From NCBI GenBank assembly GCA_003559095.1, contig PWMW01000285.1, positions 1 to 64,000 of the forward strand: 64,000 nucleotides of DNA. Direction: 5' to 3'. Positions 1 to 64,000 of this stretch are shown here, one piece after another (within the stretch, counting starts at the first letter, position 1; each line of letters opens with the position of its first letter). The notes beneath the pieces are model-generated. The model made no database searches. It was not told the origin of the DNA and worked only from the letters and a program-made list of their open reading frames with translations. Both the position numbers and the translations under genes were made by a program. This DNA is from Clostridiales bacterium (lineage in GTDB: Bacteria > Bacillota > Limnochordia > Darwinibacteriales > B1SED10-159).

Positions 1-36
1 GATCCCATTGCTGATCCCATTGCTGATCCCATTGGC
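1..36. repeat. 12-bp tandem repeat at window edge
   Basis: The unit GATCCCATTGCT occurs two and three-quarter times from the first base, so the array probably begins outside the window. It is not inside a gene I can support. Confidence 0.8.
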
Positions 37-217
37 TGTTCGGGCTCTGTCCTTGGCATCTACACCCAGACTGCCTGCTAGCTGTTAGGCATGACCCGCA
101 GCGAAGGCCTCTCGCACAGGCTCGTCGCAAAGGCACCTCGCCGCTGGCATGCCGTCCAAGCAAGGCGTATTTCGCCTCTACTCCTCAGCGCACCCAATCG
201 CCAACGGGATGTCCCCG

Positions 218-271
218 ATCCGTCCGTCGCTCTCTATCCGTCCGTCGCTCTCTATCCGTCCTTCATTCTGT
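218..271. repeat. 18-bp tandem repeat, three copies
   Basis: Two perfect copies of ATCCGTCCGTCGCTCTCT (218-235 and 236-253) are followed by a diverged third. The array lies just past the 3' end of the methyltransferase gene that stops at 299. No credible gene was found in the first 298 bases. Confidence 0.85.
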
Positions 272-298
272 CTGTGCGTCTATCAGAGCATCCGTGCG

Positions 299-949
299 TC
301 AATCCAGATATTCATGGGAAATGACGCCGCCCAAGGGCTCGGGTTTGCGAGCTACCAAAAGGCCCTCAGCCCCAGGAACATACAGAGTTTCCAAAGCCGT
401 GCACCCGGCCAAACGCTGCACGAAGGCATCATTGGCTGGGGCCCAGTTCCCGCTGCCCATCCAGTCCTCGGCGGTCTGGGGCCGAAACGCTGCTACGAAA
501 CCGCCGACGCGCAGCACCCGCAGACAATGATCCAGCTGGTTTTCCAGGACACAGCGATGCGAGTTCTGCACAATGCAGTCAAAACTATCCGGCAGCCGCT
601 GGGCCAGGAGGGCATCCACTTCACCGACCCCCTGCTGGATGGCATCATCTGCATCCAAAGACTCCCAGCGCTGGCGAGCATCGGCTGCCGTCTTCTGCGA
701 TGGATCCACAGAAAACACCCAACCTCCGCTGGCTTTGACCTCCTGCGCCATGACAGCCGTCAGGTAGCCACTGCCTGTACCAATCTCGAGGATGCGTTTG
801 GCACCCGACACGAACAGCAGCAGCCGCAGCCATTGGCCAGCCTGAAGTAGCTGGTGGGCCGAGCTGTCACTAGCGCTCACAAAGGGATCCAAAGGGATTT
901 GCACACTCTGGGGATACACCATCCCCTCCGGCCTGACGTTCCATGTCAT
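299..949 (-). CDS. Class I SAM-dependent methyltransferase, PCMT-like
   Basis: The 216-residue protein has a Rossmann methyltransferase motif I (ILEIGTGSGYLTAVMA, about residues 53-68), the SAM-binding glycine loop. The arrangement around it, with an upstream segment ending in a hydrophobic helix and 'FSVDPS' as the motif II acidic strand, resembles protein-L-isoaspartate O-methyltransferases, which repair isoaspartyl residues in aged proteins. The diagnostic PCMT substrate region is not obvious, so another O-methyltransferase is possible. ATG at 949 is chosen because GGAGG lies 9 nt upstream; an in-frame GTG at 970 sits on the wrong side of that site. It is the last gene of a minus-strand run, 66 nt after the protease-barrel gene. 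Confidence 0.7.
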   Translation of the reverse strand: MTWNVRPEGMVYPQSVQIPLDPFVSASDSSAHQLLQAGQWLRLLLFVSGAKRILEIGTGSGYLTAVMAQEVKASGGWVFSVDPSQKTAADARQRWESLDADDAIQQGVGEVDALLAQRLPDSFDCIVQNSHRCVLENQLDHCLRVLRVGGFVAAFRPQTAEDWMGSGNWAPANDAFVQRLAGCTALETLYVPGAEGLLVARKPEPLGGVISHEYLD

Positions 950-1015
950 TGCAACCAACCTCCCGTGCACACTGCCGCCAACCGGCCAGCAGTACGTTCC
1001 AAGGTTCTTTCCACG

Positions 1016-3736
1016 CTAGAATCCGAACGACGTGCCCAGCCGCCAAAGCTGCTCTTCGCCGTTCAGCCGCCGCCCGTAACGCAGACTAACTTCCAGCCCC
1101 AAGGGCGTGGCTGCGCCCAATTCCAAGGCCCCTCCCAGAAGCGACTCACCTTCCGTATCCGTTCGCAGCCACTGACCGTGCACGCCCGCGAACAGCATGG
1201 ATCCAAAATACTGCCGCAGCTCCACATGGGCTTTCCCGAACTGGGCGGCTCGCATCGATTCGGGTCGAAACAATGGCGGCTCTAGAGTCCAGTATAGCAC
1301 AGACGGAGCGGTTCGCGAAAGCCACCCGCCAGCTGCAGCAACCTGCACGGACGTCGATGATCCAAGCTTCCAAGAGCGCACCCCATGGACAGCGGCCAAA
1401 GGCAGCAACTGTCCGCCATCGCCGGCCCGGGCGATGCCGGCCTCCACAGTCAACGAAGTGCCCGGCGCATACCACTGTGCTGTACCTTTCATGGCCACAG
1501 CACTCTGCCAGGCGGCGGTATCGCTCTCACGATACTGCATCCATTGCAGATCAGTTCCTACCTGCAGATAGGGCCGAATATGCTGACGCAAGCGCCCTCG
1601 CAGCCAACGCTGACTGCCGCCCCATTCTTCATGGGGGATAAACCCCAGTTCTACGTTTTGCCACAGTGCTGCCCGCCCGGGCATGGTCAGAGCTACTGAA
1701 CGCACAGACGGCGGCCGGATCCCCCAACGGGCCGACACAACACTCAAGGGACCGAAGGGCCGCGCCACATCCAGACGCAGACGCCCCTGCGTTAACTCCT
1801 CCGTTAGAAGGGCTGCCGTGCGAGGCGGCCATAGTACCAACGGCTGCCCGGGAAGAATCTGAACTACAACCTGCACGCCAGCCTCCAAAGGGCGGACACT
1901 AACGGAAACGTGCTGGTACGACCAGAACATCTGCAGCTGTTGTTCAAGGGTAAGCAGGTCTTTCTGGGTTACCTTCGCACCCAGATTCTGACGTACCAGT
2001 GGCTCAATCAGTGCGGCGCTGTGGCTGTCCAGACCAAACACCGCCACCGCCTCCACATGCCAGGGCTCCGGGCCCCACGACTGCACTCCCGGCAGCTGTC
2101 GTGGCAGGCCATAGCGTGAATGATCGGCATACAATGTTCCCAGTTCACCGACCCATCCCAGCAGGGAGGGGCTGCTGCCCGACGCCTGAGGAAGCGCATC
2201 CTCCGCAATGGCATCCAACACGGCCTGCAGCATGCTGTCAGGTATGGCGATGGATTGGGCTGCCGGGCCATAAAGATCCGCTGGGGCATATTCCAACCAA
2301 AGATCCGGCTGCGTCGGGCGCTGTTCGTTGATATCCCCGGTGCTGTTCATGCCCATCACCACTGGCATGCGCACCATCAAGTGACTGTATGGGAGCACAA
2401 AGTATACCGGATCGAAGCCAATGCCGTCGCCACCGCTGGTTGTGCCGGCCACGACAGCCCAGCCTGTTTCCTTGGCAAACACCGCTAAGTTTTCCGCAGC
2501 GGAAAAGACGTCATCATCCACTAACAGGACAATCTGCCCGGCAAAACCCACAGGGTCTTGGGGCCATGCCCACGACGGGAAGATCCGAGGCTCGCTGAAA
2601 TCTTCGCTGAACAACTCGGGAGCCCTCTGGGCCCACTGGGGATAGTGCTGCCGGCCCACAGCCAGCAGGTCATAACCCGGCCCCAACCGATCTCGCACAT
2701 AGTGTTCGACGACACCACCCTGGCGAAAGGTCACAAAGTTAGTGACAAAAAGCGGCCCCGGGATCAACGCTCCCACCAGATGTCTGCGCCAATAGGTAGT
2801 GGTACCACCGCCATTGCCGCGAATATCTACGATGAGGTGGGACGCCTCCGCAGCGGCGGCCAGAAAGGCGCGCAGTTGCGGCGCATCATTGGCCAAATGG
2901 CGCGCGTTGAAAGAGCGGATACGAACGTAGGCTGTTGTATCCGACAACATGGTGGTCTGCAAATTCGGTAGTTCAGGGTCCGCCACTGCAGTATCCACCG
3001 TAGTGGGAACCGTTACCGTCACGGGCTCCCCGCCCAGGTACCCCTGGAGCTGAACCACGGTGGCGCCAGCAACAGGCAGCTGCCGTACGTACCAACGCTC
3101 ACGGACATAGTCCCAGCGCGACGTGCCGCGCCAGACAGCCTCCTGGACATAATCGTGTACGCAGCGTCCATCAATGCGCTCAATCTGCAACCCCAACGGC
3201 ACCTGAGCAGCTACTTCCGGATGCACCCAGACCACATGATAGGCGCCGTTTACATAACGGGTTTGAAAACTTGGCCAGCGGCCGTTCTGCAGCTGCTCTG
3301 CCCACCACTGATTGGACCGCACAACATCTTCATCCAACGGATGGCCGAATATCCGGCGGCTGTCGTAGCCGGAAGCATTGTCCAGCAGCTGTTGGGGAGC
3401 AATCACATTACTGTGTCCGTTATCCAGCGCCATCATCAAACGTTGAACAGCGCGGTAGAACTCGCCGGGAGTGGCCGCGTGGACAGCGTCTCCCCGCGGT
3501 TCCTCGGCCATGGCAGACCAGTCCTGACCGGTCAGTCTTTCCTTCACATGGAAAAACGGGTAGTTGGCTTCTATGAAGGCGGAAAGCACATCAAAGTCCC
3601 GGCGGCGCTGTTCCTCTGTGAGCTGCCACGCCGCTGCTGCCTGCTGCCAACATACCAGCACCAGCAAGCCAAACACTATGCCAGGCAGCACGATTCTCCG
3701 CACAAGCAATCTGGAACTCCGCTCTCCCGCCTCCAT
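1016..3736 (-). CDS. S41 peptidase fused to POTRA-like domain and outer-membrane barrel
   Basis: This 906-residue protein starts with a signal peptide (positive RSSRLLVRR, then a hydrophobic stretch ending AAAAW). Residues about 40-485 form an S41 (tail-specific/C-terminal processing) peptidase: 'VDIRGNGGGTTTYW' at about 303 and the nucleophile region 'VFSAAENLAVFAKETGW' with Ser at about 412. Residues about 560-630 look like a POTRA unit (beta-alpha-alpha-beta-beta). From 655 to the end there are alternating amphipathic strands, closing on '...GTSFGF' with a C-terminal Phe, the classic outer-membrane barrel ending. The likely topology is a periplasmic or surface protease tethered by its own barrel. 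ATG 3736 is preferred, 10 nt after the upstream stop, although an in-frame ATG at 3805 overlaps the upstream gene. No strong ribosome site is visible. Confidence 0.75.
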   Translation of the reverse strand: MEAGERSSRLLVRRIVLPGIVFGLLVLVCWQQAAAAWQLTEEQRRRDFDVLSAFIEANYPFFHVKERLTGQDWSAMAEEPRGDAVHAATPGEFYRAVQRLMMALDNGHSNVIAPQQLLDNASGYDSRRIFGHPLDEDVVRSNQWWAEQLQNGRWPSFQTRYVNGAYHVVWVHPEVAAQVPLGLQIERIDGRCVHDYVQEAVWRGTSRWDYVRERWYVRQLPVAGATVVQLQGYLGGEPVTVTVPTTVDTAVADPELPNLQTTMLSDTTAYVRIRSFNARHLANDAPQLRAFLAAAAEASHLIVDIRGNGGGTTTYWRRHLVGALIPGPLFVTNFVTFRQGGVVEHYVRDRLGPGYDLLAVGRQHYPQWAQRAPELFSEDFSEPRIFPSWAWPQDPVGFAGQIVLLVDDDVFSAAENLAVFAKETGWAVVAGTTSGGDGIGFDPVYFVLPYSHLMVRMPVVMGMNSTGDINEQRPTQPDLWLEYAPADLYGPAAQSIAIPDSMLQAVLDAIAEDALPQASGSSPSLLGWVGELGTLYADHSRYGLPRQLPGVQSWGPEPWHVEAVAVFGLDSHSAALIEPLVRQNLGAKVTQKDLLTLEQQLQMFWSYQHVSVSVRPLEAGVQVVVQILPGQPLVLWPPRTAALLTEELTQGRLRLDVARPFGPLSVVSARWGIRPPSVRSVALTMPGRAALWQNVELGFIPHEEWGGSQRWLRGRLRQHIRPYLQVGTDLQWMQYRESDTAAWQSAVAMKGTAQWYAPGTSLTVEAGIARAGDGGQLLPLAAVHGVRSWKLGSSTSVQVAAAGGWLSRTAPSVLYWTLEPPLFRPESMRAAQFGKAHVELRQYFGSMLFAGVHGQWLRTDTEGESLLGGALELGAATPLGLEVSLRYGRRLNGEEQLWRLGTSFGF

Positions 3737-3746
3737 GTCTCTGGGC

Positions 3747-5063
3747 TTACACACGGCGAGCCGCCTGCTGAATAGGATCCCAAACCCCATTGAATGGTGG
3801 AGCATAGGATAAGTCCAAATGGAGCAGATCTGGAACGGTCATACCGTGAAAGAGGGCCGTGGCCAGAACATCAATGCGCTTATCCGCTCCCGGGCCGATC
3901 AGCTGCCCGCCCAACAGTTCCTTAGACTCTTGATCATAAAGGAGTTTCACATGCAGCGCCCCAGCGTCGGGCATGTACCCAGCTTTGTCCCGTGCCTTGA
4001 TCATTACGGAATCCACCTGGCGCTGGGAGCTATGCGCCTCGGCGCTGCTGAGCCCGGTGCGGGCTAAGGTCAGGCCGAAGAACCGCATAACCCCTGTGCC
4101 CACAATGCCGGCGAAATGCCGCTGCTGACCGCTGATGATTTGACCCGCCAGGGCACCCTGCTTGTTGGCCGTCGTCCCCAAAGGCACATAGTCTTGGGTG
4201 CCTTTGATGCGGTGGTATTGGGTGGCACAGTCACCGGCGGCGAAGATGTCTGCCTGCGAGGTACGCAGTTGGTTGTCCACTAATATAGCTCCGGACTCGT
4301 GCTTCGCCAGTCCATCGACCCACTGGGTATTGGGCTCCACCCCCACGGCAACTAACACCAGCTGCGCTGGGTAGCTTCCTTTGTCCGTATGAACGGTGCT
4401 GACCCTTCCCGACCCTTTCAAACGCTGCACCTGTTCGTTCAGGTGCACCTGTACTCCGTGGTTTTGGGCTTCCTCAAGAATCAAAGCGGCCATGTCTTCA
4501 TCGAAGTTCGCCCCCAGTTTGCCGCTGCGGTGCAGCAGACGCACGGACTTGCCGATATGGCGCAAGGCCTCGACTGCCTCTAATCCCACATAGCCACCGC
4601 CGATAACCACTACATCGTCTACCTGGGCCATCATCGCTTTGATGGCCAGGGCATCGGGTATAGCCTTCAGAACATGCACTCCTGCGAGATCCACGCCAGG
4701 CCAGGCAGGCTTACGAGCTCTTGCACCCATGGCCAACAGCAGTTTATCATAGGACTCGTGCAGCTGCCGGCCGGACTCTAGATCCGCAACCACAACCGTC
4801 TTCCCAGCCGTATCCAAAGCTTGGGCCTGCTGACGCACCCGGGCATCAATACCATACTTCTCGCGAAATGTGGCTCGGGGACGGGCCACTAAGTCAGCAG
4901 CGTCCTCCACTTCACCACTGATCAAATAGGGCAGCCCACATTGGGCATAGGAATAATACTCCCCCTGTTCAATAACGGTGATCTCCGCCTGTTTCTGAGC
5001 ACGCACGATCTGCATGGCAGCGCTCATCCCCGCTGCATCACCACCGATAATGAGATACTTCAT
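3747..5063 (-). CDS. CoA-disulfide reductase / NADH oxidase-type flavoprotein
   Basis: The 438-residue protein is a pyridine nucleotide-disulfide oxidoreductase. The N-terminal FAD motif is IIGGDAAGMSAA, and the NAD motif VVIGGGYVGLEAVE lies mid-chain. A single active cysteine, Cys42, sits in SYAQCGLPYLISGEV, which is the CoADR/NADH oxidase signature; 'FAAGDCA' is the second FAD motif. Such enzymes reduce CoA disulfide, polysulfide or oxygen in the cytoplasm. The C-terminal dimerisation domain ends at residue 438, so no rhodanese domain is fused. ATG 5063 follows GAGGAG by 7 nt; the longer frame to 5144 lies inside the upstream gene. Peroxide or disulfide handling fits an anaerobe and the selenoperoxiredoxin elsewhere in the window. 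Confidence 0.88.
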   Translation of the reverse strand: MKYLIIGGDAAGMSAAMQIVRAQKQAEITVIEQGEYYSYAQCGLPYLISGEVEDAADLVARPRATFREKYGIDARVRQQAQALDTAGKTVVVADLESGRQLHESYDKLLLAMGARARKPAWPGVDLAGVHVLKAIPDALAIKAMMAQVDDVVVIGGGYVGLEAVEALRHIGKSVRLLHRSGKLGANFDEDMAALILEEAQNHGVQVHLNEQVQRLKGSGRVSTVHTDKGSYPAQLVLVAVGVEPNTQWVDGLAKHESGAILVDNQLRTSQADIFAAGDCATQYHRIKGTQDYVPLGTTANKQGALAGQIISGQQRHFAGIVGTGVMRFFGLTLARTGLSSAEAHSSQRQVDSVMIKARDKAGYMPDAGALHVKLLYDQESKELLGGQLIGPGADKRIDVLATALFHGMTVPDLLHLDLSYAPPFNGVWDPIQQAARRV

Positions 5064-5067
5064 ACTA

Positions 5068-5469
5068 TCACTCCTCAACGGCCCCTCGCCGCAATCCCTG
5101 CCATTCCACCACCGCTGTGCAGCGGCAGTTATCCCCTTCCACAACCAGACACCAATCCCCAGCTTGGGGCTTCAGATGAAAAATTTCCGTGAGGCTGGCT
5201 GGACCCCACAGTTCAACGTCGACAGCAGCAGCACCCTCGGGATCCCAAAGAGTTAAGGAAAAGTGCCCCTCGCGCAGCGCGATGTCTAAAGTCAGCGAAA
5301 TCTGTTGGCTGCCCACGGCTGGCACCAGGGTAGTGTCCTCGCGCAAGGTCACTGGCTCGTCCCAAACATATACAGTCCTCCCCGTGGACCCCAAAAAAGC
5401 CGTTCCGCTTGCCCACACGGCCACAACAATCATGCCGACGAACAGCAATACTGTCTTGTTCACATTCAT
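5068..5469 (-). CDS. Small exported protein, unknown function
   Basis: I do not recognise this 133-residue protein. It begins MNVNKTVLLFVGMIVVAVWASGTAF, a signal peptide or single N-terminal membrane anchor, followed by about 105 residues rich in alternating hydrophobic strands (for example ISLTLDIAL, HFSLTLWDP, DWCLVVEG) that suggest a beta-sandwich. Two cysteines in 'GDNCRC' and one in 'GDWCLV' could form a disulfide outside the cytoplasm. ATG 5469 has GGAGG 8 nt upstream; the longer frame to 5568 lacks one. The stop lies 4 nt before the start of the flavoprotein gene, so the two are translationally linked. Confidence 0.7.
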   Translation of the reverse strand: MNVNKTVLLFVGMIVVAVWASGTAFLGSTGRTVYVWDEPVTLREDTTLVPAVGSQQISLTLDIALREGHFSLTLWDPEGAAAVDVELWGPASLTEIFHLKPQAGDWCLVVEGDNCRCTAVVEWQGLRRGAVEE

Positions 5470-5583
5470 CGTCCAAACCTCCGCTGGTATGCCCTCGCTA
5501 ACATATTTCACCTGCGGCCTTGAACTCCTGTCGCTTTGCTGGCATTCTCCAGAACTTTCGTTCGACAAAAACCGTGATTCCTG

Positions 5584-6135
5584 TTACGGAGTCCCGCTCT
5601 GCCGGGCTAAGTATTCATCGCGCAGCAGTCCGTAACAAACCTCATCTTGATAATCCCCATCACGATACCATTTGCCCCTGCGAGTTCCTTCATTAACAAA
5701 GCCCACGGCTTCGTACGCACGCTGTCCAGCAATGTTGTTATGCCAGCACACCAGTTCAATGCGATGCAGCCGCAGCTGTTCAAAGCCAAACCGCAGGAAC
5801 AAGTGGAGTGCCTCGCGGCCAAAACCCAAACCCCGGTGGGACTCATCACCGATGACCATACCCAGTTCGCCCCAGCCGTTCTTCTGATCCATTTTGACAA
5901 AGTCAATCTGGCCAATGTATTCTTGGGTTTCCTTGTGGGCAATGACAAAGCCGTTCCACTTGCTGCTCATGGCCATCTCCAAAAATTCGCGACTCTGCTT
6001 TTCCGACTGCGGGTAGAGAAAGATGTCCGACAGATGCTGCACGGTCGTCGGGTCGTTCACCCAACGCCGGATCGAGCTGAGATCACTTTCGCGGTACTCC
6101 CGGAGAACAATGCGCTTCCCGTTGAGCCTTGGCAT
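5584..6135 (-). CDS. GNAT N-acetyltransferase, RimJ/RimL type
   Basis: The 183-residue protein carries the GNAT fold of the RimJ/RimL group: 'VLREYRESDLSSIRRWVNDP' at the start, the acetyl-CoA loop 'RGLGFGREAL' near residue 100, and 'RIELVCWHNNIAGQRAYEAVGFVNEGTRRG' as the conserved strand 5/helix region. Relatives acetylate N-terminal amines of ribosomal proteins or small amines; the substrate here is unknown. ATG 6135 has GGAGGTGG upstream at normal spacing. It heads the minus-strand run that continues into the exported protein and flavoprotein, but the 114-nt gap to the next gene makes cotranscription uncertain. Confidence 0.85.
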   Translation of the reverse strand: MPRLNGKRIVLREYRESDLSSIRRWVNDPTTVQHLSDIFLYPQSEKQSREFLEMAMSSKWNGFVIAHKETQEYIGQIDFVKMDQKNGWGELGMVIGDESHRGLGFGREALHLFLRFGFEQLRLHRIELVCWHNNIAGQRAYEAVGFVNEGTRRGKWYRDGDYQDEVCYGLLRDEYLARQSGTP

Positions 6136-6482
6136 AAAAACCCACCTCCATACATGGTCTCGAACCGTGATGATAAACTGCCCTGGCGAGCCCGTAACAT
6201 ACGATTCAGCATCTCCCTAGCTGCGATTTCACCGAGGCGTTCGGCCTGTTCTTACTCCGCGTTCCGGGAAAATCACGCCGATCTTAGGCGTTGGTTTGTG
6301 TTTCGCCATGGCTGAAGAAAGTCCTTCCTGAGCATAACAGTGCCAAAGGGAGGGTTCCACAGCTGTCGCTATGCATAAAATATTAGTTTCCAAATTCACT
6401 AACGCAGAATGAAGGGAGTTTTCGTTTGGGTGTCGAAGTAATCCCGGAAAAGCGATGAACCAGTGTTCAGGAAGGACGTGCA
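6136..6482. other. Divergent intergenic region, 347 bp
   Basis: This gap lies between a minus-strand GNAT and a plus-strand MFS gene, so it must hold promoters for both. An A+T-rich patch near 6373-6385 (CATAAAATATT) could be a -10 region, but no convincing -35 partner at 16-18 bp was found. No ORF with a ribosome site is present. Confidence 0.5.
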
Positions 6483-7703
6483 GTGACCGTGCAGATCAAA
6501 CAAGCATTACGGCAGATGGGCCCGAATCTGATCCTGTTTTCCTTGGCAGTGGCAGCTCTGGGCCTAACCTCAGGTATTCATGAAACAAGCTTCAACAATT
6601 ATCTTTATGACACGTTTGAAATTGGCGCCAGCGCCCGGGGCATACTGGAATTTCCTCGGGAGCTGCCGGGTCTGCTGGCGGCGGTTCTGGCTGGAGCCTT
6701 GATTGCCTTCGGGTTAGTGCGGGCCGCCATCTGGTCCATGGTCTTTTTGGCCGCAGGACTGTTCGGTCTTGGCTTTTTGTCGGTGTCGTTTCCGGTGATG
6801 GTGGTGTGGATGGTCATCTGGAGCATCGGCAACCATGTATTCATGCCGTTAGAGGGCTCTATTGCTGTCAGTTTGGCCGGCGAGCGCAAAGTAGGCCAGG
6901 TCTTGGGCCAGTTGGGTTCCATTCGTTTGGCCGCTACCTTAGTGGGCGCAGCGGTCATTTGGGTAGGCATGGGCAACTTCCTTGTGGATAATTTGACCTA
7001 CCAGCATACATACCTAATCGCTGCCCTCGTAGCAGCGGTGGGCGTAATCATCCTGCTGCGGATTCCCAACGTGCGGCCCAGCGAAAAACGGCAGAACCGC
7101 ATTGTTTGGAAAAAGCAGTATTGGGTTTTTTACGTTCTCTGTCTCCTGTGGGGTGTTCGCAAGCAGATCTTCATTACCTTTGCCCTCTGGCAGCTGGTAC
7201 AGACCTTTGGGCAGCCTGCGTCGGTGATCGCTGGGCTTTGGATCATTACCAGTTTGATCGGTGTGTTTTTCCGGCCCTATCTGGGCAAGCTTTCCGATAC
7301 CTTCGGGGAACGTGCTATTTTGCTGGCCGAGGTGCCCATCACCATGCTCATCTTCACAGGCTACGCTCTGGCACCCAGCCTGGGCGTGGATGGTGTAGGT
7401 CTGTACTTCATGTACAGCTGCTATGTGCTGGATTCGGTAATGACGGCCACGCCGCTGGTTCGTACCAGCTACGTCAGCAAGATTCTCAACAACAAGAATG
7501 ATCTGGCACCCACGCTGGCCATGGGCGTCAGCTTGGATCACATCACCGCCATGATTATGCCAGCCATCGGCGGTTTTGTTTGGGCCATGTTCGGTGCTCA
7601 CTTCCTTTTCCTCGGCGCTGCCGCCTTTTTGCTGCTCCATGCCTGGACGGCCTGGCGGGCCACTATTCCTAGAACACCCCAGAGCCAAGAAGCTGCAGCT
7701 TAA
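6483..7703 (+). CDS. MFS transporter
   Basis: The 406-residue protein has about twelve hydrophobic segments in two sets of six separated by a charged central loop (RNVRPSEKRQNRIVWKKQ region, about residue 200), the layout of major facilitator transporters in the inner membrane. The loop after helix 2 and the 'GKLSDTFGERAILLAEV' stretch after helix 8 match the conserved MFS loop positions. The substrate cannot be told from sequence. GTG 6483 is used because AGGAAGG lies about 9 nt upstream. It is followed by a strong terminator at 7728, so it appears to be a single-gene transcript. Confidence 0.88.
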   Translation: MTVQIKQALRQMGPNLILFSLAVAALGLTSGIHETSFNNYLYDTFEIGASARGILEFPRELPGLLAAVLAGALIAFGLVRAAIWSMVFLAAGLFGLGFLSVSFPVMVVWMVIWSIGNHVFMPLEGSIAVSLAGERKVGQVLGQLGSIRLAATLVGAAVIWVGMGNFLVDNLTYQHTYLIAALVAAVGVIILLRIPNVRPSEKRQNRIVWKKQYWVFYVLCLLWGVRKQIFITFALWQLVQTFGQPASVIAGLWIITSLIGVFFRPYLGKLSDTFGERAILLAEVPITMLIFTGYALAPSLGVDGVGLYFMYSCYVLDSVMTATPLVRTSYVSKILNNKNDLAPTLAMGVSLDHITAMIMPAIGGFVWAMFGAHFLFLGAAAFLLLHAWTAWRATIPRTPQSQEAAA

Positions 7704-7727
7704 TGGTTCGCTGCAGGCTATGCTTCC

Positions 7728-7762
7728 AACGCTCCTGTCCAACGTGGACGGGAGCGTTTTTG
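7728..7762 (+). terminator. Rho-independent terminator after MFS gene
   Basis: A stem AACGCTCC...GGGAGCGTT is extended by an inner GTCC/GGAC pair and followed by a T run. It lies 25 bp past the MFS stop codon. Confidence 0.9.
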
Positions 7763-7824
7763 CCAGACCCTTCCACAAAGACAAAGGAATCTCTAAGCCC
7801 ATCCGGGAATACTCATAACAAAGC

Positions 7825-7854
7825 CGGCCTGCTGAGGCCCCTTGAGGCAGGCCG
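7825..7854 (+). promoter_or_regulatory. Leader hairpin before lipoprotein gene
   Basis: A perfect 8-bp inverted repeat (CGGCCTGC / GCAGGCCG, 14-nt loop) ends 11 nt before the ribosome site of the lipoprotein gene. It has no T tract, so it is more likely a leader structure or operator than a terminator. Confidence 0.4.
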
Positions 7855-7879
7855 CAGCCTAACTTAGGAGGGATAGATT

Positions 7880-9379
7880 TTGGCCTTGCATAGAAAGATG
7901 CTGTTTTTGTTGTTTTTGGCTAGTGCCGTCATGATGGCTGGCTGCCTGGGCGGTTGGAGCCAGACATCCTGGCAGGTTCCTTTGGCCATACGCCTACTGG
8001 ATGAAACCATCACCATGGAGGATATCCTAGGTGACCTAGCCGCAGACGGCTTGGTATTCCCCGATGGTGAGCCGGTGGCTCTAGACGTCACGGAGACCTT
8101 CCACATCGAACCCGACATCCACCTGGATATACCGGATTTCGCAGCCTCTGGCTCCTATCCTGAGCTGGTGCCATCGGCAGCTTTTGAGGCGCAGGGCGCT
8201 GCGTATGCAGTGACCATCGAGGTACCATTGGCGGATCTGTTCGCGGTGGACGGCTTTGACGTCCACGGTGCGACCATGGCAGCAGCCCGGCTCGACGTCA
8301 GGGTGGAGAGGGCCCAAGTTTACCTGGTAGAATCCAATGACCTGACGGTGATCGATGTGGTCCTCATCCAGGACCATGAGTCCCTATCGGTGTGGGATGC
8401 CAACGAGCAGCAGGTGATCCTTGATGGCATTACGGTCTATCCAGCTGATCGTTTGGCGTTTACAGTGGCCGCTGATGAGCCTGCTCCGGCGTTCTCTTGG
8501 CAAGTTACGGGCACTGGCTTCCAGGTCGCTGAGGCATGGGTTTCCTTTTCTGACGAAGTTATACTGGACCAAGACCCGATAGACCTGGGCTTAGTTGATT
8601 CGGAACGGATGCAGCAGCTGTTCGCTGCCATAACGGCTTTGGAGATTCAACTTGCGGTAGAGTTGACCAACACGACCGGTGCAACCATCAGCGGTTACGA
8701 TACGCTGGAACTGCATTTTCACGGCGAAGAAACACATACCCTGCCTATCAGCGACGGGTTCGTTGCGGAAGGACCGACAAGCACCGTCATCACCATCCCC
8801 AGCGACATTCTTTGGCCGTACATACAGCGGCTGCCGCAGACCATGGAGCTCATGGGCAGCCTCACCATCGGCGGTACAGAGCAACGGCTGCTGTTCACGG
8901 AGAACAGACTGGACGGAGCCGTAGAAGCAGTGGCATCCCTGGATCTGCAGATGCATTTCAGCGCCGATTTCGCCGCTGTGGAACCATTCTTCACCGACGC
9001 TGCTCGGATTGAAGCGGACCCCGACTCCGCAGCGGATATGGACGAACTAGGTGATTTGTCCCTCTGGGTAGAGGTCGCTAATGACCTGCCTGTAGGTGTT
9101 GAGGTGTTCTTGGAGTTAGCGACTGACAGCACGTTCCCCGAAGAAGATACCGATTACATTCCTTTGGGACGTATTCCCCCCGCCGGACTTTCGGATCCAC
9201 TGACCATAGCTGTGGATGAGCCTCTTAGGGACCTGCTGCGCAACGGCGGCTATCTCCGAGCTCGGCTGCTGGTGGAAGGCGCGGGCCACATGGTGGTCCG
9301 CGGTGATGATACTGTCCGCTTGCGGGCTTGGGTCGAAGCTCGTGTGAACGTGCGGTTCGACAACGGTGATGACAAATGA
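7880..9379 (+). CDS. Secreted lipoprotein, beta-rich, unknown function
   Basis: The 499-residue protein has a lipoprotein signal (MALHRKMLFLLFLASAVMMAGC, lipobox MAGC, lipidated Cys22). The mature part is acidic and made of repeated beta-strand modules; similar blocks such as 'ITIEVPLADLFAVDGFDVHGATM' and 'STVITIPSDILWPYIQRLP' suggest three or four related domains. I know no function for it. TTG 7880 is chosen because AGGAGGG ends 7 nt upstream; the ATG at 7898 is too far away. The stop overlaps the ATGA of the next gene, which encodes an outer-membrane barrel, so the two products probably work together in the envelope. Confidence 0.75.
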   Translation: MALHRKMLFLLFLASAVMMAGCLGGWSQTSWQVPLAIRLLDETITMEDILGDLAADGLVFPDGEPVALDVTETFHIEPDIHLDIPDFAASGSYPELVPSAAFEAQGAAYAVTIEVPLADLFAVDGFDVHGATMAAARLDVRVERAQVYLVESNDLTVIDVVLIQDHESLSVWDANEQQVILDGITVYPADRLAFTVAADEPAPAFSWQVTGTGFQVAEAWVSFSDEVILDQDPIDLGLVDSERMQQLFAAITALEIQLAVELTNTTGATISGYDTLELHFHGEETHTLPISDGFVAEGPTSTVITIPSDILWPYIQRLPQTMELMGSLTIGGTEQRLLFTENRLDGAVEAVASLDLQMHFSADFAAVEPFFTDAARIEADPDSAADMDELGDLSLWVEVANDLPVGVEVFLELATDSTFPEEDTDYIPLGRIPPAGLSDPLTIAVDEPLRDLLRNGGYLRARLLVEGAGHMVVRGDDTVRLRAWVEARVNVRFDNGDDK

Positions 9380-9390
9380 GGAGGGTTACC

Positions 9391-10707
9391 ATGCAGCTTC
9401 ACGCAAAAACCATCGTTGGCCTTTGCCTGGTACTCCTGCTGAGTGCCCCTGGGACAGCCTCACTCTCCGGTGATGAACTGGTGACGGGACATCCCCTGTT
9501 GGATCTGGGAACCGGTCTGCAGGCCAGCAGCGAAAACCCGGCCCGCTTGGCAGCACCCACTCGTAACGAGTTTGCCCTCCAACTGCCGGCGGCAGGGGCG
9601 ATCACAGCCTGGAATCTTCAGACCCTGCAGCTCTTGGGCGAAACATGGACCGACGCCCAGCGCGAGCAGGTGGGTGCCGGCGTGGGTCCCGCTGGCCTCA
9701 CCGTCGCTGCCCAAAGCTCCCCCTTTGTTGGTTACCGGCTCGAAAATTACGCGGGCCGCGTGGGAATCAACGGTCTTGCCTTTGGCAGGGTGCCCAAATC
9801 CCTGACAGATGTGGCGTTTTACGGCCTGGATCTGGTAGGCGACAGCTTTGATGATGATGTAACGTACACCGTAGACTTGGCTGAGGTGGATGGCTGGGCG
9901 GCTGCGTACCTAGAAGCCGCAGTCTCAGCAGCTCTACCGCTACCCGCCGCCGCTGCCGCTCTGGCTGTGCAGCAGGTCACCGCCGGCGCCACCGTCAAAT
10001 ATCTCCTGGGGTTAGCCTATGTCTCCACGGACATCCAAGGCATGATGCAGGCGGAATCGGTGGGAGCAGATACTACCATCACCCTGACAGACCTCCAGGC
10101 GGGTTATGTGGAGTCCAGCACCGGTCAGGGGTTTGCCGCGGATCTTGGCATTAGCGTCCAAGTGAATGATCAGATAACAGTGGATGCTTCTGTTCGCAAC
10201 CTCGGCTCCCTGCGTTGGACTGACGTGTCCGGTGAGTATAGGGTACTGCCCGAAGGCCATGAAGGTACGCTGCTGGGGTTTTCGTTCAGCCGTGATCCAT
10301 TTGGCTTCGATGTAGATTTTGACGACGACCTGGAACTGGCAGAGATCCCCTACGACGGTGGTGACATCACCATGGTCCTGCCGTTAGAACTGCGTCTGGG
10401 GGTGTCCTATCTCTGGAATCCGCGTTTAACTGTGGCCGGCCAGGTACATCACACACGCGTCAACCGCAGTACCGCCAACCACAGTGTCAGTGGCGCTAGC
10501 GTGGCCGCTGAATACAGGCCGTTCGAGTTCCTGCCACTGCGCAGCAGCATATCAGTGAACAGCGCCTCGGGAGTGCAGCTGAACGCTGGTTTTGGTGTGC
10601 GCAGCGGCCCGGTGCGCTTCGATGCCTCGCTGACGAACGTTGCCGGCCTCCTGCTCCCCAACAGCCGGGGAACGGGTCTTGGGCTGCGCATGGGCCTTAG
10701 TTTTTGA
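9391..10707 (+). CDS. Predicted outer-membrane beta-barrel protein
   Basis: The 438-residue protein starts with a signal peptide (MQLHAKTIVGLCLVLLLSAPGTASL). Its early segment contains 'SSENPARLA', like the 'NPA' region of PorV/FadL-like barrels. The rest is a series of amphipathic strands, strongest in the last 120 residues (LRLGVSYLWNPRLTVAGQVHH, VQLNAGFGVRSGPVRFDAS), ending in GLRMGLSF. A C-terminal Phe on a final strand is the recognition signal for outer-membrane insertion. ATG 9391 has AGGAGGG 6 nt upstream; an in-frame ATG at 9376 overlaps the lipoprotein stop. Together with the protease-barrel fusion it argues for a diderm cell envelope. Confidence 0.78.
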   Translation: MQLHAKTIVGLCLVLLLSAPGTASLSGDELVTGHPLLDLGTGLQASSENPARLAAPTRNEFALQLPAAGAITAWNLQTLQLLGETWTDAQREQVGAGVGPAGLTVAAQSSPFVGYRLENYAGRVGINGLAFGRVPKSLTDVAFYGLDLVGDSFDDDVTYTVDLAEVDGWAAAYLEAAVSAALPLPAAAAALAVQQVTAGATVKYLLGLAYVSTDIQGMMQAESVGADTTITLTDLQAGYVESSTGQGFAADLGISVQVNDQITVDASVRNLGSLRWTDVSGEYRVLPEGHEGTLLGFSFSRDPFGFDVDFDDDLELAEIPYDGGDITMVLPLELRLGVSYLWNPRLTVAGQVHHTRVNRSTANHSVSGASVAAEYRPFEFLPLRSSISVNSASGVQLNAGFGVRSGPVRFDASLTNVAGLLLPNSRGTGLGLRMGLSF

Positions 10708-10821
10708 TGCCAGCGGGTTCGGCGGTTCCAGCCGTTCCAGGCGCTTCCTCGCAGGACCAAGGTCAATGACCGACGAATCCACGTCATGTACACCCAAGCG
10801 CAACTACAAGGAGGTAGAGCA

Positions 10822-11637
10822 ATGGCTCTCATACAATGTACGTTTTTCTCCGAAGTACTCAACCTGACCACGGCTATGAACGTTATCGTTCCCCAGGATC
10901 GTCCGCATATACCTGTCCAAGTGCGCAATCCGGCGCAGGGCGAGCGGCATCCAGTGCTCTTCTTGCTGCACGGTATGACCGACAACCATACAGCCTGGCT
11001 GCGCAACACCAGCATCGAACGTTACGCAGAAGCCAAGGGACTGGCGGTGGTTATGCCTGAGGTAGATCTGAGTTTTTACACGGACATGGCATACGGTAAC
11101 CGCTACTGGACCTTTATCAGTGAGGAACTGCCAGCTCTGGCCCGCACGTTTTTTCCCTTGACAGACGAGACGGCGGAGACCTTTGTGGCGGGCTTAAGCA
11201 TGGGCGGGTACGGCGCCTTCAAACTGGCCCTCCGACGTCCCGAAATGTTCGCAGCGGCGGCCAGCCTCTCCGGTGCCGTGAACATGGCAGGCATTCACCA
11301 CAGTGCCCCCGATGAGCGGGCCAAGCAGTTTTTCCAGCTAATTTTTGGTTCTGACCCGATAGCAGGGACGGATAACGACCTTGTGTATCTGGCGAAAGAG
11401 CTCGGGGCGTCTGCCTCTTCCAAGCCCGCCCTCTACCAATGCTGCGGTACGGAAGATTTCCTTTATGAAGATAATCTCATCTTCCGGGATGCAGCTCAAG
11501 AGGCCGGGCTCAACCTTACGTATGTGGAAGGGCCCGGAGCCCACGAGTGGAGTTATTGGGATGAACATATCCAAAAGGTCCTAGACTGGCTGCCACTGCA
11601 ACTGCCAGCCAAGCCGCCTGCAGATGAAGAACATTAA
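10822..11637 (+). CDS. Alpha/beta-hydrolase esterase, esterase D/acetylesterase type
   Basis: The 271-residue protein matches the tributyrin esterase/acetylesterase family (EstA-like relatives of esterase D). The oxyanion region is 'VLFLLHGMTDNHTAWLRNT', the nucleophile elbow GLSMGG gives the catalytic Ser near residue 123, an acid follows in 'CCGTEDFLYEDN', and the catalytic His is in 'EGPGAHEWSYWDEH' near the end. Family members cleave short-chain acyl or acetyl esters, often from acetylated sugars and xylan, in the cytoplasm; no signal peptide is seen. ATG 10822 follows AAGGAGG at about 8 nt. A strong terminator follows at 11695. Confidence 0.9.
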   Translation: MALIQCTFFSEVLNLTTAMNVIVPQDRPHIPVQVRNPAQGERHPVLFLLHGMTDNHTAWLRNTSIERYAEAKGLAVVMPEVDLSFYTDMAYGNRYWTFISEELPALARTFFPLTDETAETFVAGLSMGGYGAFKLALRRPEMFAAAASLSGAVNMAGIHHSAPDERAKQFFQLIFGSDPIAGTDNDLVYLAKELGASASSKPALYQCCGTEDFLYEDNLIFRDAAQEAGLNLTYVEGPGAHEWSYWDEHIQKVLDWLPLQLPAKPPADEEH

Positions 11638-11656
11638 CGGAATTCGCTAATTTGTA

Positions 11657-11678
11657 GCTCACCTGGTACCTGGGAATA
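11657..11678. repeat. Single copy of the TACCTGGTA palindromic repeat
   Basis: The stretch around ACCTGGTACCTGGGAA resembles one unit of the tandem near-palindromes clustered at 31.0, 52.8 and 63.2 kb. It lies between the esterase stop and its terminator. Confidence 0.45.
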
Positions 11679-11694
11679 AATGGAAGTAAGCGCA

Positions 11695-11733
11695 CAAAAA
11701 AAGACCTTTCTCCTTACGGAAGGTCTTTTTTGT
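11695..11733 (+). terminator. Rho-independent terminator, possibly bidirectional
   Basis: A stem AAAGACCTT...AAGGTCTTT has an A run before it and a T run after it. It follows the esterase gene on the plus strand. Confidence 0.92.
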
Positions 11734-11881
11734 GTCGGTGCCTAAAGAGTCACCACAAGATGGCTTCCATCCTCTCCCAATGCGGGCAGCGATTTGGAAA
11801 CCATGTACGGGCTCGCAGGAGCCTGCACCCCGTTCCCGTCTCTGTCGTTTGATCGTTACTCCTTGGAACGGAGGCTGCCGT

Positions 11882-13165
11882 ATGTCGGATTACTTGGATT
11901 CCCTCGTCAGACAGGCTGTGGCTGCCATGCACGACCTTCGCTTTCAAGAAGCCCTGCACCTTTGGTCAGAGGCCTATGCCGTCGCGCCCAACGACTGTTT
12001 TCAGATCCACAAAGCCATGTGCTGGCGCCATCTGGGCGCAGCAGATAAAGCGCTGGCCCTACTTAAGCCGCTGATGCGACACTCCCCCTACCCTGCTTTG
12101 GCCGGCGCCATTGCGGCCCAGTGCAGCTGTGACAAAGGCGAACCTCGCCGGGCTGGGCAATACCTTCACCAAAGCCTCGGACTCTGGCAGTACGAAGGAG
12201 CCTCTGCTCCTCAATACATCGAGACGGCCCAAGAATTGATGCTGGCCGCGGGCCGCTTAGGCCAACACACCACGGTGACAAAGATACTGCGGGCCACTCC
12301 GGGGGTGTCGCCAACGGTGATTCTGCAGGGAGCCACGGCATTCTTTAACCGTGGCTTTTTCGGCGAAGCCCAGCGGCTGTGGAACCGTCTCGATCCCACC
12401 ATGACCAGGCCCTTTATGGCGGTGGCCCAGTGGATTATTGAAGGCACTGTCCCGCCTTTTCAGCTGGAATATGACTTTGATTGGGCACCCTTTGTCGGCC
12501 GTGTGACCGACGAGGCCATAACCAGGACCCTGCAGCAACGGCCTCTAGCAGGGGTGGTGCGTCTGCAGTTAGTCTACCAAATGCTGCGCTCTGATACTCC
12601 AGCCCATCAGCATTGGGATGCCGCCCTCCTGTTGTTCGCTGACACTTCGCCTTGGCAGTCGCAGCTGGCCCAACAGCTGCTGGCTGTCCCATGGCTGGAG
12701 CAGCCCCTGCGCAAACGGATTCTCCAGCAATTGGTGGCCAACGGTCAGTTTTCCTTGAACCAAGAACTACAATGGTGGGAGTATGGTGGGGCGGTCAAAG
12801 TGACGCCAGCGTCCCTCCACGTCCTGACCAAACAGCAGTGTATCGATCATACGGTGGCTGCCCTCAACTGTATGCTGATTGGCAAGGAGGTACAAGCCTT
12901 GAATTTGCTGGAAAAGGCCCATCGCTGGCTGCCAGGGGATTCTGTCATCGGCCTCGCCTTGGTGGAATGCCTCCACATTCTCGGGGAGACTCCACGGGCC
13001 AAAGGCCTTCTTCGGCTTCTGGGACAATACTGGTGCGGAGATGAAACCTTTCATCGCGATGCAGCGCTTGTGGCGGAATTCGTGGATGATAAGAGCATGC
13101 GCGAGTATCACATTGCTTCCCTGGGGCAGCTGCGCGGTTCCCCTTCGCAGCCACAGCTGCACTGA
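11882..13165 (+). CDS. Tetratricopeptide-repeat protein
   Basis: The 427-residue protein is mostly helical. TPR-like pairs are visible at the start (ALHLWSEAYAVAPNDCFQIHKAMCWRHLGAADKALALLKPLM, about residues 22-65) and near the end (ALNLLEKAHRWLPGDSVIGLALVECLHILGETPRAKGLLRLL). The middle contains less regular helices. There is no signal peptide, so it should be a cytoplasmic scaffold or adaptor; no catalytic motif is seen. ATG 11882 is preferred over the longer frame (to 11732) because GGAGG lies 7 nt upstream and the longer frame runs back to the preceding terminator. The gene is monocistronic, ending before the terminator at 13255. Confidence 0.75.
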   Translation: MSDYLDSLVRQAVAAMHDLRFQEALHLWSEAYAVAPNDCFQIHKAMCWRHLGAADKALALLKPLMRHSPYPALAGAIAAQCSCDKGEPRRAGQYLHQSLGLWQYEGASAPQYIETAQELMLAAGRLGQHTTVTKILRATPGVSPTVILQGATAFFNRGFFGEAQRLWNRLDPTMTRPFMAVAQWIIEGTVPPFQLEYDFDWAPFVGRVTDEAITRTLQQRPLAGVVRLQLVYQMLRSDTPAHQHWDAALLLFADTSPWQSQLAQQLLAVPWLEQPLRKRILQQLVANGQFSLNQELQWWEYGGAVKVTPASLHVLTKQQCIDHTVAALNCMLIGKEVQALNLLEKAHRWLPGDSVIGLALVECLHILGETPRAKGLLRLLGQYWCGDETFHRDAALVAEFVDDKSMREYHIASLGQLRGSPSQPQLH

Positions 13166-13254
13166 ACAAGGCGCCGATAACAGCCACATGAACCAACGGG
13201 CAGTAGATGGATCTGCACACAGCGTTCTACTGCATTTGCTTCCCGTGACACCTT

Positions 13255-13281
13255 AAGGGCCGCTGTCTGCGGCCCTTTTTC
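13255..13281 (+). terminator. Rho-independent terminator after TPR gene
   Basis: A perfect 7-bp GGGCCGC/GCGGCCC stem with a 5-nt loop is followed by TTTTTC. Confidence 0.92.
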
Positions 13282-13303
13282 TGCCCGTATTTCAATTCAA
13301 ACG

Positions 13304-14161
13304 CTATTCGGAATGGCCGGCGGCTCCCATATGAAACTGCTCCTGCAACCACGCTAACTGCGGTGCAGTCCAGCTGCACTCAAGGTTCAGGATACCATCA
13401 TAGCCGCTGCGTCCCAATGCTTGCAGCACCTCTGGAAGGGGAACGGTCCCCGTTCCCAGCGGCAGATGTTCATCCTGCCGGCCGTGATTGTCGTGGAGAT
13501 GGACGTGGAAGAGCCTGCGGCCGAGAGCCGGGACGAAGGATGCCGGGTCGTGCCCGCTGCACCACGCGTGTCCCACATCCAGGGTGGCGCCAACATTGCT
13601 GCGCTGCACATCATCCAGGAGTCCCGCCAGTTGCTGTGGCGAGCGGTAGCGTTCATGGGGATACACCAGATTCTCCACCGCGATCTTCAGACCCTTTGCA
13701 TAGTCAGCTAACTCCTGCAGCGCCTCAACGCAAAGTTCGTGACTGCGAGCTAAATGCTGCTGCATACGTTGGCTGGCCGGGCGAAAGTCATCCTGGTTCC
13801 AGGGACCGTCGGGAAGTGCCAGAACACTCATGACTGGATGAACCACCACTACCGACGCCTCCAGCTGCCGCGCAAAGTCCAGGCATTCCTTCACCTGAGT
13901 AAGGGCTGTCCGGCGCACGGCGCGGTTGAGGCTGGCAAGGTTGACGTCAATGAGAGGAGCATGTACCGTAAACCTCAGTCCGGCATCCCGCAGCTCCTGA
14001 ACACGACCCAGATACGAAAAGACCTCCCATGTATCCAAGTATGGCTGCACAAATCCCACTTCGACACCGGCAAAACCTGCTCCCAGGAACGCTTCCACGT
14101 CTACTGGACCTTCCTGGCTGGGTGCCACTCGGGAGAACTCGATTCGGTTGTATAACTTCAT
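13304..14161 (-). CDS. Sugar phosphate isomerase/epimerase, xylose-isomerase-like TIM barrel
   Basis: The 285-residue protein belongs to the AP-endonuclease 2/xylose isomerase-like TIM-barrel superfamily. Metal-site segments can be seen in order: 'VHAPLIDVN', 'VVVVHPVMS', 'KIAVENLVYPHE' (Glu ligand), 'GATLDVGHAWCSGHD' (Asp and His), 'FHVHLHDNHGRQDEHLPLGTGTV' (His-x-Asp-x-His) and 'GILNLECSWT' (Glu). Members isomerise or epimerise keto-sugars, inosose or hydroxypyruvate; the exact substrate is open. ATG 14161 has GAGAGGACG upstream. It stands alone between a plus-strand terminator and the 124-bp repeats. A second family member lies at 50846-51691. Confidence 0.88.
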   Translation of the reverse strand: MKLYNRIEFSRVAPSQEGPVDVEAFLGAGFAGVEVGFVQPYLDTWEVFSYLGRVQELRDAGLRFTVHAPLIDVNLASLNRAVRRTALTQVKECLDFARQLEASVVVVHPVMSVLALPDGPWNQDDFRPASQRMQQHLARSHELCVEALQELADYAKGLKIAVENLVYPHERYRSPQQLAGLLDDVQRSNVGATLDVGHAWCSGHDPASFVPALGRRLFHVHLHDNHGRQDEHLPLGTGTVPLPEVLQALGRSGYDGILNLECSWTAPQLAWLQEQFHMGAAGHSE

Positions 14162-14333
14162 GCATGTCCGTCCTCTCGTCTACGGGGTTCGGTTTGGCTT
14201 AATGATGTTGGGTCTTTCAGTGAAGTACTGCAGACTAATGCTCGACAACTGCGCTATTGCGCTGGGGGTCGTACCTTGGTTCCTTCAACTGCACCCAAAG
14301 AGTAGTGCCCTCGCCGGGGAACAACCACCCAAA

Positions 14334-14829
14334 GTGTCCACGCCAATACCCTTGTGCATAGGCCATCTTAGGTGTTCGTGGTCACGGAAATCCCGATGAA
14401 CGGGATTTCGCGGTTCCTGTTTGACGTATCCATGATACCTGCAAGGTGGACTCCAAGGTGTCCACGCCAATACCCTTGTGCATAGGCCATCTTAGGTGTT
14501 CGTGGTCACGGAAATCCCGATGAACGGGATTTCGCGGTTCCTGTTTGACGTATCCATGATACCTGCAAAGTGGACTCCAAGGTGTCCACTCCAATACTCT
14601 GGTGCACGAGCAATCTCAGGTGTTCGTGGTCACGGAAATCCCGATGAACGGGATTTCGCGGTTCCTGTTTGACGTTTTCATGATACCTGCAAAGTGGACT
14701 CCAAAGTGTCCACTCCTAACTCTGGTGCACGGGCCATCTTCGGTGTTCGCGGTCACGGAAATCCCGATGAACGGGATTTCGCGGTTCTTGTTCGGCGTGT
14801 CCATGATACCTTCAAGGTGGACACCTGGA
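14334..14829. repeat. Four tandem 124-bp repeats with conserved hairpins
   Basis: Four copies begin at 14334, 14458, 14582 and 14706 with an exact 124-bp period. The first two are nearly identical and the last two carry scattered changes. Each contains a perfect hairpin, GAAATCCC-gatgaac-GGGATTTC (14387-14409, then at +124 steps), unchanged in all four. Across each unit junction there is a second inverted repeat, GTGGAC...GTCCAC. The array fills the gap between a TIM-barrel gene and the 3' end of the metalloprotease gene and contains no gene with a ribosome site. Confidence 0.95.
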
Positions 14830-14836
14830 TGGACAC

Positions 14837-17512
14837 CTAGGGCGAATAGTAGATGTAAAACAGAGCATCGTTCATCGGTGTCAAGTACGGTAAATCCCCG
14901 ATTTGACCTTTTAGGTTCCCCCACCACATGTCACCGATCTTGAGGCTGCCCTGTTGGTTCGCTTCTAGATCATAGGAGTGATCCCGCGCCACGAGGGAGA
15001 AGTCCGAACTCTGCCTCACTGCTCCGGAAACTTCGTACACCACATAACGGAAAGCCAATGTCGACGGATCCTTGTTGTCGAGAACCTGAAGTTTTCCTGG
15101 AGACTCCTGCCTAGTCGCAAATAACAAAATGGTTCCCGCTGGCAGATCATTGGCGCTCAGAGGACGATCGCTCAAATGCTTGACATGATCCATCACCGTC
15201 TTCACATCGACTTGTTCATAGATCTCGTCAGGACCTGACTGCATATAGTAGGGAATCAACTCCCGGGACTGATCCATTCTTACCGTTGTTTCCGGCAGCG
15301 TGGGATCGTCAACGCCTCCCTCCCAATGGGAAAACGTGAAGGCACCATCGAGATGTTCGTGGGGCACTGCTACGGTCACGATCGTGTCCTCTGCGTACGC
15401 TCGCGGACGCTCGTCCACCTCTGGATCCACCTCTACCCAGCTTTCGATGGGAGGAAATTTGCCAAACCATATCTCTTCATTGATCAAAGGACACGCTTGG
15501 AACTCTAGATAATAGAAGCGCTGATTGTAGACAAGATCCACCATTGTAAAGGCGTTAGGCTCGTCGATGTTCGTGTTCGACAACAGCAAATACACTGTCT
15601 GGGCCGCAGCACCCACACGGGTCGAATAACTAGAGTTATCTGGCATACTGATGTCTTGGTGCGGGTAAAACTTATAAGCTACGCCGGGATCCTCAGTGTA
15701 GACGTCCAGCGTTACTTTGCAGAACCCCTCAGTCACGGGATCCAGCTCAATGGCAAGGGCCCGAGATGACAGTGATTCCAACCGCAGAAATCCAAGGTCG
15801 ACGCCGGATGACGTCCCTGTCAGCGGATCCAAACGGACGCTGTGGTCGTCTATGTCACCCAGAGCATCGCTCCACCATTCACCAGCGGGACCGTGGGGAA
15901 CAACTGTCCAACCTAACCAAGTTCCCAGCTCAGTCTCTTTTTCAAACGAATAATCCTTTGCGAACTGCCAATAGGCATCGGACAAACCCTGGAACGGCCC
16001 GGATGCGGCCAGCCAGTCATCGATGTCGTCCCTAAAACCGCCCCGTTCCACAATATCCAACAGAAACGAGTTGCCAGAACCGGTATCAAGGCGTTGACCT
16101 AGATACGCCCAGAAATCCTGCTGGAGGTATTCCGATTGGGCGACGTCGGCGGTCCAATCCCAGGCAAAGGCCTGACTGCCAAATACACTAGTACTGATGG
16201 GCATCGGCGGACGCGATGGTCGCCCAGGAGAATCGAACCGCGTCGGTGGACGGAGGGAGCCTTGGGTCAACGTGGCTGTACCTTCCAGGTAACCGTGGTT
16301 GATCCGGCGAGCTCCCAAACTGAACCAACTAAGGTACCGGAACTGGACGGCGTGAAAAAGTTCATGCCAGGCCGTGGCGGGTCTTGGTTCTTCCGCCGGA
16401 GCTCCGAGATAATACGTGGCGGCCACGGAAGCGTTGGGTCGTCGTTCATAGATTCCCAGGATAGTGTCGTCAGGGTCCATCTTGCGGAGCTCGTAACGGT
16501 AAGGTCCCGTCTGGTAATACCCGGGTGGCCAAAGCGTCCAGCGGCGATGGCGACTGAGCAGCGGCTCGTCAAAGCCAAGACTTCTGTACGCTGCCAACGC
16601 TTCATCGAGAGTTGCTTCCGTATCTTGGATATGACTCGGCAGGCACTCTCCTGGCTCGAACCCGACACATGTAACACCGAATTCGGAATCGGACAGGACG
16701 AAGATCTCCTGGGAATCGCAGCCAAGGCCCTCGACCAAGGCGAAGACTTCCGGTTCTTCTCCAATGAACTCCAAACCGGTAATGAACAACTCCTGCTTGG
16801 GCTCATAGGTTCCCGGCAGATAGTACCAGCGTCCGGACTCACCAACCTCGGTGTCAGAGGTCATCACATGATCCGGCGGAGCCAATACCATTAAAGCGAG
16901 ACACTCTGTTGAAAAGCCCTCGGGAACAGGGACACCGAAAACCAGATATGTTCCATCGGGTGTCCAGAATGTCTCAACAGCCCCGAGCTCGTAGAATGGA
17001 CCTGCTCTCGCCACTGTGTTCTCCAAATAGCTGGGCAGCGGGATACCGGGGCGAGGATCAGGTACAGAACGAATGTAAAGCTGCAGTTCCGCAGCCAGGG
17101 CCCCATCCATGGCCGCCAAGGTAAGCCCGTCCAGGCCAACCATGGGTTCATCATCATCAGGACCCAGCGTGATGGTGCCTCCCTCCTCAGCAAAGACCGC
17201 GGTAAGGGTCTTCGAGGAATCCATGACGACAAATGTCTCGGCTTCGAATTGTTCATCAACATCGCCGTCCCAGCGCAAAAACTCGAACCCATCTTCAGGG
17301 AGAGCCGCGATTGATTCTACATGATTCAACGAGTAGGTGTGGGTTCCCGCGGATGGTACCGTGGTTCCAGAGCTGGCAGGATCCACATGGATGGTCAGCG
17401 TGACGCTGGTTCGCCCACCACCTCCCCCGCAGCCACTGAACTGCGGCAAAAGCAGAACCATGAGCAGCAAGATCAACAGTCCGACACGTCTTCGATCAAA
17501 CAACAATGCCAT
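14837..17512 (-). CDS. Secreted lipoprotein with HELFH zinc-metalloprotease motif
   Basis: The 891-residue protein has a lipoprotein signal (hydrophobic run, then PQFSGC). Immediately after it comes a short InlB-type 'bacterial repeat' domain (TLTIHVDPASSGTTVPSAGTH... FLRWDGDVDEQFE), and a second such piece sits near residue 750 (FTFSHWEGGVDDPTLPETTVRMDQS). The centre contains AWHELFHAVQFRY (HExxH, about residues 383-387) and, 23 residues on, GYLEGTA, which would provide the third (Glu) zinc ligand, as in gluzincin-type secreted proteases. The start is uncertain: ATG 17512 gives the cleanest signal peptide but its AGGAGG is only 2 nt away, while ATG 17614 has AGGAG about 13 nt upstream. The function is inferred from the motif only. 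Confidence 0.65.
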   Translation of the reverse strand: MALLFDRRRVGLLILLLMVLLLPQFSGCGGGGGRTSVTLTIHVDPASSGTTVPSAGTHTYSLNHVESIAALPEDGFEFLRWDGDVDEQFEAETFVVMDSSKTLTAVFAEEGGTITLGPDDDEPMVGLDGLTLAAMDGALAAELQLYIRSVPDPRPGIPLPSYLENTVARAGPFYELGAVETFWTPDGTYLVFGVPVPEGFSTECLALMVLAPPDHVMTSDTEVGESGRWYYLPGTYEPKQELFITGLEFIGEEPEVFALVEGLGCDSQEIFVLSDSEFGVTCVGFEPGECLPSHIQDTEATLDEALAAYRSLGFDEPLLSRHRRWTLWPPGYYQTGPYRYELRKMDPDDTILGIYERRPNASVAATYYLGAPAEEPRPATAWHELFHAVQFRYLSWFSLGARRINHGYLEGTATLTQGSLRPPTRFDSPGRPSRPPMPISTSVFGSQAFAWDWTADVAQSEYLQQDFWAYLGQRLDTGSGNSFLLDIVERGGFRDDIDDWLAASGPFQGLSDAYWQFAKDYSFEKETELGTWLGWTVVPHGPAGEWWSDALGDIDDHSVRLDPLTGTSSGVDLGFLRLESLSSRALAIELDPVTEGFCKVTLDVYTEDPGVAYKFYPHQDISMPDNSSYSTRVGAAAQTVYLLLSNTNIDEPNAFTMVDLVYNQRFYYLEFQACPLINEEIWFGKFPPIESWVEVDPEVDERPRAYAEDTIVTVAVPHEHLDGAFTFSHWEGGVDDPTLPETTVRMDQSRELIPYYMQSGPDEIYEQVDVKTVMDHVKHLSDRPLSANDLPAGTILLFATRQESPGKLQVLDNKDPSTLAFRYVVYEVSGAVRQSSDFSLVARDHSYDLEANQQGSLKIGDMWWGNLKGQIGDLPYLTPMNDALFYIYYSP

Positions 17513-18021
17513 CGCCTCCTCAGAACGGTGCATACCATGCATCGACCGACAGCGATGTCGCGAGATAATTTCTGCGGCGGCGGCTAGCGTCCCTAATCTC
17601 AATCCCATAACCATTTGTGAACTGGTTCTCCTAACGACACCTATGGTGACACCTTCGTCGCAGGCGTGAGATCACCTTCCGAAAAATGGAATATTTACTA
17701 AACTTTGGTTAACACACATTTTTCAGTTTCTTATCTATTCCGCTTAACAAAGGCATCCTGTGCCGCTGCGGGAGGACCAGCTAACACCCGCACGCAGCAA
17801 ATGGTGCACAGCGCCACCCAATGGGAAGAGCCGGGTACAATCTGCCCTGGCACATTCTGCTGTTCTCCAAATCGGACCACAAAACGCAGCACCAAATCGC
17901 CAAAAACGAAAAGCCCTGAAGTCCCCAACGATGGGACTTTTACAGAGCTTATTCGCCGTTTTGCTGCAGAACTCGACGACGAGTGCAGCGCATAGACAAT
18001 GGGACGACGGAACCCGCCCGC
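17513..18021. other. Intergenic region, no supported gene
   Basis: Open frames here on both strands overlap each other and lack ribosome sites. A T-rich stretch near 17690-17745 probably holds the promoter of the lipoprotein gene. A 7-bp stem (AAGTCCC/GGGACTT, 17919-17939) may weakly terminate the oxidoreductase transcript. Confidence 0.45.
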
Positions 18022-19500
18022 TCAAAGACCGTCGTTGAAGGACCGCTGCTCCCTTTGGCAGAGGCGCTGGATCAGGTGGCGGCCTGTGAGCATGGTGCCC
18101 GGTAGTCCCGGGGTAGCATCGAACCACTGCCCCACCATGTAAAGATTATCCAGGCTGGGGTGCTGCCAAGGCAGCTGTACTGGTTCCTGCTTCGGTCCTA
18201 TGACCCATCCCATGTAACTTCCCTGCCACAGGTTGGTGTAACGCTGGTACGTAATCGGTGTGGCAACGTCTACCATTTCCACGGCCCCCTTCACCTGTGG
18301 GAACCGACGCTCCAACTGCTCTTGAACCACTGCCGCCAGCTGCTGCTTTGCCTCGTGATAGGCATCGGGGTCTTGCGCCAAGCTCTCCCAATGCTGATAA
18401 TCGGCGAATACCGTGGATACGACCAAGGACTTCCCGGCTGGGGTCAACGATGGATCGAAGCCAAAATGCCGGAAACTTATATTCTTGTGTTCCAAGCCTG
18501 CCGGTGCCATGGGGTGCGGCAGGCGCAGATACAGTGTCTGGGGCTCCTGCGCCAGATCCGCGGCTACGCCGAAGGAAACCTGACAGGACGTGAATGTGCC
18601 CAAATGCCGGAAATGTTCATCCATCACAGGCGGGGTGTGCTCGCCCTGCAGCAGTTTGGCAAAAAGATGATAGGCATCGACACTGGAAACAACCGCATCG
18701 GCGTACACGTCACTGCCATCTCGCAGCTGAACGCCCACGGCCCGACCTTGATCAACAAGGATCTTCTGCACAGCCTCCCGCAGATGCAGAGTGCCGCCAG
18801 TGGCTTGATATTTCGCTGCCATATCCGCGGCCAACTGCAGTGAGCCGCCCTTGGGAAACCCGACATCATCGTTGTGCAGAGAGGCCAAGGTGGACAAAAG
18901 GACCAGCATGCTGTATTCCCGGGGAATGAAACGTGTCAGCAGCCGCCGCAGCCAGGTATTCTCAAAACGGGAGCAGTACTCTTCCACAGTTCGCCCCTGA
19001 TACTTGCGCAGAGGACGCAGAAAGGACCGCATGGACCACAGATGCTGCAAAGTACCTTTGAGTCCCACCAGATCACGGGGCTGGTCCACAGGCATACCTA
19101 GGGTAGCGAAGGTCCTGGCATCGGCCAGCAGCTGCCGGATGCGGCCGGCATCCTCTGGTGCCACCCGCAGGAGCTCATCCTCCAATACCTCGAGATTGCT
19201 GTGCCAGATCAGACGCTGCTCACCATCCTCCAAATGGTAAAATGTATCGAAGATATGAGCGTCCGTCAGATCCACACCCACAGCCTGCCAGGCGCGAAAC
19301 AACGCCGAATCCTGCTGGGTACCCAGCAGCCAGTGCAGACAGCCGTCCACCGTATACCCCTGGCGCTGCCAACCAGTGCAGAGACCCCCTGCGAGGCTGT
19401 TCTTTTCGAAAATCTCCGTCTCATAGCCATTGAGCTGGGCAAAAATGCCTGCTGCTAAGCCGGCAGTACCGCCACCAACGATGATCATCCGTGCACCCAT
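18022..19500 (-). CDS. FAD-dependent oxidoreductase, phytoene desaturase (CrtI)-like
   Basis: The 492-residue protein opens with an FAD dinucleotide fold (MIIVGGGTAGLAAGIFAQLNGYETEIFEKNSLAGGLCTGW), the pattern of the CrtI/amine-oxidase superfamily. Near the C-terminus the second FAD contact is 'NLYMVGQWFDATPGLPGTMLTGRHLIQRL'. Relatives desaturate or isomerise carotenoids or act as broad NAD(P)/FAD oxidoreductases; no carotenoid genes are nearby, so the substrate is unknown. ATG 19500 has AAGGAG about 8 nt upstream; 19518 lacks a site. The gene follows the epimerase gene by 39 nt, so the pair is likely cotranscribed. Confidence 0.82.
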   Translation of the reverse strand: MGARMIIVGGGTAGLAAGIFAQLNGYETEIFEKNSLAGGLCTGWQRQGYTVDGCLHWLLGTQQDSALFRAWQAVGVDLTDAHIFDTFYHLEDGEQRLIWHSNLEVLEDELLRVAPEDAGRIRQLLADARTFATLGMPVDQPRDLVGLKGTLQHLWSMRSFLRPLRKYQGRTVEEYCSRFENTWLRRLLTRFIPREYSMLVLLSTLASLHNDDVGFPKGGSLQLAADMAAKYQATGGTLHLREAVQKILVDQGRAVGVQLRDGSDVYADAVVSSVDAYHLFAKLLQGEHTPPVMDEHFRHLGTFTSCQVSFGVAADLAQEPQTLYLRLPHPMAPAGLEHKNISFRHFGFDPSLTPAGKSLVVSTVFADYQHWESLAQDPDAYHEAKQQLAAVVQEQLERRFPQVKGAVEMVDVATPITYQRYTNLWQGSYMGWVIGPKQEPVQLPWQHPSLDNLYMVGQWFDATPGLPGTMLTGRHLIQRLCQREQRSFNDGL

Positions 19501-19539
19501 TTGGCATCTCCTTCGCAAATATGCCTCCCAGCGGTCGTG

Positions 19540-20490
19540 TTAGCCGATCGTCTGCAGCCCTAAGGAATCCAGTGTCTGCCGCAGTCCCTGCTTTAAGCCG
19601 ACCTCCGCCGCCCAATCCAACTCTCGCCTGGCCTTATCCACATCGAAGTAGCTGTGGAGAATATCACCGGGGCGAGCCGGCCGATACGCCACGGGCAGGT
19701 CCAGTCCCGTGACATGGACCATGGCCTCGTAGATGTCGAGCACGCTGGTGGCCTGGCCGGTGCCGACGTTGAAAATTCCTCCACTGCCCGCCGCAAGAGC
19801 CGCTACATTGGCTCGAGCAACGTCTTTCACAAAAATAAAGTCTCGGGTCTGCTGGCCGTCACCGAAGATAACGGGGGTGCGCCCTTCTACAAAACAGCGT
19901 GCGAAAATGGAAACAACGCCGCCTTCACCGGTGGTTCCTTGGCCAGGACCATAGACGTTGGCATAACGCAGCACCGTGTAATCCAATCCATAGAGTTCCT
20001 TGAAAGCTGCCAAATAGTGTTCGGGCGTGTGCTTGGATATGCCGTAAAAGGACATAGGCGCTACGCTATGCTTTTCATCCACACCCAAATACTCCGGTTC
20101 CCCAAAGACAGCGGCCGATGATGCATAGACAATCTTGCTCACAGCTGCTGTCCGTGCAGCCTCCAAGACCGCTAAGGTGCCCAGGATGTTGATCTCGGCG
20201 TCGCGGCGCGGCTCAGCGATGGATGTCTGGACATCGATCTGCGCTGCCAAATGGATGATGGCTTGGGGCGCTACTTCCTTGACCAGAGGCCCAAAGCCTG
20301 CATCCAGAATACTCATCTGCGTGAACGCAACTTCAGCGGGAACATTGGCCCGTGAACCGACGCTGAGATCGTCCACCACTACGGGCTCGTAACCGCTGCG
20401 CAGCAGTTCAGCCACCACGTGGGGCCCAATGAAGCCCGCTCCTCCCGTGACAAGAACCCGCTGTGTTGTCCCTTCATGTATCTGCTGCAT
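19540..20490 (-). CDS. NAD-dependent sugar-nucleotide epimerase/dehydratase
   Basis: The 316-residue protein is an extended short-chain dehydrogenase of the UDP-glucose 4-epimerase group. VLVTGGAGFIGPHVVAELL is the NAD site. DDLSVGSRANVP follows, then 'HLAAQIDVQTS', 'YASSAAVFGEP', and the catalytic Tyr-x-x-x-Lys as SFYGISKHTPE. The C-terminal 'IFNVGTGQATSV... DILHSYFDVDKARRELDW' is typical of GalE-like enzymes. It should interconvert nucleotide sugars (4-epimerisation) for envelope polysaccharide or galactose use. ATG 20490 follows AGGGGAG by about 9 nt. It is upstream of, and probably cotranscribed with, the CrtI-like gene. Confidence 0.9.
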   Translation of the reverse strand: MQQIHEGTTQRVLVTGGAGFIGPHVVAELLRSGYEPVVVDDLSVGSRANVPAEVAFTQMSILDAGFGPLVKEVAPQAIIHLAAQIDVQTSIAEPRRDAEINILGTLAVLEAARTAAVSKIVYASSAAVFGEPEYLGVDEKHSVAPMSFYGISKHTPEHYLAAFKELYGLDYTVLRYANVYGPGQGTTGEGGVVSIFARCFVEGRTPVIFGDGQQTRDFIFVKDVARANVAALAAGSGGIFNVGTGQATSVLDIYEAMVHVTGLDLPVAYRPARPGDILHSYFDVDKARRELDWAAEVGLKQGLRQTLDSLGLQTIG

Positions 20491-20698
20491 CGTCTCTGCT
20501 CCCCTCATGTTGGGCCACCGTCAGGCTTCAGACCCTTCCTTATGCCTGCCGGGGTCGCCAGGCGCGGATTTTGGTGCACCCATCAAAACGTACGGTATTT
20601 CATTTCGGTGTTCCAAAAGCAAATACCTTCCCACCTAGGAAAGTGCCAGCTGTTGTCTGGGCAAGTCCAGTTCAAAGGGACGGGAAAGCTACTTACCC

Positions 20699-20727
20699 TT
20701 GCCAGGAGTCGGCCGATCCGTTACACT
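20699..20727 (+). promoter_or_regulatory. Sigma-A-type promoter for nitrilase gene
   Basis: TTGCCA and TACACT are separated by 17 bp and lie 30 bp before the start codon at 20757, close to the ribosome site AAGGAG. This is the best promoter match in the divergent 20491-20756 gap. Confidence 0.5.
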
Positions 20728-20756
20728 ACAAACAAAACAAGCAAGGAGTGTTGGCC

Positions 20757-21599
20757 ATGGAATGCAGGCCGCAGGATGCACTACGAATCAGCCTCATGCA
20801 GCTGCCGGTGGGAGCCGACAAAAACGAAAACCTTCAGCGGGTCGATGATGCCTTGACAGGGCTGAAGCCTGGCGTTCACATGGCCGTACTGCCAGAAATG
20901 TTCTGCTGTCCTTATGAGATTCAGCGATTCCCCCAATATGCGGAAGCCTCTGCGGACGACCCTGCCCGCCGATTCTTGGCGGCCGCTGCCCGCAAGTATG
21001 GCATCTGCTTAGTGGGGGGCTCCATCCCAGAACAAGACGGCGAAGCGCTGTATAATACCAGCTTTATCTGGAGTCCTGAGGGCACACTGTGGGGCAGGCA
21101 TCGCAAACTTCATCGCTTTGATGTGGACATTCCCGGAACCCTGACGGTGCAGGAATCACAGGTGGTGGCCGCTGGCAGCAGCGGCACCATTTTCCAATGG
21201 GGCCCTTGGCGCATCGGCGTCGCCATCTGCTACGACATCCGATTTCCAGAATTGATTCGGGCGTATGCGGATGCCGCGGTGGATGTGCTGCTCCTGCCGG
21301 CCGTGTTCAACACCACAACGGGACCGGCCCACTGGCGAGATCTGCTGCGCATGCGGGCCGTGGACTACCAGATGTACGTCGTCGGCGTCTCACCGGCCCG
21401 CAGCACAGAGGGTTCGTACCGAGCCTACGGCCACTCCTTGGTGGCCGACCCTTGGGGTGAGATCGTGGTGGAAGCTGGTACCGAACCGGCAGTACTCACT
21501 GTCGAACTGCAGAAGGCTCGGCTCCGGCAAATTCGCCGCCAGCTTCCTTTGGCGGCTGCCCTGCGGCGCCCGTACACCGTTGAACAGCAAGGCCCATGA
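20757..21599 (+). CDS. Carbon-nitrogen hydrolase, omega-amidase/nitrilase family
   Basis: The 280-residue protein has the complete nitrilase-superfamily triad: Glu47 in 'VLPEMFCCPYE', Lys117 in 'GRHRKLHRFDVDIPG' and Cys158 in 'GVAICYDIRFPEL'. 'HRKLHLFDVDIPG'-type text and 'CYDIRFPEL' are characteristic of the omega-amidase (NIT2-like) branch, which hydrolyses alpha-ketoglutaramate or alpha-ketosuccinamate to the keto acid and ammonia in the cytoplasm. The C-terminal 'YRAYGHSLVADPWGEIVVEA' is also typical. ATG 20757 has AAGGAG about 9 nt upstream; the open frame continues back to 20463 but that part lies in the promoter region. Single-gene unit. Confidence 0.92.
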   Translation: MECRPQDALRISLMQLPVGADKNENLQRVDDALTGLKPGVHMAVLPEMFCCPYEIQRFPQYAEASADDPARRFLAAAARKYGICLVGGSIPEQDGEALYNTSFIWSPEGTLWGRHRKLHRFDVDIPGTLTVQESQVVAAGSSGTIFQWGPWRIGVAICYDIRFPELIRAYADAAVDVLLLPAVFNTTTGPAHWRDLLRMRAVDYQMYVVGVSPARSTEGSYRAYGHSLVADPWGEIVVEAGTEPAVLTVELQKARLRQIRRQLPLAAALRRPYTVEQQGP

Positions 21600-21789
21600 C
21601 CTCGCTCTGAAGCCGCAGTGGTTTGGTGGCAGATGGCAGCAAACATCGCTTCTCAGCAGGGGGCGGGCTCGAATCGCACCGATGCCGTCGCGGTCGCATT
21701 ACCGACGATCGACGCCACGGAGAGCTGCAAAAAAGGGGCGCATATCGACATAATTCGTGATATAACGGACAGACATCGTATTCCGTTTA

Positions 21790-21970
21790 TGTTATTCTTG
21801 GTTTAACAAGAGGAACAATTCTTCTTGGACAACAGTGCCGCTGCTGCCGGCACTGACGCCGCGAGCCCAACAAAAAAAATACACTCGTCCAACAATCGTC
21901 AGCAGAGACAACTATGGTGCTCGCAAGCGTCGGATCTACAAAACCCTCCGGATACCCGGAGGGTTTTTCC
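21790..21970 (+). ncRNA. Possible structured RNA or long 3' leader ending in a terminator
   Basis: This stretch has no supported gene but contains a perfect 8-bp hairpin (CAGTGCCG/CGGCACTG, 21833-21855) and ends in the strong terminator at 21939. It begins 190 bp after the nitrilase stop. It could be a small RNA, or simply untranslated 3' sequence; no convincing promoter was identified. Confidence 0.25.
21939..21970 (+). terminator. Rho-independent terminator between convergent genes
   Basis: An ACCCTCCGG...CCGGAGGGT stem with a small loop is followed by five Ts on the plus strand and is preceded by an A run. It could therefore also serve the minus-strand DUF1638 gene that ends at 22013. Confidence 0.88.
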
Positions 21971-22012
21971 GTCGTTATTCACGCAGCTCCCTGTGATGAC
22001 AATGGCCGGGTT

Positions 22013-22753
22013 CTAGTGGTCGGGCTCATCGACAGCTTCGACGATCTTCACCCAATCATAGACACCGCTGATGCGCTGGCCTGCCTCGACCCGTAAGAAC
22101 GCATCGGGCTCCCAAGGTCCGTGCAGGAGGCGCTGCAGTAGTTGGATGCTTCCGGGAAGAACCTTGAAGGTCCGTCCAGCGGCCGCCGCCCGTTCCCGCG
22201 CCTGTTCCACGGCACTGCGGGGGGTGGTTTCGGGAACGTCCACGAAGACCACGGGTTGGTTCTGGGCATTGGGGTGCATGGTCTCCCAGATATAACGGGC
22301 ATTATCTTCACCATAGGTGTCGATGAGCTGGCGCAGGGACATCTCGTCGGAACCAACACCGGCTTCATGGAACAACGTATCTCCCCGTTCCATGTAGCCC
22401 ACCGCGGAAAAGGGCTGGCTGGGGCACTCTCGGAAATGCTCGGTAAAACGTTCCTTAGATCCCAAAAACAGCGTACAGCAATCGTGAGCACGGGGAAGGA
22501 TCAGCGGGGTCTGCCGGGCACGAATGTCCACCAAACCGCCGCCGCAGAGACCGTAGGCCAAGAGCACCGCATCGTATTGGACGGTGTCGGCCTCGGCGGC
22601 ATCAATTTCCTGCTGCACCGTATCCCGTAAGGTATCGCGATAATCATGGGCGTCTTTCTTGGTAAATACCAGGTCGAGGGTGTGAGGGCTGGTGGCTGCG
22701 GCCAAACACAGCTCCCGCAGCAGCACTTCACAGGCAATGCATTTTAATCGCAC
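22013..22753 (-). CDS. DUF1638 protein
   Basis: The 246-residue protein matches DUF1638: 'CIACEVLLRELC' at the start, 'YDAVLLAYGLCGGGLVDI' mid-chain and 'LILPRAHDCCTLFLGSKERF' thereafter, with several conserved cysteines that may bind metal or a cofactor. In methylotrophic and acetogenic anaerobes this family is encoded beside MtaA/MtbA-like methyltransferases and corrinoid proteins. Here it follows a UroD-type methyltransferase by 302 nt. Its biochemical role is unknown. GTG 22753 has GGAGG 7 nt upstream. The terminator at 21939 probably ends the transcript. Confidence 0.85.
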   Translation of the reverse strand: MRLKCIACEVLLRELCLAAATSPHTLDLVFTKKDAHDYRDTLRDTVQQEIDAAEADTVQYDAVLLAYGLCGGGLVDIRARQTPLILPRAHDCCTLFLGSKERFTEHFRECPSQPFSAVGYMERGDTLFHEAGVGSDEMSLRQLIDTYGEDNARYIWETMHPNAQNQPVVFVDVPETTPRSAVEQARERAAAAGRTFKVLPGSIQLLQRLLHGPWEPDAFLRVEAGQRISGVYDWVKIVEAVDEPDH

Positions 22754-23055
22754 AAAAATTCCTCCGTCTCCATTGGTTCGTGGTCAAGGTCATGAGCATG
22801 GTCTGGTGTCCATGGATGGGCGCAGCTGGCGGTTGGGGCCTACCTTAGCTGGCCTGCCTCGAAAATGGGCGGTCGTTCCGATTCTCATATTTCATGGTGT
22901 CAGGTCACTGACATGGGTGTCTGTTTCACAGACGTGTTTCCCCTCCCAACATTAACGGGCCTCCTCGGAGAAACGCCTGATAAACGGCGTTTCGCGCTCG
23001 ATCGTAAACCACGCATGCTGCTCGATGAAACAGGGCTGCTAGGGATACCTGCTCT
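22754..23055. other. Intergenic region with hairpin resembling the 124-bp repeat
   Basis: The 302-bp gap has no gene. At 22970-22993 a perfect 8-bp hairpin GAAACGCC-tgataaac-GGCGTTTC, followed by GCG, has the same outline as the hairpin of the 14.3-kb repeats (GAAATCCC-gatgaac-GGGATTTC-GCG) but with different paired bases. A second inverted repeat, GTCTGT/ACAGAC, lies at 22918-22934. Confidence 0.6.
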
Positions 23056-24054
23056 TTAACGTTCGTGCAGGGCATTGCAGAGGGCAGCCAGGTTGGCTTC
23101 CGGTGTGCCCATGGGAATTTCGCAGCCAGCTCCCGCCAAGAACGGTGGGCCCACCTCAGCATACAGTTTCTGCAACGACACGGCAATTTCCTGGGGCGCT
23201 CCTGCGGCCACGACGGCCACGGGGTCAATATTCGCTGTCAGAACGGTCTGCGGCCCGAACGTTTGGCGCGCCTTGGTGAGGTCCACCTGCCAATCCGTGT
23301 CGATAATATCGGCACCCACAGCCGCCATGTCCGTTAAGAGATGACTGGTGTTCCCACAAATGTGCAAACGGACCCAAGCACCAGCAGCGTGGATCGCTTC
23401 CACCAACTGCTGCTGGCGCGGCAGGACGAACTGCCGATACATAGCGGGTGAAATCTGGCTGGCAATGGCATCACCGATGCCGATGGTATCCGCGCCCAGG
23501 GCAATCTGCTCCCGGGCAAAGGCCGTTCCCACCTCGACGCAGCGATCCATGAGATCCTCGACAAAATGCGGTTCCTCCACCAGATCCATCAGCAGTTGCG
23601 TCACTCCCCGCAGATCAGCTGCCTCGGCGATGGGCCCTTCGATCCATCCCAAGAGCGAATGGCTCTGCCCCACCTGCCGCTGCAGTTCTTCCACGGCCCG
23701 CAGACGATCCAACAGGCGCGGACTTGTCCAGGGATCAGGCTGTTTGAGCAGTGCAAGGTCACGGGACGCAGCCAAGGGCGGCTGGCAGTGGGGAACCGCA
23801 TGCTCCTGGTACGTGATGCTGCCGCCAAACCCTGAGGTCTCGCGGTAGGGGTCTGAGATCACACTGGCCTGAGCGATGGCATAGTGTTCCAAACAATGCA
23901 GATTGGCCTCCACCAGCACCCGATAATCTGAGGCAAAGGCTCCGTAATTGGAGCGGATACTCTGGGCAGCCCAGCCCATGAGAATGGGTACCGCGGGGAC
24001 AAAAGCAGCCGGCTCACCCCGCAATACCTTGGTATAGCACTGCTTCTCTGTCAT
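23056..24054 (-). CDS. Uroporphyrinogen decarboxylase-family methyltransferase (MtaA/MtbA-like)
   Basis: The 332-residue protein has the UroD-type barrel used by methylcobamide:CoM-like methyltransferases. The zinc ligands of that branch are present: His231 and Cys233 in LHICGNTSH, and Cys311 in AGAGCEIP. 'GIGDAIASQISPAMYRQFVLP' is the matching substrate-side strand. True UroD enzymes lack this His-x-Cys...Cys set, so this should move methyl groups between a corrinoid protein and a thiol or similar acceptor. ATG 24054 follows AAGGAGG by about 8 nt; the longer frame to 24210 overlaps the permease. It is placed after a CUT2 sugar importer and before DUF1638. Confidence 0.85.
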   Translation of the reverse strand: MTEKQCYTKVLRGEPAAFVPAVPILMGWAAQSIRSNYGAFASDYRVLVEANLHCLEHYAIAQASVISDPYRETSGFGGSITYQEHAVPHCQPPLAASRDLALLKQPDPWTSPRLLDRLRAVEELQRQVGQSHSLLGWIEGPIAEAADLRGVTQLLMDLVEEPHFVEDLMDRCVEVGTAFAREQIALGADTIGIGDAIASQISPAMYRQFVLPRQQQLVEAIHAAGAWVRLHICGNTSHLLTDMAAVGADIIDTDWQVDLTKARQTFGPQTVLTANIDPVAVVAAGAPQEIAVSLQKLYAEVGPPFLAGAGCEIPMGTPEANLAALCNALHER

Positions 24055-24206
24055 ATGTTTTCCTCCTTGGTGCACTGTCAACAGCTGCGATGCTTCACCC
24101 ACTGCTGCGTCAATCCTGCGAGTTTCACGCCTTGGCAGCATCTTCATGCCAGCGCAGAGAAAGAACCCCATCCCTGATGAGATAGGGCCCGGGTTGGACG
24201 CAGCAC

Positions 24207-25223
24207 TCAACGCTTTTCACGGTACGAGTAGGTACTGATGAACACGGCTGCAATCAGAACGAGACCGATGATCAACTCAATGAAGTAGGCACTGGTTCCA
24301 ATCATCACCAGGCCGTTACGGACCACGCCCATGATCATGGCACCAATGAACGAACCACCGATGGTCCCCACGCCTCCGAAGAGCGAAGTACCGCCGACCA
24401 CGGTTCCGGCAATGACCTGCAGTTCCATGCCCTGTCCTGCCGTGGGCGTTACACCTGTCAAATACGATAAGGCGATAATACCGGCCAAACCAGCAGCCAT
24501 CCCCGTAAGCATAAAATTGGTAATCCGCACGCGGTCTGTGTTGATTCCAGAAAGGTGGGCTGCCTCAACGTTGCCGCCCACTGCGAACACCTTGTAGCCA
24601 TAGCTGGTTCGGTGCAGCAGGAATGCTCCCAAGATGGCTACACCCACAAACCACAGGGCTGGCACAGGAATGTTGCCAAACACGCGGGCACCAGTAACAT
24701 TGAAGTATTCCGCTGGCAGACGCACCGAGATCGGCCGTCCACCCGAAATCACCAGGGCCAGCCCGCGATAGATCATCATCGTTCCTAAGGTCACAATAAA
24801 AGCAGGTATCTGTCCTTTCACAGCCACAATCCCGTTGAATAAGCCCAGGAGAGCACCCGTGACGAGACCGAGAAAACTGGCCAACCAAATGTTCATGCTG
24901 TACTGCGTGAACAATGTCGCCACAACGATACCCACCACGGCATAGGTCGAACCCACCGACAAGTCGATATCTTTGGAGATAATGACGAATGTCATGGCCA
25001 TGATGATCAAGCCATTGATGGATACCTGGCGCATAATATTTAACATATTCGGTGTTGTCAAGAAGCGCTCCGACGTCATGGTGAAGAAAAACCCGATCAG
25101 CAAGAGAGCTCCCAATACACCCAATTCACGGCGGCCTTTGGCGAATGCCAGAAGCTTCTGCAGGGTGGTTTTTTGGACCGCTCCGTTATCATTTTGATCA
25201 TTGTTCGCTGGTGCCTTGCTCAT
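24207..25223 (-). CDS. ABC sugar transporter permease, CUT2 (RbsC-like)
   Basis: The 338-residue inner-membrane protein has eight to ten hydrophobic segments and the RbsC-family text 'INGLIIMAMTFVIISKDIDLSVGSTYAVVGIV' and 'QVIAGTVVGGTSLFGGVGTIGGSFIGAMIMGVVRNGL'. The latter includes the cytoplasmic EAA-like coupling region. It forms the pore of a ribose/xylose-type importer with the ATPase encoded 14 nt upstream and the binding protein above that. ATG 25223 follows GGGAGGGG at about 7 nt. The short soluble N-terminus (SKAPANNDQNDN) is unusual only in being rich in Asn and Asp. Confidence 0.93.
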   Translation of the reverse strand: MSKAPANNDQNDNGAVQKTTLQKLLAFAKGRRELGVLGALLLIGFFFTMTSERFLTTPNMLNIMRQVSINGLIIMAMTFVIISKDIDLSVGSTYAVVGIVVATLFTQYSMNIWLASFLGLVTGALLGLFNGIVAVKGQIPAFIVTLGTMMIYRGLALVISGGRPISVRLPAEYFNVTGARVFGNIPVPALWFVGVAILGAFLLHRTSYGYKVFAVGGNVEAAHLSGINTDRVRITNFMLTGMAAGLAGIIALSYLTGVTPTAGQGMELQVIAGTVVGGTSLFGGVGTIGGSFIGAMIMGVVRNGLVMIGTSAYFIELIIGLVLIAAVFISTYSYREKR

Positions 25224-25236
25224 ACGTGTCCCCTCC

Positions 25237-26733
25237 CTACTTCTTCGTGGCCAAAGCCATAACCTTCTCTGTGGTAGCTTCGTGGGCCGGGTACTCACCT
25301 TGAATGGTGCCATTGGCCATAACCAGCACCCGATCGCTGATGGCCAAAAGTTCTTCCAGATCTGAAGAAATTACGATAATGGACAGTCCCTGTGTCACCA
25401 GCTCCTGGATAACTCGGCGGATTTCGGCCTTGGCACCCACATCCACGCCCCGCGTGGGCTCATCCAACAGCAGTACCTTAGGACGGGCATTGAGCCACCG
25501 ACTGAGCACCACCTTCTGCTGGTTACCGCCGCTGAGGTAACGAATCTTCTGCTCCAATCCCGGCGTTCGGATCTGCAGTTCTTTCACAGACGCTCGCCCC
25601 AGCTGTTTGATCTCCTTGTTGTCCAACACCAACCGCAGCGTGGTCAAACGGTCGATAATGGCTGTACTCATATTCTGCCAGATATTCATCTCCCAAAACA
25701 CTCCGAGGTTGCGCCGATCTTCTGTCAAGTACCCTATTCCCAGATCGATAGCCTGCCGTGGTGAGCGAATCCGTCGCGGCACACCCTCCACCTCAATGGT
25801 TCCAGAATCTGCAGGATACGCGCCAAAGATGCAAGTGGCCAGTTCTGTGCGTCCAGCGCCTTGAATTCCCGCAATGCCGAGGATCTCCTGTTTATGAAGG
25901 GAAAAGTTAATCTCACGCAGCCGCAGACTTTTCTTGGACAGATCCTTGACGCGCAGCACCACTTCACCCTGCCTGATTTCGTGTTCCTTGCGGCTGGGAG
26001 GCGGCACATTGCCCACCATCATGCGCACAATATCATCGATGGATGTATCCTTCGTATCCTTGGTATCCACATGCTGGCCATTGCGCAGCACAGTGACCCG
26101 GTCGGTAATCTGCATCATCTCACTAAGGATATGACTGACTATCAGAATGGTCGTACCTTCAGCCTGCAGTTTGCGCAGAACCGCGAACAACGTCTCCACT
26201 TCACTGGGAGTCAGGGCCGCCGTGGGCTCGTCCATAATGATGAAGCGGCTTTCTGTACTCAAGGCCTGCACGATGGCGGTCAACTGCTTCATAGCCACGC
26301 TCAAACGACCCACGGGTCGACGCGGATCCACCGATTGCCCGATCTGAGCGAACAGCTCCACAGTGCGCCGTTCCATGGCCTTGGTATCCGGTTGGCTCAA
26401 GCCTTTCAGAATAGGATTGCCCAAAAACACATTTTGGGCAATACTCAAGTTGTTGCAGAGGGGTATTTCCTGGTGCACGATGGTAATGCCGCGCTGCTCT
26501 GCCTCTACGGGGCTGTGGATTTCCACGGGGTGGCCGTCGAGATAGACCTGTCCCTTATCCTTGCGATAGATACCACCGGTGATCTTGATCAGCGTTGACT
26601 TGCCTGCTCCATTTTCCCCGATGAGGCCGTGAATATCGCCGGGGCGGATCGCAAAGGAGACGTCGTCCAAGGCCTGGACGCCGCCAAACCGCTTGCTGAT
26701 GTTCTCGTAGCGAATTAATGTATCCTGGGCCAT
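25237..26733 (-). CDS. ABC sugar transporter ATPase, CUT2 (RbsA-like, two domains)
   Basis: The 498-residue protein contains two fused ATP-binding cassettes as in RbsA/XylG. The first has Walker A GENGAGKST (about residues 39-47), the signature 'VGRLSVAMKQ' and Walker B 'FIIMDEPTAAL'. The second has a degenerate Walker A (GIQGAGRTEL), signature 'LSGGNQQKV' and Walker B 'VLLLDEPTRGVD'. This asymmetry is normal for CUT2 importers, where one site drives transport. It energises uptake with the permease downstream. ATG 26733 follows GGGAGGTG by 7 nt; the longer frame to 26910 has no site. Confidence 0.94.
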   Translation of the reverse strand: MAQDTLIRYENISKRFGGVQALDDVSFAIRPGDIHGLIGENGAGKSTLIKITGGIYRKDKGQVYLDGHPVEIHSPVEAEQRGITIVHQEIPLCNNLSIAQNVFLGNPILKGLSQPDTKAMERRTVELFAQIGQSVDPRRPVGRLSVAMKQLTAIVQALSTESRFIIMDEPTAALTPSEVETLFAVLRKLQAEGTTILIVSHILSEMMQITDRVTVLRNGQHVDTKDTKDTSIDDIVRMMVGNVPPPSRKEHEIRQGEVVLRVKDLSKKSLRLREINFSLHKQEILGIAGIQGAGRTELATCIFGAYPADSGTIEVEGVPRRIRSPRQAIDLGIGYLTEDRRNLGVFWEMNIWQNMSTAIIDRLTTLRLVLDNKEIKQLGRASVKELQIRTPGLEQKIRYLSGGNQQKVVLSRWLNARPKVLLLDEPTRGVDVGAKAEIRRVIQELVTQGLSIIVISSDLEELLAISDRVLVMANGTIQGEYPAHEATTEKVMALATKK

Positions 26734-26956
26734 AGCCACACCTCCCGAAAAGGGCATAGCACCGGACCGCAATCCGGTGCTATCCAATACGCATCTGGGA
26801 TCTCCGTATCCGCATGACGAATGTCTGTCACATCCCACTGCTAGCTGGCCAGCCCACACACAACGAGCGCTGCGCCAACACCGGTGGGCCTTTCCAGCCC
26901 CAGCATTCACGTTCGGCAGCGGTCCAGCTTACGGCGGGGAGATCCCTGCACATGTC

Positions 26957-27934
26957 TTATCTGTAGCCGCGCTCGGCCAGTTCCAGAACTTCATCAACGT
27001 TATCCGGCGTAACAACACCAGCACCGGAGTCCACATCACCAGGGGCAATGCCGTATTCCAGATATAGGAACAGCTGCATTACAGGATAGAAGCCCTGGGT
27101 ATATGGTTGTTGGTCAATGGTGAACAGCGTATAACCTTCCCGGATATTCTCCAACGTCGTGGGTACTAAGTCCCAACCACCGGAAATGACTTCACCTTTG
27201 AGGCCGAGGTTGCGAAGAACCACGCCATGGGCTTGAGTATTAGCATCCACACTAATAATCGCATCAGCGTCGGGATTACCGATCAACCAAGTTTCAAAGA
27301 TTGATGCACCCTGGGTCAAATCTGCCGTGGTCTGCAGCACGGTGTAGTCGATGCCAGGATATTGATCGAGAATACTGAGAACACCTTCGAGGCGCTGAGC
27401 CAGGGACGTATGGCACAAATCCTCCGTACCTACGGCCACTTTGCCTTCGGTACCGATGTGATCGATCAAGGTCTGCCCCAGAACCCGACCGGCATCATAA
27501 TCCCGCTGCCCCACATAGGCTAGGCGCGGATTGTCCGGACCGGCGTCAGCATTGGTGGCGATAAAGGGAATACCCCGATCCAAAGCCATCTGCACAGGGG
27601 CATCAAAAGCGGTGGGATCCGGCAGCGTACTAATAATGCCGTCAACACCAGATTCAATGACGTTCTCCATAATGTTCCGCTGCTCCGCCACATCGAACAA
27701 CGGGGGGCCGGTATGGCGGACTGTAATGTTCACATCGGGATGGGCAGCACTGATGGTGGCGGCTGCGTCCTGCGCACCTTTGACCAGCGGTACCCAAAAG
27801 TCAATGGAGGCGCTGTGCGTAATCACAACAAACTCATAGTTGCGCTCTTCGGCAGCAACACTGGACGCAAACCCAACTGTGGCAGCCAACACTAAGGCGA
27901 TCACCAGAAAAATGGACAGTCCTTTGTGTTTCAT
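26957..27934 (-). CDS. ABC sugar-binding protein, CUT2 (RbsB-like)
   Basis: The 325-residue protein has a signal peptide (MKHKGLSIFLVIALVLAATVGFASSVAAEE) and the type I periplasmic-binding fold: 'EFVVITHSASIDFWVPLVKGAQDAAA', 'IMENVIESGVDGIISTLPDP', 'GIPFIATNADAGPDNPRLAYVGQRDYDAGR' and 'QGFYPVMQLFLYLEYG'. These match ribose/simple-sugar and rhizopine-type binding proteins. No lipobox Cys is seen, so it is probably free in the periplasm, consistent with a diderm envelope. ATG 27934 is used because AAGGAGG sits 9 nt upstream; ATG 27943 would touch it. First gene of the importer operon. Confidence 0.93.
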   Translation of the reverse strand: MKHKGLSIFLVIALVLAATVGFASSVAAEERNYEFVVITHSASIDFWVPLVKGAQDAAATISAAHPDVNITVRHTGPPLFDVAEQRNIMENVIESGVDGIISTLPDPTAFDAPVQMALDRGIPFIATNADAGPDNPRLAYVGQRDYDAGRVLGQTLIDHIGTEGKVAVGTEDLCHTSLAQRLEGVLSILDQYPGIDYTVLQTTADLTQGASIFETWLIGNPDADAIISVDANTQAHGVVLRNLGLKGEVISGGWDLVPTTLENIREGYTLFTIDQQPYTQGFYPVMQLFLYLEYGIAPGDVDSGAGVVTPDNVDEVLELAERGYR

Positions 27935-28035
27935 GCAGTACATCCTCCTTATTCTTCATAAATTACGTAAACAGGGTTCCTGCGATCATTGAGGCTTCGT
28001 TACCACCTCCCTGTAAATCCCATAGGCATCGCAAA

Positions 28036-28055
28036 GGTTTACAGTGTTTACAATT
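28036..28055. promoter_or_regulatory. Direct repeat GTTTACA upstream of sugar importer
   Basis: Two GTTTACA copies 9 bp apart lie about 100 bp before the binding-protein start. They could be a LacI- or CcpA-type operator for the importer operon, but the match to a known consensus is weak. Confidence 0.3.
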
Positions 28056-28164
28056 AGATATTGTTCACAGTTCTCCTGCCGCTGATGTGGAGAATTTTGG
28101 AGTTTTCCGGTGGATTCGACGTAATTCGGTGTTCGGGGCGCTGCAAAAAGCACCGAACGGAACG

Positions 28165-28250
28165 GTGCGGTACGGTACAGTACAGTACAGTAGAGTAGAT
28201 TAGGTAGAGTGGAGTACAGTACAGCGGACTACAGTACAGGAGAGCGGAAT
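28165..28250. repeat. Low-complexity TACAG/TAGAG array
   Basis: About 85 bp are composed of imperfect TACAGTACAG and AGAGTAG words between the importer operon and the terminator of the cupin gene. The rest of the 27935-28310 gap holds only the operator candidate and this array. Confidence 0.8.
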
Positions 28251-28258
28251 AGAGGAAC

Positions 28259-28290
28259 AAGAAAAAACCGGACCCGCTAGGAGCCCGGTT
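28259..28290 (-). terminator. Rho-independent terminator after cupin gene
   Basis: Read on the minus strand, AACCGG...CCGGTT closes a stem with an inner GGGC/GGGT-containing loop, followed by a T run. It lies 20 bp past the cupin stop. Confidence 0.75.
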
Positions 28291-28310
28291 GACATGATGG
28301 GAAACAATGG

Positions 28311-28649
28311 TCAGGATGTCTGCGGATGCCACCAAATGGCTGCCCAGAGCAGTGGTCCCTCGTCACAGATCATAGAATGTTCGGCGTTAGCGGGGATCGA
28401 GATCACATCACCCACGCTCACCACAGCCTCTTCTCCGGCCACCACAACACGGCCCCGTCCTTGGAAGATGAAGTAGATCTCATCTGCGGGATGGCTGTGC
28501 GGCTCCAAAGAACCGGGCCCTTCCAAATATCCCCAGGCGGAGTCAAAGGGTGCCTCCATATCATGGGGCAAAAAGGGCGCTGCCCAAATGGTATCACCGT
28601 GTGCTTTGTGAGCCGTTTCCTGGTCAAATCGCTGTACAGTTACTGCCAA
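28311..28649 (-). CDS. Small cupin-domain protein
   Basis: The 112-residue protein is a single cupin barrel: motif 1 is 'LEPHSHPADEIYFIFQGRGRVVV' (His, His, Glu ligands) and motif 2 is 'GDVISIPANAEHSMI' (His ligand). Such proteins bind a metal and act as isomerases, dioxygenases or ligand sensors in sugar metabolism. The start is placed at TTG 28649 because GGAGGAGGGA lies 7 nt upstream; the GTG at 28679 would translate through that site. The last gene of a minus-strand carbohydrate block, with its own terminator. Confidence 0.8.
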   Translation of the reverse strand: MAVTVQRFDQETAHKAHGDTIWAAPFLPHDMEAPFDSAWGYLEGPGSLEPHSHPADEIYFIFQGRGRVVVAGEEAVVSVGDVISIPANAEHSMICDEGPLLWAAIWWHPQTS

Positions 28650-28733
28650 ACTAAGTCCCTCCTCCAGTACCATTTTCACCTGCCGTTTAGATTCATGCCT
28701 TAACGGCCAACATCGCCAAGGCGAGCATAGAAG

Positions 28734-29468
28734 CTACAGCTCACCCTTGGCGGCCATAGTTTGCACTCGTGCCAAGTCTTCCGGTCGCCCTATATCCTGC
28801 CAATATCCCGTAATCCGATGCGCCTTCATCGTCTTTCCGGACCGCAGGTAGGCCTGGTACCCGTGGGTCAACTCATACTCACCCCGAGCTGACGGCTGCA
28901 GATGCTCCAGATGCCTCACTAAGCCGTCCGTCAACAGGGCCACCCCCGACGAGTTCCAATGGGTATTGGCCGTGCCCGGCTCGGGCTTTTCAACAATTTG
29001 CTCAATGCAGTCCTGGTCGTCCAAGTACACCGCAGCTCCCGCAGCGGGATCTTCCACCCAGTTAACCCCGAGGACCGGAGTTCCCTCAGCCTGATGCGTT
29101 TCCCGCAGTGCCCTGTAATTTTCGGGATGCACCAAGATATCACCGAAGGAGAACAAAAACGACTGACCGGCCAAGTATGAGCGGGCCGTCCAGATAGCGG
29201 CGCCCGTTCCGTACCGGCGCAGATCCTGCTCCACATACTGCACCCTCAGACCCAAGTGCCCGCCATCACCGATGGCTTCCCTGATGAGATCCCCCTGAAA
29301 ACCAATGACCACAGCTGCTTCCGTGATCCCAGCTGCCTGCATACCCAGGAGAATGCGCTCCAAACAACTGGTCTCACCCACCTTATGCAGTACCTTTGGC
29401 AGCTGCGGATCCACTGCCTGCAGACGAGTTCCCCGCCCAGCAGCAAGAATCAGTGCCTTCAAACCCAT
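28734..29468 (-). CDS. Sugar-1-phosphate nucleotidyltransferase
   Basis: The 244-residue protein has the NTP-transferase signature at its start (LKALILAAGRGTRLQAVDPQLPKVLHKVGE: the G-x-G-T-R nucleotide loop and PK at the phosphate site). 'GTGAAIWTARSYL', 'FLFSFGDILV' (Asp for metal), 'EKPEPGTANTHWNSSGVALL' and 'YELTHGYQAYL' follow. Relatives include UTP/dTTP-glucose-1-phosphate transferases and the GlmU N-domain; no left-handed-helix acyltransferase domain is attached. It would activate the sugar 1-phosphate made by the mutase encoded just upstream. ATG 29468 follows GGAAGG by 6 nt. Confidence 0.88.
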   Translation of the reverse strand: MGLKALILAAGRGTRLQAVDPQLPKVLHKVGETSCLERILLGMQAAGITEAAVVIGFQGDLIREAIGDGGHLGLRVQYVEQDLRRYGTGAAIWTARSYLAGQSFLFSFGDILVHPENYRALRETHQAEGTPVLGVNWVEDPAAGAAVYLDDQDCIEQIVEKPEPGTANTHWNSSGVALLTDGLVRHLEHLQPSARGEYELTHGYQAYLRSGKTMKAHRITGYWQDIGRPEDLARVQTMAAKGEL

Positions 29469-29556
29469 CGCCATCCTTCCATTTGTCCTGTGGGATCCTG
29501 ATCGTGTTCGCTTGCCGACAGTCCCGGGGACGGTGTACCCCTCGGTGGCCATGGGA

Positions 29557-30996
29557 TCATGCGTCCTGTGGTGATTCCTGGAGGCCGAGACGAGGATCCT
29601 GCAGCACAACATCTGCCATCTGCAGCGCTTCCTCACGCTGCTTCATCTCCATAAAGACCCGCAGGACAGGTTCAGTACCGGAAAACCTGATGGACAGCCA
29701 TGAATCGTCCGTGAAGTAGTACTTAACGCCATCCATATAGGAGACCTTGGCAGCCTCTTTGCCAAAAGCCGGTACATACTTCTCCTGCAGCAGAATACGA
29801 TAGAGCGCATCGCGACGACTGGGCGAGAACGGAAGATTCACAGCATAGAAATCACTAACACCGAAACGACGATCAATCTCTTCCAGCAACTGACCCAACG
29901 TCTTGCCTGTGGTGGCCAGCATCTCCACCACCAAAAGGGCTGCCAGAATGCCATCCTTGCCATTCACATGGCCGCGGATCTTAAGACCGCCACTGCTCTC
30001 GCCGCCCAGCAGCAGATCATGGGTATCCATGGTTTCGGAGATATACTTGAACCCAACGGGAACTTCATAGCACTGCTCCCCATAGTGCTCAGCCATGCGA
30101 TCCAAGACGTGCGTCGTCGTAAGATTGCGCACGATGCCACCGGGAAGCTTCCGGTACTCCTTAAAATAGAAGAACAGCAGCTTGAGAATTTGGTTCGCTC
30201 CCACGTAATTGCCCAATTCATCATATAATGCCAGACGGTCCGAATCTCCATCCGTGGCCAACCCCAGATGATAGCGGCGCTCCTTCATAATAACTTCCAT
30301 ATCCTGAAGGCTCTCCCGCTCTGGAGAAGGCATCTTGAGACCGAACATGGTATCCCGGCGATTGTTGATGATATCCACAAAACACCGCAGCGAGGCCAGA
30401 CACATAGCCATAATGTCCTTAGCCACGCCAAACATGGGATTAAACAAGATCTTCATGTCGATACGCTGGATAGCCGCCACATCCACCTGATCCAACAGAG
30501 AATCAATGTATGCATTCTTATTGGAGAAATACTGAATACTGCCCTTCTCCACCGCGGTGAAGAAATCCGTCTTGGGTGTCACGACGGCCGGCACTTGATC
30601 CAGATAGCCCTCCAAACGCTCTGTGACGTCCAAGGGCGCGTCGCGCCCATCCTTCACAATTACCTTAATACCGTTATACTCGGGCGGATTGTGCGATGCA
30701 GTCAACATGATGCCGTAGTCCAAACCTTCCTGCTCCACACCATACATGAGCATAGGTGTCGGCACGGGATCCTCCATAAACCACACGGGGACCTGTTCGT
30801 CCACCAAGATTTCGGCAAAGGCGCGGGAAAACCGGCCTGACAAAAAGCGAAGATCATGGCCAACAATAACGGGCTGGATGGGTGCCCCACCGTCCTTGAT
30901 CTGCAGAGCCAATGCCTTCGCCACTCTGCGGACGTTAGGGAAGGTAAACTCCTCCGCAATCACGGCTCGCCAGCCGCCTGTTCCAAAACGAATCAT
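29557..30996 (-). CDS. Phosphoglucomutase/phosphomannomutase
   Basis: The 479-residue protein is an alpha-D-phosphohexomutase. It opens with IRFGTGGWRAVI, has the phosphoserine loop 'MLTASHNPPEYNGIKV' (Ser101), the metal loop 'LATDGDSDRLALYD' (three Asp), the sugar loop 'GGESSGGLKIRGHVNGKDG' and the C-terminal phosphate site 'SWLSIRFSGTEPVLRV'. It interconverts hexose 6- and 1-phosphates. The neighbouring nucleotidyltransferase would use the product to make a nucleotide sugar. ATG 30996 follows GAGAGG by about 10 nt; the longer frame has no site. Full length and intact. Confidence 0.93.
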   Translation of the reverse strand: MIRFGTGGWRAVIAEEFTFPNVRRVAKALALQIKDGGAPIQPVIVGHDLRFLSGRFSRAFAEILVDEQVPVWFMEDPVPTPMLMYGVEQEGLDYGIMLTASHNPPEYNGIKVIVKDGRDAPLDVTERLEGYLDQVPAVVTPKTDFFTAVEKGSIQYFSNKNAYIDSLLDQVDVAAIQRIDMKILFNPMFGVAKDIMAMCLASLRCFVDIINNRRDTMFGLKMPSPERESLQDMEVIMKERRYHLGLATDGDSDRLALYDELGNYVGANQILKLLFFYFKEYRKLPGGIVRNLTTTHVLDRMAEHYGEQCYEVPVGFKYISETMDTHDLLLGGESSGGLKIRGHVNGKDGILAALLVVEMLATTGKTLGQLLEEIDRRFGVSDFYAVNLPFSPSRRDALYRILLQEKYVPAFGKEAAKVSYMDGVKYYFTDDSWLSIRFSGTEPVLRVFMEMKQREEALQMADVVLQDPRLGLQESPQDA

Positions 30997-31034
30997 CGTC
31001 GTCAGTCCTCTCAAAACAGCGCTAGAATCATAGG

Positions 31035-31256
31035 TTTTTCCAGACACCTGGTATGAGGGAATTTTTTCCAGCTACCTGGTGCATGGTAATTTTTTCCTTC
31101 TACCAGGTATATGGAATACATTTCCAGCTATCTATCAGGCACATGGAATACATTTCCAGCTAACTGGTACATGGTAGGATTTTCCAGCTACCAGGTACCT
31201 GGCAACTTCTTCCATCTACCAGGTACATGGAACATATTCCCAACTACCAGCCCCCC
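31035..31256. repeat. Cluster of 23-bp near-palindromes, seven to eight copies
   Basis: Copies begin near 31035, 31063, 31090, 31122, 31153, 31181 and 31208, with a partial one near 31238. Each has TTCCA, then a TACCWGGTA-like core, then TGGAA or a variant; the copy at 31210-31232 is almost perfectly self-complementary. Copies are separated by short A/T-rich text. The cluster occupies the gap upstream of the phosphohexomutase gene, beyond its ribosome site. Confidence 0.88.
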
Positions 31257-31318
31257 AGCAGAGGCTCGGCCCCCAGCAGAGGCTCAGTCACAGCAGAGGC
31301 TCGGCCCCCAGCAGCAGC
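31246..31318. repeat. CCCAGCAGAGGCTCGG minisatellite, four copies
   Basis: Four imperfect 18-19-bp units run directly up to the stop codon of the phosphodiester glycosidase gene at 31320, abutting the palindrome cluster. Confidence 0.85.
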
Positions 31319-31319
31319 T

Positions 31320-32870
31320 CTACTGCGGGTCGGCTCCCAAGCATCCCATCAGCGGCACCGGACGTTCGAACATAATACCCGGCAGCCCTCGCCGGTCGGC
31401 CGGCCGCAGCAGATGTCCGCCAAAAAACTGCACGCTAGTGGAGCCACCGCCATCCAGGTTGACAGCATCCACCAGACCTAATTCCAAAGCCAGTTCCGCC
31501 AACTCCGCCAAGGTACAGCCCATGGACTCCCCGGCCTCCTCCATGCCTGCGTTCACCGACTCCACCGCCAATACCTGCCACTGCCCCTGTTTGTTCCATC
31601 CCAGAGCGGTTCGAGCAGCCCGGGTCCCATCCACATCCATGGCAAAGTCCGTGGGCAGCACCCCATAGCCGCAGTTCCCCTCCAGCGTCAAGTCCTTGCG
31701 ATGAAACTCTTCCGCCTGCAGCAGTCCGTCGTGAGCCACCGCCATTCCCGCCTTGACCAAGCGAGGTCCAGCCTGCATGGCTTCCGTATACGCCTCACCG
31801 CTACGCAGCCGATAGTGCAGAACCCGATCCAAGATCTGGTTCTCAGGCACAGCACCCTCCGGAACAGATATCACCAGACCATTCTGGGGAATCACTACCC
31901 CGCCGCCTCGCTTCACACCCACCATGGCCCGGTTGATCACTACAAAATCCACACCGCCCGGCCGCTTTGGTGTGCATCCCAGGGGATAACCCACCGTGTC
32001 CAGCCCATACCGTCTCGTATACATGGCAAACTCCCCGGGCGCATTGAGCGTAAAGGTACCAAGATCAAATTGCACTTGATGCCACTGGAGTACAAAGTCC
32101 TGCGGCCCCATGGACTTCATTACCGCTTGCCCATGTTCATCCACCAACACAGCTGTCCTGCGGAACAGCGGCAGGGCTATGGTTTCGCCTCCATGGATGT
32201 GCAGGCCATACCCATCTCCCAAGCGAGAGAACTCGCTGAAATAATCTTCTTCTTCCAGGACAAAGAAGGCGGAGTTAAAGACCACCGGTGCCTGCAGACG
32301 CGCGGCGACCAGCGATGGTTGCCCTAAGGGGCCGACGCCCACGATATCCTTGTCGGGATCCAATTTTGCCAATTTTTCGGCTGTGACGGGGCCATCCCAA
32401 GAGACCACCACCATGCGTCCAGCTTCTTGAAGACAAGTGAGGAGCAGGCGGGTATCGGTGTCTACGGAATCATCGGCTCGCAGAGTTTGGCCGTCCCACG
32501 TCCAACGGCCACTGCGCATAAGTTCCCGCAGTGTGTGCTGCACATGACTGTGCCGACTACTATGTACTAAACGGTCCACCGGCACCTGACCCAGTGTTAG
32601 GCCTCGCTGCCACGGATCAACGTGATCATAGGTGTCCCAGGCGATGACAACGGGCTGCTCCAGACCTCGCTGCCTGGCCTTGAGCAGGCGCATGTGGGCT
32701 ACCACATGCAGCTTACTTGGGATAGGAGCTCGAAAGGCACTGCCGAACTGCACCGGTGTTCCCACCGGACAGGTCACCAAGCCCCAGCGAAACCATGTTC
32801 CGTCCCCGCGTTCGCGGCATCCCCGCTGGGCTGTGTATCCTTTGACGTTCATGGATTGCACGGAGTTCAT
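31320..32870 (-). CDS. Phosphodiester glycosidase (NAGPA-domain) family protein
   Basis: The C-terminal half of this 516-residue protein holds the NAGPA/DUF2233 fold, with the hallmark 'DAVNLDGGGSTSVQFFGG' near residue 465 and 'AMQAGPRLVKAG' before it. Family members remove GlcNAc from phosphodiesters (uncovering enzyme) or cleave related sugar-phosphate diesters. The N-terminal 200 residues are of unknown type. No signal peptide is apparent, unusual for the family, which is mostly exported. ATG 32870 is taken, although its purine-rich GGAGAG is close; GTG 32873 is equally possible. It lies 82 nt downstream of the ROK regulator. Confidence 0.8.
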   Translation of the reverse strand: MNSVQSMNVKGYTAQRGCRERGDGTWFRWGLVTCPVGTPVQFGSAFRAPIPSKLHVVAHMRLLKARQRGLEQPVVIAWDTYDHVDPWQRGLTLGQVPVDRLVHSSRHSHVQHTLRELMRSGRWTWDGQTLRADDSVDTDTRLLLTCLQEAGRMVVVSWDGPVTAEKLAKLDPDKDIVGVGPLGQPSLVAARLQAPVVFNSAFFVLEEEDYFSEFSRLGDGYGLHIHGGETIALPLFRRTAVLVDEHGQAVMKSMGPQDFVLQWHQVQFDLGTFTLNAPGEFAMYTRRYGLDTVGYPLGCTPKRPGGVDFVVINRAMVGVKRGGGVVIPQNGLVISVPEGAVPENQILDRVLHYRLRSGEAYTEAMQAGPRLVKAGMAVAHDGLLQAEEFHRKDLTLEGNCGYGVLPTDFAMDVDGTRAARTALGWNKQGQWQVLAVESVNAGMEEAGESMGCTLAELAELALELGLVDAVNLDGGGSTSVQFFGGHLLRPADRRGLPGIMFERPVPLMGCLGADPQ

Positions 32871-32951
32871 CACTCTCCATTTCCTCTTCCTCTGAACTCT
32901 GCCTTGGATTCTGCGCCCCGGGGGCAGCGGTATACATCCGCCCCTTCACGG

Positions 32952-34061
32952 CTAGATCGAAAACTGCTTCAGTGCGTGAAATTTCTCCAGCAAAAACGCC
33001 GCGATCCCCCGCTCCAAAGGGGAATCTATAGCGGAGCCACGGGTCACCACTGGTTTTTGGTAAATGCGATCATAGCTTTCAATGCTGGCTTTGGTGCCTT
33101 CATAGATGTAATCCAGATAGTCAAAGACATTCCCGGTCAAGACCAGCTTACGGGGGTTGATCAAACTGGCCATGGAATACAGCATCTGTCCAGCTTCCGC
33201 CGCAAAGTGATCCACCACGGCCCGAGCCCTGGGGTTGCTGCGCACATGCTCTGTGAACTGGCGGTTGAGAGCGTCCATAGTAGCCCGCTGGTCCTGGTGG
33301 TAATAGGGCTGGGCTAAGATCTGCTGCATTGTTTGGTTGCGTTCCACAAAGTCTTCCATGGATGTGATAAATGGAAAAAAGAAGCGGTTTTCGCCGGCGC
33401 GATTGGTATAGCCCCGGAAGATCTCATTGTTGAGAATCAAGGCCACGCCGATCCCGCGATTGACGAAGAGAACTCCCACGGCATTACGGCTGTCCTTTGG
33501 GTGCAGTTCGTTGCGGGCGTAGATGCGAGCGTCCATTTCGACAAAGGTGGAAATGCCAAGGCGCCAGCGCATGTCCAGGCCCAAGGGAACCCGGGTCCAA
33601 TCTAATTCCACCGAACGATCCACCACTTGGTGAGACCAATCGGTGATCCCCGAAATGCAGAAGCCGATGGCAAGAATTCTGGATTTGGGTACGCCCCAAC
33701 GCTCAATACAGTCCAAGATCGCAGCCGCCAGTCGCTCCACGTACTGCCCGTACTCATTCGTTTCCATGGTAAGGACAGTGGACTGCAGCACTTGGCCGGA
33801 GAGGTCGGCCAAAAAAAGATAGCAGTGTTCGGCCCGGATATCGCCGCCCATGATGAAGCGGTGCTTGGGATTCATGGAATATCTTTGGGCCCGCCGCCCA
33901 CCGGTTGACTCCGCTTTGTTGGTGGGGATGACCCAACCCGCCCGTTCCAGTTGGTTGACATACTCCGAGACAGCCGTCAACGAAACCTCCAGTTGGTTCG
34001 CCAGCTCCGGCTTCGTCACGGCCCGCTGCTGCACGATGCGCCGATAGATGTCCTTGAGCAT
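32952..34061 (-). CDS. ROK-family transcriptional regulator
   Basis: The 369-residue protein has an N-terminal winged helix-turn-helix (VTKPELANQLEVSLTAVSEYVNQLERAGWV, about residues 15-44, with wing text 'ESTGGRRAQRYSMNPKHRF') followed by a ROK sugar-sensing domain. The ATPase loop is not kinase-like ('GGDIRAEHCYLFLADLSG' in place of a DxGGT-type loop), and the usual CxCGxxGC zinc motif is absent. It should therefore sense sugar without phosphorylating it. 'GVLFVNRGIGVALILNNEIFRG' and 'MLYSMASLINPRKLVLTGNVFDYL' mark the ROK core. Candidate operator repeats lie directly upstream, so autoregulation is likely. It probably controls the sugar genes around it. Confidence 0.87.
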   Translation of the reverse strand: MLKDIYRRIVQQRAVTKPELANQLEVSLTAVSEYVNQLERAGWVIPTNKAESTGGRRAQRYSMNPKHRFIMGGDIRAEHCYLFLADLSGQVLQSTVLTMETNEYGQYVERLAAAILDCIERWGVPKSRILAIGFCISGITDWSHQVVDRSVELDWTRVPLGLDMRWRLGISTFVEMDARIYARNELHPKDSRNAVGVLFVNRGIGVALILNNEIFRGYTNRAGENRFFFPFITSMEDFVERNQTMQQILAQPYYHQDQRATMDALNRQFTEHVRSNPRARAVVDHFAAEAGQMLYSMASLINPRKLVLTGNVFDYLDYIYEGTKASIESYDRIYQKPVVTRGSAIDSPLERGIAAFLLEKFHALKQFSI

Positions 34062-34095
34062 AGGGCCCGGACTCCCTTCACGGGATTCTAACTAT

Positions 34096-34127
34096 TTATC
34101 AAGTAACTTCATCAAGTAATTTGATAA
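34096..34127. promoter_or_regulatory. Candidate ROK operator
   Basis: A perfect inverted repeat, TTATCAA (34096-34102) and TTGATAA (34121-34127), encloses two direct ATCAAGTAA copies. It starts 35 bp upstream of the ROK start codon, in an otherwise G+C-rich gap, where an autoregulatory operator would be expected. The rest of 34062-34403 shows no gene. Confidence 0.55.
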
Positions 34128-34403
34128 TCTAGAGCCATCGTATCACATCGTTAACACGAGCTCAACAGTCTTGGCCAAGTTTTGTGGGTTTCGAGGCCAT
34201 TCTGGAGCCTTCGGCATTGGCCGCGAGGATCGTGTCGCGTCATCCCGTCCTTCCCTGCCACACCACGCGATAGAGGCACTCCTCCAGTGGGAGTGCCCAG
34301 GGAGCCTGCAGCGGCACCATCCCCACGGCCGTCCGGCAGCTGCTTCTGACGGCTTCAGCAGGGAGGCGTATACGGACAAGGCGACGGCGCTGCAGCGGCG
34401 CCG

Positions 34404-35009
34404 CTAGACGCCCCCGCGGATATCCGTCACCGGCTCGGCCTTAACAGAAAATCCGGAGAACCATACCGAACAACCATCGCCGCCGGGGGACTGCGCCACA
34501 ACACCCACACGAATGGTCGGCTGCAGATCCATCCGGAAGTAGCGGAGCATATACCAGTTCTTTTCATCCAATGAATAATGCATGGAAATGGTATCGCCAT
34601 AGCGGCTGATCCGCAGATACGGAGGTTCTGCCAGTGTCATCAGGGTATTGCAGTCGTCAGAATAGCCCTTAGTGACAACACTGACCAGTGACGGCCAGCC
34701 ATAGGACATTTCGTAGCAGACCTTGGCCCAATGGGTCTCATCCTGCCACAGCATAAGGCATGCCGAATCGAACTCGCTTTCCATCTTGGCATCGGCCCGC
34801 GTCACCACGGTGAAATCACCGGTCAACTCGGTGTATAAGTAGGGTGCCGAATCCCTGTGGGCATCGCCCAAGGGATCGACAAAGAAGTCGGCACCTGCCG
34901 GTGCCTGAACCTGAAGCTGTTCACCTTGAAAACTCCACTCTTTGGGCTCATTCTGCCAGCGGAAGCCATCGGGAAGCTGCTTGCCACTGCACTGTTTGAA
35001 ACGGTCCAT
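34404..35009 (-). CDS. DUF1349 concanavalin-like protein
   Basis: The 201-residue protein is a single beta-sandwich of the DUF1349 family: 'GADFFVDPLG', 'FDSACLMLWQDETHWAKVCYEMS', 'SYGWPSLVSVVTKGYSDD', 'LRISRYGDTISMHYSLDEKNWYMLRYFRM' and 'RVGVVAQSPGGDGCSVWFSGFSV'. These folds resemble carbohydrate-binding laminin-G domains, and one yeast relative (REE1) was linked to enolase regulation. A role in binding a sugar is plausible but unproven. There is no signal peptide, so it is cytoplasmic. ATG 35009 has AGGTG 8 nt upstream. It sits between the ROK regulator and the lyxose-isomerase-like gene. Confidence 0.82.
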   Translation of the reverse strand: MDRFKQCSGKQLPDGFRWQNEPKEWSFQGEQLQVQAPAGADFFVDPLGDAHRDSAPYLYTELTGDFTVVTRADAKMESEFDSACLMLWQDETHWAKVCYEMSYGWPSLVSVVTKGYSDDCNTLMTLAEPPYLRISRYGDTISMHYSLDEKNWYMLRYFRMDLQPTIRVGVVAQSPGGDGCSVWFSGFSVKAEPVTDIRGGV

Positions 35010-35156
35010 GGTCTTCACCTTTCTTTCTGCAAAATTTCTCCCACCAGACGCCGCTGCCGGTGGCAACCCGCCCGGCTCCGCCGCCGGGGCCCAGATTCGC
35101 CCAGGGCTCACCAGCGAGGGCGGGTTAGCACGGCCGTGAGTTAGCACGGCCGTGGG

Positions 35157-35714
<558 letters not shown>

Positions 35715-36176
35715 CTAATTTACTGAGTCCGGATTGAAGTCCAGACGGTACACAGCTTCGCCATCGTCCATAGCACCAGTATCTACGAAGCCGACCTGGG
35801 TATAGAGCTGCTTGGCTGCCAAGTTATCTGGAACGAAACTGATGAACACAGTCTTATGCCCTTGACTGCGCACATCGCTCAGCAGCGTGTTCATAGCTGC
35901 CCGGCCATACCCCTTGTTTTGGTGCTCATGGGCAAGCATGAAGCGGCAGATCCAATAGCCATCAAAGTCGTCGCCTTCCTCCGACAATCCATCCATGATA
36001 AAGCCAACCATGGTATCACCATCGTAGATCCCGCGGCAGACCCACTCCGATTCCCCGTACGCCTGCGCCAGGGAGTAGAGATTGCTGGCCACATACTTCT
36101 CTTGGTTCGGATGAACCTTCAAGTCCAAGGCCGTCTGCCAGTTTGCGCGGTTGATCGGCCGCAGCTGTACGTCCAT
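35715..36176 (-). CDS. GNAT acetyltransferase, diamine/spermidine-type
   Basis: The 153-residue protein is a compact GNAT. 'VQLRPINRANWQTALDLKVHPNQEKYVASNLYSLAQAY' at the start is typical of the BltD/spermidine acetyltransferase-like subgroup. The acetyl-CoA loop is 'HQNKGYGRAAM' (Q/R-x-x-G-x-G/A), and 'SFVPDNLAAKQLYTQVGFVDTG' is the last conserved helix-strand. The substrate is probably a polyamine or another small amine. ATG 36176 follows GGGAGG by 6 nt. The gene is 15 nt from the lyxose-isomerase-like gene and 20 nt from the PfkB gene, so all three form one transcription unit. Confidence 0.85.
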   Translation of the reverse strand: MDVQLRPINRANWQTALDLKVHPNQEKYVASNLYSLAQAYGESEWVCRGIYDGDTMVGFIMDGLSEEGDDFDGYWICRFMLAHEHQNKGYGRAAMNTLLSDVRSQGHKTVFISFVPDNLAAKQLYTQVGFVDTGAMDDGEAVYRLDFNPDSVN

Positions 36177-36196
36177 TTGACCTCCCCTTCCTTATG

Positions 36197-37126
36197 TCAA
36201 AGTATTCGCTGCAGAACAACGTCATCCTGCAGGCTAACTGCAAGATCCACATCGAAAACTGCTGCGCCCATGGAACAAGCATTGGCGGCGGCCAAAGCTA
36301 CTGCATCCACCAAAATCCGTTCCCAATCATGGCCCGCTGCCAACCCGCGGATCAGCCCCGCATTCATCGTATCGCCGCAGCCCACGGCGCTTACCACCGT
36401 AATGGCCGGAGGCCGCACGGCGAACACCCCAGCTGGCGTCACGGCCGTCAGCGGCTGGGCACCATCGCTGATCATTACCGCCTGCAAATGGTGCTCCTGC
36501 AGCAGCCGCTGCGCTGTGGGAACCATATGATCCGAACCGCCGAACCCTGCATCCTGCCACTCTTGGGCATTAATCTTCACCACATCCACCCAAGGCAGAG
36601 CTTCCAAAAGCCACGGAGCCCGCACATCCATCAGCACAGGCACATTGGTCAAATGCCACTGCTGCAGAACATCGGCCAAGCAAGCAGGGCGGGCAAACGT
36701 TTCCGGATTGCCGGCCACCACCACACCCCGCAGCTGCGGCCAAGTGGCCTGCGGACGGAGCGAGGCCAACTGCTGCCATTCCCCGTCTGTGACGGGCGGT
36801 CCCTGCTCCAAAAACTCGAAATGCACCTGGGCGTCCGGAGACGTCACAGTGGTGCAGATCCGCGTTGTACCGTCCACAGGCACGAAAGCCGTGTTGATCC
36901 CAGCTTCCTCCAGGAGAGCCTGCACTTCCTGGCCCACATGGCCGCCCAAAACCCCGGCGGCTACCACGGTTTCGCCCAGACGCGCCAAGGCCCGGGCGCT
37001 GTTGATCCCTTTGCCCCCGGCTACCGAAACATGCGGCGGTAAACGGTGCACGCCACCTTGAGCTTGGAAACCTTCCACTATATAGAACTTGTCCAATGCC
37101 GGATTCGGCGTCAGCGTTAGGAACAC
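36197..37126 (-). CDS. PfkB-family hexose kinase, 1-phosphofructokinase/tagatose-6-P kinase type
   Basis: The 309-residue protein has the FruK/LacC signature: 'FLTLTPNPALDKFYIVEGF' at the start, 'VSVAGGKGINSARALARLG' (PfkB motif 1), 'RICTTVTSPDAQVHFEFLEQGP' and the catalytic 'VSAVGCGDTMNAGLIRG' (Asp base in GCGD). It should phosphorylate a hexose phosphate such as fructose 1-phosphate, tagatose 6-phosphate or a related ketose phosphate. GTG 37126 is preferred (GGAGG 8 nt upstream, and it gives the canonical N-terminus); TTG 37129 is the alternative. It sits upstream of the GNAT and lyxose-isomerase genes. Confidence 0.88.
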   Translation of the reverse strand: MFLTLTPNPALDKFYIVEGFQAQGGVHRLPPHVSVAGGKGINSARALARLGETVVAAGVLGGHVGQEVQALLEEAGINTAFVPVDGTTRICTTVTSPDAQVHFEFLEQGPPVTDGEWQQLASLRPQATWPQLRGVVVAGNPETFARPACLADVLQQWHLTNVPVLMDVRAPWLLEALPWVDVVKINAQEWQDAGFGGSDHMVPTAQRLLQEHHLQAVMISDGAQPLTAVTPAGVFAVRPPAITVVSAVGCGDTMNAGLIRGLAAGHDWERILVDAVALAAANACSMGAAVFDVDLAVSLQDDVVLQRIL

Positions 37127-37170
37127 CAATCAAACCTCCTTTGAGTACGCCACCTTGTAGCTACGGCGCA

Positions 37171-38118
37171 TCACTGGCCCCATCGGCGCAAAGCCTGCTC
37201 CAAAAATGCTTCCAAACGGTCCGCAACCATTTGGTCAGTCAGGTGGGTCACACCCAACTGCTTCCACCCCTCATCCACCTGTGGTGGACCAAAGAGGATG
37301 TCAAACAGGCAATGCATATCCCAGCGGGGATCGTAGACAAAGTCAGCAGGAGCATCTCGGCAGTACAGCTGCAAAAATTCGTCGGCGGCTTCCAATCCAT
37401 ACAACTGCGCCAAATCGAGACGGCACTGTCCTACGTCCACCTGCGGCGGTCCCACGCAGGCATTGGCCCAATCCACGATGCCCTGCAGACGACCATCGCT
37501 AAACAGCAAGTTCCCCGGATGAAAGTCCCGGTGAATGAAACTCTGCGGTCCCTGTGGCTGCCAGTTCCGCAGAACATCCAGGGCCTGAGCCAACAACTCC
37601 GGCCGTCGCGGCCAAGATGGAATCACAAACGTGTCAAAATCCTGATAGACCTGGTATTTCCAGGCAAAGTCGCTGCCGCCCACACGGTGAATATGCAGAG
37701 CAGCTGCGGCCATCGCCTGCAGACGCTCAGACAGACCCTGCGGCTGCAGAACCACGGCACCCGGCAGATAACTCATGAGCAGGGCGGGAACGCCCCCATG
37801 GACACCATGGACATCCACGGCGAGACCCCGCGGTGCGGCCAGCCCGGCCGCTGCCGCTGCCTGCAGAGCCGCCATTTCGTGCAGAGCCAAATCCGGTTCT
37901 TCCTCCCGCCACTGCGCATTGGTGTAAAGGCGCAGCACAGCCGTGGCGCCAGCCTCCCCTCGGTCAGCTGCGCTCATGGCCGGGACTTCGCTGCGCACCA
38001 CAAACATGTCGGCGGACGTTCCCCCGTAGAGACGCTGGACATGAGATATTGCACCTCCGCCCAGGACATCGCTCACCCATGCTTCCAGTTGCTCGTTCCA
38101 CAGTTCGGGTCTTGCCAA
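37171..38118 (-). CDS. Aminoglycoside phosphotransferase (APH)-family kinase
   Basis: The 315-residue protein has the APH/choline-kinase fold. The Brenner loop is SFIHRDFHPGNLLF (catalytic Asp in HRDFHPGN), and the metal-binding 'GIVDWANACVGPP' follows. The N-terminal lobe carries 'AVLRLY' as the ATP-binding lysine strand with Arg in place of the usual Lys. Members phosphorylate antibiotics, homoserine, choline, sugars or fructosamines; no feature proves drug resistance. TTG 38118 is supported by GAGGAGG 7-8 nt upstream. It is 45 nt upstream of the PfkB gene, and a 15-bp tandem repeat lies upstream. Confidence 0.85.
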   Translation of the reverse strand: MARPELWNEQLEAWVSDVLGGGAISHVQRLYGGTSADMFVVRSEVPAMSAADRGEAGATAVLRLYTNAQWREEEPDLALHEMAALQAAAAAGLAAPRGLAVDVHGVHGGVPALLMSYLPGAVVLQPQGLSERLQAMAAAALHIHRVGGSDFAWKYQVYQDFDTFVIPSWPRRPELLAQALDVLRNWQPQGPQSFIHRDFHPGNLLFSDGRLQGIVDWANACVGPPQVDVGQCRLDLAQLYGLEAADEFLQLYCRDAPADFVYDPRWDMHCLFDILFGPPQVDEGWKQLGVTHLTDQMVADRLEAFLEQALRRWGQ

Positions 38119-38150
38119 CGATCTTCCTCCTCTTCAATCCAAGGTCGGGC

Positions 38151-38210
38151 ACCATCCGGTGGGTAACCATCCGGTGGGTAATCATCCCGTGGGTAATCAT
38201 CCGGTGGGTA
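38151..38210. repeat. 15-bp tandem repeat, four copies
   Basis: Four units ACCATCCGGTGGGTA (two perfect, two with one or two changes) fill the 104-bp gap between the GNAT stop and the APH-like start. Each unit contains the short palindrome CCGG. Confidence 0.92.
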
Positions 38211-38222
38211 GTGCCGCCAACC

Positions 38223-39050
38223 CTATGATGACTTAGGTACATGATCCAATGTGAACACCGTGTACGTGAAGGCTGGCAAAAATCCACAGCCCTCCGCCAG
38301 TCGCTTCGATGGCACATTGCTGTCCATACAATCCCAATCCATGGTAATGCCGCGCTGGCAGCAGTGATCCACCATAGCCCGGGTGACGGCACCCGCCAGG
38401 CCTCGGCGGCGGTACTCTTCCTTCGTATCCACGCCCAAGGCCCAGTGCCCGCCGTGAGCTACGAACGATGTGTAACAGCACGATACAGCTTCGCCGTCCA
38501 CAACGGCAGCATACCCCGCCCCCCATTGCCAGAACCGGTCCAATGAGGACCACCAACTGCGCAAAATGCTCTGCAGCCACTGCGTATCGGCGGATGTCTC
38601 TTTGAGCCAGGCTGGTGTCACTGCACAGATCTGGCTCTCAGATGACTGCACACCTGACGGCTGTGCGGTGCCAGAGCAGTCATGGGGCTCCTGGCGGTAG
38701 ACCCACTGCACCCACTCTTCGGCGCCCAGGACACCAAGTTCGTCCCGCAACAACCGGTCCCAAGCATCCGAATGAGAACTGAGCTCTATGTAAGTAACGA
38801 TGCCTTTGGGTAGGTGGGCAACGGCTTGTGCCAGGGCCTGTGCTATCCAACACTTCCGTGCTCGCCCCACAACGTAAAACCCGCTCTGGCCCTGGGAATA
38901 CAGCAACGCTGTCTCAGGCTGCTGGCCGTCATCCACCCAAACGTAACCTGGACTGGCTCCCAAGACAATGCTCTTCACCTCTGTGTTAATCCGCGGACCC
39001 TGAAGCAGTGGCTTCACCAACGCTAGCTCTTCATCGACCAGCCTCTGCAT
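38223..39050 (-). CDS. GNAT acetyltransferase, ZmaR-like family
   Basis: The 275-residue protein has a poorly conserved N-terminal half and a C-terminal GNAT domain: 'YAAVVDGEAVSCCYTSFVAHGGHWALGVDTKEEYRRRGLAGAVTRAMVDHC' (acetyl-CoA loop RRRGLA) and 'DWDCMDSNVPSKRLAEGCGFLP'. The length and this C-terminus match the GNAT family that includes the zwittermicin A resistance protein ZmaR. The acceptor is unknown. ATG 39050 has AGGAGG 8 nt upstream. The 5' side is flanked by 107-bp repeats, and the downstream neighbour is an APH-type kinase. Confidence 0.82.
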   Translation of the reverse strand: MQRLVDEELALVKPLLQGPRINTEVKSIVLGASPGYVWVDDGQQPETALLYSQGQSGFYVVGRARKCWIAQALAQAVAHLPKGIVTYIELSSHSDAWDRLLRDELGVLGAEEWVQWVYRQEPHDCSGTAQPSGVQSSESQICAVTPAWLKETSADTQWLQSILRSWWSSLDRFWQWGAGYAAVVDGEAVSCCYTSFVAHGGHWALGVDTKEEYRRRGLAGAVTRAMVDHCCQRGITMDWDCMDSNVPSKRLAEGCGFLPAFTYTVFTLDHVPKSS

Positions 39051-39110
39051 CTGTACAGCACCTCCTTAATCTGAACTAGGTACGTTTATTCACATTTCTC
39101 CGATATCCCA

Positions 39111-39360
39111 TATTCTTCCACATACCAGGTAAAAACAAAACCAAACAGAACAGGCAAACCAATTCCTCCAAACCATGCTCATCCGTGGCCGCCCCACGAC
39201 TGGCATCGTTCTATCCATATTCTTCCACATACCAGGTGAAAATAAACCCAAACAGAACAGTCAAACCAAATTCTCCAAACCATGCTCATCCGTGGCCGCC
39301 CCACGACTGGCATCGTTCTATCAATATTCTTCCACATACCAGGTAAAAACAAATCCAAAC
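39111..39360. repeat. 107-bp tandem repeat containing TACCAGGTA half-sites
   Basis: Copies start at 39111 and 39218, with a partial third at 39325, at an exact 107-bp period and over 90% identity by eye. Each starts TATTCTTCCACATACCAGGT, which is a half of the near-palindromic repeat seen at 31.0, 52.8 and 63.2 kb. The remainder of 39361-39509 is A/C-rich and shows no gene. Confidence 0.93.
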
Positions 39361-39509
39361 CAACCAGACAATCCAACCCGTCCAGCCCACTCAACAAACA
39401 TAACCTGCCCAAACCACACTAATCACCGGAACCTGTAAACCACCACAACACCCAAATGGTCCAATGGTCCAAGTTCCCATACCCACCACAACTACACGGC
39501 CCCTGCTCC

Positions 39510-40286
39510 TCACAGCACTTGGGAGTCCAGCCACCGACGCAGGTAACGTTCCTCTTCGGGAATGCCTTCGTTCAGTCGGAAAGCAGCCACGATTGGCAGC
39601 CAGTAGCGGACCGCCTCCTCAGACCAAGGTCGCAGAGATCCATAGCCCCGGCGGTAGCGCCAATGCAGATAGCCGATGATCGCGCGCATCCAATGTGGCC
39701 TCCCATAGTCCCCGTGAACGGCAGCTTGGAGCAGCAGCACGGTACGAGCAGCATCGGCGGCGGCCCAGCCACTGGTAGCATTGATCCAATCAATGACCAC
39801 GGGGCCGGAGGGAGCCAACAGAATGTTGCCCGGGTGATAATCGCCGTGGCACATGGTTGCTTCGGGCGGCTGGGCCAATACTCGCTCGAGAAGCTTCTGC
39901 CGCACACCGCCATCCAGATCCGGTGCTTTTCGGATCCCTTCGCAGAGAATATCCCTCTGCGGGGGCAGCTGTGCGCCGGAAATACTGTGCATGCGCGCCT
40001 GAAGCTGTCCCAGCACAAAGCCCCAGTGATGCAGACCATGCGGTGAAAGGAGTTGCTTTTCCATGGTTGGCCCGCTGATCTTCTGCAGGCCAAGCCGATC
40101 ATGCTCCACCGCCAGGACCCGGGGCGCAGGAAATCCAGTGTCCCAAGCTGCCTGCGTATTGGCTCCTTCCTGGGCGATGAGCTTCGGGTCCACAGCGGAC
40201 AGGAACACCTTCCACGCCATGCTCCCATCTTCCATGACCACTGCCTGCCGTCCACGGCCTAACTCATGCATGTGGTTGCCATCCAT
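39510..40286 (-). CDS. Aminoglycoside phosphotransferase (APH)-family kinase
   Basis: This second APH-type kinase has 258 residues. The N-lobe shows 'GRGRQAVVMEDGSMAWKVFL' (glycine loop and ATP Lys). The catalytic loop is ATMCHGDYHPGNILL, and the metal site 'PVVIDWINATSG' follows, as in the TP53RK/choline-kinase-like APH branch. The substrate is unknown. ATG 40286 is used because GGGAGG lies about 9 nt upstream; GTG 40295 overlaps that site. It is separated from the next gene downstream by the 107-bp repeat array and lies just downstream of the peroxiredoxin region. Confidence 0.85.
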   Translation of the reverse strand: MDGNHMHELGRGRQAVVMEDGSMAWKVFLSAVDPKLIAQEGANTQAAWDTGFPAPRVLAVEHDRLGLQKISGPTMEKQLLSPHGLHHWGFVLGQLQARMHSISGAQLPPQRDILCEGIRKAPDLDGGVRQKLLERVLAQPPEATMCHGDYHPGNILLAPSGPVVIDWINATSGWAAADAARTVLLLQAAVHGDYGRPHWMRAIIGYLHWRYRRGYGSLRPWSEEAVRYWLPIVAAFRLNEGIPEEERYLRRWLDSQVL

Positions 40287-40378
40287 CCCAAGCACCTCCC
40301 CGGCGTCACAACTGACGCGGTCCGTAACACTATTCTCTGGTTTTCATTCTGGCGCCTCAGGCGAAATTCCTGTTCGCG

Positions 40379-40410
40379 CAAAGAGACATCCGGTACCGGA
40401 TGTCTCTTTG
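40379..40410. repeat. Perfect 32-bp palindrome
   Basis: CAAAGAGACATCCGGT is followed immediately by its exact complement. As RNA it would form a 14-bp stem with a GUAC loop. It lies between the peroxiredoxin gene and the APH-like gene, and on either strand the following T tract is only three bases, so it is a poor classical terminator. Confidence 0.85.
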
Positions 40411-40420
40411 AACTATTCTC

Positions 40421-40577
40421 GAACTTCCATCCACAACTCTTACTGCGAACTTCCATCCACAACTCCTACTGCGAACTTCCATCCACAACTCCTACTGCGA
40501 ACTTCCATCCACAACTCCTACTGCGAATTTCCATCTATAAATGCTGCTTCGAACCTCCAAGCCATAGCTCCTGCTGC
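40421..40577. repeat. 26-bp tandem repeat, six copies
   Basis: Four near-identical 26-bp units (GAACTTCCATCCACAACTCC plus TACTGC) start at 40421, 40447, 40473 and 40499, followed by two diverged ones. Immediately after (about 40588-40670) come imperfect GCACTGCTCTGGCG repeats. No gene lies in 40287-40734. Confidence 0.93.
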
Positions 40578-40734
40578 GCAGATCCACTCGGGCGGCACTG
40601 CTGTGGCGGCACTGCCCTGGCAGCACTGCTCTGGCGGTTCTACTCTGGCAGCTCTGCTCCAGCAGTTCCCTTATCCTGCTCAATCCAGTTGATCCGATTC
40701 TGGATCCGAGCTTCCCTTCCGTGAGCAAGTTGCT

Positions 40735-41454
40735 CTATTCGTCGAAGGCTTCGCTGACTTTCCATTCCTTCCAAACATTACCCACCAGTTCAGGGCTGGG
40801 TTTCAGAGTTTTCTTACCCGGCTTCCAACCAGAGGGCGTAGCTTCCGTTCCTTTGGACTCCCGTACCAACTGGAATGCCTTAATCTGGCGCAGGGTTTCG
40901 CCCACATTGCGTCCTACCGGCGGTGTCAGAACCTCAAAGCCCTGCACAACGCCATCGGGATCGATGAGGAAACGTCCACGGGTTTCCGTGCCGCCTTCTT
41001 CATCAAAGACGCCATACATCCGACCGACTTCGCCACCTTGGTCAGCCAACATGGGGAATGGTATGTCCTGGCCGATCATCTTCGATAGCTCATGATCATT
41101 CCACATCTTATGCACGAACACACTGTCCACACTAACGGACAGAACTTGGACACCCAACTTCTCAAATTCAGCATGCTTGTCGGCAACTGCCGACACTTCC
41201 GTTGCTCAGACGAAGGTGAAGTCGCCGGGGTAGAAGCAGAGCACGACCCACTTTCCTTTATACTCAGCTAAGTTCACATTGGCAAATTTGCCTTTGATGT
41301 ACGCGGGCAGGGTGAAGTCTGGTGCAGGTTGTCCTACTTTGATCATTGTGCTTGCTGCCTCCTTCTGGGTTGGGGTTGCGGCCGCTGGGTCTTCAGTGGC
41401 AACCTTTTGCTTAGCTTTCGGCCGCTGGCATCCAGCTTTGAATTCTTCAGGCAC
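40735..41454 (-). CDS. prxU: Selenocysteine peroxiredoxin (in-frame UGA at peroxidatic site)
   Basis: The AhpC/Prx1-type thioredoxin-fold peroxidase reads in one frame through a TGA at 41206-41208. The sequence is ...VVLCFYPGDFTFV-[UGA]-ATEVSAVADKHAEF..., so the UGA replaces the peroxidatic Cys of the FTFVCPTE motif. No frameshift is needed. A SECIS-like hairpin follows the UGA. Downstream text (DQGGEVGRMYGVFDEEGGTETRGRFLIDPDGVV, GRNVGETLRQIKAFQLV) is intact. The usual resolving Cys (VCPAGW) is replaced by ATPSGW. Two starts are possible: GTG 41454 with AAGGAGG 8 nt upstream, giving a 36-residue extension containing one Cys, or ATG 41346 (MIKVGQPAPDFTL, the canonical start) with AAGGAGG 11-12 nt upstream. 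The product reduces peroxides in the cytoplasm. Confidence 0.87.
41178..41195 (-). promoter_or_regulatory. Bacterial SECIS-like hairpin
   Basis: On the coding (minus) strand, ten bases after the TGA, a perfect 7-bp stem UGUCGGC/GCCGACA encloses the loop AGUU. Known bacterial SECIS hairpins lie within about 16-37 nt of the UGA and have a G among the first two loop bases. Here the loop G is 19 nt past the UGA and is the second loop base. Confidence 0.8.
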
Positions 41455-41602
41455 AGGCAAAACCTCCTTCACAAATATGGGGCGGCATTACGGACCCGAT
41501 GTATACCTAATCGCGCTGCCCGCACAGTGGCAGCGGACTCTTCAGAGAGCCATACTGCGACCGCTTCTATGTCTGGCAGGTGCAGACCGCCCTTATTAAT
41601 AA

Positions 41603-41631
41603 TTTATATCACATTTGGCAGAAAAAAGCAA
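41603..41631 (-). promoter_or_regulatory. Sigma-A promoter for the peroxiredoxin gene
   Basis: On the minus strand TTGCTT and TATAAA are separated by exactly 17 bp, in an A+T-rich stretch (about 41590-41710) that stands out from its surroundings. Transcription would start near 41596, leaving a leader of about 140 nt before GTG 41454. Confidence 0.7.
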
Positions 41632-41708
41632 CTCGAACTTCACTATTTCGTAATAATTAAGTACTCGACTTACGAATTAGTTGCATTAGCTGTGATCTTT
41701 ATAACGAA

Positions 41709-43055
41709 TTATGGTTTCACCGTGATATCCCGGATCAAAGGCACTCCCACCCAAGGCTCCGAGACCCCATCTTGGTTCCAAGGCACCCGTTTCGATTGAT
41801 ACGCTTCATCATAGGTGCGATCGAAGTGCACATGGAGCGTGGGTCCACCCACAAACCGTACCTGCAGTACATCCGCCGCAGCATAGCCCTGGACCAGCAG
41901 GGCTTCCCGCCCCATCCGATACAGGAGATCCCATACGGCCTCAGTACCCTTGTTCCGCAGCTCTTCGGCGAACGGAGCCGTGAGCAGAACATCCATCCAA
42001 TCCCAAACATTGGCCGAGATGCCCTCCACCATCTGCAGCAGTACCGCCCAAAAACTGATCGGTTCAGCGCTATCCAAAACGAACAAGCCTGCTTCCACTG
42101 CATAGCGGTAACGTAGACGCTCGTAGGCAGCAATGCGGAAAAAGTCTTCCTGTGACCACGGGCATTCCGAGCGCACCGGCGGCAGGGAAGCATCGGCATC
42201 CCATGCCACGTAGGCCGCCGTCCGTTCCCAATCAGCAGGGGTCACGGTGGTCAGAGTCAACAGGTCCTCTTCCTCGTCCCAAAGCAGCCACTCACCGGTT
42301 GCCTTCAGCAGAACACCCCGGTGATCCAACACATAGTGCGCAGGCAGAATCTCCGGTGTGAAGTAACCGCTGGCCAGCAGGATAGCTGGCTCGTCTGCAG
42401 CGGGCAATTTTAGGTTCCGGGTTCGATGATAGACTCGCGTCGAATCAATGTTCCCGGACAGGTCCATAATGCCGAAGACTCCGTCTTCTTGTCGTCGCAA
42501 CAGGAAAAAGGCCGTATGATCCGAAGAATAGTCCACTGCATAGGCCTGGCTGCCAAAACCAAACAGTTTGAAGTCGCCATGAACAGCTTCAAAAAAGAGC
42601 AGGTCCTCCACTGGCCGTTCCAACAGCCATGGATACTGGTCGCTCATGAGCTGACGCATGCCGCCAGCGGTTGGAAACGAACCGTCAATGGCTGCCAGCG
42701 CCCGCCCTGCTGCAGCGGCCACATGCATGGTCCCATCCCACTGCAGTTGCTCCAAGCTAGGTACGGCTTGGTCAGCTTCCCTGCCGATCTTCCCTAGGAC
42801 TTCCACCACCCGGTAACGCACAGAGGCCATTTCGTGGTCCAACAGCGGCAGCAGGCGCGGAACCACCCATTCGCCTAACTCCACCAACTCTTCTACGGCT
42901 CGACTAGCCGCAATCCAATTGCTGTCCTGCAGATCGTGCAGCAGGCGATCCACTTGGTCCGGAACCACTGCCTTCGCGTCAATCACCGGACTCTGACCTG
43001 CCACTAACAGGAAAAACACAATAATATAGACCATTGCTGCAAGTCCCCGGTGCAT
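41709..43055 (-). CDS. Exported HEAT-repeat protein
   Basis: The 448-residue protein has a signal peptide (MHRGLAAMVYIIVFFLLVAGQSPVIDA). HEAT-like helices follow at about 35-120 (WIAASRAVEELVELGEWVVPRLLPLLDHEMASVRYRVVEVLGKIGREADQAVPSLEQL). The remaining 320 residues are mixed alpha/beta without a family I recognise; 'YAVDYSSDHTAFFLLRRQEDGVFGIMDLSG' resembles a beta-propeller or lipocalin-like strand pair. It probably acts as a periplasmic adaptor. ATG 43055 has GGGGTG 6 nt upstream. It follows the PfkB operon by 138 nt and may be cotranscribed with it. Confidence 0.7.
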   Translation of the reverse strand: MHRGLAAMVYIIVFFLLVAGQSPVIDAKAVVPDQVDRLLHDLQDSNWIAASRAVEELVELGEWVVPRLLPLLDHEMASVRYRVVEVLGKIGREADQAVPSLEQLQWDGTMHVAAAAGRALAAIDGSFPTAGGMRQLMSDQYPWLLERPVEDLLFFEAVHGDFKLFGFGSQAYAVDYSSDHTAFFLLRRQEDGVFGIMDLSGNIDSTRVYHRTRNLKLPAADEPAILLASGYFTPEILPAHYVLDHRGVLLKATGEWLLWDEEEDLLTLTTVTPADWERTAAYVAWDADASLPPVRSECPWSQEDFFRIAAYERLRYRYAVEAGLFVLDSAEPISFWAVLLQMVEGISANVWDWMDVLLTAPFAEELRNKGTEAVWDLLYRMGREALLVQGYAAADVLQVRFVGGPTLHVHFDRTYDEAYQSKRVPWNQDGVSEPWVGVPLIRDITVKP

Positions 43056-43192
43056 TCGTCTCACCCCATTTTCAGTTCTTCCGACGTCCTACGTCCTTCA
43101 CCGCACCGCGGCACCCACGTGCCCCACTGCATTTCCCATCGGACGTCTCAAAAATCAACTATCAAATCCTCCATCAAAACGCTCGTTTCCGC

Positions 43193-44302
43193 CTAACCCG
43201 CTGGCAGCCAAATGCCGCTGGGCTGCTGGCCAAAACCATCCGTTACAATCCCCGTCGCCCGCAGCGGCCAGCCCCGCTCCATGCGCTGACGCACCACTTC
43301 GAGACTGGGAATCCCTTCGGTGGCACTGACCACTTCCACACAAAAAGCTGCCACGGCAGCGGCCAATGCGGCCCCAGCTGCGGGTTCCATCCCTTCGTGG
43401 ATTGCTGTCAGCAACCCGGCAATGGCCGTATCCCCAGCTCCGGTGGCGCCGCGATTCACCACGTCATAACAGGGCATCAAACCAGTTAAGCCAGCCCACA
43501 GTCGCAGTGGTTCATGACTATGGTGCCGCAGCGTGTCGGCTCCGGCAAGGAACAGACCTTGCTCACCCAGTTTAATCCCCACCAAACCAGCTCCCCACTG
43601 CTGCAGGCGCTCGGCAAGATCCTGCAGATGCTCTACGGTCACAGGGTTCGGCGCAGGTTCCTTCAACATCACCATCAACTCATCATAACTGGGCAGGAAA
43701 ATGTCGGTAACTGGCAGCACACGCTGCAGCCAGACAAACCAATCAGCGGTAGCCGCCTCCGACTGCGGATCGGGGTATGCCGTATCCAAACTGGTCACAA
43801 TACCCATCTCCCGCAGGCGGCCAAACATGGTGGCCAGGTTCTCGCCCCCGTCACTGTACATACTGTGCATCAGCGGCGGATAGCCAAAATGGAAAATGGT
43901 CACTTCGTCCAGCCGATCATAGGGTACATCCGACCAATGAAAGGTGCCATTGGGGCCCGGATCATGAATGAACATACGGTCGGCGTCCGGGGGCGAGATC
44001 ACCAGCGCATAGGAGGAAGCCACATCACTAACCCGCTGGATCAGCATCCGTTCCGGCGGATGGACCTGCTCCAGCACAGACATGGTCAGATCTCCCAACA
44101 GATCCGAACCTACCTTGCCAATGACAAGCGGATTCATCCCCAATCGGGCCAGCGCTCCCCCGGTATTGGACATCGCACCGCCGGTGGTAATCTGCATTCC
44201 CTCAGAATGCACCGTACTGCCGGGCTTCAGCGAACTAACGGAGCCTTGGTTCCAGCCGGGAATCAAATCAATGCAAACATGTCCCGCCGCTGCAATGGTC
44301 AT
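43193..44302 (-). CDS. PfkB-family carbohydrate kinase
   Basis: The 369-residue ribokinase-like kinase has 'TIAAAGHVCIDLIPGW' at its start, 'TTGGAMSNTGGALARLGMNPLVIGKVGSDLLGD' (PfkB motif 1) and the catalytic 'VVNRGATGAGDTAIAGLLTAI' (GAGD, Asp base). It phosphorylates a sugar or sugar phosphate; the substrate is unknown. ATG 44302 follows AAAGGGTG by about 8 nt; the open frame to 44461 overlaps the aldolase gene. It ends the OPA transporter-PHP-aldolase operon, so kinase and aldolase probably work in sequence on the same ketose phosphate. Confidence 0.88.
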   Translation of the reverse strand: MTIAAAGHVCIDLIPGWNQGSVSSLKPGSTVHSEGMQITTGGAMSNTGGALARLGMNPLVIGKVGSDLLGDLTMSVLEQVHPPERMLIQRVSDVASSYALVISPPDADRMFIHDPGPNGTFHWSDVPYDRLDEVTIFHFGYPPLMHSMYSDGGENLATMFGRLREMGIVTSLDTAYPDPQSEAATADWFVWLQRVLPVTDIFLPSYDELMVMLKEPAPNPVTVEHLQDLAERLQQWGAGLVGIKLGEQGLFLAGADTLRHHSHEPLRLWAGLTGLMPCYDVVNRGATGAGDTAIAGLLTAIHEGMEPAAGAALAAAVAAFCVEVVSATEGIPSLEVVRQRMERGWPLRATGIVTDGFGQQPSGIWLPAG

Positions 44303-44402
44303 ATGGACACCCTTTCCGTCAATGGCTGCCGTTATGTCTGCAGACATCCCGGGACCAGCCGTCCTTCTCTGGATCAAGATCTTCGGTCTACCCAGATAGC
44401 GC

Positions 44403-45257
44403 CTACATCGGCTGTGTGCCAAAGACGGCGATCTGGCGCTTCGTATTGGCAGTGATGGCACCCCGTCCCACAGCCGTCAGATCAGGATAGGTCATAGGTC
44501 TGCCCGCAGCCAGCGCTTCCTTGACCGCTTCCACAGCCAACAGGGCATTCTCCGTATAAAAGTTCACTTTGTTAATCCCGCGGGCAATGGCCGCCTGGAA
44601 ATCCGCCTCAGTCAGGCCGGACCCCCCGTGTAGAACCAGCGGCACAGTGGTGTTCTGACGGATGGCTGCCAAGCGAGGCAGATCCAACTCCGGTGTCTGC
44701 CGATACGGACCATGCACGGTACCCACCGCCACGGCCAGGGCATCCACCCCGGTCAAATGGACAAACTCCGCGGCCTGCTCAGGATCTGTGTATCTGCCCG
44801 TATCCACTTCACTACCGCCCTCAAAGTCCCCTTCGCCGCCGGCCACATGGCCCAACTCAGCTTCAATACTGACTCCGGCCATATGGGCCAAGTCTGCCAA
44901 CTCCCGGGTCTGGGCTATGTTGTCATCCCATTCCAACGTCGATCCGTCAAACATCACCGAGGAAAATCCCCAGTGGATGGCTTTGACTAAGGTTTCTTTC
45001 TTTGTACCATGGTCCAAATGCAGAACCACAGGCACTGGCGATTGGGCGATCCGCTGCTTCAGATAGGGAACGAAACGTCCAAGATCCAGATAGCGAAAAT
45101 GGACTTCGGCCACACTGAGAATGACGGGCGTTCCCGTCTCCTCGGCAGCAGCCAATACACCTTCCACAAAATCATGATTCGTCACATTAAAGCTGCCCAC
45201 TGCATATCGCTGCGGCACAGCTGGTTCCAAGACATCACGGAGCGTCATTAAAGGCAA
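44403..45257 (-). CDS. Class II fructose-bisphosphate/tagatose-bisphosphate aldolase
   Basis: The 284-residue protein is a zinc class II aldolase (FbaA/GatY/KbaY group): 'YAVGSFNVTNHDFVEGVLAAAEE', 'VVLHLDHGTKKETLVKAIHWGFSSVMFDGS' (catalytic Asp and zinc His in HLDHG), 'SIEAELGHVAGGEGD' (Glu), 'VAVGTVHGPYRQTPELDL' (zinc His) and 'VPLVLHGGSGLTEADF' (zinc His). It cleaves a ketose 1,6-bisphosphate to DHAP and an aldehyde. TTG 45257 is chosen because GGAGG lies 7 nt upstream; ATG 45248 is 16 nt from it. Encoded between the PHP phosphoesterase and the PfkB kinase. Confidence 0.92.
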   Translation of the reverse strand: MPLMTLRDVLEPAVPQRYAVGSFNVTNHDFVEGVLAAAEETGTPVILSVAEVHFRYLDLGRFVPYLKQRIAQSPVPVVLHLDHGTKKETLVKAIHWGFSSVMFDGSTLEWDDNIAQTRELADLAHMAGVSIEAELGHVAGGEGDFEGGSEVDTGRYTDPEQAAEFVHLTGVDALAVAVGTVHGPYRQTPELDLPRLAAIRQNTTVPLVLHGGSGLTEADFQAAIARGINKVNFYTENALLAVEAVKEALAAGRPMTYPDLTAVGRGAITANTKRQIAVFGTQPM

Positions 45258-45424
45258 TATGCTTCCTCCTTTGGCAGCCCTGTGCAGCACTGCCCCTGAT
45301 TGCTAATTCATTTCGTGGTTGGTGGGGCAAAAACCTTCCCAAACCCCCGACTCAAAACCATTTCCAGCTATAGCCAGGCCGGCTTACCCACCCGCCTCAG
45401 GCCAGATCCCGCCAAAACGTCAGA

Positions 45425-46333
45425 TTACGCTTCAGCAAAAAAGATCGGGTTGCTCCAGGCCGTGCGACCCTTGGAATCCACACACTCCACGCGTACGAAG
45501 CCTTCCCCGCCTCTCCGGCGATACACCGCTTCGGTCAAGCGCTGGCCTGGCTCGGCATGCACACTGCGCCCATGGGGTTCCCAGGCCACGAAGTGAATCG
45601 AACACACCGGCGAGCACTGCACATACACTTCATCGCCGTCCACAGCCCACTCCAAGATCTCTGGACCGGCTGACGAGTAAAAGTGCCCTGCTCGCAGGGC
45701 AGCCAGCACTCCATCCGTGGTCAAATGGTCGCTGCGTACCATCACCCAGCCGCCCAAGGAATCCCCTTCCATGCTGTGACTATCATCCACTGCGGTTCCC
45801 CAGACCTTACGGCCGCGCCGCAGCAGGCTGTCCCAGTACAGAACCGCCAAACCCGTGCGGTTGCCGTACTCGCAGCCGTGGTTATAGATCTCGAACAGGG
45901 AAAATCCCTGCAGATTCTCAATATCTGCGAACTCTCGCCGGGACCAAACAGGATGACAATACATGGTCAAGGCCTGCTCCGCTCCTAAGGAATCCAACAG
46001 AGCCTGCCCCACGTTTTCCCCGGCCTGGGGTGACTGGTAAGGCCGCCCATGCTTCTCCCGCCACGATGCATCACCCAAAGCCACCACATGATGGGTACCC
46101 ACATCGGGATTGATGTCTCCTTCCAATCCGGGCAGAACCAAAAAGGCATCACCCTGCAGAGACTCGTGAAACCCAAAGGTGCGGTGATCTGTGATGGCGA
46201 GAAAGTTCCAGCCCGCGTCCCGATAATGCTCAACCATAGCCGCTGGTTCGGCCCGACCATCAGAAATGGTCGTATGACTGTGCAGATTGCCTTTCCACCA
46301 ATGCCTGCCTACTTCACTAAGTGCGAACTTCAC
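45425..46333 (-). CDS. PHP-domain phosphoesterase
   Basis: The 302-residue protein opens with KGNLHSHTTISDGRAEPAAMVEHYRDAGWNFLAITDHRTF, the two His-x-His and Asp-His metal clusters of the PHP fold. 'GLEGDINPDVGTHHVVALG', 'MYCHPVWSRREF' and 'GTAVDDSHS' provide further metal ligands. It is a metal-dependent phosphoesterase of unknown substrate, probably a sugar phosphate given its neighbours. The last 75 residues look like a small beta-domain. GTG 46333 is used because AAGGAGG lies 7 nt upstream; that ribosome site sits just past the stop of the transporter gene (46370), which keeps the two close. Confidence 0.85.
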   Translation of the reverse strand: MKFALSEVGRHWWKGNLHSHTTISDGRAEPAAMVEHYRDAGWNFLAITDHRTFGFHESLQGDAFLVLPGLEGDINPDVGTHHVVALGDASWREKHGRPYQSPQAGENVGQALLDSLGAEQALTMYCHPVWSRREFADIENLQGFSLFEIYNHGCEYGNRTGLAVLYWDSLLRRGRKVWGTAVDDSHSMEGDSLGGWVMVRSDHLTTDGVLAALRAGHFYSSAGPEILEWAVDGDEVYVQCSPVCSIHFVAWEPHGRSVHAEPGQRLTEAVYRRRGGEGFVRVECVDSKGRTAWSNPIFFAEA

Positions 46334-46369
46334 AGCATCGCCTCCTTCATCAATGACTGCAGACATCAT

Positions 46370-47626
46370 CTACTGGGGCTCGGCAGCGGCAGCGGTCAGT
46401 CCGTCATTGACCCATAGGGACAGCCAACCAAGGGCGAACAAAACACTCCAGGACGCCACAACAGCCGGCCAACCGAATCGACTGGCTACCAAGCCTGTTA
46501 CAAGGGCCATGAAGCCCGAACCAACATAGGACGAAAAATCCAAAAAACCAGCCAAGGTCGATGCCCTGCCGCGACCACCAAAGGCCATGGGGATCGAAGA
46601 CAACAGCAGGACGTTGACACCGTTGATCAACGCCGCACATAGACCCAGGAACAGGCTCAGACGCAGCGGACCGCCGCCAAAACCCAGAGCTGTGCCGGCA
46701 GCCACGGCGGTGCCAGCCAAGAAGAGCCACAGCAGGGTTCGCCGCTCGTTGCTGCCAAAAACCTGCAGCAGATAACTGGCCCCCAACACCCCTAAGAACC
46801 CCATGCTGGGTATAAATAGAGCAAAGCCCGCTGCCCGTCCAATGCCAAGGCCAAAGGACTGGACCAGCAGAATCGGTACCCACATGTTGATACCATCCTT
46901 GATCATACCCTGGAACATAGTGGTGAAAGACAGCAAGACCAAGGGCTTTTGCAGCAGAAATGCCCGCGTATCCTGAAGCATGGTCTGCTGTTTGCCATCG
47001 CCCTTAGGTTTGGGCGCACCCACCGAGAACACGCTGCCCATACCCACATCCTGCGGCTGGTCAGGAATACGTACGTACCAGAGAACCGCCAATCCAGCCA
47101 AATATAGGGCCGGTATCCAAAAAACCCATGCGTAATGGGATGTGTACTGCAGGATTTGACCCGAAATGCCCCAACTGACCAAAGCTCCTACCACGAAGGA
47201 AGTGCCAAGAATGGCAGACAACTTCGGGCGCTGGGCTGGCAGGGACCACATGGATGCAGTGCGGACGATGGGGCCCCAGCCCATGGACTGAAAAATCCCA
47301 TTGGCGCCCCAGAGAACCAGCATCCAAGAAAGGGTGGACGCCATCCCGAACGCACCATTGAGCACGGCTGTACCCAAGAGGCCAATGGCCACGAATAAGC
47401 GGCTGGACACAAGGTCGCCCAAGGTGCCGTTAATCAGCTGCCCGAAGGCGTACACCCAAAAGAACACGCTGCCAATGGCACCGACTTGAATCGCACTGAA
47501 ACCTAAGGTCTCCTGGATGGCCGGCAGGGCTATGGCTAAGTTCACCCGGCCCAAATAGAAGGAAGCGTAGGCCAACCATAACATGGAAAATATTCTTCTC
47601 TGCCATCTACCAGCGTCCTGTACCAT
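46370..47626 (-). CDS. MFS transporter, organophosphate:phosphate antiporter (OPA) type
   Basis: The 418-residue protein has twelve membrane segments and the OPA-family opening (SMLWLAYASFYLGRVNLAIALPAIQETLGFSAIQVGAIGSVFFWVYAFGQLINGTLGD), as in GlpT, UhpT and PgtP, which swap glycerol 3-phosphate or hexose 6-phosphate for phosphate across the inner membrane. The 'GRVNLAIALP' Arg corresponds to the phosphate-binding position of that family. ATG 47626 has GAGGAG upstream. It is the first gene of an operon with PHP phosphoesterase, aldolase and PfkB kinase. A glycerophosphodiesterase gene lies just upstream behind a terminator. Confidence 0.87.
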   Translation of the reverse strand: MVQDAGRWQRRIFSMLWLAYASFYLGRVNLAIALPAIQETLGFSAIQVGAIGSVFFWVYAFGQLINGTLGDLVSSRLFVAIGLLGTAVLNGAFGMASTLSWMLVLWGANGIFQSMGWGPIVRTASMWSLPAQRPKLSAILGTSFVVGALVSWGISGQILQYTSHYAWVFWIPALYLAGLAVLWYVRIPDQPQDVGMGSVFSVGAPKPKGDGKQQTMLQDTRAFLLQKPLVLLSFTTMFQGMIKDGINMWVPILLVQSFGLGIGRAAGFALFIPSMGFLGVLGASYLLQVFGSNERRTLLWLFLAGTAVAAGTALGFGGGPLRLSLFLGLCAALINGVNVLLLSSIPMAFGGRGRASTLAGFLDFSSYVGSGFMALVTGLVASRFGWPAVVASWSVLFALGWLSLWVNDGLTAAAAEPQ

Positions 47627-47753
47627 GGGCCAACTCCTCTAACAAACCATGAATGTTCACAACAGGGACCTGCTCCAGCAGCACCCCGCTGCCGTTTCTG
47701 CTTATTGTTTCCCCGGACAGCGACGCCAGTCCTGCAACGATCTTAGCCACCCA

Positions 47754-47785
47754 ACAAAAAAGACCCCAGTCGTTGGGATCTTTGC
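47754..47785 (-). terminator. Rho-independent terminator after GlpQ gene
   Basis: On the minus strand AAAGATCCCA...TGGGGTCTTT forms a 9-10-bp stem with one mismatch, followed by six Ts. It separates the glycerophosphodiesterase gene from the transporter operon. Confidence 0.85.
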
Positions 47786-47848
47786 AAGCCGCACCCTAAG
47801 CAGCAGCCGCCTGGCCAGTGGCGGCTGCGCCTCGGCATCGAAAGGTTG

Positions 47849-48850
47849 TCAGCGGTAGCCTTCTTCTTTGAGCAGTTCCACGGCAATATCAGGGAAGTCG
47901 ACAAAGACGCCGTCCACCCCGTAGTCGAAAAAGAAACGTCGCAGTTCGTCTTCCAAATCCGCTGCGTAGGCCGGCAGACTGTCCGCCCGGAATGTGTAGG
48001 GATGCACCGCCAGCCCCCGCTCATGGGCTGCCCGCACCAGGAACAGGTCCTGCACCGGATTACCATTCACATCTTCAATGAGCCGCTTTGAGGGACCGAT
48101 GGCATTGGCGTAGGCAGCGATTTCATCGAGGCCCGTTTCGGTCAGCATATGCAGATGCGAGTCGCTGGCTGAAATCAACTGCACCAGCGGCAGCTGGGTG
48201 TCCAATTGGAAGCGGAGCCGCCGAAGGCTCGAGGACTCAAAGGACTGAATCCATATCGGCGCGTCCGCGTCCACATAACCGTGGGCAGCCAACAGGTCCA
48301 AAAGGGCTTCTTCCAAGAAGAGACCCTGCTCACGATGCCATTCCGAGGACTTCGTTTCTGGATAGATTCCCACATTGCGGCCTGTACTTTTGTTCAGTCC
48401 CTGGGTCAGAAGAATGATTTCCTCCAAGGTAGGGATGGTAAAGAGGCCCAGTTCTATGGGAAAGCGGTCAGGATACACGGGTACACCGGCCCGGCCACGT
48501 TCCCGCACCGTCAACAGCTTTAACTCGGGAAGCGTAAAATCTGCCACGTAGTACGAGCCGTCAGCGCGGGCCCGTCCGGGGAAAACTTGGGCGACATTGG
48601 TGGTAGCATCAAGAGTTCGATCGTGCATGGCCACCAAGACACCGTCTCGACTCATCATCAAGTCCGGCTCCAAAAAATCCGCCCCTTGGGCATGGGCGTA
48701 GGCGTAGGCTGCCAGTGTATGCTCGGGAAGATATCCCGATGCGCCCCGATGGGCTATCACCACTTTCGCAGCGGCGGTGGCCCCCAATAGCAGGACTATC
48801 AGGCCGGCCAACAGGATCCCGAACAGCAGTGGTCTGTGTCTCAGCGTCAT
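47849..48850 (-). CDS. glpQ: Glycerophosphodiester phosphodiesterase, exported
   Basis: The 333-residue protein has a signal peptide (MTLRHRPLLFGILLAGLIVLLLGATAAA) and then the GDPD barrel: 'VVIAHRGASGYLPEHTLAAYAYAHAQGADFLEPDLMMSRDGVLVAMHD', which supplies the catalytic His pair (HRG and HD) and the metal ligands Glu and Asp of EPD. 'FTIPTLEEIILL' and 'GIYPETKSSEWH' are typical of periplasmic GlpQ. It hydrolyses glycerophosphodiesters to glycerol 3-phosphate and an alcohol outside the cytoplasm; the OPA-type carrier encoded downstream could take up the product. ATG 48850 follows AAAGGA by about 9 nt. Confidence 0.92.
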   Translation of the reverse strand: MTLRHRPLLFGILLAGLIVLLLGATAAAKVVIAHRGASGYLPEHTLAAYAYAHAQGADFLEPDLMMSRDGVLVAMHDRTLDATTNVAQVFPGRARADGSYYVADFTLPELKLLTVRERGRAGVPVYPDRFPIELGLFTIPTLEEIILLTQGLNKSTGRNVGIYPETKSSEWHREQGLFLEEALLDLLAAHGYVDADAPIWIQSFESSSLRRLRFQLDTQLPLVQLISASDSHLHMLTETGLDEIAAYANAIGPSKRLIEDVNGNPVQDLFLVRAAHERGLAVHPYTFRADSLPAYAADLEDELRRFFFDYGVDGVFVDFPDIAVELLKEEGYR

Positions 48851-48973
48851 TCGACATCGTTCCTTTCGTTACGGATTGAGGCGGCGGGCTTCGGCAGCAA
48901 AGCTGCTGCCGCAGCATTGGTCGCATGCTTTTCCCGCCGAGTCGCTGGCTCACACGACACTGGGCAGCGAAGA

Positions 48974-50359
48974 TCAGCGGTCCGGAGAGCCTGACCTTGG
49001 AGCCGCTACCATTTGGCCTTTCTGCAGATGTGCCCGTGTCTTCAGTTCATGGTCCGCCACCACATGGGAAAAGACTACCGGCAGCGTCGCCGCGGTAAAA
49101 TAGTCTTGGCGATCCTGGAACTGCATGTGCAGATGGGGTTCGGAGGCATGGCCGCTCTGACCGCAGCGGCCCAGCTCTGCACCGGCCGCTACCGTTTGGC
49201 CCACTTGGATCTGCAGCGATCCTGGAATGAGATGGGCGAAGAGGGAATACTCGCTGTCGCTATGTTGGATCACGCAGTAGTTGCCCCGAATGTCTCTGGC
49301 CCGCCAATCCAGGGCCATCGTGCCGGGGCGGCCTCGCTCGGGTACATCATTGCGCACTTCTACCACCACGCCAACGGCGGGTGCCAGTACGGGCTTACCG
49401 TAGCAGAAATAGTCAGACCGGTGGATCCCCTCCCCGCGATGGCTGCCACCTTGGTCATTCACCAGCAACAGGTCCCAGGCAAAGCGGTGGTTCCCTAAAC
49501 TCAGCGAGCGCGGGGTTTCATGGTGGACGGTGCCTTCGGCCACGAACCACTGTCCCTGGACAGGCAGGCAAAAGTCGGTTTGCTGCACATATGTGTGTAC
49601 ATTCGGAAGGCGACCGCCATAGCGAACTCCCACTACCAGGGCACCCAATAACTGGCGAAACAGCTGCACCGACTGCAGAGGATTGAAGAGGGCGGCGGTC
49701 TGACTGAACGTGAACTTGAGGAACGTAAGAATTGGCCCCTGCCGCTGGGCTGGCCCGGGCAAAAGCGGTAGTTCTGCTGGCCTTGGCGACGCATCCTGAG
49801 ACTGGCCGCCGTTGCGGACGCCAGCGGTCTGGATAACAATAATCAACACCGTGCTCAGCAAAGCTGGCAGAGATGCATGTGCCGCTGCCACACCCAGATA
49901 GGCCAGCCAAAAGGCCAGCAGAGTCATCCCGGACAGGGCACGGGCGCAGGTCGCCGACGGCCACGTCCACGGCAGACTGTGGGTCAAGGTCACTAAAGTC
50001 ACAAAGAGGGGCAATCGCAGGCTAGTCGCAGCCGGGGTCACCACCACTAGGCCCAAGACCAGGGCCGTGACAAACAGAAGCATAGATACGAGGTGATTCC
50101 AGAACTGCCGGGAGCGCGGTAATACCAAACGCTGCCATGATGTAGACGATGGTTGGGATGGCTGGGACCCCTGGGCATCGGCATCCGGCTGAGGACCGGG
50201 ACCCGGATCGGCGTCTGCTGTGCTGTCGGGCTTCTCAGAATCCAGCGGAGCCGCTGCGGGCACGGCCACGGCCTTGGCCTGGTCTTTTGGCGTGCCCGGT
50301 TGGGGAGCCTCCGCAAGCTCAATGGGCTCCGGAACTGTTGTGGATTTGGACGCTTCCAT
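48974..50359 (-). CDS. Membrane-anchored M23 peptidase
   Basis: The 461-residue protein has an N-terminal Pro/Ala/Asp-rich cytoplasmic tail (1-80) and four membrane segments (about 92-110, 116-131, 142-160, 164-180). A C-terminal M23 (LytM) domain has zinc ligands His291 and Asp296 in GNHRFAWDLLL and His411 in EPHLHMQF, with catalytic His at about 376 (SLFAHL) and 409. Gly-rich 'GKPVLAPAVGVVVEVRND' and 'AGAELGRCGQSG' are typical M23 strands. Such enzymes cut peptidoglycan cross-links. Multiple N-terminal helices in front of M23 are uncommon. ATG 50359 follows GGGGTG. Confidence 0.85.
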   Translation of the reverse strand: MEASKSTTVPEPIELAEAPQPGTPKDQAKAVAVPAAAPLDSEKPDSTADADPGPGPQPDADAQGSQPSQPSSTSWQRLVLPRSRQFWNHLVSMLLFVTALVLGLVVVTPAATSLRLPLFVTLVTLTHSLPWTWPSATCARALSGMTLLAFWLAYLGVAAAHASLPALLSTVLIIVIQTAGVRNGGQSQDASPRPAELPLLPGPAQRQGPILTFLKFTFSQTAALFNPLQSVQLFRQLLGALVVGVRYGGRLPNVHTYVQQTDFCLPVQGQWFVAEGTVHHETPRSLSLGNHRFAWDLLLVNDQGGSHRGEGIHRSDYFCYGKPVLAPAVGVVVEVRNDVPERGRPGTMALDWRARDIRGNYCVIQHSDSEYSLFAHLIPGSLQIQVGQTVAAGAELGRCGQSGHASEPHLHMQFQDRQDYFTAATLPVVFSHVVADHELKTRAHLQKGQMVAAPRSGSPDR

Positions 50360-50845
50360 GCTTCATCACCCCCGTTCATGGGCTGTCGAAATAATCGCTG
50401 TCTGAATACCGGCTGTTGGGTGGCTGTTGGGTAGCCTATGGGTCACCGGCTATCCCAAATATGGCTGTGATTCGCAGGATCATTACCATTTCAACGCAGG
50501 ATGTTCGGCCGCAGGATGTTGGCCCGCGGGACACTTGGTTTTGCTGTCTTCGGAATGACTTCGCCAAAGGAGCCGGAGAACCTTCCTGCTGGTTCACTGG
50601 GGAATTGTGGGTCCTTTCGGGAGCCCTTTGGCATCGGATGCTGTTCTGGCTGCAGCGCTACCCTTGGTGGAGGCTGCCTTGACAGATGGCCAGGGCTCCT
50701 TCCTCAAATCTGTTTCCAGCCGAGCCAGCCATGATCAACGGGCGGACCTTGGTCCTTGTGTCGTGCTGTGCCGTGTCGTGCTGTGCCGTGTTGTGCTGTG
50801 TCGTGCTGTGTTCTGCAGTATCCTGCGGTTTTTTCCAACGGTCTT
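50360..50845. other. Intergenic region with low-complexity GTGCTGTGC array
   Basis: This 486-bp gap contains no gene with a ribosome site. About 60 bp at 50756-50815 are imperfect repeats of GTGCTGTGCCGTGTC, close to the stop of the isomerase gene. Confidence 0.6.
50756..50815. repeat. CGTGCTGTGC minisatellite
   Basis: The words GTCGTGCTGTG and CCGTGT alternate five times with few interruptions. The array is downstream of the isomerase gene, 30 bp past its stop. Confidence 0.85.
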
Positions 50846-51691
50846 CTATTCGAGAGGGAGCCGGCCCTCCTCGGTCAGCATCCAGCTGACGATCTGCCGA
50901 TAACAGTCCAGTTTGTACTCTCGCACTGGGAGCGGACAGCGGCGCTCACCGGAGATCTCCAGATTGAACGCCCCTTGGTAGTTGATAGCTCGCAGGCCTT
51001 GGAGCACGCGGTCCCAACGGATGCTGCCTCTCCCATAAGGCATAAGGTGCTGATCGCGCTGGCCTTCATTGTCATCAATGTGCAGCGCCCATAGACGCTG
51101 ACCGGCTTCCGTGATGAACTGGTATTGGTCACCACCAACAATGTGAAGATGTCCGGTGTCGAGGCAGATGCCGATAGCGTCGGAACCCACTGCATTGATA
51201 AGGGCAAGAATCTCCTGAGCGGTTGTGGCCGTCCAGTCCATGTTTTCAATACACAGCTGAATACCCATCTGCGAGATGTGGCCCGCCAGCTGCCGGAGTG
51301 ACTCCACATTCCGCTCAAACACTGGGTCCATAACCTGTTTCGCCAAAAAGCGGTCTCGCCCACCCGGGTGGATGACGGCCTGCTTGACGCCCGCTGCCGC
51401 AAATAGATCCAGCCAACGATACAGTACGTCCAAAGCCTTGGCTGGCTCCTCTCCAGCGATGTCAACGCCAACCCAAGGCAGATGTCCTTGGGCGAACTGA
51501 ATGTCCAGATCCGCTGCTTCCTGCCGAAGCTCTTGGCCCACCTGTTCTGGAGACCCCTGTTCCAGCAGTTGCGCACCATGTTCCACCGATAGTTCCAGGT
51601 AATACCAACCTTGACGGGCGAACTTCCTCAGCATCGCTTGGGGTGTAAACTCTTCATAGTAACTGGTCCAGATGCACGGCTGTATTCTCAT
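50846..51691 (-). CDS. Sugar phosphate isomerase/epimerase, TIM barrel
   Basis: The 281-residue protein is a xylose-isomerase-like barrel with the metal-site segments in order: 'QFAQGHLPWVGVD', 'VKQAVIHPGGRD', 'GIQLCIENMDW' (Glu), 'IGICLDTGHLHIVGGD' (Asp, His), 'LWALHIDDNEGQRDQHLMPYGRGSIRW' (His-x-Asp) and 'GAFNLEISGERR' (Glu). It should isomerise or epimerise a sugar or keto acid; no specific substrate is implied. ATG 51691 has GAGGAG about 7 nt upstream. It is distantly related to the gene at 13304-14161. It is upstream of a low-complexity gap. Confidence 0.88.
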   Translation of the reverse strand: MRIQPCIWTSYYEEFTPQAMLRKFARQGWYYLELSVEHGAQLLEQGSPEQVGQELRQEAADLDIQFAQGHLPWVGVDIAGEEPAKALDVLYRWLDLFAAAGVKQAVIHPGGRDRFLAKQVMDPVFERNVESLRQLAGHISQMGIQLCIENMDWTATTAQEILALINAVGSDAIGICLDTGHLHIVGGDQYQFITEAGQRLWALHIDDNEGQRDQHLMPYGRGSIRWDRVLQGLRAINYQGAFNLEISGERRCPLPVREYKLDCYRQIVSWMLTEEGRLPLE

Positions 51692-51889
51692 GGCAAAGCT
51701 CCTCACTACTTTATTCGCACCATTTTGGCGCTGCTGTCGTCCGATTGTTGCCTTGCGTCGCACGATTGTTGCTTCGTGTCGGGCTGCGGTGGGCACTGGT
51801 TCCGTGTCCAGTACCTTGACCCCGTGGCCAGCTGCCGGCGCCCACGAAGCAATCCATAGGATAAGAACAAAGGGATCCTCTTCATGGGG

Positions 51890-52014
51890 TTATTGGGGGT
51901 TGTTGGCCTCGTTGGGGTTGTTGGCCTCGTTGGGGTTGTTGAATTGTTGGGGTTGATGAGTTTCTGGGTTTGAAGAGTTTCTGGGTTTGATGAGTTTCTG
52001 GGTTTGATGGTCCC
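51890..52014. repeat. GTTGTTGGCCTCGTTGGG and GAGTTTCTGGGTTTGAT minisatellites
   Basis: About three 18-bp units (51892-51950) are followed by three 17-18-bp units (51955-52009). The array ends at the stop codon of CutC. The whole 51692-52015 gap shows no gene. Confidence 0.92.
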
Positions 52015-52015
52015 T

Positions 52016-52777
52016 TTACCGCTGCCGGCTCGCTGCTTCCACCTTTTCGACAATGGCTCGGATTTCGGCAAAGTCAGCGATGCGCAGCCGCCTGTCGTCG
52101 TAGGTTTCGGCGCCCATGCGCACATCATCATTATGCCACACCATGGGCGATGGCTTCGTGGTACTCCGCCCAGTATGAACCTGCCACACACCCAACCGCA
52201 ATAGTGCATCCACGTGGTCGCTAGCAACACCGCCCCCGGGCATGATCTCCAAACTGTCACCAACGTAATCCAGGATCGCTTTCAGCATGGGCAGTCCCTC
52301 GGCCGAACGCTTAGCCTGGCCTGACGTCAGCAACCTGGTCACACCCAGTTCCAACAAAACATCCAAAGCCTCCATGGGATCACGACACACATCGAACGCC
52401 CGATGGAAAACAGTGTCTAGCTGGTTGTCTGCAGCTGTATCCAACAGCGGCCGCATCACGTCCTGATCCACCCTTCCATCCTGGGTTAAAGCACCAAAGA
52501 CAACGGCTTTAGCTCCGGCGCGCCCAGCCGCCAAAATATCGCGCTGCATGACCAATTGTTCTTCCACTGAATAAACAAAATCGCCGCCGCGGGGCCGAAT
52601 CATCACCGCCACGTCGATGGGGATGTGGCTGGTCACATACTCGATGGTACCGTAGCTAGGTGTAGTTCCTCCGGCCGAAACGTCGGCACATAACTCCACC
52701 CGTTTGGCTCCAGCACTATGGGCAATTTGACAATCCTCCACCGTGTAAACACAAACTTCCACCAATCCTTTGTGCAA
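52016..52777 (-). CDS. cutC: CutC-family protein
   Basis: The 253-residue TIM-barrel protein has the CutC signature: 'LVEVCVYTVEDCQIAHSAGAKRVELCADVSAGGTTPSYGTIEYV', 'IDVAVMIRPRGGDFVYSVEEQLVMQRDI', 'DTVFHRAFDVCRDPMEALDVLLELGVTRLLTSGQAK' and 'LEIMPGGGVASDHV'. It was linked to copper homeostasis in E. coli, but its true activity in bacteria is unsettled. The start is TTG 52777 with GGAGGGAAGG immediately upstream. The longer frame runs through a tandem repeat cluster that reads as protein by chance and should not be included. Confidence 0.9.
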   Translation of the reverse strand: MHKGLVEVCVYTVEDCQIAHSAGAKRVELCADVSAGGTTPSYGTIEYVTSHIPIDVAVMIRPRGGDFVYSVEEQLVMQRDILAAGRAGAKAVVFGALTQDGRVDQDVMRPLLDTAADNQLDTVFHRAFDVCRDPMEALDVLLELGVTRLLTSGQAKRSAEGLPMLKAILDYVGDSLEIMPGGGVASDHVDALLRLGVWQVHTGRSTTKPSPMVWHNDDVRMGAETYDDRRLRIADFAEIRAIVEKVEAASRQR

Positions 52778-52795
52778 TGCCTTCCCTCCTGACCA

Positions 52796-52943
52796 CATAC
52801 CTTGACCACATACCAGGTAACTTCCAGGTTCTTCCACGTACCTGGTAACTCCCAGGTTCTTCCACAGGTAACTTCCAGACCCTTCCACATACCTGGTAAC
52901 TTCCAAACTTTTCCACATACCAGGTACATGGGAAAACTTCCAC
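52796..52943. repeat. Cluster of TACCWGGTAACTTCC repeats, six copies
   Basis: Units CCACRTACCWGGTAACTTCC-AGGTT repeat at 24-29-bp steps from 52803 to 52943; one copy has lost its centre (52861-52880). It is the same family as the 31.0- and 63.2-kb clusters, but with GTAACTTCC in place of the second half. It lies directly 5' of the cutC ribosome site. Confidence 0.88.
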
Positions 52944-52970
52944 GTACCACCCGCTACCGCAGCCCCCGGC

Positions 52971-53945
52971 CTAATCCGCTGGGTGTTCTGCTAGGAATCG
53001 GTATACCACGGAATCCCGTATAGGCTCATAGCCGATTTTGGTGTAGATACTATTGGACGTCGGATTGGCCAAATCCGTGTAAAGACTGCAGTACTCATAA
53101 GACTGCAGCAGCCGTGCACTCAAACCGTGCACCAACGCGGTGGCATAGCCGCGGCCGCGATACGTCTTGGGTGTATACACATCGCTGACCACAATCCCCC
53201 GTCGGGTCGACCGCGACTCGGCCGCCATAGAGCGCTGCTGCCCATCTACGACCCAAAGGAATAACGCTCCGTTGTCCAGCATGCGCATAATAGTGCGGGC
53301 ATAATCCACGTGGGGTTCATTGGGCAGAGCTTCTTCGCAGAACTCCTGCTGCCACTGGATCAACAGCGGAGCATCACCGCCCACGGCCTGCCGCATCGCT
53401 CCTGCTGTAGGCGGCACGTCCTTTAGCTTCTTCAAGGAGTAGACCCGCTGTTCCATGTCCAGCTCGGCCGTCAAGCCTGCTCTGTGCCCCCATGCTTTCG
53501 CGAAGACGTCGCCCACTGGACGCAGCCCTATGACGCCCGGAAACTGGACACCATCCTTCACGAGTACATCAACAGCTTTGGCTACCGCCGCTTCGACCTT
53601 TTCCAGTACCCCTGCTCGCTCAGCGTCCATCGCCAAGGCCAACTGTGGAGCGGTGACCACCACGTTGTGTGGCGGCGTTCGCAGCAGCACCAAATGAATT
53701 CGTTTCTCCTCTTGGCTGAGGCCTGCAACATCCTTCTCAGCCTTCACCTCCGAAACGTCGGCTGGCTGCTTACCTTCATCTTCTTCCACAATCCAAAACC
53801 GCGGCGGCTCGTCGAGACTGCTGTACCCTTTGAGCAGCGACTGCAAAATGCCCAATGGCAAATTGTTCCCGACTTCATCCCGTTCCAACAAACCCACCAC
53901 CCGCTGCAAAAATACATGCAGGCAGTGGAACTCCTGCACAGCCAT
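52971..53945 (-). CDS. GNAT acetyltransferase with long N-terminal domain
   Basis: The 324-residue protein has a C-terminal GNAT domain: 'AESRSTRRGIVVSDVYTPKTYRGRGYATALVHGLSARLLQ' (acetyl-CoA loop YRGRGYA) and 'SLYTDLANPTSNSIYTKIGYEPIRDSVVYRF', a layout shared with N-acetyltransferases of the GCN5/FR47 type. The N-terminal 190 residues are alpha/beta and probably recognise the substrate, which is unknown. ATG 53945 is preferred (AAGG 8 nt upstream); GTG 53951 is a close alternative. It lies 3' of the PIG-L operon terminator and upstream of the repeat cluster. Confidence 0.8.
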   Translation of the reverse strand: MAVQEFHCLHVFLQRVVGLLERDEVGNNLPLGILQSLLKGYSSLDEPPRFWIVEEDEGKQPADVSEVKAEKDVAGLSQEEKRIHLVLLRTPPHNVVVTAPQLALAMDAERAGVLEKVEAAVAKAVDVLVKDGVQFPGVIGLRPVGDVFAKAWGHRAGLTAELDMEQRVYSLKKLKDVPPTAGAMRQAVGGDAPLLIQWQQEFCEEALPNEPHVDYARTIMRMLDNGALFLWVVDGQQRSMAAESRSTRRGIVVSDVYTPKTYRGRGYATALVHGLSARLLQSYEYCSLYTDLANPTSNSIYTKIGYEPIRDSVVYRFLAEHPAD

Positions 53946-54065
53946 GTCCACGGCCTTACCCCCTTATGGATTCCTTGCCCGGCGACAATGCTGTGGAGTT
54001 GGCTACAAGCCGCTTATCCCAACCTCACCGCCTGGCGCCTTTGCCCTTAAGCATTCGACCTTCAC

Positions 54066-54108
54066 CAAAAAAAACCTCCGAATTCTCCAAATGGAGTACG
54101 GAGGTCTT
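54066..54108 (-). terminator. Rho-independent terminator after PIG-L gene
   Basis: On the minus strand ACCTCCG...CGGAGGT encloses an inner CTCC/GGAG pair and is followed by eight Ts. It ends the CUT1 importer operon. Confidence 0.9.
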
Positions 54109-54176
54109 TTGGATGCCGCGGATGCAGCACTCTCAGGACAGGCTGGCACCGCCAAAGTCTTCGCTTCAGCGCGCTC

Positions 54177-54884
54177 TTAGAAAAACTGTTTACGCTGGTT
54201 AAGAGCACCTTTGGGTACAGCAAAGGCCTGGGCGCGCTTCATGCCAGCCGGCGCTCCTCGAACTACGGTCAGCGCCTTGTAGTATTCAATGAACGGGAAG
54301 TTGGATGTTTCACTGCGAGCATAAGCATAGACCGACATGGCATCGGCCCACAATGCAAAGATATCCTCCGGGATATCGATGAAGACCTCGGGATTAAAGT
54401 CATACGGATCTTCCCAGTTATCCGCATAATACAGCGGGCCGCCATAATGGGCTGGCAGATCCCGCGTTATGGTCTTGAGGGCTGCATAGAAACGTGCATC
54501 TTCCACGATGTGGTGGGCCGCTGTATGATCCTTGTGGATACTCCCCGGCCAGTGGCTGATGATCAAGGTGGGCTTAACGTCCCGAATGATATCTGCCACT
54601 TCGTATTTGACCTCGTCATTCACAGGTAACTCGGCGTCTTTGTAGTCCAAAAAGCGCACTTGGGCGCCGATTTTCTCCGCAAACGCCTCCGCCTCTTCCC
54701 GCTTCTGGACCGCATATTGCGCTGGAGACAACCTGGGATGACCTTTCTCGCCAGGGGTCAAATGGAGAAACGTAGCTTGGTGACCCGCTTGAATGTACTT
54801 GGCCATGACGGCACCAGCTGTGAGATCCATGTCACCGGCATGGGCACCGATGGCCAGAATGTGTTCTGACTTTGCTTGTGTCAT
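54177..54884 (-). CDS. PIG-L/LmbE-family deacetylase-like protein
   Basis: The 235-residue protein has the PIG-L fold. The metal loop near the start reads 'AIGAHAGDMDLTAGAVMAKY', where family members usually have AHPDDE; the zinc His and second Asp are kept, but the first Asp, the usual catalytic base, is Gly. 'HWPGSIHKDHTAAHHIV' supplies the distal His. Active relatives remove N-acetyl groups from sugars such as GlcNAc derivatives. With the altered base it may use another residue or be inactive. ATG 54884 follows GGAGGTG at 7-8 nt. Last gene of the CUT1 importer operon, 18 nt after the permease. Confidence 0.87.
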   Translation of the reverse strand: MTQAKSEHILAIGAHAGDMDLTAGAVMAKYIQAGHQATFLHLTPGEKGHPRLSPAQYAVQKREEAEAFAEKIGAQVRFLDYKDAELPVNDEVKYEVADIIRDVKPTLIISHWPGSIHKDHTAAHHIVEDARFYAALKTITRDLPAHYGGPLYYADNWEDPYDFNPEVFIDIPEDIFALWADAMSVYAYARSETSNFPFIEYYKALTVVRGAPAGMKRAQAFAVPKGALNQRKQFF

Positions 54885-54902
54885 TGTCCACACCTCCGAG
54901 GT

Positions 54903-55751
54903 TCATTCTTTGAGACCTGACAGTGACAGGCCTTTTACGTAATACTTCTGAAGAAAGATGAAGACGATAAATACCGGCACAACGCTGATAGTCAGTCCAG
55001 CGCTAACTAGCGCTTGCGTCAACGTGGGATCCAGATGGGACTGCAGCATCTGAATTCCTACGGGAAGAGTGGCCAGCTTGTTGTTGACGGTGTAGATGAG
55101 CAGCGCCCAGATGAACTCATTCCATTGGTTGATAAAGGTGAATATGGCTAGGGTAGCTAGTGCGGGCAGTGTCATGGGAACTACGATTTGCCCAAAGATA
55201 CGAAATTCGGAAGCCCCGTCAATCCTGGCCGCATCCAAGAGTGCATCAGGGATACCCATGATAAACTGCCGCATCAAGAAGACACCGAAGCCACTGACAG
55301 AAAACGGCAAAATCAGTGCCCAACGAGTGGCCGCTAGACCCCCATCGATGTTGACGAATGGGAAATTGACCATGATGTAAAAGTTAGGGATCAGAAACAA
55401 GAATGCCGGAAACATCATCGTCGCCAGAACAAACCGGAAAATGATATCTCGACCGGGAAACTTCAGTTTTGTCAGGGCGTAGCCTCCCAAAGTGCTGGTC
55501 AGAAGCACTAAGCCGGTAACGCTAAAACTGACAATTAGGCTATTCGTAAACAGCCTCCCCATATTCAATGAACGAATTGCCTGTTCAAAGTTGCTGAAGC
55601 GGAACTCGGCAGGGAACAACCTATAGCGCACGCTCATCAGTTCAGCCGGCCCCTTGAACGAAGTGAATACCATATCCAAGAAGGGGAATACCATGGTAAT
55701 CACACCGGCGACAATGATGACGTAGGCCAGCCAAGGAGTTTTTTGTTTCAT
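54903..55751 (-). CDS. ABC sugar transporter permease, CUT1 (MalG-like)
   Basis: The 282-residue inner-membrane protein has six membrane segments. The conserved coupling loop is 'PDALLDAARIDGASEFRIFGQIVVPMTLPALATLAIFTFINQWNEFIWAL', the EAA motif of CUT1 permeases. It pairs with the other permease encoded upstream; start and stop overlap by one base (TGATG), so the two are coupled in translation. No ATPase is encoded in this operon, so a shared MsmX/UgpC-type ATPase elsewhere would be needed. Confidence 0.94.
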   Translation of the reverse strand: MKQKTPWLAYVIIVAGVITMVFPFLDMVFTSFKGPAELMSVRYRLFPAEFRFSNFEQAIRSLNMGRLFTNSLIVSFSVTGLVLLTSTLGGYALTKLKFPGRDIIFRFVLATMMFPAFLFLIPNFYIMVNFPFVNIDGGLAATRWALILPFSVSGFGVFLMRQFIMGIPDALLDAARIDGASEFRIFGQIVVPMTLPALATLAIFTFINQWNEFIWALLIYTVNNKLATLPVGIQMLQSHLDPTLTQALVSAGLTISVVPVFIVFIFLQKYYVKGLSLSGLKE

Positions 55752-56641
55752 CAGTAACTCTCCACTCCTCCCCTGCGAAACAAGAATAACTGTACAACCG
55801 TGATCACGAATACCACAATGAACAATGTGTAGGCCATGGCGCTAGCCAAACCCCAGTTGCCAAATCGAAACGCCTGATTGTACATTTCGAGGGCTGCTAC
55901 GTTTGTAGAGTTGCCCGGCCCGCCATCACCAGTCATGACCATGATGAGTGTAAAAGATTGCAGGCCTCCGATTAGGCCCGTGATGAGAACAAAAAGAATC
56001 GAGGGCTTGAGAAGTGGTAGGGTGATATTGAAGAACAACCGCCACTCGGAGGCACCTTCAATCATGGCTGCTTCGTAGTACGTCTCGGGAATCGCCTTGA
56101 TCCCTGCTGTTAAGATGAGTACTGCAGCCCCTATACCCGCCCAGGCGCCGACAACGACGATGGCAGGCAAGGCTGTATTGGGATTAGCTAAAAACCGGAT
56201 GGTAGGGATTCCCAACGCATTCAGCAGACCGTTGATCATCCCTCCATGGGGATGGTAGAGATAAGACCAAACGTTTCCGATAGCAACCACCGTGGTCACG
56301 GTGGGCAGGAAATACATTGTGCGCCAGAACGCCTGAAACCGCAACTTCGTCACTAAGTAGGCCACTGTAAGGGCAGCTACAAAGGAGAAAAAAACTGTCC
56401 CAAATGCGTAGTAAAACGTATTCCAGAGGATGGGATCGAGAAAATCCGACCACGGCGAGAAGAGGTCTTCATAGTTTCGCCAACCAACGAAGCGGATGAG
56501 CGACAGATCGAAACCGCCCCATTCGCTGAAACTCAGCACTAAGGAAAAACCCAATGGGATGACGAGAAAAATTGAATAAAACAGAAAGATCGGAAGCATA
56601 AAAGTGTAGCCCATTACCGTTTGTTGTGTTTTTCGTTTCAA
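55751..56641 (-). CDS. ABC sugar transporter permease, CUT1 (MalF-like)
   Basis: The 296-residue protein has six membrane segments and the EAA loop 'IPETYYEAAMIEGASEWRLFFNITLPLLKPSILFVLITGLIGGLQSF'. The N-terminus 'QQTVMGYTFMLPIFLFYSIFLVIPLGFSLVLSFSEW' is typical of MalF/UgpA-type subunits without the large MalF insertion. TTG 56641 is used because AAAGGAGGG lies about 7 nt upstream; the in-frame ATG at residue 10 is too distant. It forms the heterodimeric pore with the next gene product. Confidence 0.93.
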   Translation of the reverse strand: MKRKTQQTVMGYTFMLPIFLFYSIFLVIPLGFSLVLSFSEWGGFDLSLIRFVGWRNYEDLFSPWSDFLDPILWNTFYYAFGTVFFSFVAALTVAYLVTKLRFQAFWRTMYFLPTVTTVVAIGNVWSYLYHPHGGMINGLLNALGIPTIRFLANPNTALPAIVVVGAWAGIGAAVLILTAGIKAIPETYYEAAMIEGASEWRLFFNITLPLLKPSILFVLITGLIGGLQSFTLIMVMTGDGGPGNSTNVAALEMYNQAFRFGNWGLASAMAYTLFIVVFVITVVQLFLFRRGGVESY

Positions 56642-56718
56642 ACCGCGGCCCTCCTTTCAACGCAGAGTTTAGTAGAGTCAAGGGGGAGACGCATGGCCTC
56701 CCCCGCCTACACAGATGA

Positions 56719-57975
56719 TCAGCGACTGAGTTCCCGCATAATCTGCTGCTCAGCACGTTCCAAGGCAGCATCTGGGGTAATCTGACCAGCCCATACAGAC
56801 TCGATCTCCCGCTGCAAGATGGTCTTGATGCGCTGACCCGCAAAAATCGCAGGTTCGGGAATCGCATACTCGAGAGCATCAATGAACGGCTGGTTGTTTG
56901 GATGCGCTAAGTCATCGGCAAGCGCTTCGAGATCAGAATCACGAGCCGGGATGATGCCCAGGTGACTCATGAAATTACCCATGGGCGTAGCACCATTTTC
57001 CGTTGCGTAGCTGTTCATCCACTCGAGAAACTTCCAAGCGGCTTCTTGGTTCTGGGAACGGTTGTTCACTCCAAAGAACCACGAGTAGGAAACGGAACCA
57101 CGCCGTTCCCCGTCGGGCGATGGAATGGGAGCGACACCCACATTAGCATAACGCTCCTCCATGCCATTGCGCAGAGAACCGTTCCACCAACCTGCATTGA
57201 TGGTCATAGCTAGCTGTTCAGATGGGAAAGCGCCCAACACATTGAGGCTTGTATCGACTAGACCAGCATCAATGAGTTCTTTTTGGAACTGCAGAGCGCG
57301 CAAGCCGGCCTCGGAGTTAATAAGGACCTCTGTGTTGGTTTCATCCAGCAGTCGTGCTCCCCCGGCGAAAGCCAATGAAAGAAATGGATGAACCACTGCG
57401 GAATCCCATCCTGTCATTAGCCCAAAGCCTTGGGTGACCAAGGTATTGCCGTCGTACACCGTTGTGGCAGCAGCGATCTCTTCTAGTTCTTCCCAAGTCG
57501 CAGGTGGATGCTCATAGCCAGCAGCCCCAAGAATCGCCTTGTTGTAGAACAAGGCATACGTTTGGACTTCCGTAGGATAACCATAGACGATGTCGTCAAA
57601 GGTAACCGCCTGAACGGCCGTGGCTGCGAAGTTGCCCTTAATATCCTCGGTCAAATGTTCTGACGGCGCTGCCAAGACGTTGCTGCGTGTCATCTGGCCA
57701 CCCCAAAGTGCGTAAGCGTGAATAATGTCTGCCCCGCGACCAGCCGTTTGCTGCGCCATGATGGTGGGCAGAAGCTGGTCGAATTCAACGTTTTGGTGGA
57801 CCACCTGAATATCTGGATTAGCCTCATTCCACAGAGAAACCCATTCCATCAGAGCATCTTCTTGGTGCGTGGAATAATGGGTAAGCAGGGTCAACTGTAC
57901 GGGTTCAGCAGCCAAAGAACCAGCAGCCAACAAGAGAGTCAGAATCAAGCCAATGCAAAATGATCGTCTTAACAT
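56719..57975 (-). CDS. ABC sugar-binding protein, CUT1 (family 1)
   Basis: The 418-residue protein has a signal peptide (MLRRSFCIGLILTLLLAAGSLAAEP) and the family 1 solute-binding fold: 'VQLTLLTHYSTHQEDALMEWVSLWNEANPDIQVVHQNVEFDQLLPTIMAQQTAGRGADIIH', 'DIVYGYPTEVQTYALFYNKAIL' and 'AAWKFLEWMNSYATENG'. These match binding proteins for oligosaccharides or sn-glycerol 3-phosphate. There is no lipobox Cys, so it is free in the periplasm. ATG 57975 follows AAAGGAGG by about 8 nt. Its gene is 25 nt after the GNAT gene and before the two permeases. Confidence 0.93.
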   Translation of the reverse strand: MLRRSFCIGLILTLLLAAGSLAAEPVQLTLLTHYSTHQEDALMEWVSLWNEANPDIQVVHQNVEFDQLLPTIMAQQTAGRGADIIHAYALWGGQMTRSNVLAAPSEHLTEDIKGNFAATAVQAVTFDDIVYGYPTEVQTYALFYNKAILGAAGYEHPPATWEELEEIAAATTVYDGNTLVTQGFGLMTGWDSAVVHPFLSLAFAGGARLLDETNTEVLINSEAGLRALQFQKELIDAGLVDTSLNVLGAFPSEQLAMTINAGWWNGSLRNGMEERYANVGVAPIPSPDGERRGSVSYSWFFGVNNRSQNQEAAWKFLEWMNSYATENGATPMGNFMSHLGIIPARDSDLEALADDLAHPNNQPFIDALEYAIPEPAIFAGQRIKTILQREIESVWAGQITPDAALERAEQQIMRELSR

Positions 57976-58000
57976 AATCGCGTCCTCCTTTGATTGCAGT

Positions 58001-58945
58001 TCACAGCTCTTTAACCATGACGTCGAATCGCCGCGTGACTTCAAATCCAACTTGCCTATACAAATGTCCAGCTGGTGATGTTTCACCGGTCCAAAGAAAC
58101 CATGCCGTGTGTAGTCCCTTTGCTTTCATGGCTTCCAGACATTGGTACAAAAGCAGTTTGCCGAGTTTTTTCCCCCTTTCCTCAGAATGAACACCAAAGG
58201 GACCGAATCGTTCAGGAATACCTTCATAACCACCATACATGACAAAACCTCGTATTTGAGCTTCTCGCTCGACAACCATTATTTGGTCCATAGGCAGGTG
58301 CGTGAGCAGGCCCTCGCGAATAGCTCGACCCCAGTCAGGGTTGAATTCTTCGTTGGCCAGTTGAATGGTTGGGTACAAGTCGCCCAGTTCTACAGGGCGA
58401 AAACGATACCCTTCGGCTTCTCGCTCATTTCGCAGCTGCCCGATCTCTTCAGGGACGGAAAATCCTACCAGAGATATGTCCATGGCTGCCGCTGTGTATT
58501 GACGCTGGAATCCCTGGCTGTCTAGGAACATACCTCCCTCGGGATAGGCTGTACGATCAACCCCGGGAACGATGTAATTCGGCGCGTAGGAGGCGAAAAA
58601 GACCTTCTTGCGTCCATGATCTTTTAGCGAATGTAGTATTGTATCCAATAACCGGCTGGCAATGCCCTGACGTCTGTGCTCCGGATGGACGAAAAAGAAG
58701 GGAATCCACCCATGTTCAGGCTCAAGCTCTGTCCCATACATAGGTAGTTTTCTACGCACGGCATACGCGCAGCCAACTAACTGGTCGTTATCCCAAGCAA
58801 GATGAAGCAGTAGCGGGTCAAAGTTCGCGTCTAGAAGCACCAAATTGCGAAACCTTGCAAGCGTCATTCGATCTTCAGCCAAACAAGCATTCCATAGGTG
58901 AACAATGCCTTTCTCGTCCCCAGGTTGGTACAACCTGAACTCCAT
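58001..58945 (-). CDS. Two-domain GNAT acetyltransferase
   Basis: The 314-residue protein contains two GNAT-like halves. The first has 'GWIPFFFVHPEHRRQGIASRLLDTILHSLKDHG' (acetyl-CoA loop HRRQGIAS, about residues 91-98). The second has 'ERFGPFGVHSEERGKKLGKLLLYQCLEAMKAKGL' and 'AGHLYRQVGFEVTRRFDVMVKEL'. Tandem GNATs occur in mycothiol synthase and related amine acetylases. It heads the CUT1 importer and PIG-L operon, so it may acetylate the imported amino sugar or its product. ATG 58945 has GGGAGG upstream. A strong promoter was not identified. Confidence 0.85.
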   Translation of the reverse strand: MEFRLYQPGDEKGIVHLWNACLAEDRMTLARFRNLVLLDANFDPLLLHLAWDNDQLVGCAYAVRRKLPMYGTELEPEHGWIPFFFVHPEHRRQGIASRLLDTILHSLKDHGRKKVFFASYAPNYIVPGVDRTAYPEGGMFLDSQGFQRQYTAAAMDISLVGFSVPEEIGQLRNEREAEGYRFRPVELGDLYPTIQLANEEFNPDWGRAIREGLLTHLPMDQIMVVEREAQIRGFVMYGGYEGIPERFGPFGVHSEERGKKLGKLLLYQCLEAMKAKGLHTAWFLWTGETSPAGHLYRQVGFEVTRRFDVMVKEL

Positions 58946-59004
58946 ACAGCCTCTCCTCCCTCGACAAACATCAAATCATACTGGACTACTTCGCAGAACT
59001 TGTA

Positions 59005-59023
59005 TTGATTCCTTCCTAATCAA
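59005..59023. promoter_or_regulatory. Inverted repeat upstream of CUT1 operon
   Basis: TTGATT-ccttcct-AATCAA is perfectly symmetric in its 6-bp arms. It lies 60 bp upstream of the GNAT start that heads the CUT1 operon, a plausible operator for a sugar repressor. Confidence 0.45.
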
Positions 59024-59040
59024 ACACAATCGCTAAAATA

Positions 59041-59070
59041 AATTTACGGAAGTTGACGTTTTCGTAAATT
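59041..59070. promoter_or_regulatory. Inverted repeat AATTTACG/CGTAAATT
   Basis: Perfect 8-bp arms are separated by 14 bp, about 100 bp upstream of the CUT1 operon. A TTGACG hexamer lies between the arms on the plus strand. It is a candidate operator or activator site. Confidence 0.45.
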
Positions 59071-59124
59071 CATTGGAAAAAGAATATGTTCCCTGCCCAC
59101 TTGAAACCAGGTTCTTATTGCAGC

Positions 59125-59170
59125 AAAAAACCAACCTTCGCTGCCCCACAGGACACAAAGGTTGGTTTTT
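59125..59170. terminator. Bidirectional Rho-independent terminator
   Basis: AAAAAACCAACCTT and AAGGTTGGTTTTT form a long stem with an A run before and a T run after. It insulates the DUF4359 genes from the CUT1 operon region. Confidence 0.9.
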
Positions 59171-59227
59171 GATGCTCGCTGAACGGCTTTGGTGAATATC
59201 CCCGAAAGGCAGCCACCCCGTGGACAC

Positions 59228-59536
59228 CTAGGGCATTAACTGCCGAAGATCCAGTTCCTCATCGTCCAAACGGAGGAACTGCTTCGCTATCCCCAAGAAT
59301 CGGGTTTGCTGCTCGCCGCTGCGCACCGTAAACACAGAAAAGAGTGCGTAATCCCGGCGTGTTGTAATGCTGGTCAGCAGTGGCTTGGCCACCACAGAGC
59401 CCAAAGCACGCTCCAGTTCCCAACGGAAATTAGCCTCCATGACTTGCGGAACGGCCCATTCCACAAATTCTGTGGTACTGGGATTGGTCACAGCCAGTAA
59501 CAGCGCCACAGCTAACAACACCAACAAAACGCGCAT
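59228..59536 (-). CDS. DUF4359 protein, paralogue A
   Basis: The 102-residue protein has an N-terminal membrane or signal segment (MRVLLVLLAVALLLAVTNPSTTEFVEWAVPQV), then a soluble part ending 'DYALFSVFTVRSGEQQTRFLGIAKQFLRLDD'. The 'LAVTNPS...FVEWA' and 'FSVFTV...FLGI' elements mark the DUF4359 family, whose function is unknown. It is a paralogue of the gene 30 nt upstream. ATG 59536 has AAGGTGATG upstream. Its stop codon falls within GTGGACACCTAGGG, a 14-bp word also found at the stop of the metalloprotease gene. Confidence 0.82.
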   Translation of the reverse strand: MRVLLVLLAVALLLAVTNPSTTEFVEWAVPQVMEANFRWELERALGSVVAKPLLTSITTRRDYALFSVFTVRSGEQQTRFLGIAKQFLRLDDEELDLRQLMP

Positions 59537-59565
59537 GGCATCACCTTCTCTTTGGCTTCGTCGCG

Positions 59566-59874
59566 TTAATCTTCGAGAGCCTCAATATCTATCTCTCTTC
59601 CATCCAGGGCGAAAAACTGGCCCGCGATGCCAAGATAGCGCTTTTCCTGTCCAACTCCCTTCACGGTAAACATACTAATCACACCGTAATTAGAGCGCTC
59701 GGTGGTATTCCGAAAAATCGGACGAGCCACCGCGGCTTCTAAAACCTCAAGAATCTCAACAGAGTCACGTTCGGACCGCAGCTCTTCCACAGCCCAGTCA
59801 ACAAACTGATCAATGCCTGGATTCGTGACAGCCAGTATCAACACCAAGATCAATACGCCAATGGCAGCTTTCAC
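59566..59874 (-). CDS. DUF4359 protein, paralogue B
   Basis: The 102-residue protein is the first of two tandem DUF4359 paralogues: the membrane segment is MKAAIGVLILVLILAVTNPGIDQFVDWAVEEL, and the soluble part is 'YGVISMFTVKGVGQEKRYLGIAGQFFALDG'. Identity to the copy downstream is about 40% by eye, so the duplication is old. GTG 59874 follows AAGGTGATA. The two proteins should be anchored in the inner membrane facing the periplasm. Nothing else in the region suggests a role. Confidence 0.82.
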   Translation of the reverse strand: MKAAIGVLILVLILAVTNPGIDQFVDWAVEELRSERDSVEILEVLEAAVARPIFRNTTERSNYGVISMFTVKGVGQEKRYLGIAGQFFALDGREIDIEALED

Positions 59875-60018
59875 AGTATCACCTTCCTGCTATTAGTTGC
59901 TTAGACATTGGACCTTATTGCTAGCCAATAGAAGCGTTGGTTCTAGTGGACGACTCCTTGACTATCGGTTCTACGCCGTCCCAGGGTAAACACGCACCGC
60001 ACTGGCCCTTGTTGAGGT

Positions 60019-60951
60019 TCACTCTCCAGGGCCCGTGCTCTCTCGAATCACGAGGGATGTGGGAACCGTAATGGTCACAGGAATCTCGTCGTCGGCCTTA
60101 GGTTCCAGCAATCGTTTGGCTGCCCAGCGCCCCATGGCTTCCCGAGGAACTCGCATGGTAGTCACTGCAGGAAATAGCTGCGTCGCCTTGGGAATATCAT
60201 CGAAGCCGACTACGGAGAGTTCGTTGGGAACATCAATCCCCAGCTGCTGGCAGGCCCTGATCACGCCCACCGCCGTATGGTCGTTATCACAGACCAAAGC
60301 GCTGACATCCAGACCCTGCCGCACCATTTCGAAAAGGGCGTCACTACCTTTGCTCCAATCTGAACCCGCTTTATCGCGGATGCGGCACCAGTGGTGGCCC
60401 GGGAACAGGCCGGCCGCGACCATAGTATCTTGGAAGGCCTTGAAGCGGGCTCCCAGGGAAGGATGACTCAGTGGCCCCCCCACAAAGCCGATACGTTGGT
60501 GCCCCAAGGAAAAGAGGTACTGCATGACAGAACGTACCCCTCCTGTATTGTCACTGACGATCGTATCCACGGTGAGATCATCAAACCAGTGATCTACCAA
60601 GACCAGTGAGATACGGGCTTGACGGGCCTTAACTACAAATCCATTGGTAATGGAAGCCCCCAAGAGGAGCAGCCCCCGCAGCTTACCCTGCCCGTGAAGC
60701 TGCCAGATCTCGGCAACAACACTCTCTGTGAACGGGCGAAACGCCACCGGCTGTTGAGCTTGACGGCACTGCCAGCGGATCCCCTGAGCCACATCGCCGT
60801 AGAACTGAGAGTCTTCCACCACCTGCAGTCCCGGGTTATGCAGGGCATATACGGTGCCGTAGACCTGCTGCTGCACCGGTGCTCCCAGATGGACTCCCAG
60901 CACTGACTGGTCTACCTCCGCTCCTTGTTGGTGATGCTCTAAAGATCCCAT
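60019..60951 (-). CDS. LacI/GalR-type sugar sensor lacking the DNA-binding domain
   Basis: The 310-residue protein is a LacI/PurR-type ligand-binding core: 'FDDLTVDTIVSDNTGGVRSVMQYLFSLGHQRIGFVGGPLSHPSLGARFKAFQDTMVAAGL', 'VSALVCDNDHTAVGVIRACQQLGIDVPNELSVVGFDDIPKATQLFPAVTTMRVPREAMGRWAAKRLLEP' and 'IPVTITVPTSLVIRESTGPGE'. The first 60-70 residues that normally hold the helix-turn-helix and hinge are absent; the chain begins MGSLEHHQQGAEVDQSVLGVHLGAP. ATG 60951 has GGGAGGG upstream, and no HTH appears in other frames to 61110. It is likely a HTH-less sensor or a truncated regulator. Confidence 0.82.
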   Translation of the reverse strand: MGSLEHHQQGAEVDQSVLGVHLGAPVQQQVYGTVYALHNPGLQVVEDSQFYGDVAQGIRWQCRQAQQPVAFRPFTESVVAEIWQLHGQGKLRGLLLLGASITNGFVVKARQARISLVLVDHWFDDLTVDTIVSDNTGGVRSVMQYLFSLGHQRIGFVGGPLSHPSLGARFKAFQDTMVAAGLFPGHHWCRIRDKAGSDWSKGSDALFEMVRQGLDVSALVCDNDHTAVGVIRACQQLGIDVPNELSVVGFDDIPKATQLFPAVTTMRVPREAMGRWAAKRLLEPKADDEIPVTITVPTSLVIRESTGPGE

Positions 60952-61118
60952 TCTCCACCCTCCCAGCCACTGCCCCGGGCAAGCCCCACATGGCTTTCCC
61001 CGTGAGGATTAACGGCAGTTCTCTATGCTCCATTTTTCCATTAGCCGTCTGCCCTGCGAATTCCTGCCAACGTCAGGTTCTGGACCTCAGGTGGACGTCG
61101 GCCTGCACCAATCACCCA

Positions 61119-62057
61119 TTAACCCCAATGTTGTGCCTGCGCAAACGCAACCAGAGCGAAGGGATCAGGCATAACCATGCGCTGGGCCTCAGCATCACTG
61201 GTTCCGGCATACAGCACTGCACCGCCATCGTTCCGCTCCAGTCCCCCACTGAAAACGACATCCACCAGATCGCTGCGTTTAGCGGCACCACTGGGAAACT
61301 GACTGCGGGTGGCAATGAGCTCCATTGAGGTCAAAAGGCGCCGCGTCGGATGCAGCGCGAACACGATGGGGTAATAATGCCTGCTGCCATCTTGGTCGAA
61401 ACAGGCGATGTGGCCGAGCACGCCCAGCCAGCCCTGTTCAAGGCGGTGCACTTCATTGGCACCACCCCACTCTTCGCTGGCGAACTGATGCAGAAGCTGC
61501 GCCTGCTTCAGGGCCTGGGGCGTCAATCCTTCTAAGTTAGGCAAGCTCAGAAAACCGATGGTGCCTCGACCGCCAGGATTTCCTTGAGGCCGCGTGAACA
61601 CAGCCACCCTTCCATCATCCATTTGGCAGAGACGAATATCCTTCATGCCGTCGGGACCCTGCGCAAAGGGATGCAGTTCAGCCAGACGGTGACCGCGGTA
61701 AAATTTGGTCCGCCACCAGATGGCATTGGACAACGTTGGGTGGGGAAAGGTCTCCACACCACCAAAGATCAGTTCATCATTCACCCAAGTAAAGAACGGA
61801 TCCTGCAGCTGCAGAATGGGCCCATCGGGGATGGGTTCCCAATGTTCCCCTCGTTCTCGGAAGAAGATCGCGTGCGACTGCTCTGAACTCCGTTCCTCAA
61901 CACGGCCAGCTAAGATCCGCTGCCCCTGCATGGTGAAAGGCGCAGTAATGTTGTACACGTCCCGCGAGCCCACCCCGACGAAATTCAGTTTTTCAGCCTC
62001 CAAAGGCTGGTCCCTGGTGTGGTGTGCGTGCAGAAGCTCATGACAGGTCTGTGGCAA
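61119..62057 (-). CDS. DUF1861 protein, GH43/GH130-like beta-propeller
   Basis: The 312-residue protein matches DUF1861: 'KLNFVGVGSRDVYNITAPF', 'ILAGRVEERSSEQSHAIFFRER', 'LQLQDPFFTWVNDELIFGGVETFP', 'GMKDIRLCQMDDGRVAVFTRPQGNPGGRGTIGF' and 'NEVHRLEQGWLGVLGHIACFDQDGSRHYYPIVFALHP'. The pattern is a five-bladed propeller related to GH130 mannoside phosphorylases. It should act on a beta-mannoside or similar sugar in the cytoplasm; no signal peptide is seen. TTG 62057 follows GGAGGTGG by about 9 nt. The LacI-type sensor gene 167 nt downstream may control or sense its pathway. Confidence 0.85.
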   Translation of the reverse strand: MPQTCHELLHAHHTRDQPLEAEKLNFVGVGSRDVYNITAPFTMQGQRILAGRVEERSSEQSHAIFFRERGEHWEPIPDGPILQLQDPFFTWVNDELIFGGVETFPHPTLSNAIWWRTKFYRGHRLAELHPFAQGPDGMKDIRLCQMDDGRVAVFTRPQGNPGGRGTIGFLSLPNLEGLTPQALKQAQLLHQFASEEWGGANEVHRLEQGWLGVLGHIACFDQDGSRHYYPIVFALHPTRRLLTSMELIATRSQFPSGAAKRSDLVDVVFSGGLERNDGGAVLYAGTSDAEAQRMVMPDPFALVAFAQAQHWG

Positions 62058-62347
62058 CGTTAACCACCTCCGGACGACAGTGCGGCACCGGCCAAAACAC
62101 AGGGCACTGTCTTGTTATGGTTCGAGACTAAGGTGGCAGTTCCTGCCCGTCGAGGCACCCAGCCCGTCGGGAGGTAAGGAAGAACTGTGATGGTTTTTTC
62201 GGTGAGCTGGCCCGACAGACCCTGGGGACGGCTTAAGCCAAAGGGGCGACACCCGCGGTGGCCAGGCGCTGAAGCACGTCGCTTTACAAACAATGCTGCC
62301 GCCAAACAAGGAGCCCAGGGTTACAGGCGCAAAAAAAGAGAGCAGCT

Positions 62348-62527
62348 TCACACAGCCACTCCCTTCAGCACTTCGGTAATGCGACGTTCTTCCTCGTCTA
62401 GTAATCTGAGATACAAGCTCAGTATCTTCTGGTCCAAGGTGTTCTGCCGTCGGTTTGCCGACGAGCTCACCGGAGGTTTCACTTTGACCTGCACAACACG
62501 ATGCAGTTCGCTGGGCTTTCCATTCAT
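62348..62527 (-). CDS. Small hypothetical protein
   Basis: A 59-residue frame begins with ATG 62527 (GGAG about 6 nt upstream; GTG 62539 is the alternative) and encodes a basic start followed by an amphipathic acidic helix (LDQKILSLYLRLLDEEERRITEVLKGVAV). Codon use looks protein-like and the neighbouring overlapping frames lack ribosome sites. I do not recognise it. It might be a small regulatory or dimerising protein, or a random frame. Moderately supported. Confidence 0.4.
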   Translation of the reverse strand: MNGKPSELHRVVQVKVKPPVSSSANRRQNTLDQKILSLYLRLLDEEERRITEVLKGVAV

Positions 62528-62650
62528 CTGCTTCTCCACCTCTCCCCGTCATTTACTCTGTTTGGTGCCACATAGTCCATATTGGGACTATGACCATGGT
62601 CACCGGAACGGGCACCGACATATGTGCGCGGCGCCTCTTTCGCGGGTCAC

Positions 62651-62727
62651 CGTATCCACCGTATCCAATGTAGTCTGGGTATCCAATGTATCCAATGTCT
62701 CCAATGTAGTCAGTGTAGTCAGTGTCT
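62651..62727. repeat. TATCCAATG minisatellite
   Basis: About eight imperfect 9-bp units (TATCCAATG, GTATCCACC, GTAGTCAGT) run from 62651 to 62727 and end at the stop codon of the 32-residue gene. Confidence 0.9.
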
Positions 62728-62824
62728 AGCGGGCTTTGCGAAGCCAACCCCACAATGTGCGTTCGGCTGCTTCACGCTTCATATCTCTGACCTTGGCATC
62801 CGCAACGCAGTGCATTTCCAACAT
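62726..62824 (-). CDS. Very short gene, 32 residues, strong ribosome site
   Basis: ATG 62824 is preceded by AAAGGAGG at about 7 nt, the strongest site in this part of the window. It opens a 32-codon frame whose product starts MLEMHCVADAKVRDMKREAA and ends in ERTLWGWLRKAR; it is basic and could form an amphipathic helix with a Trp-rich end. It is too short to place in a family. It could be a small membrane-active or regulatory peptide, or a leader. Its stop lies at the edge of the TATCCAATG array. Confidence 0.45.
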   Translation of the reverse strand: MLEMHCVADAKVRDMKREAAERTLWGWLRKAR

Positions 62825-62932
62825 GGCGGTTCCTCCTTTCTCTCAGCCGCAGGTTCCATCTGCAGCAGCATGCTCTGGCAAGCCTCTTTGACCGTTCCTT
62901 GATTTTTGGGGGAACGTCCTAAGCTTGATTTC

Positions 62933-62938
62933 ATTATA
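62933..62938 (-). promoter_or_regulatory. Possible -10 element for the 32-residue gene
   Basis: TATAAT on the minus strand lies about 110 bp before ATG 62824. No good -35 at 16-18 bp was seen, so this is only a candidate. Confidence 0.25.
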
Positions 62939-63161
62939 GCTGGTAGCAAAACCGATGGGACCAGCCAAAGGTATGGTTTAATCACCCAACTTAAGGCTGA
63001 TTTTCCTCGGTCTTGAGAATGAGCGGATAGGAGGATTAGTAACTTGGGATCTGAAGGCTTGGTGGGTGACGGTTTAGGGGTTAGGCGGCTCGGCTGAGGA
63101 GCCGGCCGGAGGTGGGCGGAGGCGGGCGTTGGTTCGGGTAGTGGCGGAGATCTCCACTTTC

Positions 63162-63335
63162 TTCCATCTACCTGGTGCATGGAAAAAAATTCCAACGTAC
63201 CTGGTATGTGGAAATTATTACCAGATACTTGGTACGTGGAAGTAATTCCCAGATACCTGGTGCATAGCAGTTATTTCCAGATACCTGGTGCATGGAAGTT
63301 ACTCCCAGGTACCTGGTGCATGGGAATGTTTCCCA
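63162..63335. repeat. Cluster of 23-bp near-palindromes, six copies
   Basis: Six units at about 28-29-bp spacing begin near 63162, 63190, 63218, 63247, 63275 and 63303, with a partial one after. The first (63162-63184) reads TTCCATC-TACCTGGTGC-ATGGAA and is self-complementary in its outer and inner arms. Spacers are short and variable, rich in A/T. The rest of 62825-63489 shows no gene beyond the -10 candidate, and a G-rich stretch at 63060-63140. Confidence 0.92.
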
Positions 63336-63489
63336 CATCGATCCAAGACAAACCCGCGCCAGGCGCGACAAAGCCAAGAAACCGGCAGTCCGTTGTGGTC
63401 TATAGAATGACCAGTCGGCCGATGTCCTGGCTTTGTCTCAGTTCGATTTCTTTAACTTTGCCGCTGCCCTTGCGTTCGTTGGCCCATAG

Positions 63490-64000
63490 CTATCCCCGGT
63501 AATTGCCGTACTTCTGAACTGCTTCGTACAATGCCACCAGGTTCTTGGCGGGAATGCGGGCTTGTACGTTATGGATGGTGTTAAAGACAAATCCTCCACC
63601 CGTCCCGAAGATCTCAATTCGTTCCTGCACCTGACGGTCAATTTGCTCAGGAGTTCCGAACGGCAGGGTCTGCTGGGTATCGATACCGCCGCCCCAAAAA
63701 ACGACATCCGAGCCAAACTCGTTCTTGAGCACCCGTGGATCCATGCCCGCCGCTGAACATTGAACGGGATTGACGATGTCGAATCCAGCTTCAATGAAGT
63801 GAGGAATCAAGGGGTAGACGGCGCCACATGAATGGATAAAGGTCTTCCAGGATGTGTTCTGATGGACCCAATCATTGACTGCCTTGTGAAAAGGCATGTA
63901 CAGAGATCTATAGGATTCCGGTGATAGAAACAATCCATTCTGGGTTCCAAAGTCGGTGCCAGTAATGAATACTACGCTAACCTTGTTGCCCACCACTGCA
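63490..64000 (-). CDS. UroD-family methyltransferase, 5' truncated by window edge
   Basis: At least the last 169 residues of a uroporphyrinogen decarboxylase-fold methyltransferase are present; the frame continues past base 64000, so the start is outside. 'VVFITGTDFGTQNGLFLSPESYRSLYMPFHKAVNDWVH' and 'WKTFIHSCGAVYPLIPHFIEAGFDIVNPVQCSAAGMD' are typical of the MtaA/MtbA-like and related corrinoid-protein methyltransferase group; the HSCG motif provides His and Cys metal ligands. 'GGFVFNTIHNVQARIPAKNLVALYEAVQKYGNY' is the family ending. It has no selected partner genes within the window. A second, distinct family member lies at 23056-24054. Confidence 0.85.
   Translation of the reverse strand, partial: AVVGNKVSVVFITGTDFGTQNGLFLSPESYRSLYMPFHKAVNDWVHQNTSWKTFIHSCGAVYPLIPHFIEAGFDIVNPVQCSAAGMDPRVLKNEFGSDVVFWGGGIDTQQTLPFGTPEQIDRQVQERIEIFGTGGGFVFNTIHNVQARIPAKNLVALYEAVQKYGNYRG

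Follow-up and report, generated by a model that had tools for sequence, protein, structure and literature searches.

A prxU-type gene with a conserved in-frame UGA codon and a covarying SECIS hairpin in a Clostridiales genome

Introduction

The selenocysteine (Sec)-containing peroxiredoxin PrxU of Peptoclostridium (Eubacterium) acidaminophilum reportedly goes back to a study by Soehling et al. in 2001. That study is cited in PMC8533274, selenoperoxiredoxins are counted among the standard bacterial selenoproteins (PMC1794560), and a seleno-peroxiredoxin, CLOST_2406, has also been described in Clostridium sticklandii (PMC3091704). Known since 2001, the PrxU family is common, and many anaerobic bacteria carry it.

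The gene described here is a further member. It lies in a window of 64,000 nucleotides, i.e. the whole stretch of DNA analysed, from a Clostridiales bacterium (assembly GCA_003559095.1, contig PWMW01000285.1). The data show the gene structure, a conserved UGA, a SECIS hairpin whose conservation includes compensatory changes, and the full Sec apparatus in the genome. The gene is almost certainly prxU, encoding a thioredoxin-dependent selenoperoxiredoxin of the AhpC/Prx1 fold in which UGA codon 83 is read as Sec by means of the hairpin and SelB.

Results

One reading frame with a single UGA at the peroxidatic position

Two minus-strand ORFs, 41206-41472 and 40735-41196, share a reading frame and are separated by a single TGA. 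A sequence-only reading of this DNA had proposed that this TGA stands exactly where the Cys of FTFVC would be expected, and it does so at 41206-41208. The features of the locus are:

40735-41454, stop codon included, minus strand: prxU, selenoperoxiredoxin of 239 residues with Sec at residue 83, assigned from model NF040737 and homologues
41463-41469, minus strand: AAGGAGG, a putative Shine-Dalgarno sequence 8 nt upstream of the GTG, read from the sequence
41206-41208, minus strand: in-frame UGA, codon 83, at the peroxidatic position (PGDFTFVU), TGA in 106/106 homologues
41178-41195, minus strand: bacterial SECIS hairpin with 7-bp stem and AGUU loop, assigned from published rules and covariation

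In the alignment, FTFV-U of the window gene stands against FTFVC of AhpC-type enzymes, and the active-site motif PxxxTxxU, as defined in PMC13188914, is present as PGDFTFVU with the UGA at the peroxidatic position. The candidate start codon is the GTG at 41452-41454, six codons inside the mechanically listed ORF; it is the likely start because the Shine-Dalgarno sequence and the start of the closest homologue, an ATG at the same residue (MPEEFKAGCQ), agree on it. The gene boundary at 41454 given by the sequence-only reading coincides with this GTG.

The read-through product scores 407.2 bits against the NCBI equivalog model for PrxU, NF040737 (cut-off 270), matches PF00578 with 139 bits and is 79% identical to the copy in a genome of the same family (G002). 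Homologous loci were fetched with patterns that exclude the Sec site and by a search of 101 genomes, a few loci from the two routes being the same record. All 106 PrxU-type homologues fetched, from several phyla and with 54-79% identity, carry TGA at the Sec codon. An alignment of homologues for Cys or Sec at this site had been proposed from the sequence, and it places TGA at the exact site throughout, with no random stops. Four Cys versions were retained as loci (L049-L052); with 37-42% identity, they fall in ordinary peroxiredoxin branches at a greater distance.

Under translation table 11 the TGA interrupts the frame, as it would if a nonsense mutation or sequencing error had left prxU a pseudogene. 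Such a reading is nevertheless highly improbable and was rejected: the homologues share the TGA codon across several phyla, the frame downstream is intact and conserved, and the genome contains the Sec apparatus. An open frame before and after the TGA is also what genome-wide reassignment of UGA, e.g. to Trp, would produce, with an ordinary sense codon at the site. The chance of this is vanishingly small, and it was rejected, since the genome's own selA, a normal gene, ends at TGA; moreover, the UGA replaces a catalytic Cys rather than Trp, and the genome has a tRNA-Sec(UCA). The reading of this UGA as a Sec codon is preferred.

The sequence-only reading had placed PrxU-type proteins in anaerobic Firmicutes. 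The known family stands, but a restriction to Firmicutes does not, as PrxU is carried in records titled Desulfobacteraceae, Spirochaetes, KSB1, Dehalococcoidia and Chloroflexota, including one plasmid record. It had also warned that automatic annotation would split the gene or call it a pseudogene; NCBI calls prxU whole, and because it is a single CDS in the Chloroflexota record as well as in that of P. acidaminophilum, the warning applies only to pipelines that ignore Sec.

The SECIS hairpin

Ten bases past the TGA begins TGTCGGC-AGTT-GCCGACA, a perfect 7-bp stem with a folding energy of -11.2 to -12.0 kcal/mol (-12.0 in a 30-nt piece) and a z of -2.8 against shuffled sequence. Published rules for bacterial SECIS elements (PMC13188914) specify an apical loop of 3-9 nt, an upper stem of 4-16 bp, a G at loop position 1 or 2, a UGA-to-loop distance of 16-37 nt, and a minimum free energy of at most -7.5 kcal/mol. 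The prxU hairpin has a 4-nt loop whose second base is G (AGUU), a 7-bp stem, a loop that begins 17 nt after the UGA and the energy given above; it conforms to every one of these rules, and its stem covaries. By themselves, the rules and the hairpin are weak, non-specific evidence, because nine TGAs in the window, that of prxU included, pass the same rules while being preceded by 50 or more open codons and followed by 40 or more. An Rfam scan of window positions 36000-46000 gave no match.

The decisive evidence is comparative: the conserved TGA codon together with compensatory changes in the stem raises the hairpin above chance. Among 94 distinct sequences, five core stem pairs are retained in 95-99%, and the central pair is A-U in 77, G-C in 16 and mismatched in one. 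The two bases of this central pair are the third positions of a Ser and an Ala codon, and nearly every change in them is synonymous, so that constraint on the protein cannot account for the match. An outer wobble pair, between a Val/Ile and an Asp/Glu codon, is standard in 80/94 and occurs as U-A, C-G, G-C, A-U, G-U and U-G. The covariation score, calculated on 41 representatives, is 0.316; shuffles give 0.113, none of 500 reaching the observed value, and slid versions do not exceed 0.162. Of the 94 sequences, 85 have an AGUU loop, seven GGUC, one GGUU and one another loop. A single Anaerosalibacter locus (L124) has TAA at the fifth codon after Sec, inside the SECIS stem, at a position that is Ser (TCA/TCG) in almost every other homologue; this is probably a sequencing error or a broken copy.

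Selenocysteine machinery in the source genome

From the in-frame UGA, SelA, SelB, SelD and tRNA-Sec had been predicted elsewhere in the genome, and all four are present, giving the complete Sec-decoding trait. A tRNA-Sec(UCA) scoring 66 bits, on which ARAGORN agrees, lies on contig C167 beside selA (487 bits) and selB (335 bits), and selD (391 bits) is on contig C306, beside putative YedF-like and DUF3343-like frames. The genome bin has an estimated contamination of 5%, and contamination was considered as the source of C167. It was rejected: C167 is assigned to the source lineage because its SelB shares 76% identity with the SelB of G001, a genome of the same genus (next best 49%), and GC content is similar (57% vs 56%). 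The source organism very likely uses selenocysteine.

Across 101 genomes, SelB or a strong tRNA-Sec was found in 22/26 genomes with a UGA-containing PrxU and in 34/75 without (p = 4e-4); for SelB, the association with UGA-containing PrxU gives a Fisher p of 7e-4. Both values are uncorrected for phylogeny. The remaining four of the 26 (G002, G024, G035 and G036) are all fragmented drafts, and selA is present in two of them (G002 and G035), so missing contigs or assembly gaps are the likely explanation. In G002, contig C192 (L137) carries prxU with its TGA and the only selA is partial (profile positions 1-257 of 455); assembly gaps are probably behind the absence of SelB and of a strong tRNA-Sec there.

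The source genome also encodes a second selenoprotein:

L142:1501-1755, equal to source genome (G000) contig C186:21030-21284: HesB-like selenoprotein with UGA in the UxGP motif

Its in-frame TGA lies in GMG-U-GGP. A candidate SECIS, GUCUCU-GGA-AGAGAC, has a loop that starts 26 nt after the UGA; the 15-nt hairpin alone has an energy of -5.3 kcal/mol, weaker than the published rule. Searches of the source genome for Fdh-alpha and FlpD selenoproteins found none, and a GRDB search gave no match there, the control likewise having no match anywhere.

Fold and conserved cysteines

An AlphaFold2 model of PrxU (pLDDT 88) has the AhpC/Prx1 fold, and Foldseek matched it to crystal structures of AhpC and Prx1 type with E values of 1e-20 to 1e-23 and TM-scores, normalised by target, mostly of 0.90-0.94. 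The conserved cysteines are encoded at:

41428-41430, minus strand: Cys9 (FKxGC) in the N-terminal extension, candidate resolving residue, from alignment
41236-41238, minus strand: Cys73 (VLCFYPG), ten residues before Sec, from alignment

Cys9 is found in 103/106 homologues, the other three being gapped, and in 56/58 members of a second alignment (two gaps); Cys73 is found in 106/106. The C-terminal resolving Cys that defines typical 2-Cys peroxiredoxins is absent: its column holds Thr206 in the window protein (EATPSGW vs EVCPAGW) and Thr, Ala or Met, never Cys, across the 58 aligned members.

This loss would be expected of a 1-Cys-type PrxU, in which thioredoxin or a small thiol reduces the selenenic acid directly and no Cys of the enzyme itself takes part in resolution. 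Such a mechanism is plausible at somewhat below even chances, and the retention of Cys9 and Cys73, both candidates for resolution, in nearly all members speaks against it. A more tentative proposal is that in the long PrxU subfamily the near-invariant Cys9 takes over the resolving role from a C-terminal Cys and forms a selenenylsulfide with Sec83; if true, the geometry of resolution would be unlike that of typical 2-Cys AhpC. In the AlphaFold model residues 3-5 form a strand of moderate confidence and residues 11-33 are disordered, which makes a swinging N-terminal arm possible. Among the papers searched, none names the resolving thiol of PrxU. That the usual resolving Cys has been lost family-wide while two other Cys are kept poses a specific question about the PrxU mechanism.

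Repeats in the window

The window contains dispersed arrays of units of about 28 bp (once 107 bp) based on the palindrome TACCWGGTA, which is often enclosed by TTCCA...TGGAA:

31035-31250: TACCWGGTA repeat array
39108-39360: TACCWGGTA repeat array
52806-52926: TACCWGGTA repeat array
63169-63335: TACCWGGTA repeat array

Exact matches of this type number 11 vs 0.16 expected, and the arrays look like a repeat family of the source lineage. Separately, about six 26-bp and five 14-bp tandem units occupy 40420-40659, just downstream of prxU and between it and an APH-family gene, and a 124-bp unit is repeated four times in tandem, 92% alike, at 14329-14822.

Discussion

The NF040737 score, the homologues, the stem covariation and the sel genes together uphold the original proposal of a selenocysteine peroxiredoxin with in-frame UGA and SECIS; a recoded gene was here correctly called from raw sequence. 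By analogy with the known family, the window protein would be expected to incorporate Sec, to act as a peroxidase and to use thioredoxin as reductant. A ribosome translating prxU would meet the UGA at codon 83, where SelB, bound to the downstream hairpin, would deliver the Sec-tRNA(UCA) that SelA makes using selenophosphate supplied by SelD, and the UGA would be read as Sec. The Sec selenolate would then reduce H2O2 or organic peroxides, and the resulting selenenic acid would be resolved by a thiol before recycling by thioredoxin.

Compared with typical 2-Cys AhpC/Prx1 enzymes such as Salmonella AhpC, PrxU has the same fold (TM-score up to 0.94) and the PxxxTxxU/C motif, whereas it has Sec for the peroxidatic Cys, lacks the C-terminal resolving Cys and bears a Cys-containing N-terminal extension. 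C. sticklandii CLOST_2406, likened here by Sec position and length, has Sec at 84 of 240 vs 83 of 239 in the window protein (PMC3091704). The P. acidaminophilum PrxU (WP_084481301.1) is 67% identical over 98%, with Sec at 84 of 240, and shares the N-terminal FKPGC, the LCFYPGDFTFVU segment and the SECIS layout (UCAGC-AGUU-GCUGA); it differs in sequence divergence only, its central stem pair being A-U where that of the window gene is G-C.

What the first reader, a model, noticed from the sequence alone, without database searches (positions are those of the whole stretch)
63162..63335. Dispersed near-palindromic repeat family (TTCCA..TACCWGGTA..TGGAA)
Six copies here and others at 31.0, 39.1, 52.8 kb and possibly 11.66 kb share a 23-bp unit that is almost its own complement, arranged in tandem at 26-33 bp with short variable spacers, always between genes and never inside one. 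The near-constant spacing of about 28-29 bp suggests protein binding on one face of the helix, or a REP/BIME-like mobile repeat. This is the most likely candidate for an undescribed repeat system in the window.
Basis: partly seen in the sequence, partly recalled or inferred. Interest (0 to 1): 0.75.

Follow-up and report, generated by a model that had tools for sequence, protein, structure and literature searches.

The report
Transposase-linked palindromic repeat arrays between genes
A bacterium of the class Limnochordia carries about 200 copies of a short near-palindromic DNA repeat between its genes, mostly in tandem at exactly 28 letters; the repeat core matches the one that flanks a family of tamed transposase genes, whose only member in this genome sits beside one of the arrays, so the repeats are probably a lineage-specific offshoot of that transposase system.

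Summary
About 200 copies of TTCCAnnYACCWGGTRnnTGGAA lie in about 66 intergenic arrays of the 4.18-Mb genome. The pattern gives 155 strand hits against 0 for its reversed control. Copies in tandem are spaced exactly 28 bp: 109 intervals, against one of 29. The family occurs in this genome and one congener (a Limnochordia MAG), not in the same-family relative or more distant genomes beyond chance. Arrays sit between genes of any orientation and unrelated function.

The only IS200/RAYT-type (HUH, Y1) transposase gene in the genome (G000:C42:9141-9830) lies 239 bp from an array. Seven of nine homologs in its clade are flanked by palindromes with the same centre (GGTRCCWGGYACC); none of 20 RAYTs outside it are. 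One such genome, G120, has about 25 dispersed copies. I read this as a lineage-specific REP/TIR-like family descended from a RAYT/TIRYT system, grown in place by 28-bp duplication. Its core is conserved while neighbouring positions are randomised.

It is not a classical REP: no GTAG tag, weak hairpin potential, half-sites do not covary, and outer arms can be inverted. That points to recognition as double-stranded DNA. 28 bp is 2.67 helical turns, so the "one face" idea fails.

The parts
63162..63325 (.). array of 6 type-I units (TTCCA-nn-TACCWGGTR-nn-TGGAA), 28-bp period (one interval of 29)
31038..31232 (.). array of 6 units; a seventh at about 31122-31148 is broken by a 4-bp insertion; a half-unit follows at 31238
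   Evidence: the orthologous intergenic region in congener G001 (L097) has 1 unit
39116..39352 (.). three units with degenerate right halves, each carried on a copy of a 107-bp tandem repeat
52804..52933 (.). array of 4 units, mostly with direct arms (TTCCA...TTCCA), plus one unit with a 5-bp deletion in the core (about 52860-52877)
11653..11675 (.). single degenerate unit, core CACCTGGTA, right arm TGGGA; weak
   Evidence: 18.4 bits

Best explanation
This is a lineage-specific, REP/TIR-like family of short palindromic repeats that descends from, and is probably still recognised by, a RAYT-type (HUH, single-tyrosine) transposase of the TIR-associated kind. The functional unit is a 23-bp site: core TACCWGGTA plus a TTCCA pentamer on each side at fixed distance. 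Inferred steps: (1) units spread between genes as non-autonomous palindromes mobilised by the RAYT or its ancestor; (2) single units then grow in place by tandem duplication in 28-bp steps (23-bp site plus 5 bp of A/T-rich spacer); (3) the core and the 28-bp phase are kept by selection for recognition as double-stranded DNA by a dimeric protein (the RAYT or a partner), while spacer and nn positions drift. Shown here: the genome-wide family, intergenic location, exact phase, core constraint, in-place copy-number difference between two species, and the link between the RAYT clade and the CCWGG core. Not shown: mobilisation, binding, and which protein binds.
For: The only Y1_Tnp gene in the genome (L042:9141-9830+, NCBIfam NF047646 REP_Tyr_transpos E=3e-17, intact NHYH and RYVHQNP motifs) lies 239 bp downstream of a 5-unit array. 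By chance about 3% of genes flank an array. A half-unit AGGTATGTGGA abuts its start codon. Seven of nine clade homologs carry GGTRCCWGGYACC at the gene borders, against 0 of 20 RAYTs outside the clade; G120 also has about 25 dispersed copies. Four loci share an array position between G000 and G001 with different unit numbers (6/1, 2/1, 4/1, 5-7/1). Adjacent 28-bp cells differ 9.7% at conserved but 47.9% at variable positions. Decayed units lie at array edges. Location is independent of gene orientation and function.
Against: The NCBIfam hit is below its curated cut-off (62.8 against 80 bits). The RAYT is flanked on one side only, whereas RAYTs are described as bracketed by two inverted REPs. 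It lacks the C-terminal HTH region of its homologs, and no separate copy of that region is found. No RAYT was found in congener G001, which has about 30 sites, although that genome is only 79% complete. P0001's exact position inside the clade is poorly resolved (fork 83/65, long branch). The arms differ between lineages (TTCCA against AAGTTnGG); only the core is shared.
Confidence: 0.6

Rival explanations
1. The arrays are cooperative binding sites of a dedicated genus-specific dimeric DNA-binding protein with a chromosome-wide role (nucleoid organisation, silencing or partition-like), unrelated to the RAYT. The fixed 28-bp phase builds a helical protein filament, three units per eight turns.
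For: Exact 28-bp phase despite non-conserved spacers. Core constraint in situ. No hairpin covariation, consistent with a dsDNA dimer site. Gene-orientation-neutral placement.
Against: No binder identified. The core is shared with RAYT-flanking palindromes in other families, which a private binder would not predict. Many arrays are single units.
Confidence: 0.2
2. Operators of a global transcription factor controlling a regulon.
For: Palindromic site with four conserved blocks; 10 of 58 arrays are in divergent promoter regions.
Against: Seven arrays lie between convergent genes. In tandem contexts arrays are as close to the upstream stop (median 144 bp) as to the downstream start (157 bp). Flanking genes have no common function.
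Confidence: 0.07
3. Passive minisatellites: short repeats that expand by slippage in a genome prone to intergenic tandem repeats, with no function and no mobiliser.
For: The window holds many unrelated intergenic tandem repeats (124, 107, 26, 18 and 15 bp periods). Neighbouring units are more alike than units of different arrays (0.50 against 0.32 at variable positions).
Against: The same 23-bp unit recurs in about 66 unrelated places. The core is conserved five times better than adjacent positions within arrays. Indels that would break the phase are rare. Slippage explains growth, not dispersal or core constraint.
Confidence: 0.1

Closest known systems
TIRs of TIRYT / TIRtrons (Di Nocera 2013, PMC3733652), equated with TnpAY1 subclass 2.1 (Quentin 2018, PMC6006769)
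   Same: RAYT-like gene with NHYH and YxHxNP motifs; flanking self-complementary repeats with moderately abundant dispersed, clustered copies; the homologs carry a C-terminal HTH-like extension like subclass 2.1.
   Different: TIR core is RCC-W-GGY, not GGGGWSAS. About 200 copies in strictly 28-bp-phased tandem arrays. Here the RAYT has lost the C-terminal extension and has repeats on one side only. Quentin 2018 found no REP-like sequences near subclass 2.1 genes.
Classical REP/BIME with RAYT (Nunvar 2010, PMC2817692; TnpAREP)
   Same: High-copy (over 100) intergenic palindromes, species-specific, clustered, next to a single-copy RAYT; core co-varies with the RAYT clade.
   Different: No GTAG/CGTC tag, weak hairpin, no alternating REP orientation, RAYT not bracketed by two inverted REPs, no preference for convergent or downstream positions.
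REPINs (Bertels and Rainey 2011, PMC3116915; title and abstract seen only, details from general knowledge)
   Same: Short palindromic repeats tied to a RAYT and spread between genes.
   Different: REPINs are paired inverted REPs about 100 bp long; here the unit is a 23-bp near-palindrome in head-to-tail arrays.

Membership tests
Classical REP (GTAG/CGTC superfamilies) | 20-40 bp palindrome, high copy, intergenic | tested here: met
   23 bp, about 200 copies, 153 of 157 strong units outside CDS
Classical REP (GTAG/CGTC superfamilies) | conserved unpaired GTAG or CGTC tag at one end | tested here: not met
   Flanking 5 bp carry only 0.24-0.47 bits per position, A/T-rich, no tag
Classical REP (GTAG/CGTC superfamilies) | stem-loop formation, maintained by pairing | tested here: not met
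   Mean DNA MFE -2.3 kcal/mol; re-dealt halves fold better in 98% of permutations; positions 6/18, 7/17 and 8/16 pair less often than expected
RAYT/REPtron | genome encodes a HUH/Y1 RAYT | tested here: met
   P0001: PF01797 E=9e-8, NF047646 E=3e-17 but below cut-off; clade profile hits TnpArep structure 4er8 E=0.003
RAYT/REPtron | gene bracketed by two cognate repeats in inverted orientation | tested here: not met
   Array only upstream plus a half-unit at the start codon; none downstream. Met in homologs L131-L134
RAYT/REPtron | repeat sequence co-evolves with the RAYT clade | tested here: met
   GGTRCCWGGYACC in 7 of 9 clade homologs, 0 of 20 outside; P0001's array shares TACCWGGTA
RAYT/REPtron | RAYT-bearing strains have more repeats than strains without | tested here: inconclusive
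   G000 with RAYT about 200 units (121 sites at 2 mismatches), G001 without RAYT found 30 sites, but G001 is 79% complete and n=2
TIRYT / subclass 2.1 | C-terminal HTH-like extension | tested here: not met
   Present in homologs (277-321 aa), absent in P0001 (229 aa)
RAYT/REPtron | RAYT cleaves or binds the repeat | not testable with these tools
   needs biochemistry

The most novel reading that the evidence does not exclude
A transposase-derived repeat family has been turned into a chromosome-wide system of phased protein-binding arrays. The units are held at exactly 28 bp by selection, so that dimers polymerise along the DNA in a helical register (three units per eight turns), with invertible outer arms read by a flexibly tethered domain. 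The RAYT that seeded it has lost its own DNA-binding extension.
Probability: 0.2. Interest if true: 0.75.

Novelty: new variant of a known kind. Interest (0 to 1): 0.47.

Why it matters
RAYTs with a C-terminal HTH (subclass 2.1/TIRYT) were reported to lack REP-like repeats nearby. Here a clade of them has a distinct flanking palindrome (GGTRCCWGGYACC) and one lineage has amplified the core into about 200 phased units. That gives a testable system for how RAYT-linked palindromes spread, how their recognition core co-evolves with the protein, and whether domesticated RAYTs act on double-stranded sites rather than hairpins.

Tried and rejected
CRISPR-like array: spacers are only 5 bp and units vary, so rejected. 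RNA hairpin, terminator or riboswitch: no Rfam match, no covariation. Phage or plasmid origin: no two-unit match in IMG/VR, no match in PLSDB. Spread across bacteria: exact pattern in GTDB gives Limnochordia MAG contigs plus 4 single sites, about the number I estimate by chance. Regulon: flanking Pfam families almost all singletons. A separately encoded copy of the lost C-terminal HTH in G000: none. RAYT orthologous region in G001: the neighbouring gene was not found there, so loss and incompleteness cannot be told apart. A longer shared element around the arrays: all-against-all of masked flanks found mostly orthologs, one duplicate locus and short marginal matches. Literature on the motif: nothing relevant. 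Structure prediction was not attempted because the RAYT comes from outside the allowed sources.

Full report
Observation. The six units at 63162-63325 are real and belong to a genome-wide family. In the home genome (G000, 4.18 Mb, 421 contigs) TACCWGGTRNNTGGRA occurs 155 times on both strands against 0 for the reversed control. I fetched the sequence around the hits; a PWM finds 211 units against about 1 per shuffle. 197 units in 66 groups remain after dropping weak singles.

Anatomy. The unit is TTCCA-nn-YACCWGGTR-nn-TGGAA, 23 bp, odd centre W, followed by 5 bp of A/T-rich spacer. Core positions 9-15 are 96-99% conserved apart from the central W. Intervals between neighbours are 28 bp in 109 cases and 29 in one; larger gaps are scattered. 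Inside the window the odd gaps come from indels in a decayed unit (60 = 28+32, 51 = 28+23). The outer arm can be inverted: 153 units have inverted arms, 39 direct TTCCA..TTCCA, 12 direct TGGAA..TGGAA, 2 reversed. 28 bp is 2.67 helical turns, so neighbouring units do not face the same way.

Constraint. Between neighbouring cells of the 28-bp lattice, degenerate ones included, conserved positions differ in 9.7% and variable positions in 47.9%. Variable positions are more alike within arrays (0.50) than between arrays (0.32), the mark of tandem duplication, while core identity is the same in both (0.84). Just outside arrays there are more half-decayed units than at shifted positions. So arrays grow by 28-bp duplication and shed units at the edges, while the core is held. 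The last step is an inference; a process that creates units with new spacers would look similar.

Not a hairpin. Symmetry-related positions do not covary: 6/18, 7/17 and 8/16 are complementary less often than when re-dealt. Single-stranded folding is weak and would be better if halves were re-dealt. No GTAG or CGTC tag is present. This favours reading as double-stranded DNA, probably by a dimer.

Placement. Arrays lie between tandem (41), divergent (10) and convergent (7) genes, equally far from the upstream stop and the downstream start. Flanking genes share no function.

Distribution. Of 61 genomes searched (G000 and 60 relatives) only G000 and congener G001 carry the family (one isolated hit in G036), and of 13 at two mismatches again only these two. 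G001 has about 30 sites, mostly single; its two pairs are 28 bp apart. At four loci with matching neighbour genes both species have units at the same place, e.g. 6 in the window at 31 kb against 1 in G001. So positions are inherited and array length changes in place.

RAYT link. About 116 of roughly 3,700 genes (my estimate) flank an array, so adjacency alone has a chance of about 3%. The protein (229 aa) matches REP_Tyr_transpos with E=3e-17, below the curated cut-off, and keeps the HUH and tyrosine motifs. A half-unit abuts its start. The stronger evidence is comparative. Among homologs across the phylum, seven of the nine in the same well-supported clade (99/96) have GGTRCCWGGYACC, within one mismatch, close to the gene; none of 20 homologs outside do, where other palindromes such as GGGGACAGTCCCC occur. 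I count p near 1e-4 by Fisher's test, treating two near-identical loci as one. In G120 the gene is bracketed by AATAAGTTCGGTACCWGGTACCGAACTTATT and the genome has about 25 sites in all. The core TACCWGGTA is therefore shared between the home arrays and an independent RAYT.

Known families. Clade members are 277-321 aa with a C-terminal HTH-like extension, as in subclass 2.1/TIRYT (PMC6006769, PMC3733652). P0001 lacks it and no separate copy is encoded. Against the classical REP definition two features fail (tag, hairpin), so I do not file it as a REP. It works like a RAYT-associated dispersed repeat and is closest to TIR families of TIRYTs, in which self-complementary, clustered repeats are described.

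Limits. G000 and G001 are incomplete MAGs. The absence of a RAYT in G001 is inconclusive. Gene calls are from my own simple caller. No binding or mobility is shown.

Noticed in passing
window 14329-14822, 40420-40578, 31252-31314, 38151-38210, 51896-52009: Many unrelated tandem repeats (124, 26, 18, 15 and 17-18 bp periods), mostly outside predicted genes; this genome seems generally prone to tandem duplication.
   Followed up: no
window 39108-39360: A 107-bp tandem repeat (2.4 copies) carries one half-degenerate unit per copy, so a unit was swept into a larger duplication.
   Followed up: partly
L062:1-860 and L081:1-860: Two contig ends of G000 share an array-bearing locus at about 90% identity; strain variants in the MAG or a duplicated locus. 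The units are conserved in both.
   Followed up: partly
L129-L134, L136 (RAYT homologs across the phylum): A RAYT clade flanked by AATAAGTT-n-GGTRCCWGGYACC palindromes, a flanking-repeat type different from the published GGGGWSAS TIRs; G120 has about 25 dispersed copies.
   Followed up: partly
L042:9141-9830: The home RAYT lacks the C-terminal HTH-like extension that all close homologs have.
   Followed up: yes
proteins flanking arrays (alignment A1): Five of 58 flanking proteins carry GGDEF domains; possibly more than expected, not tested against the genome count.
   Followed up: no
L120-L126 (RAYTs of the same order): RAYTs of genomes of the same order are flanked by GGGGACAGTCCCC / GGGGTCNGACCCC palindromes, the known TIR type.
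   Followed up: no
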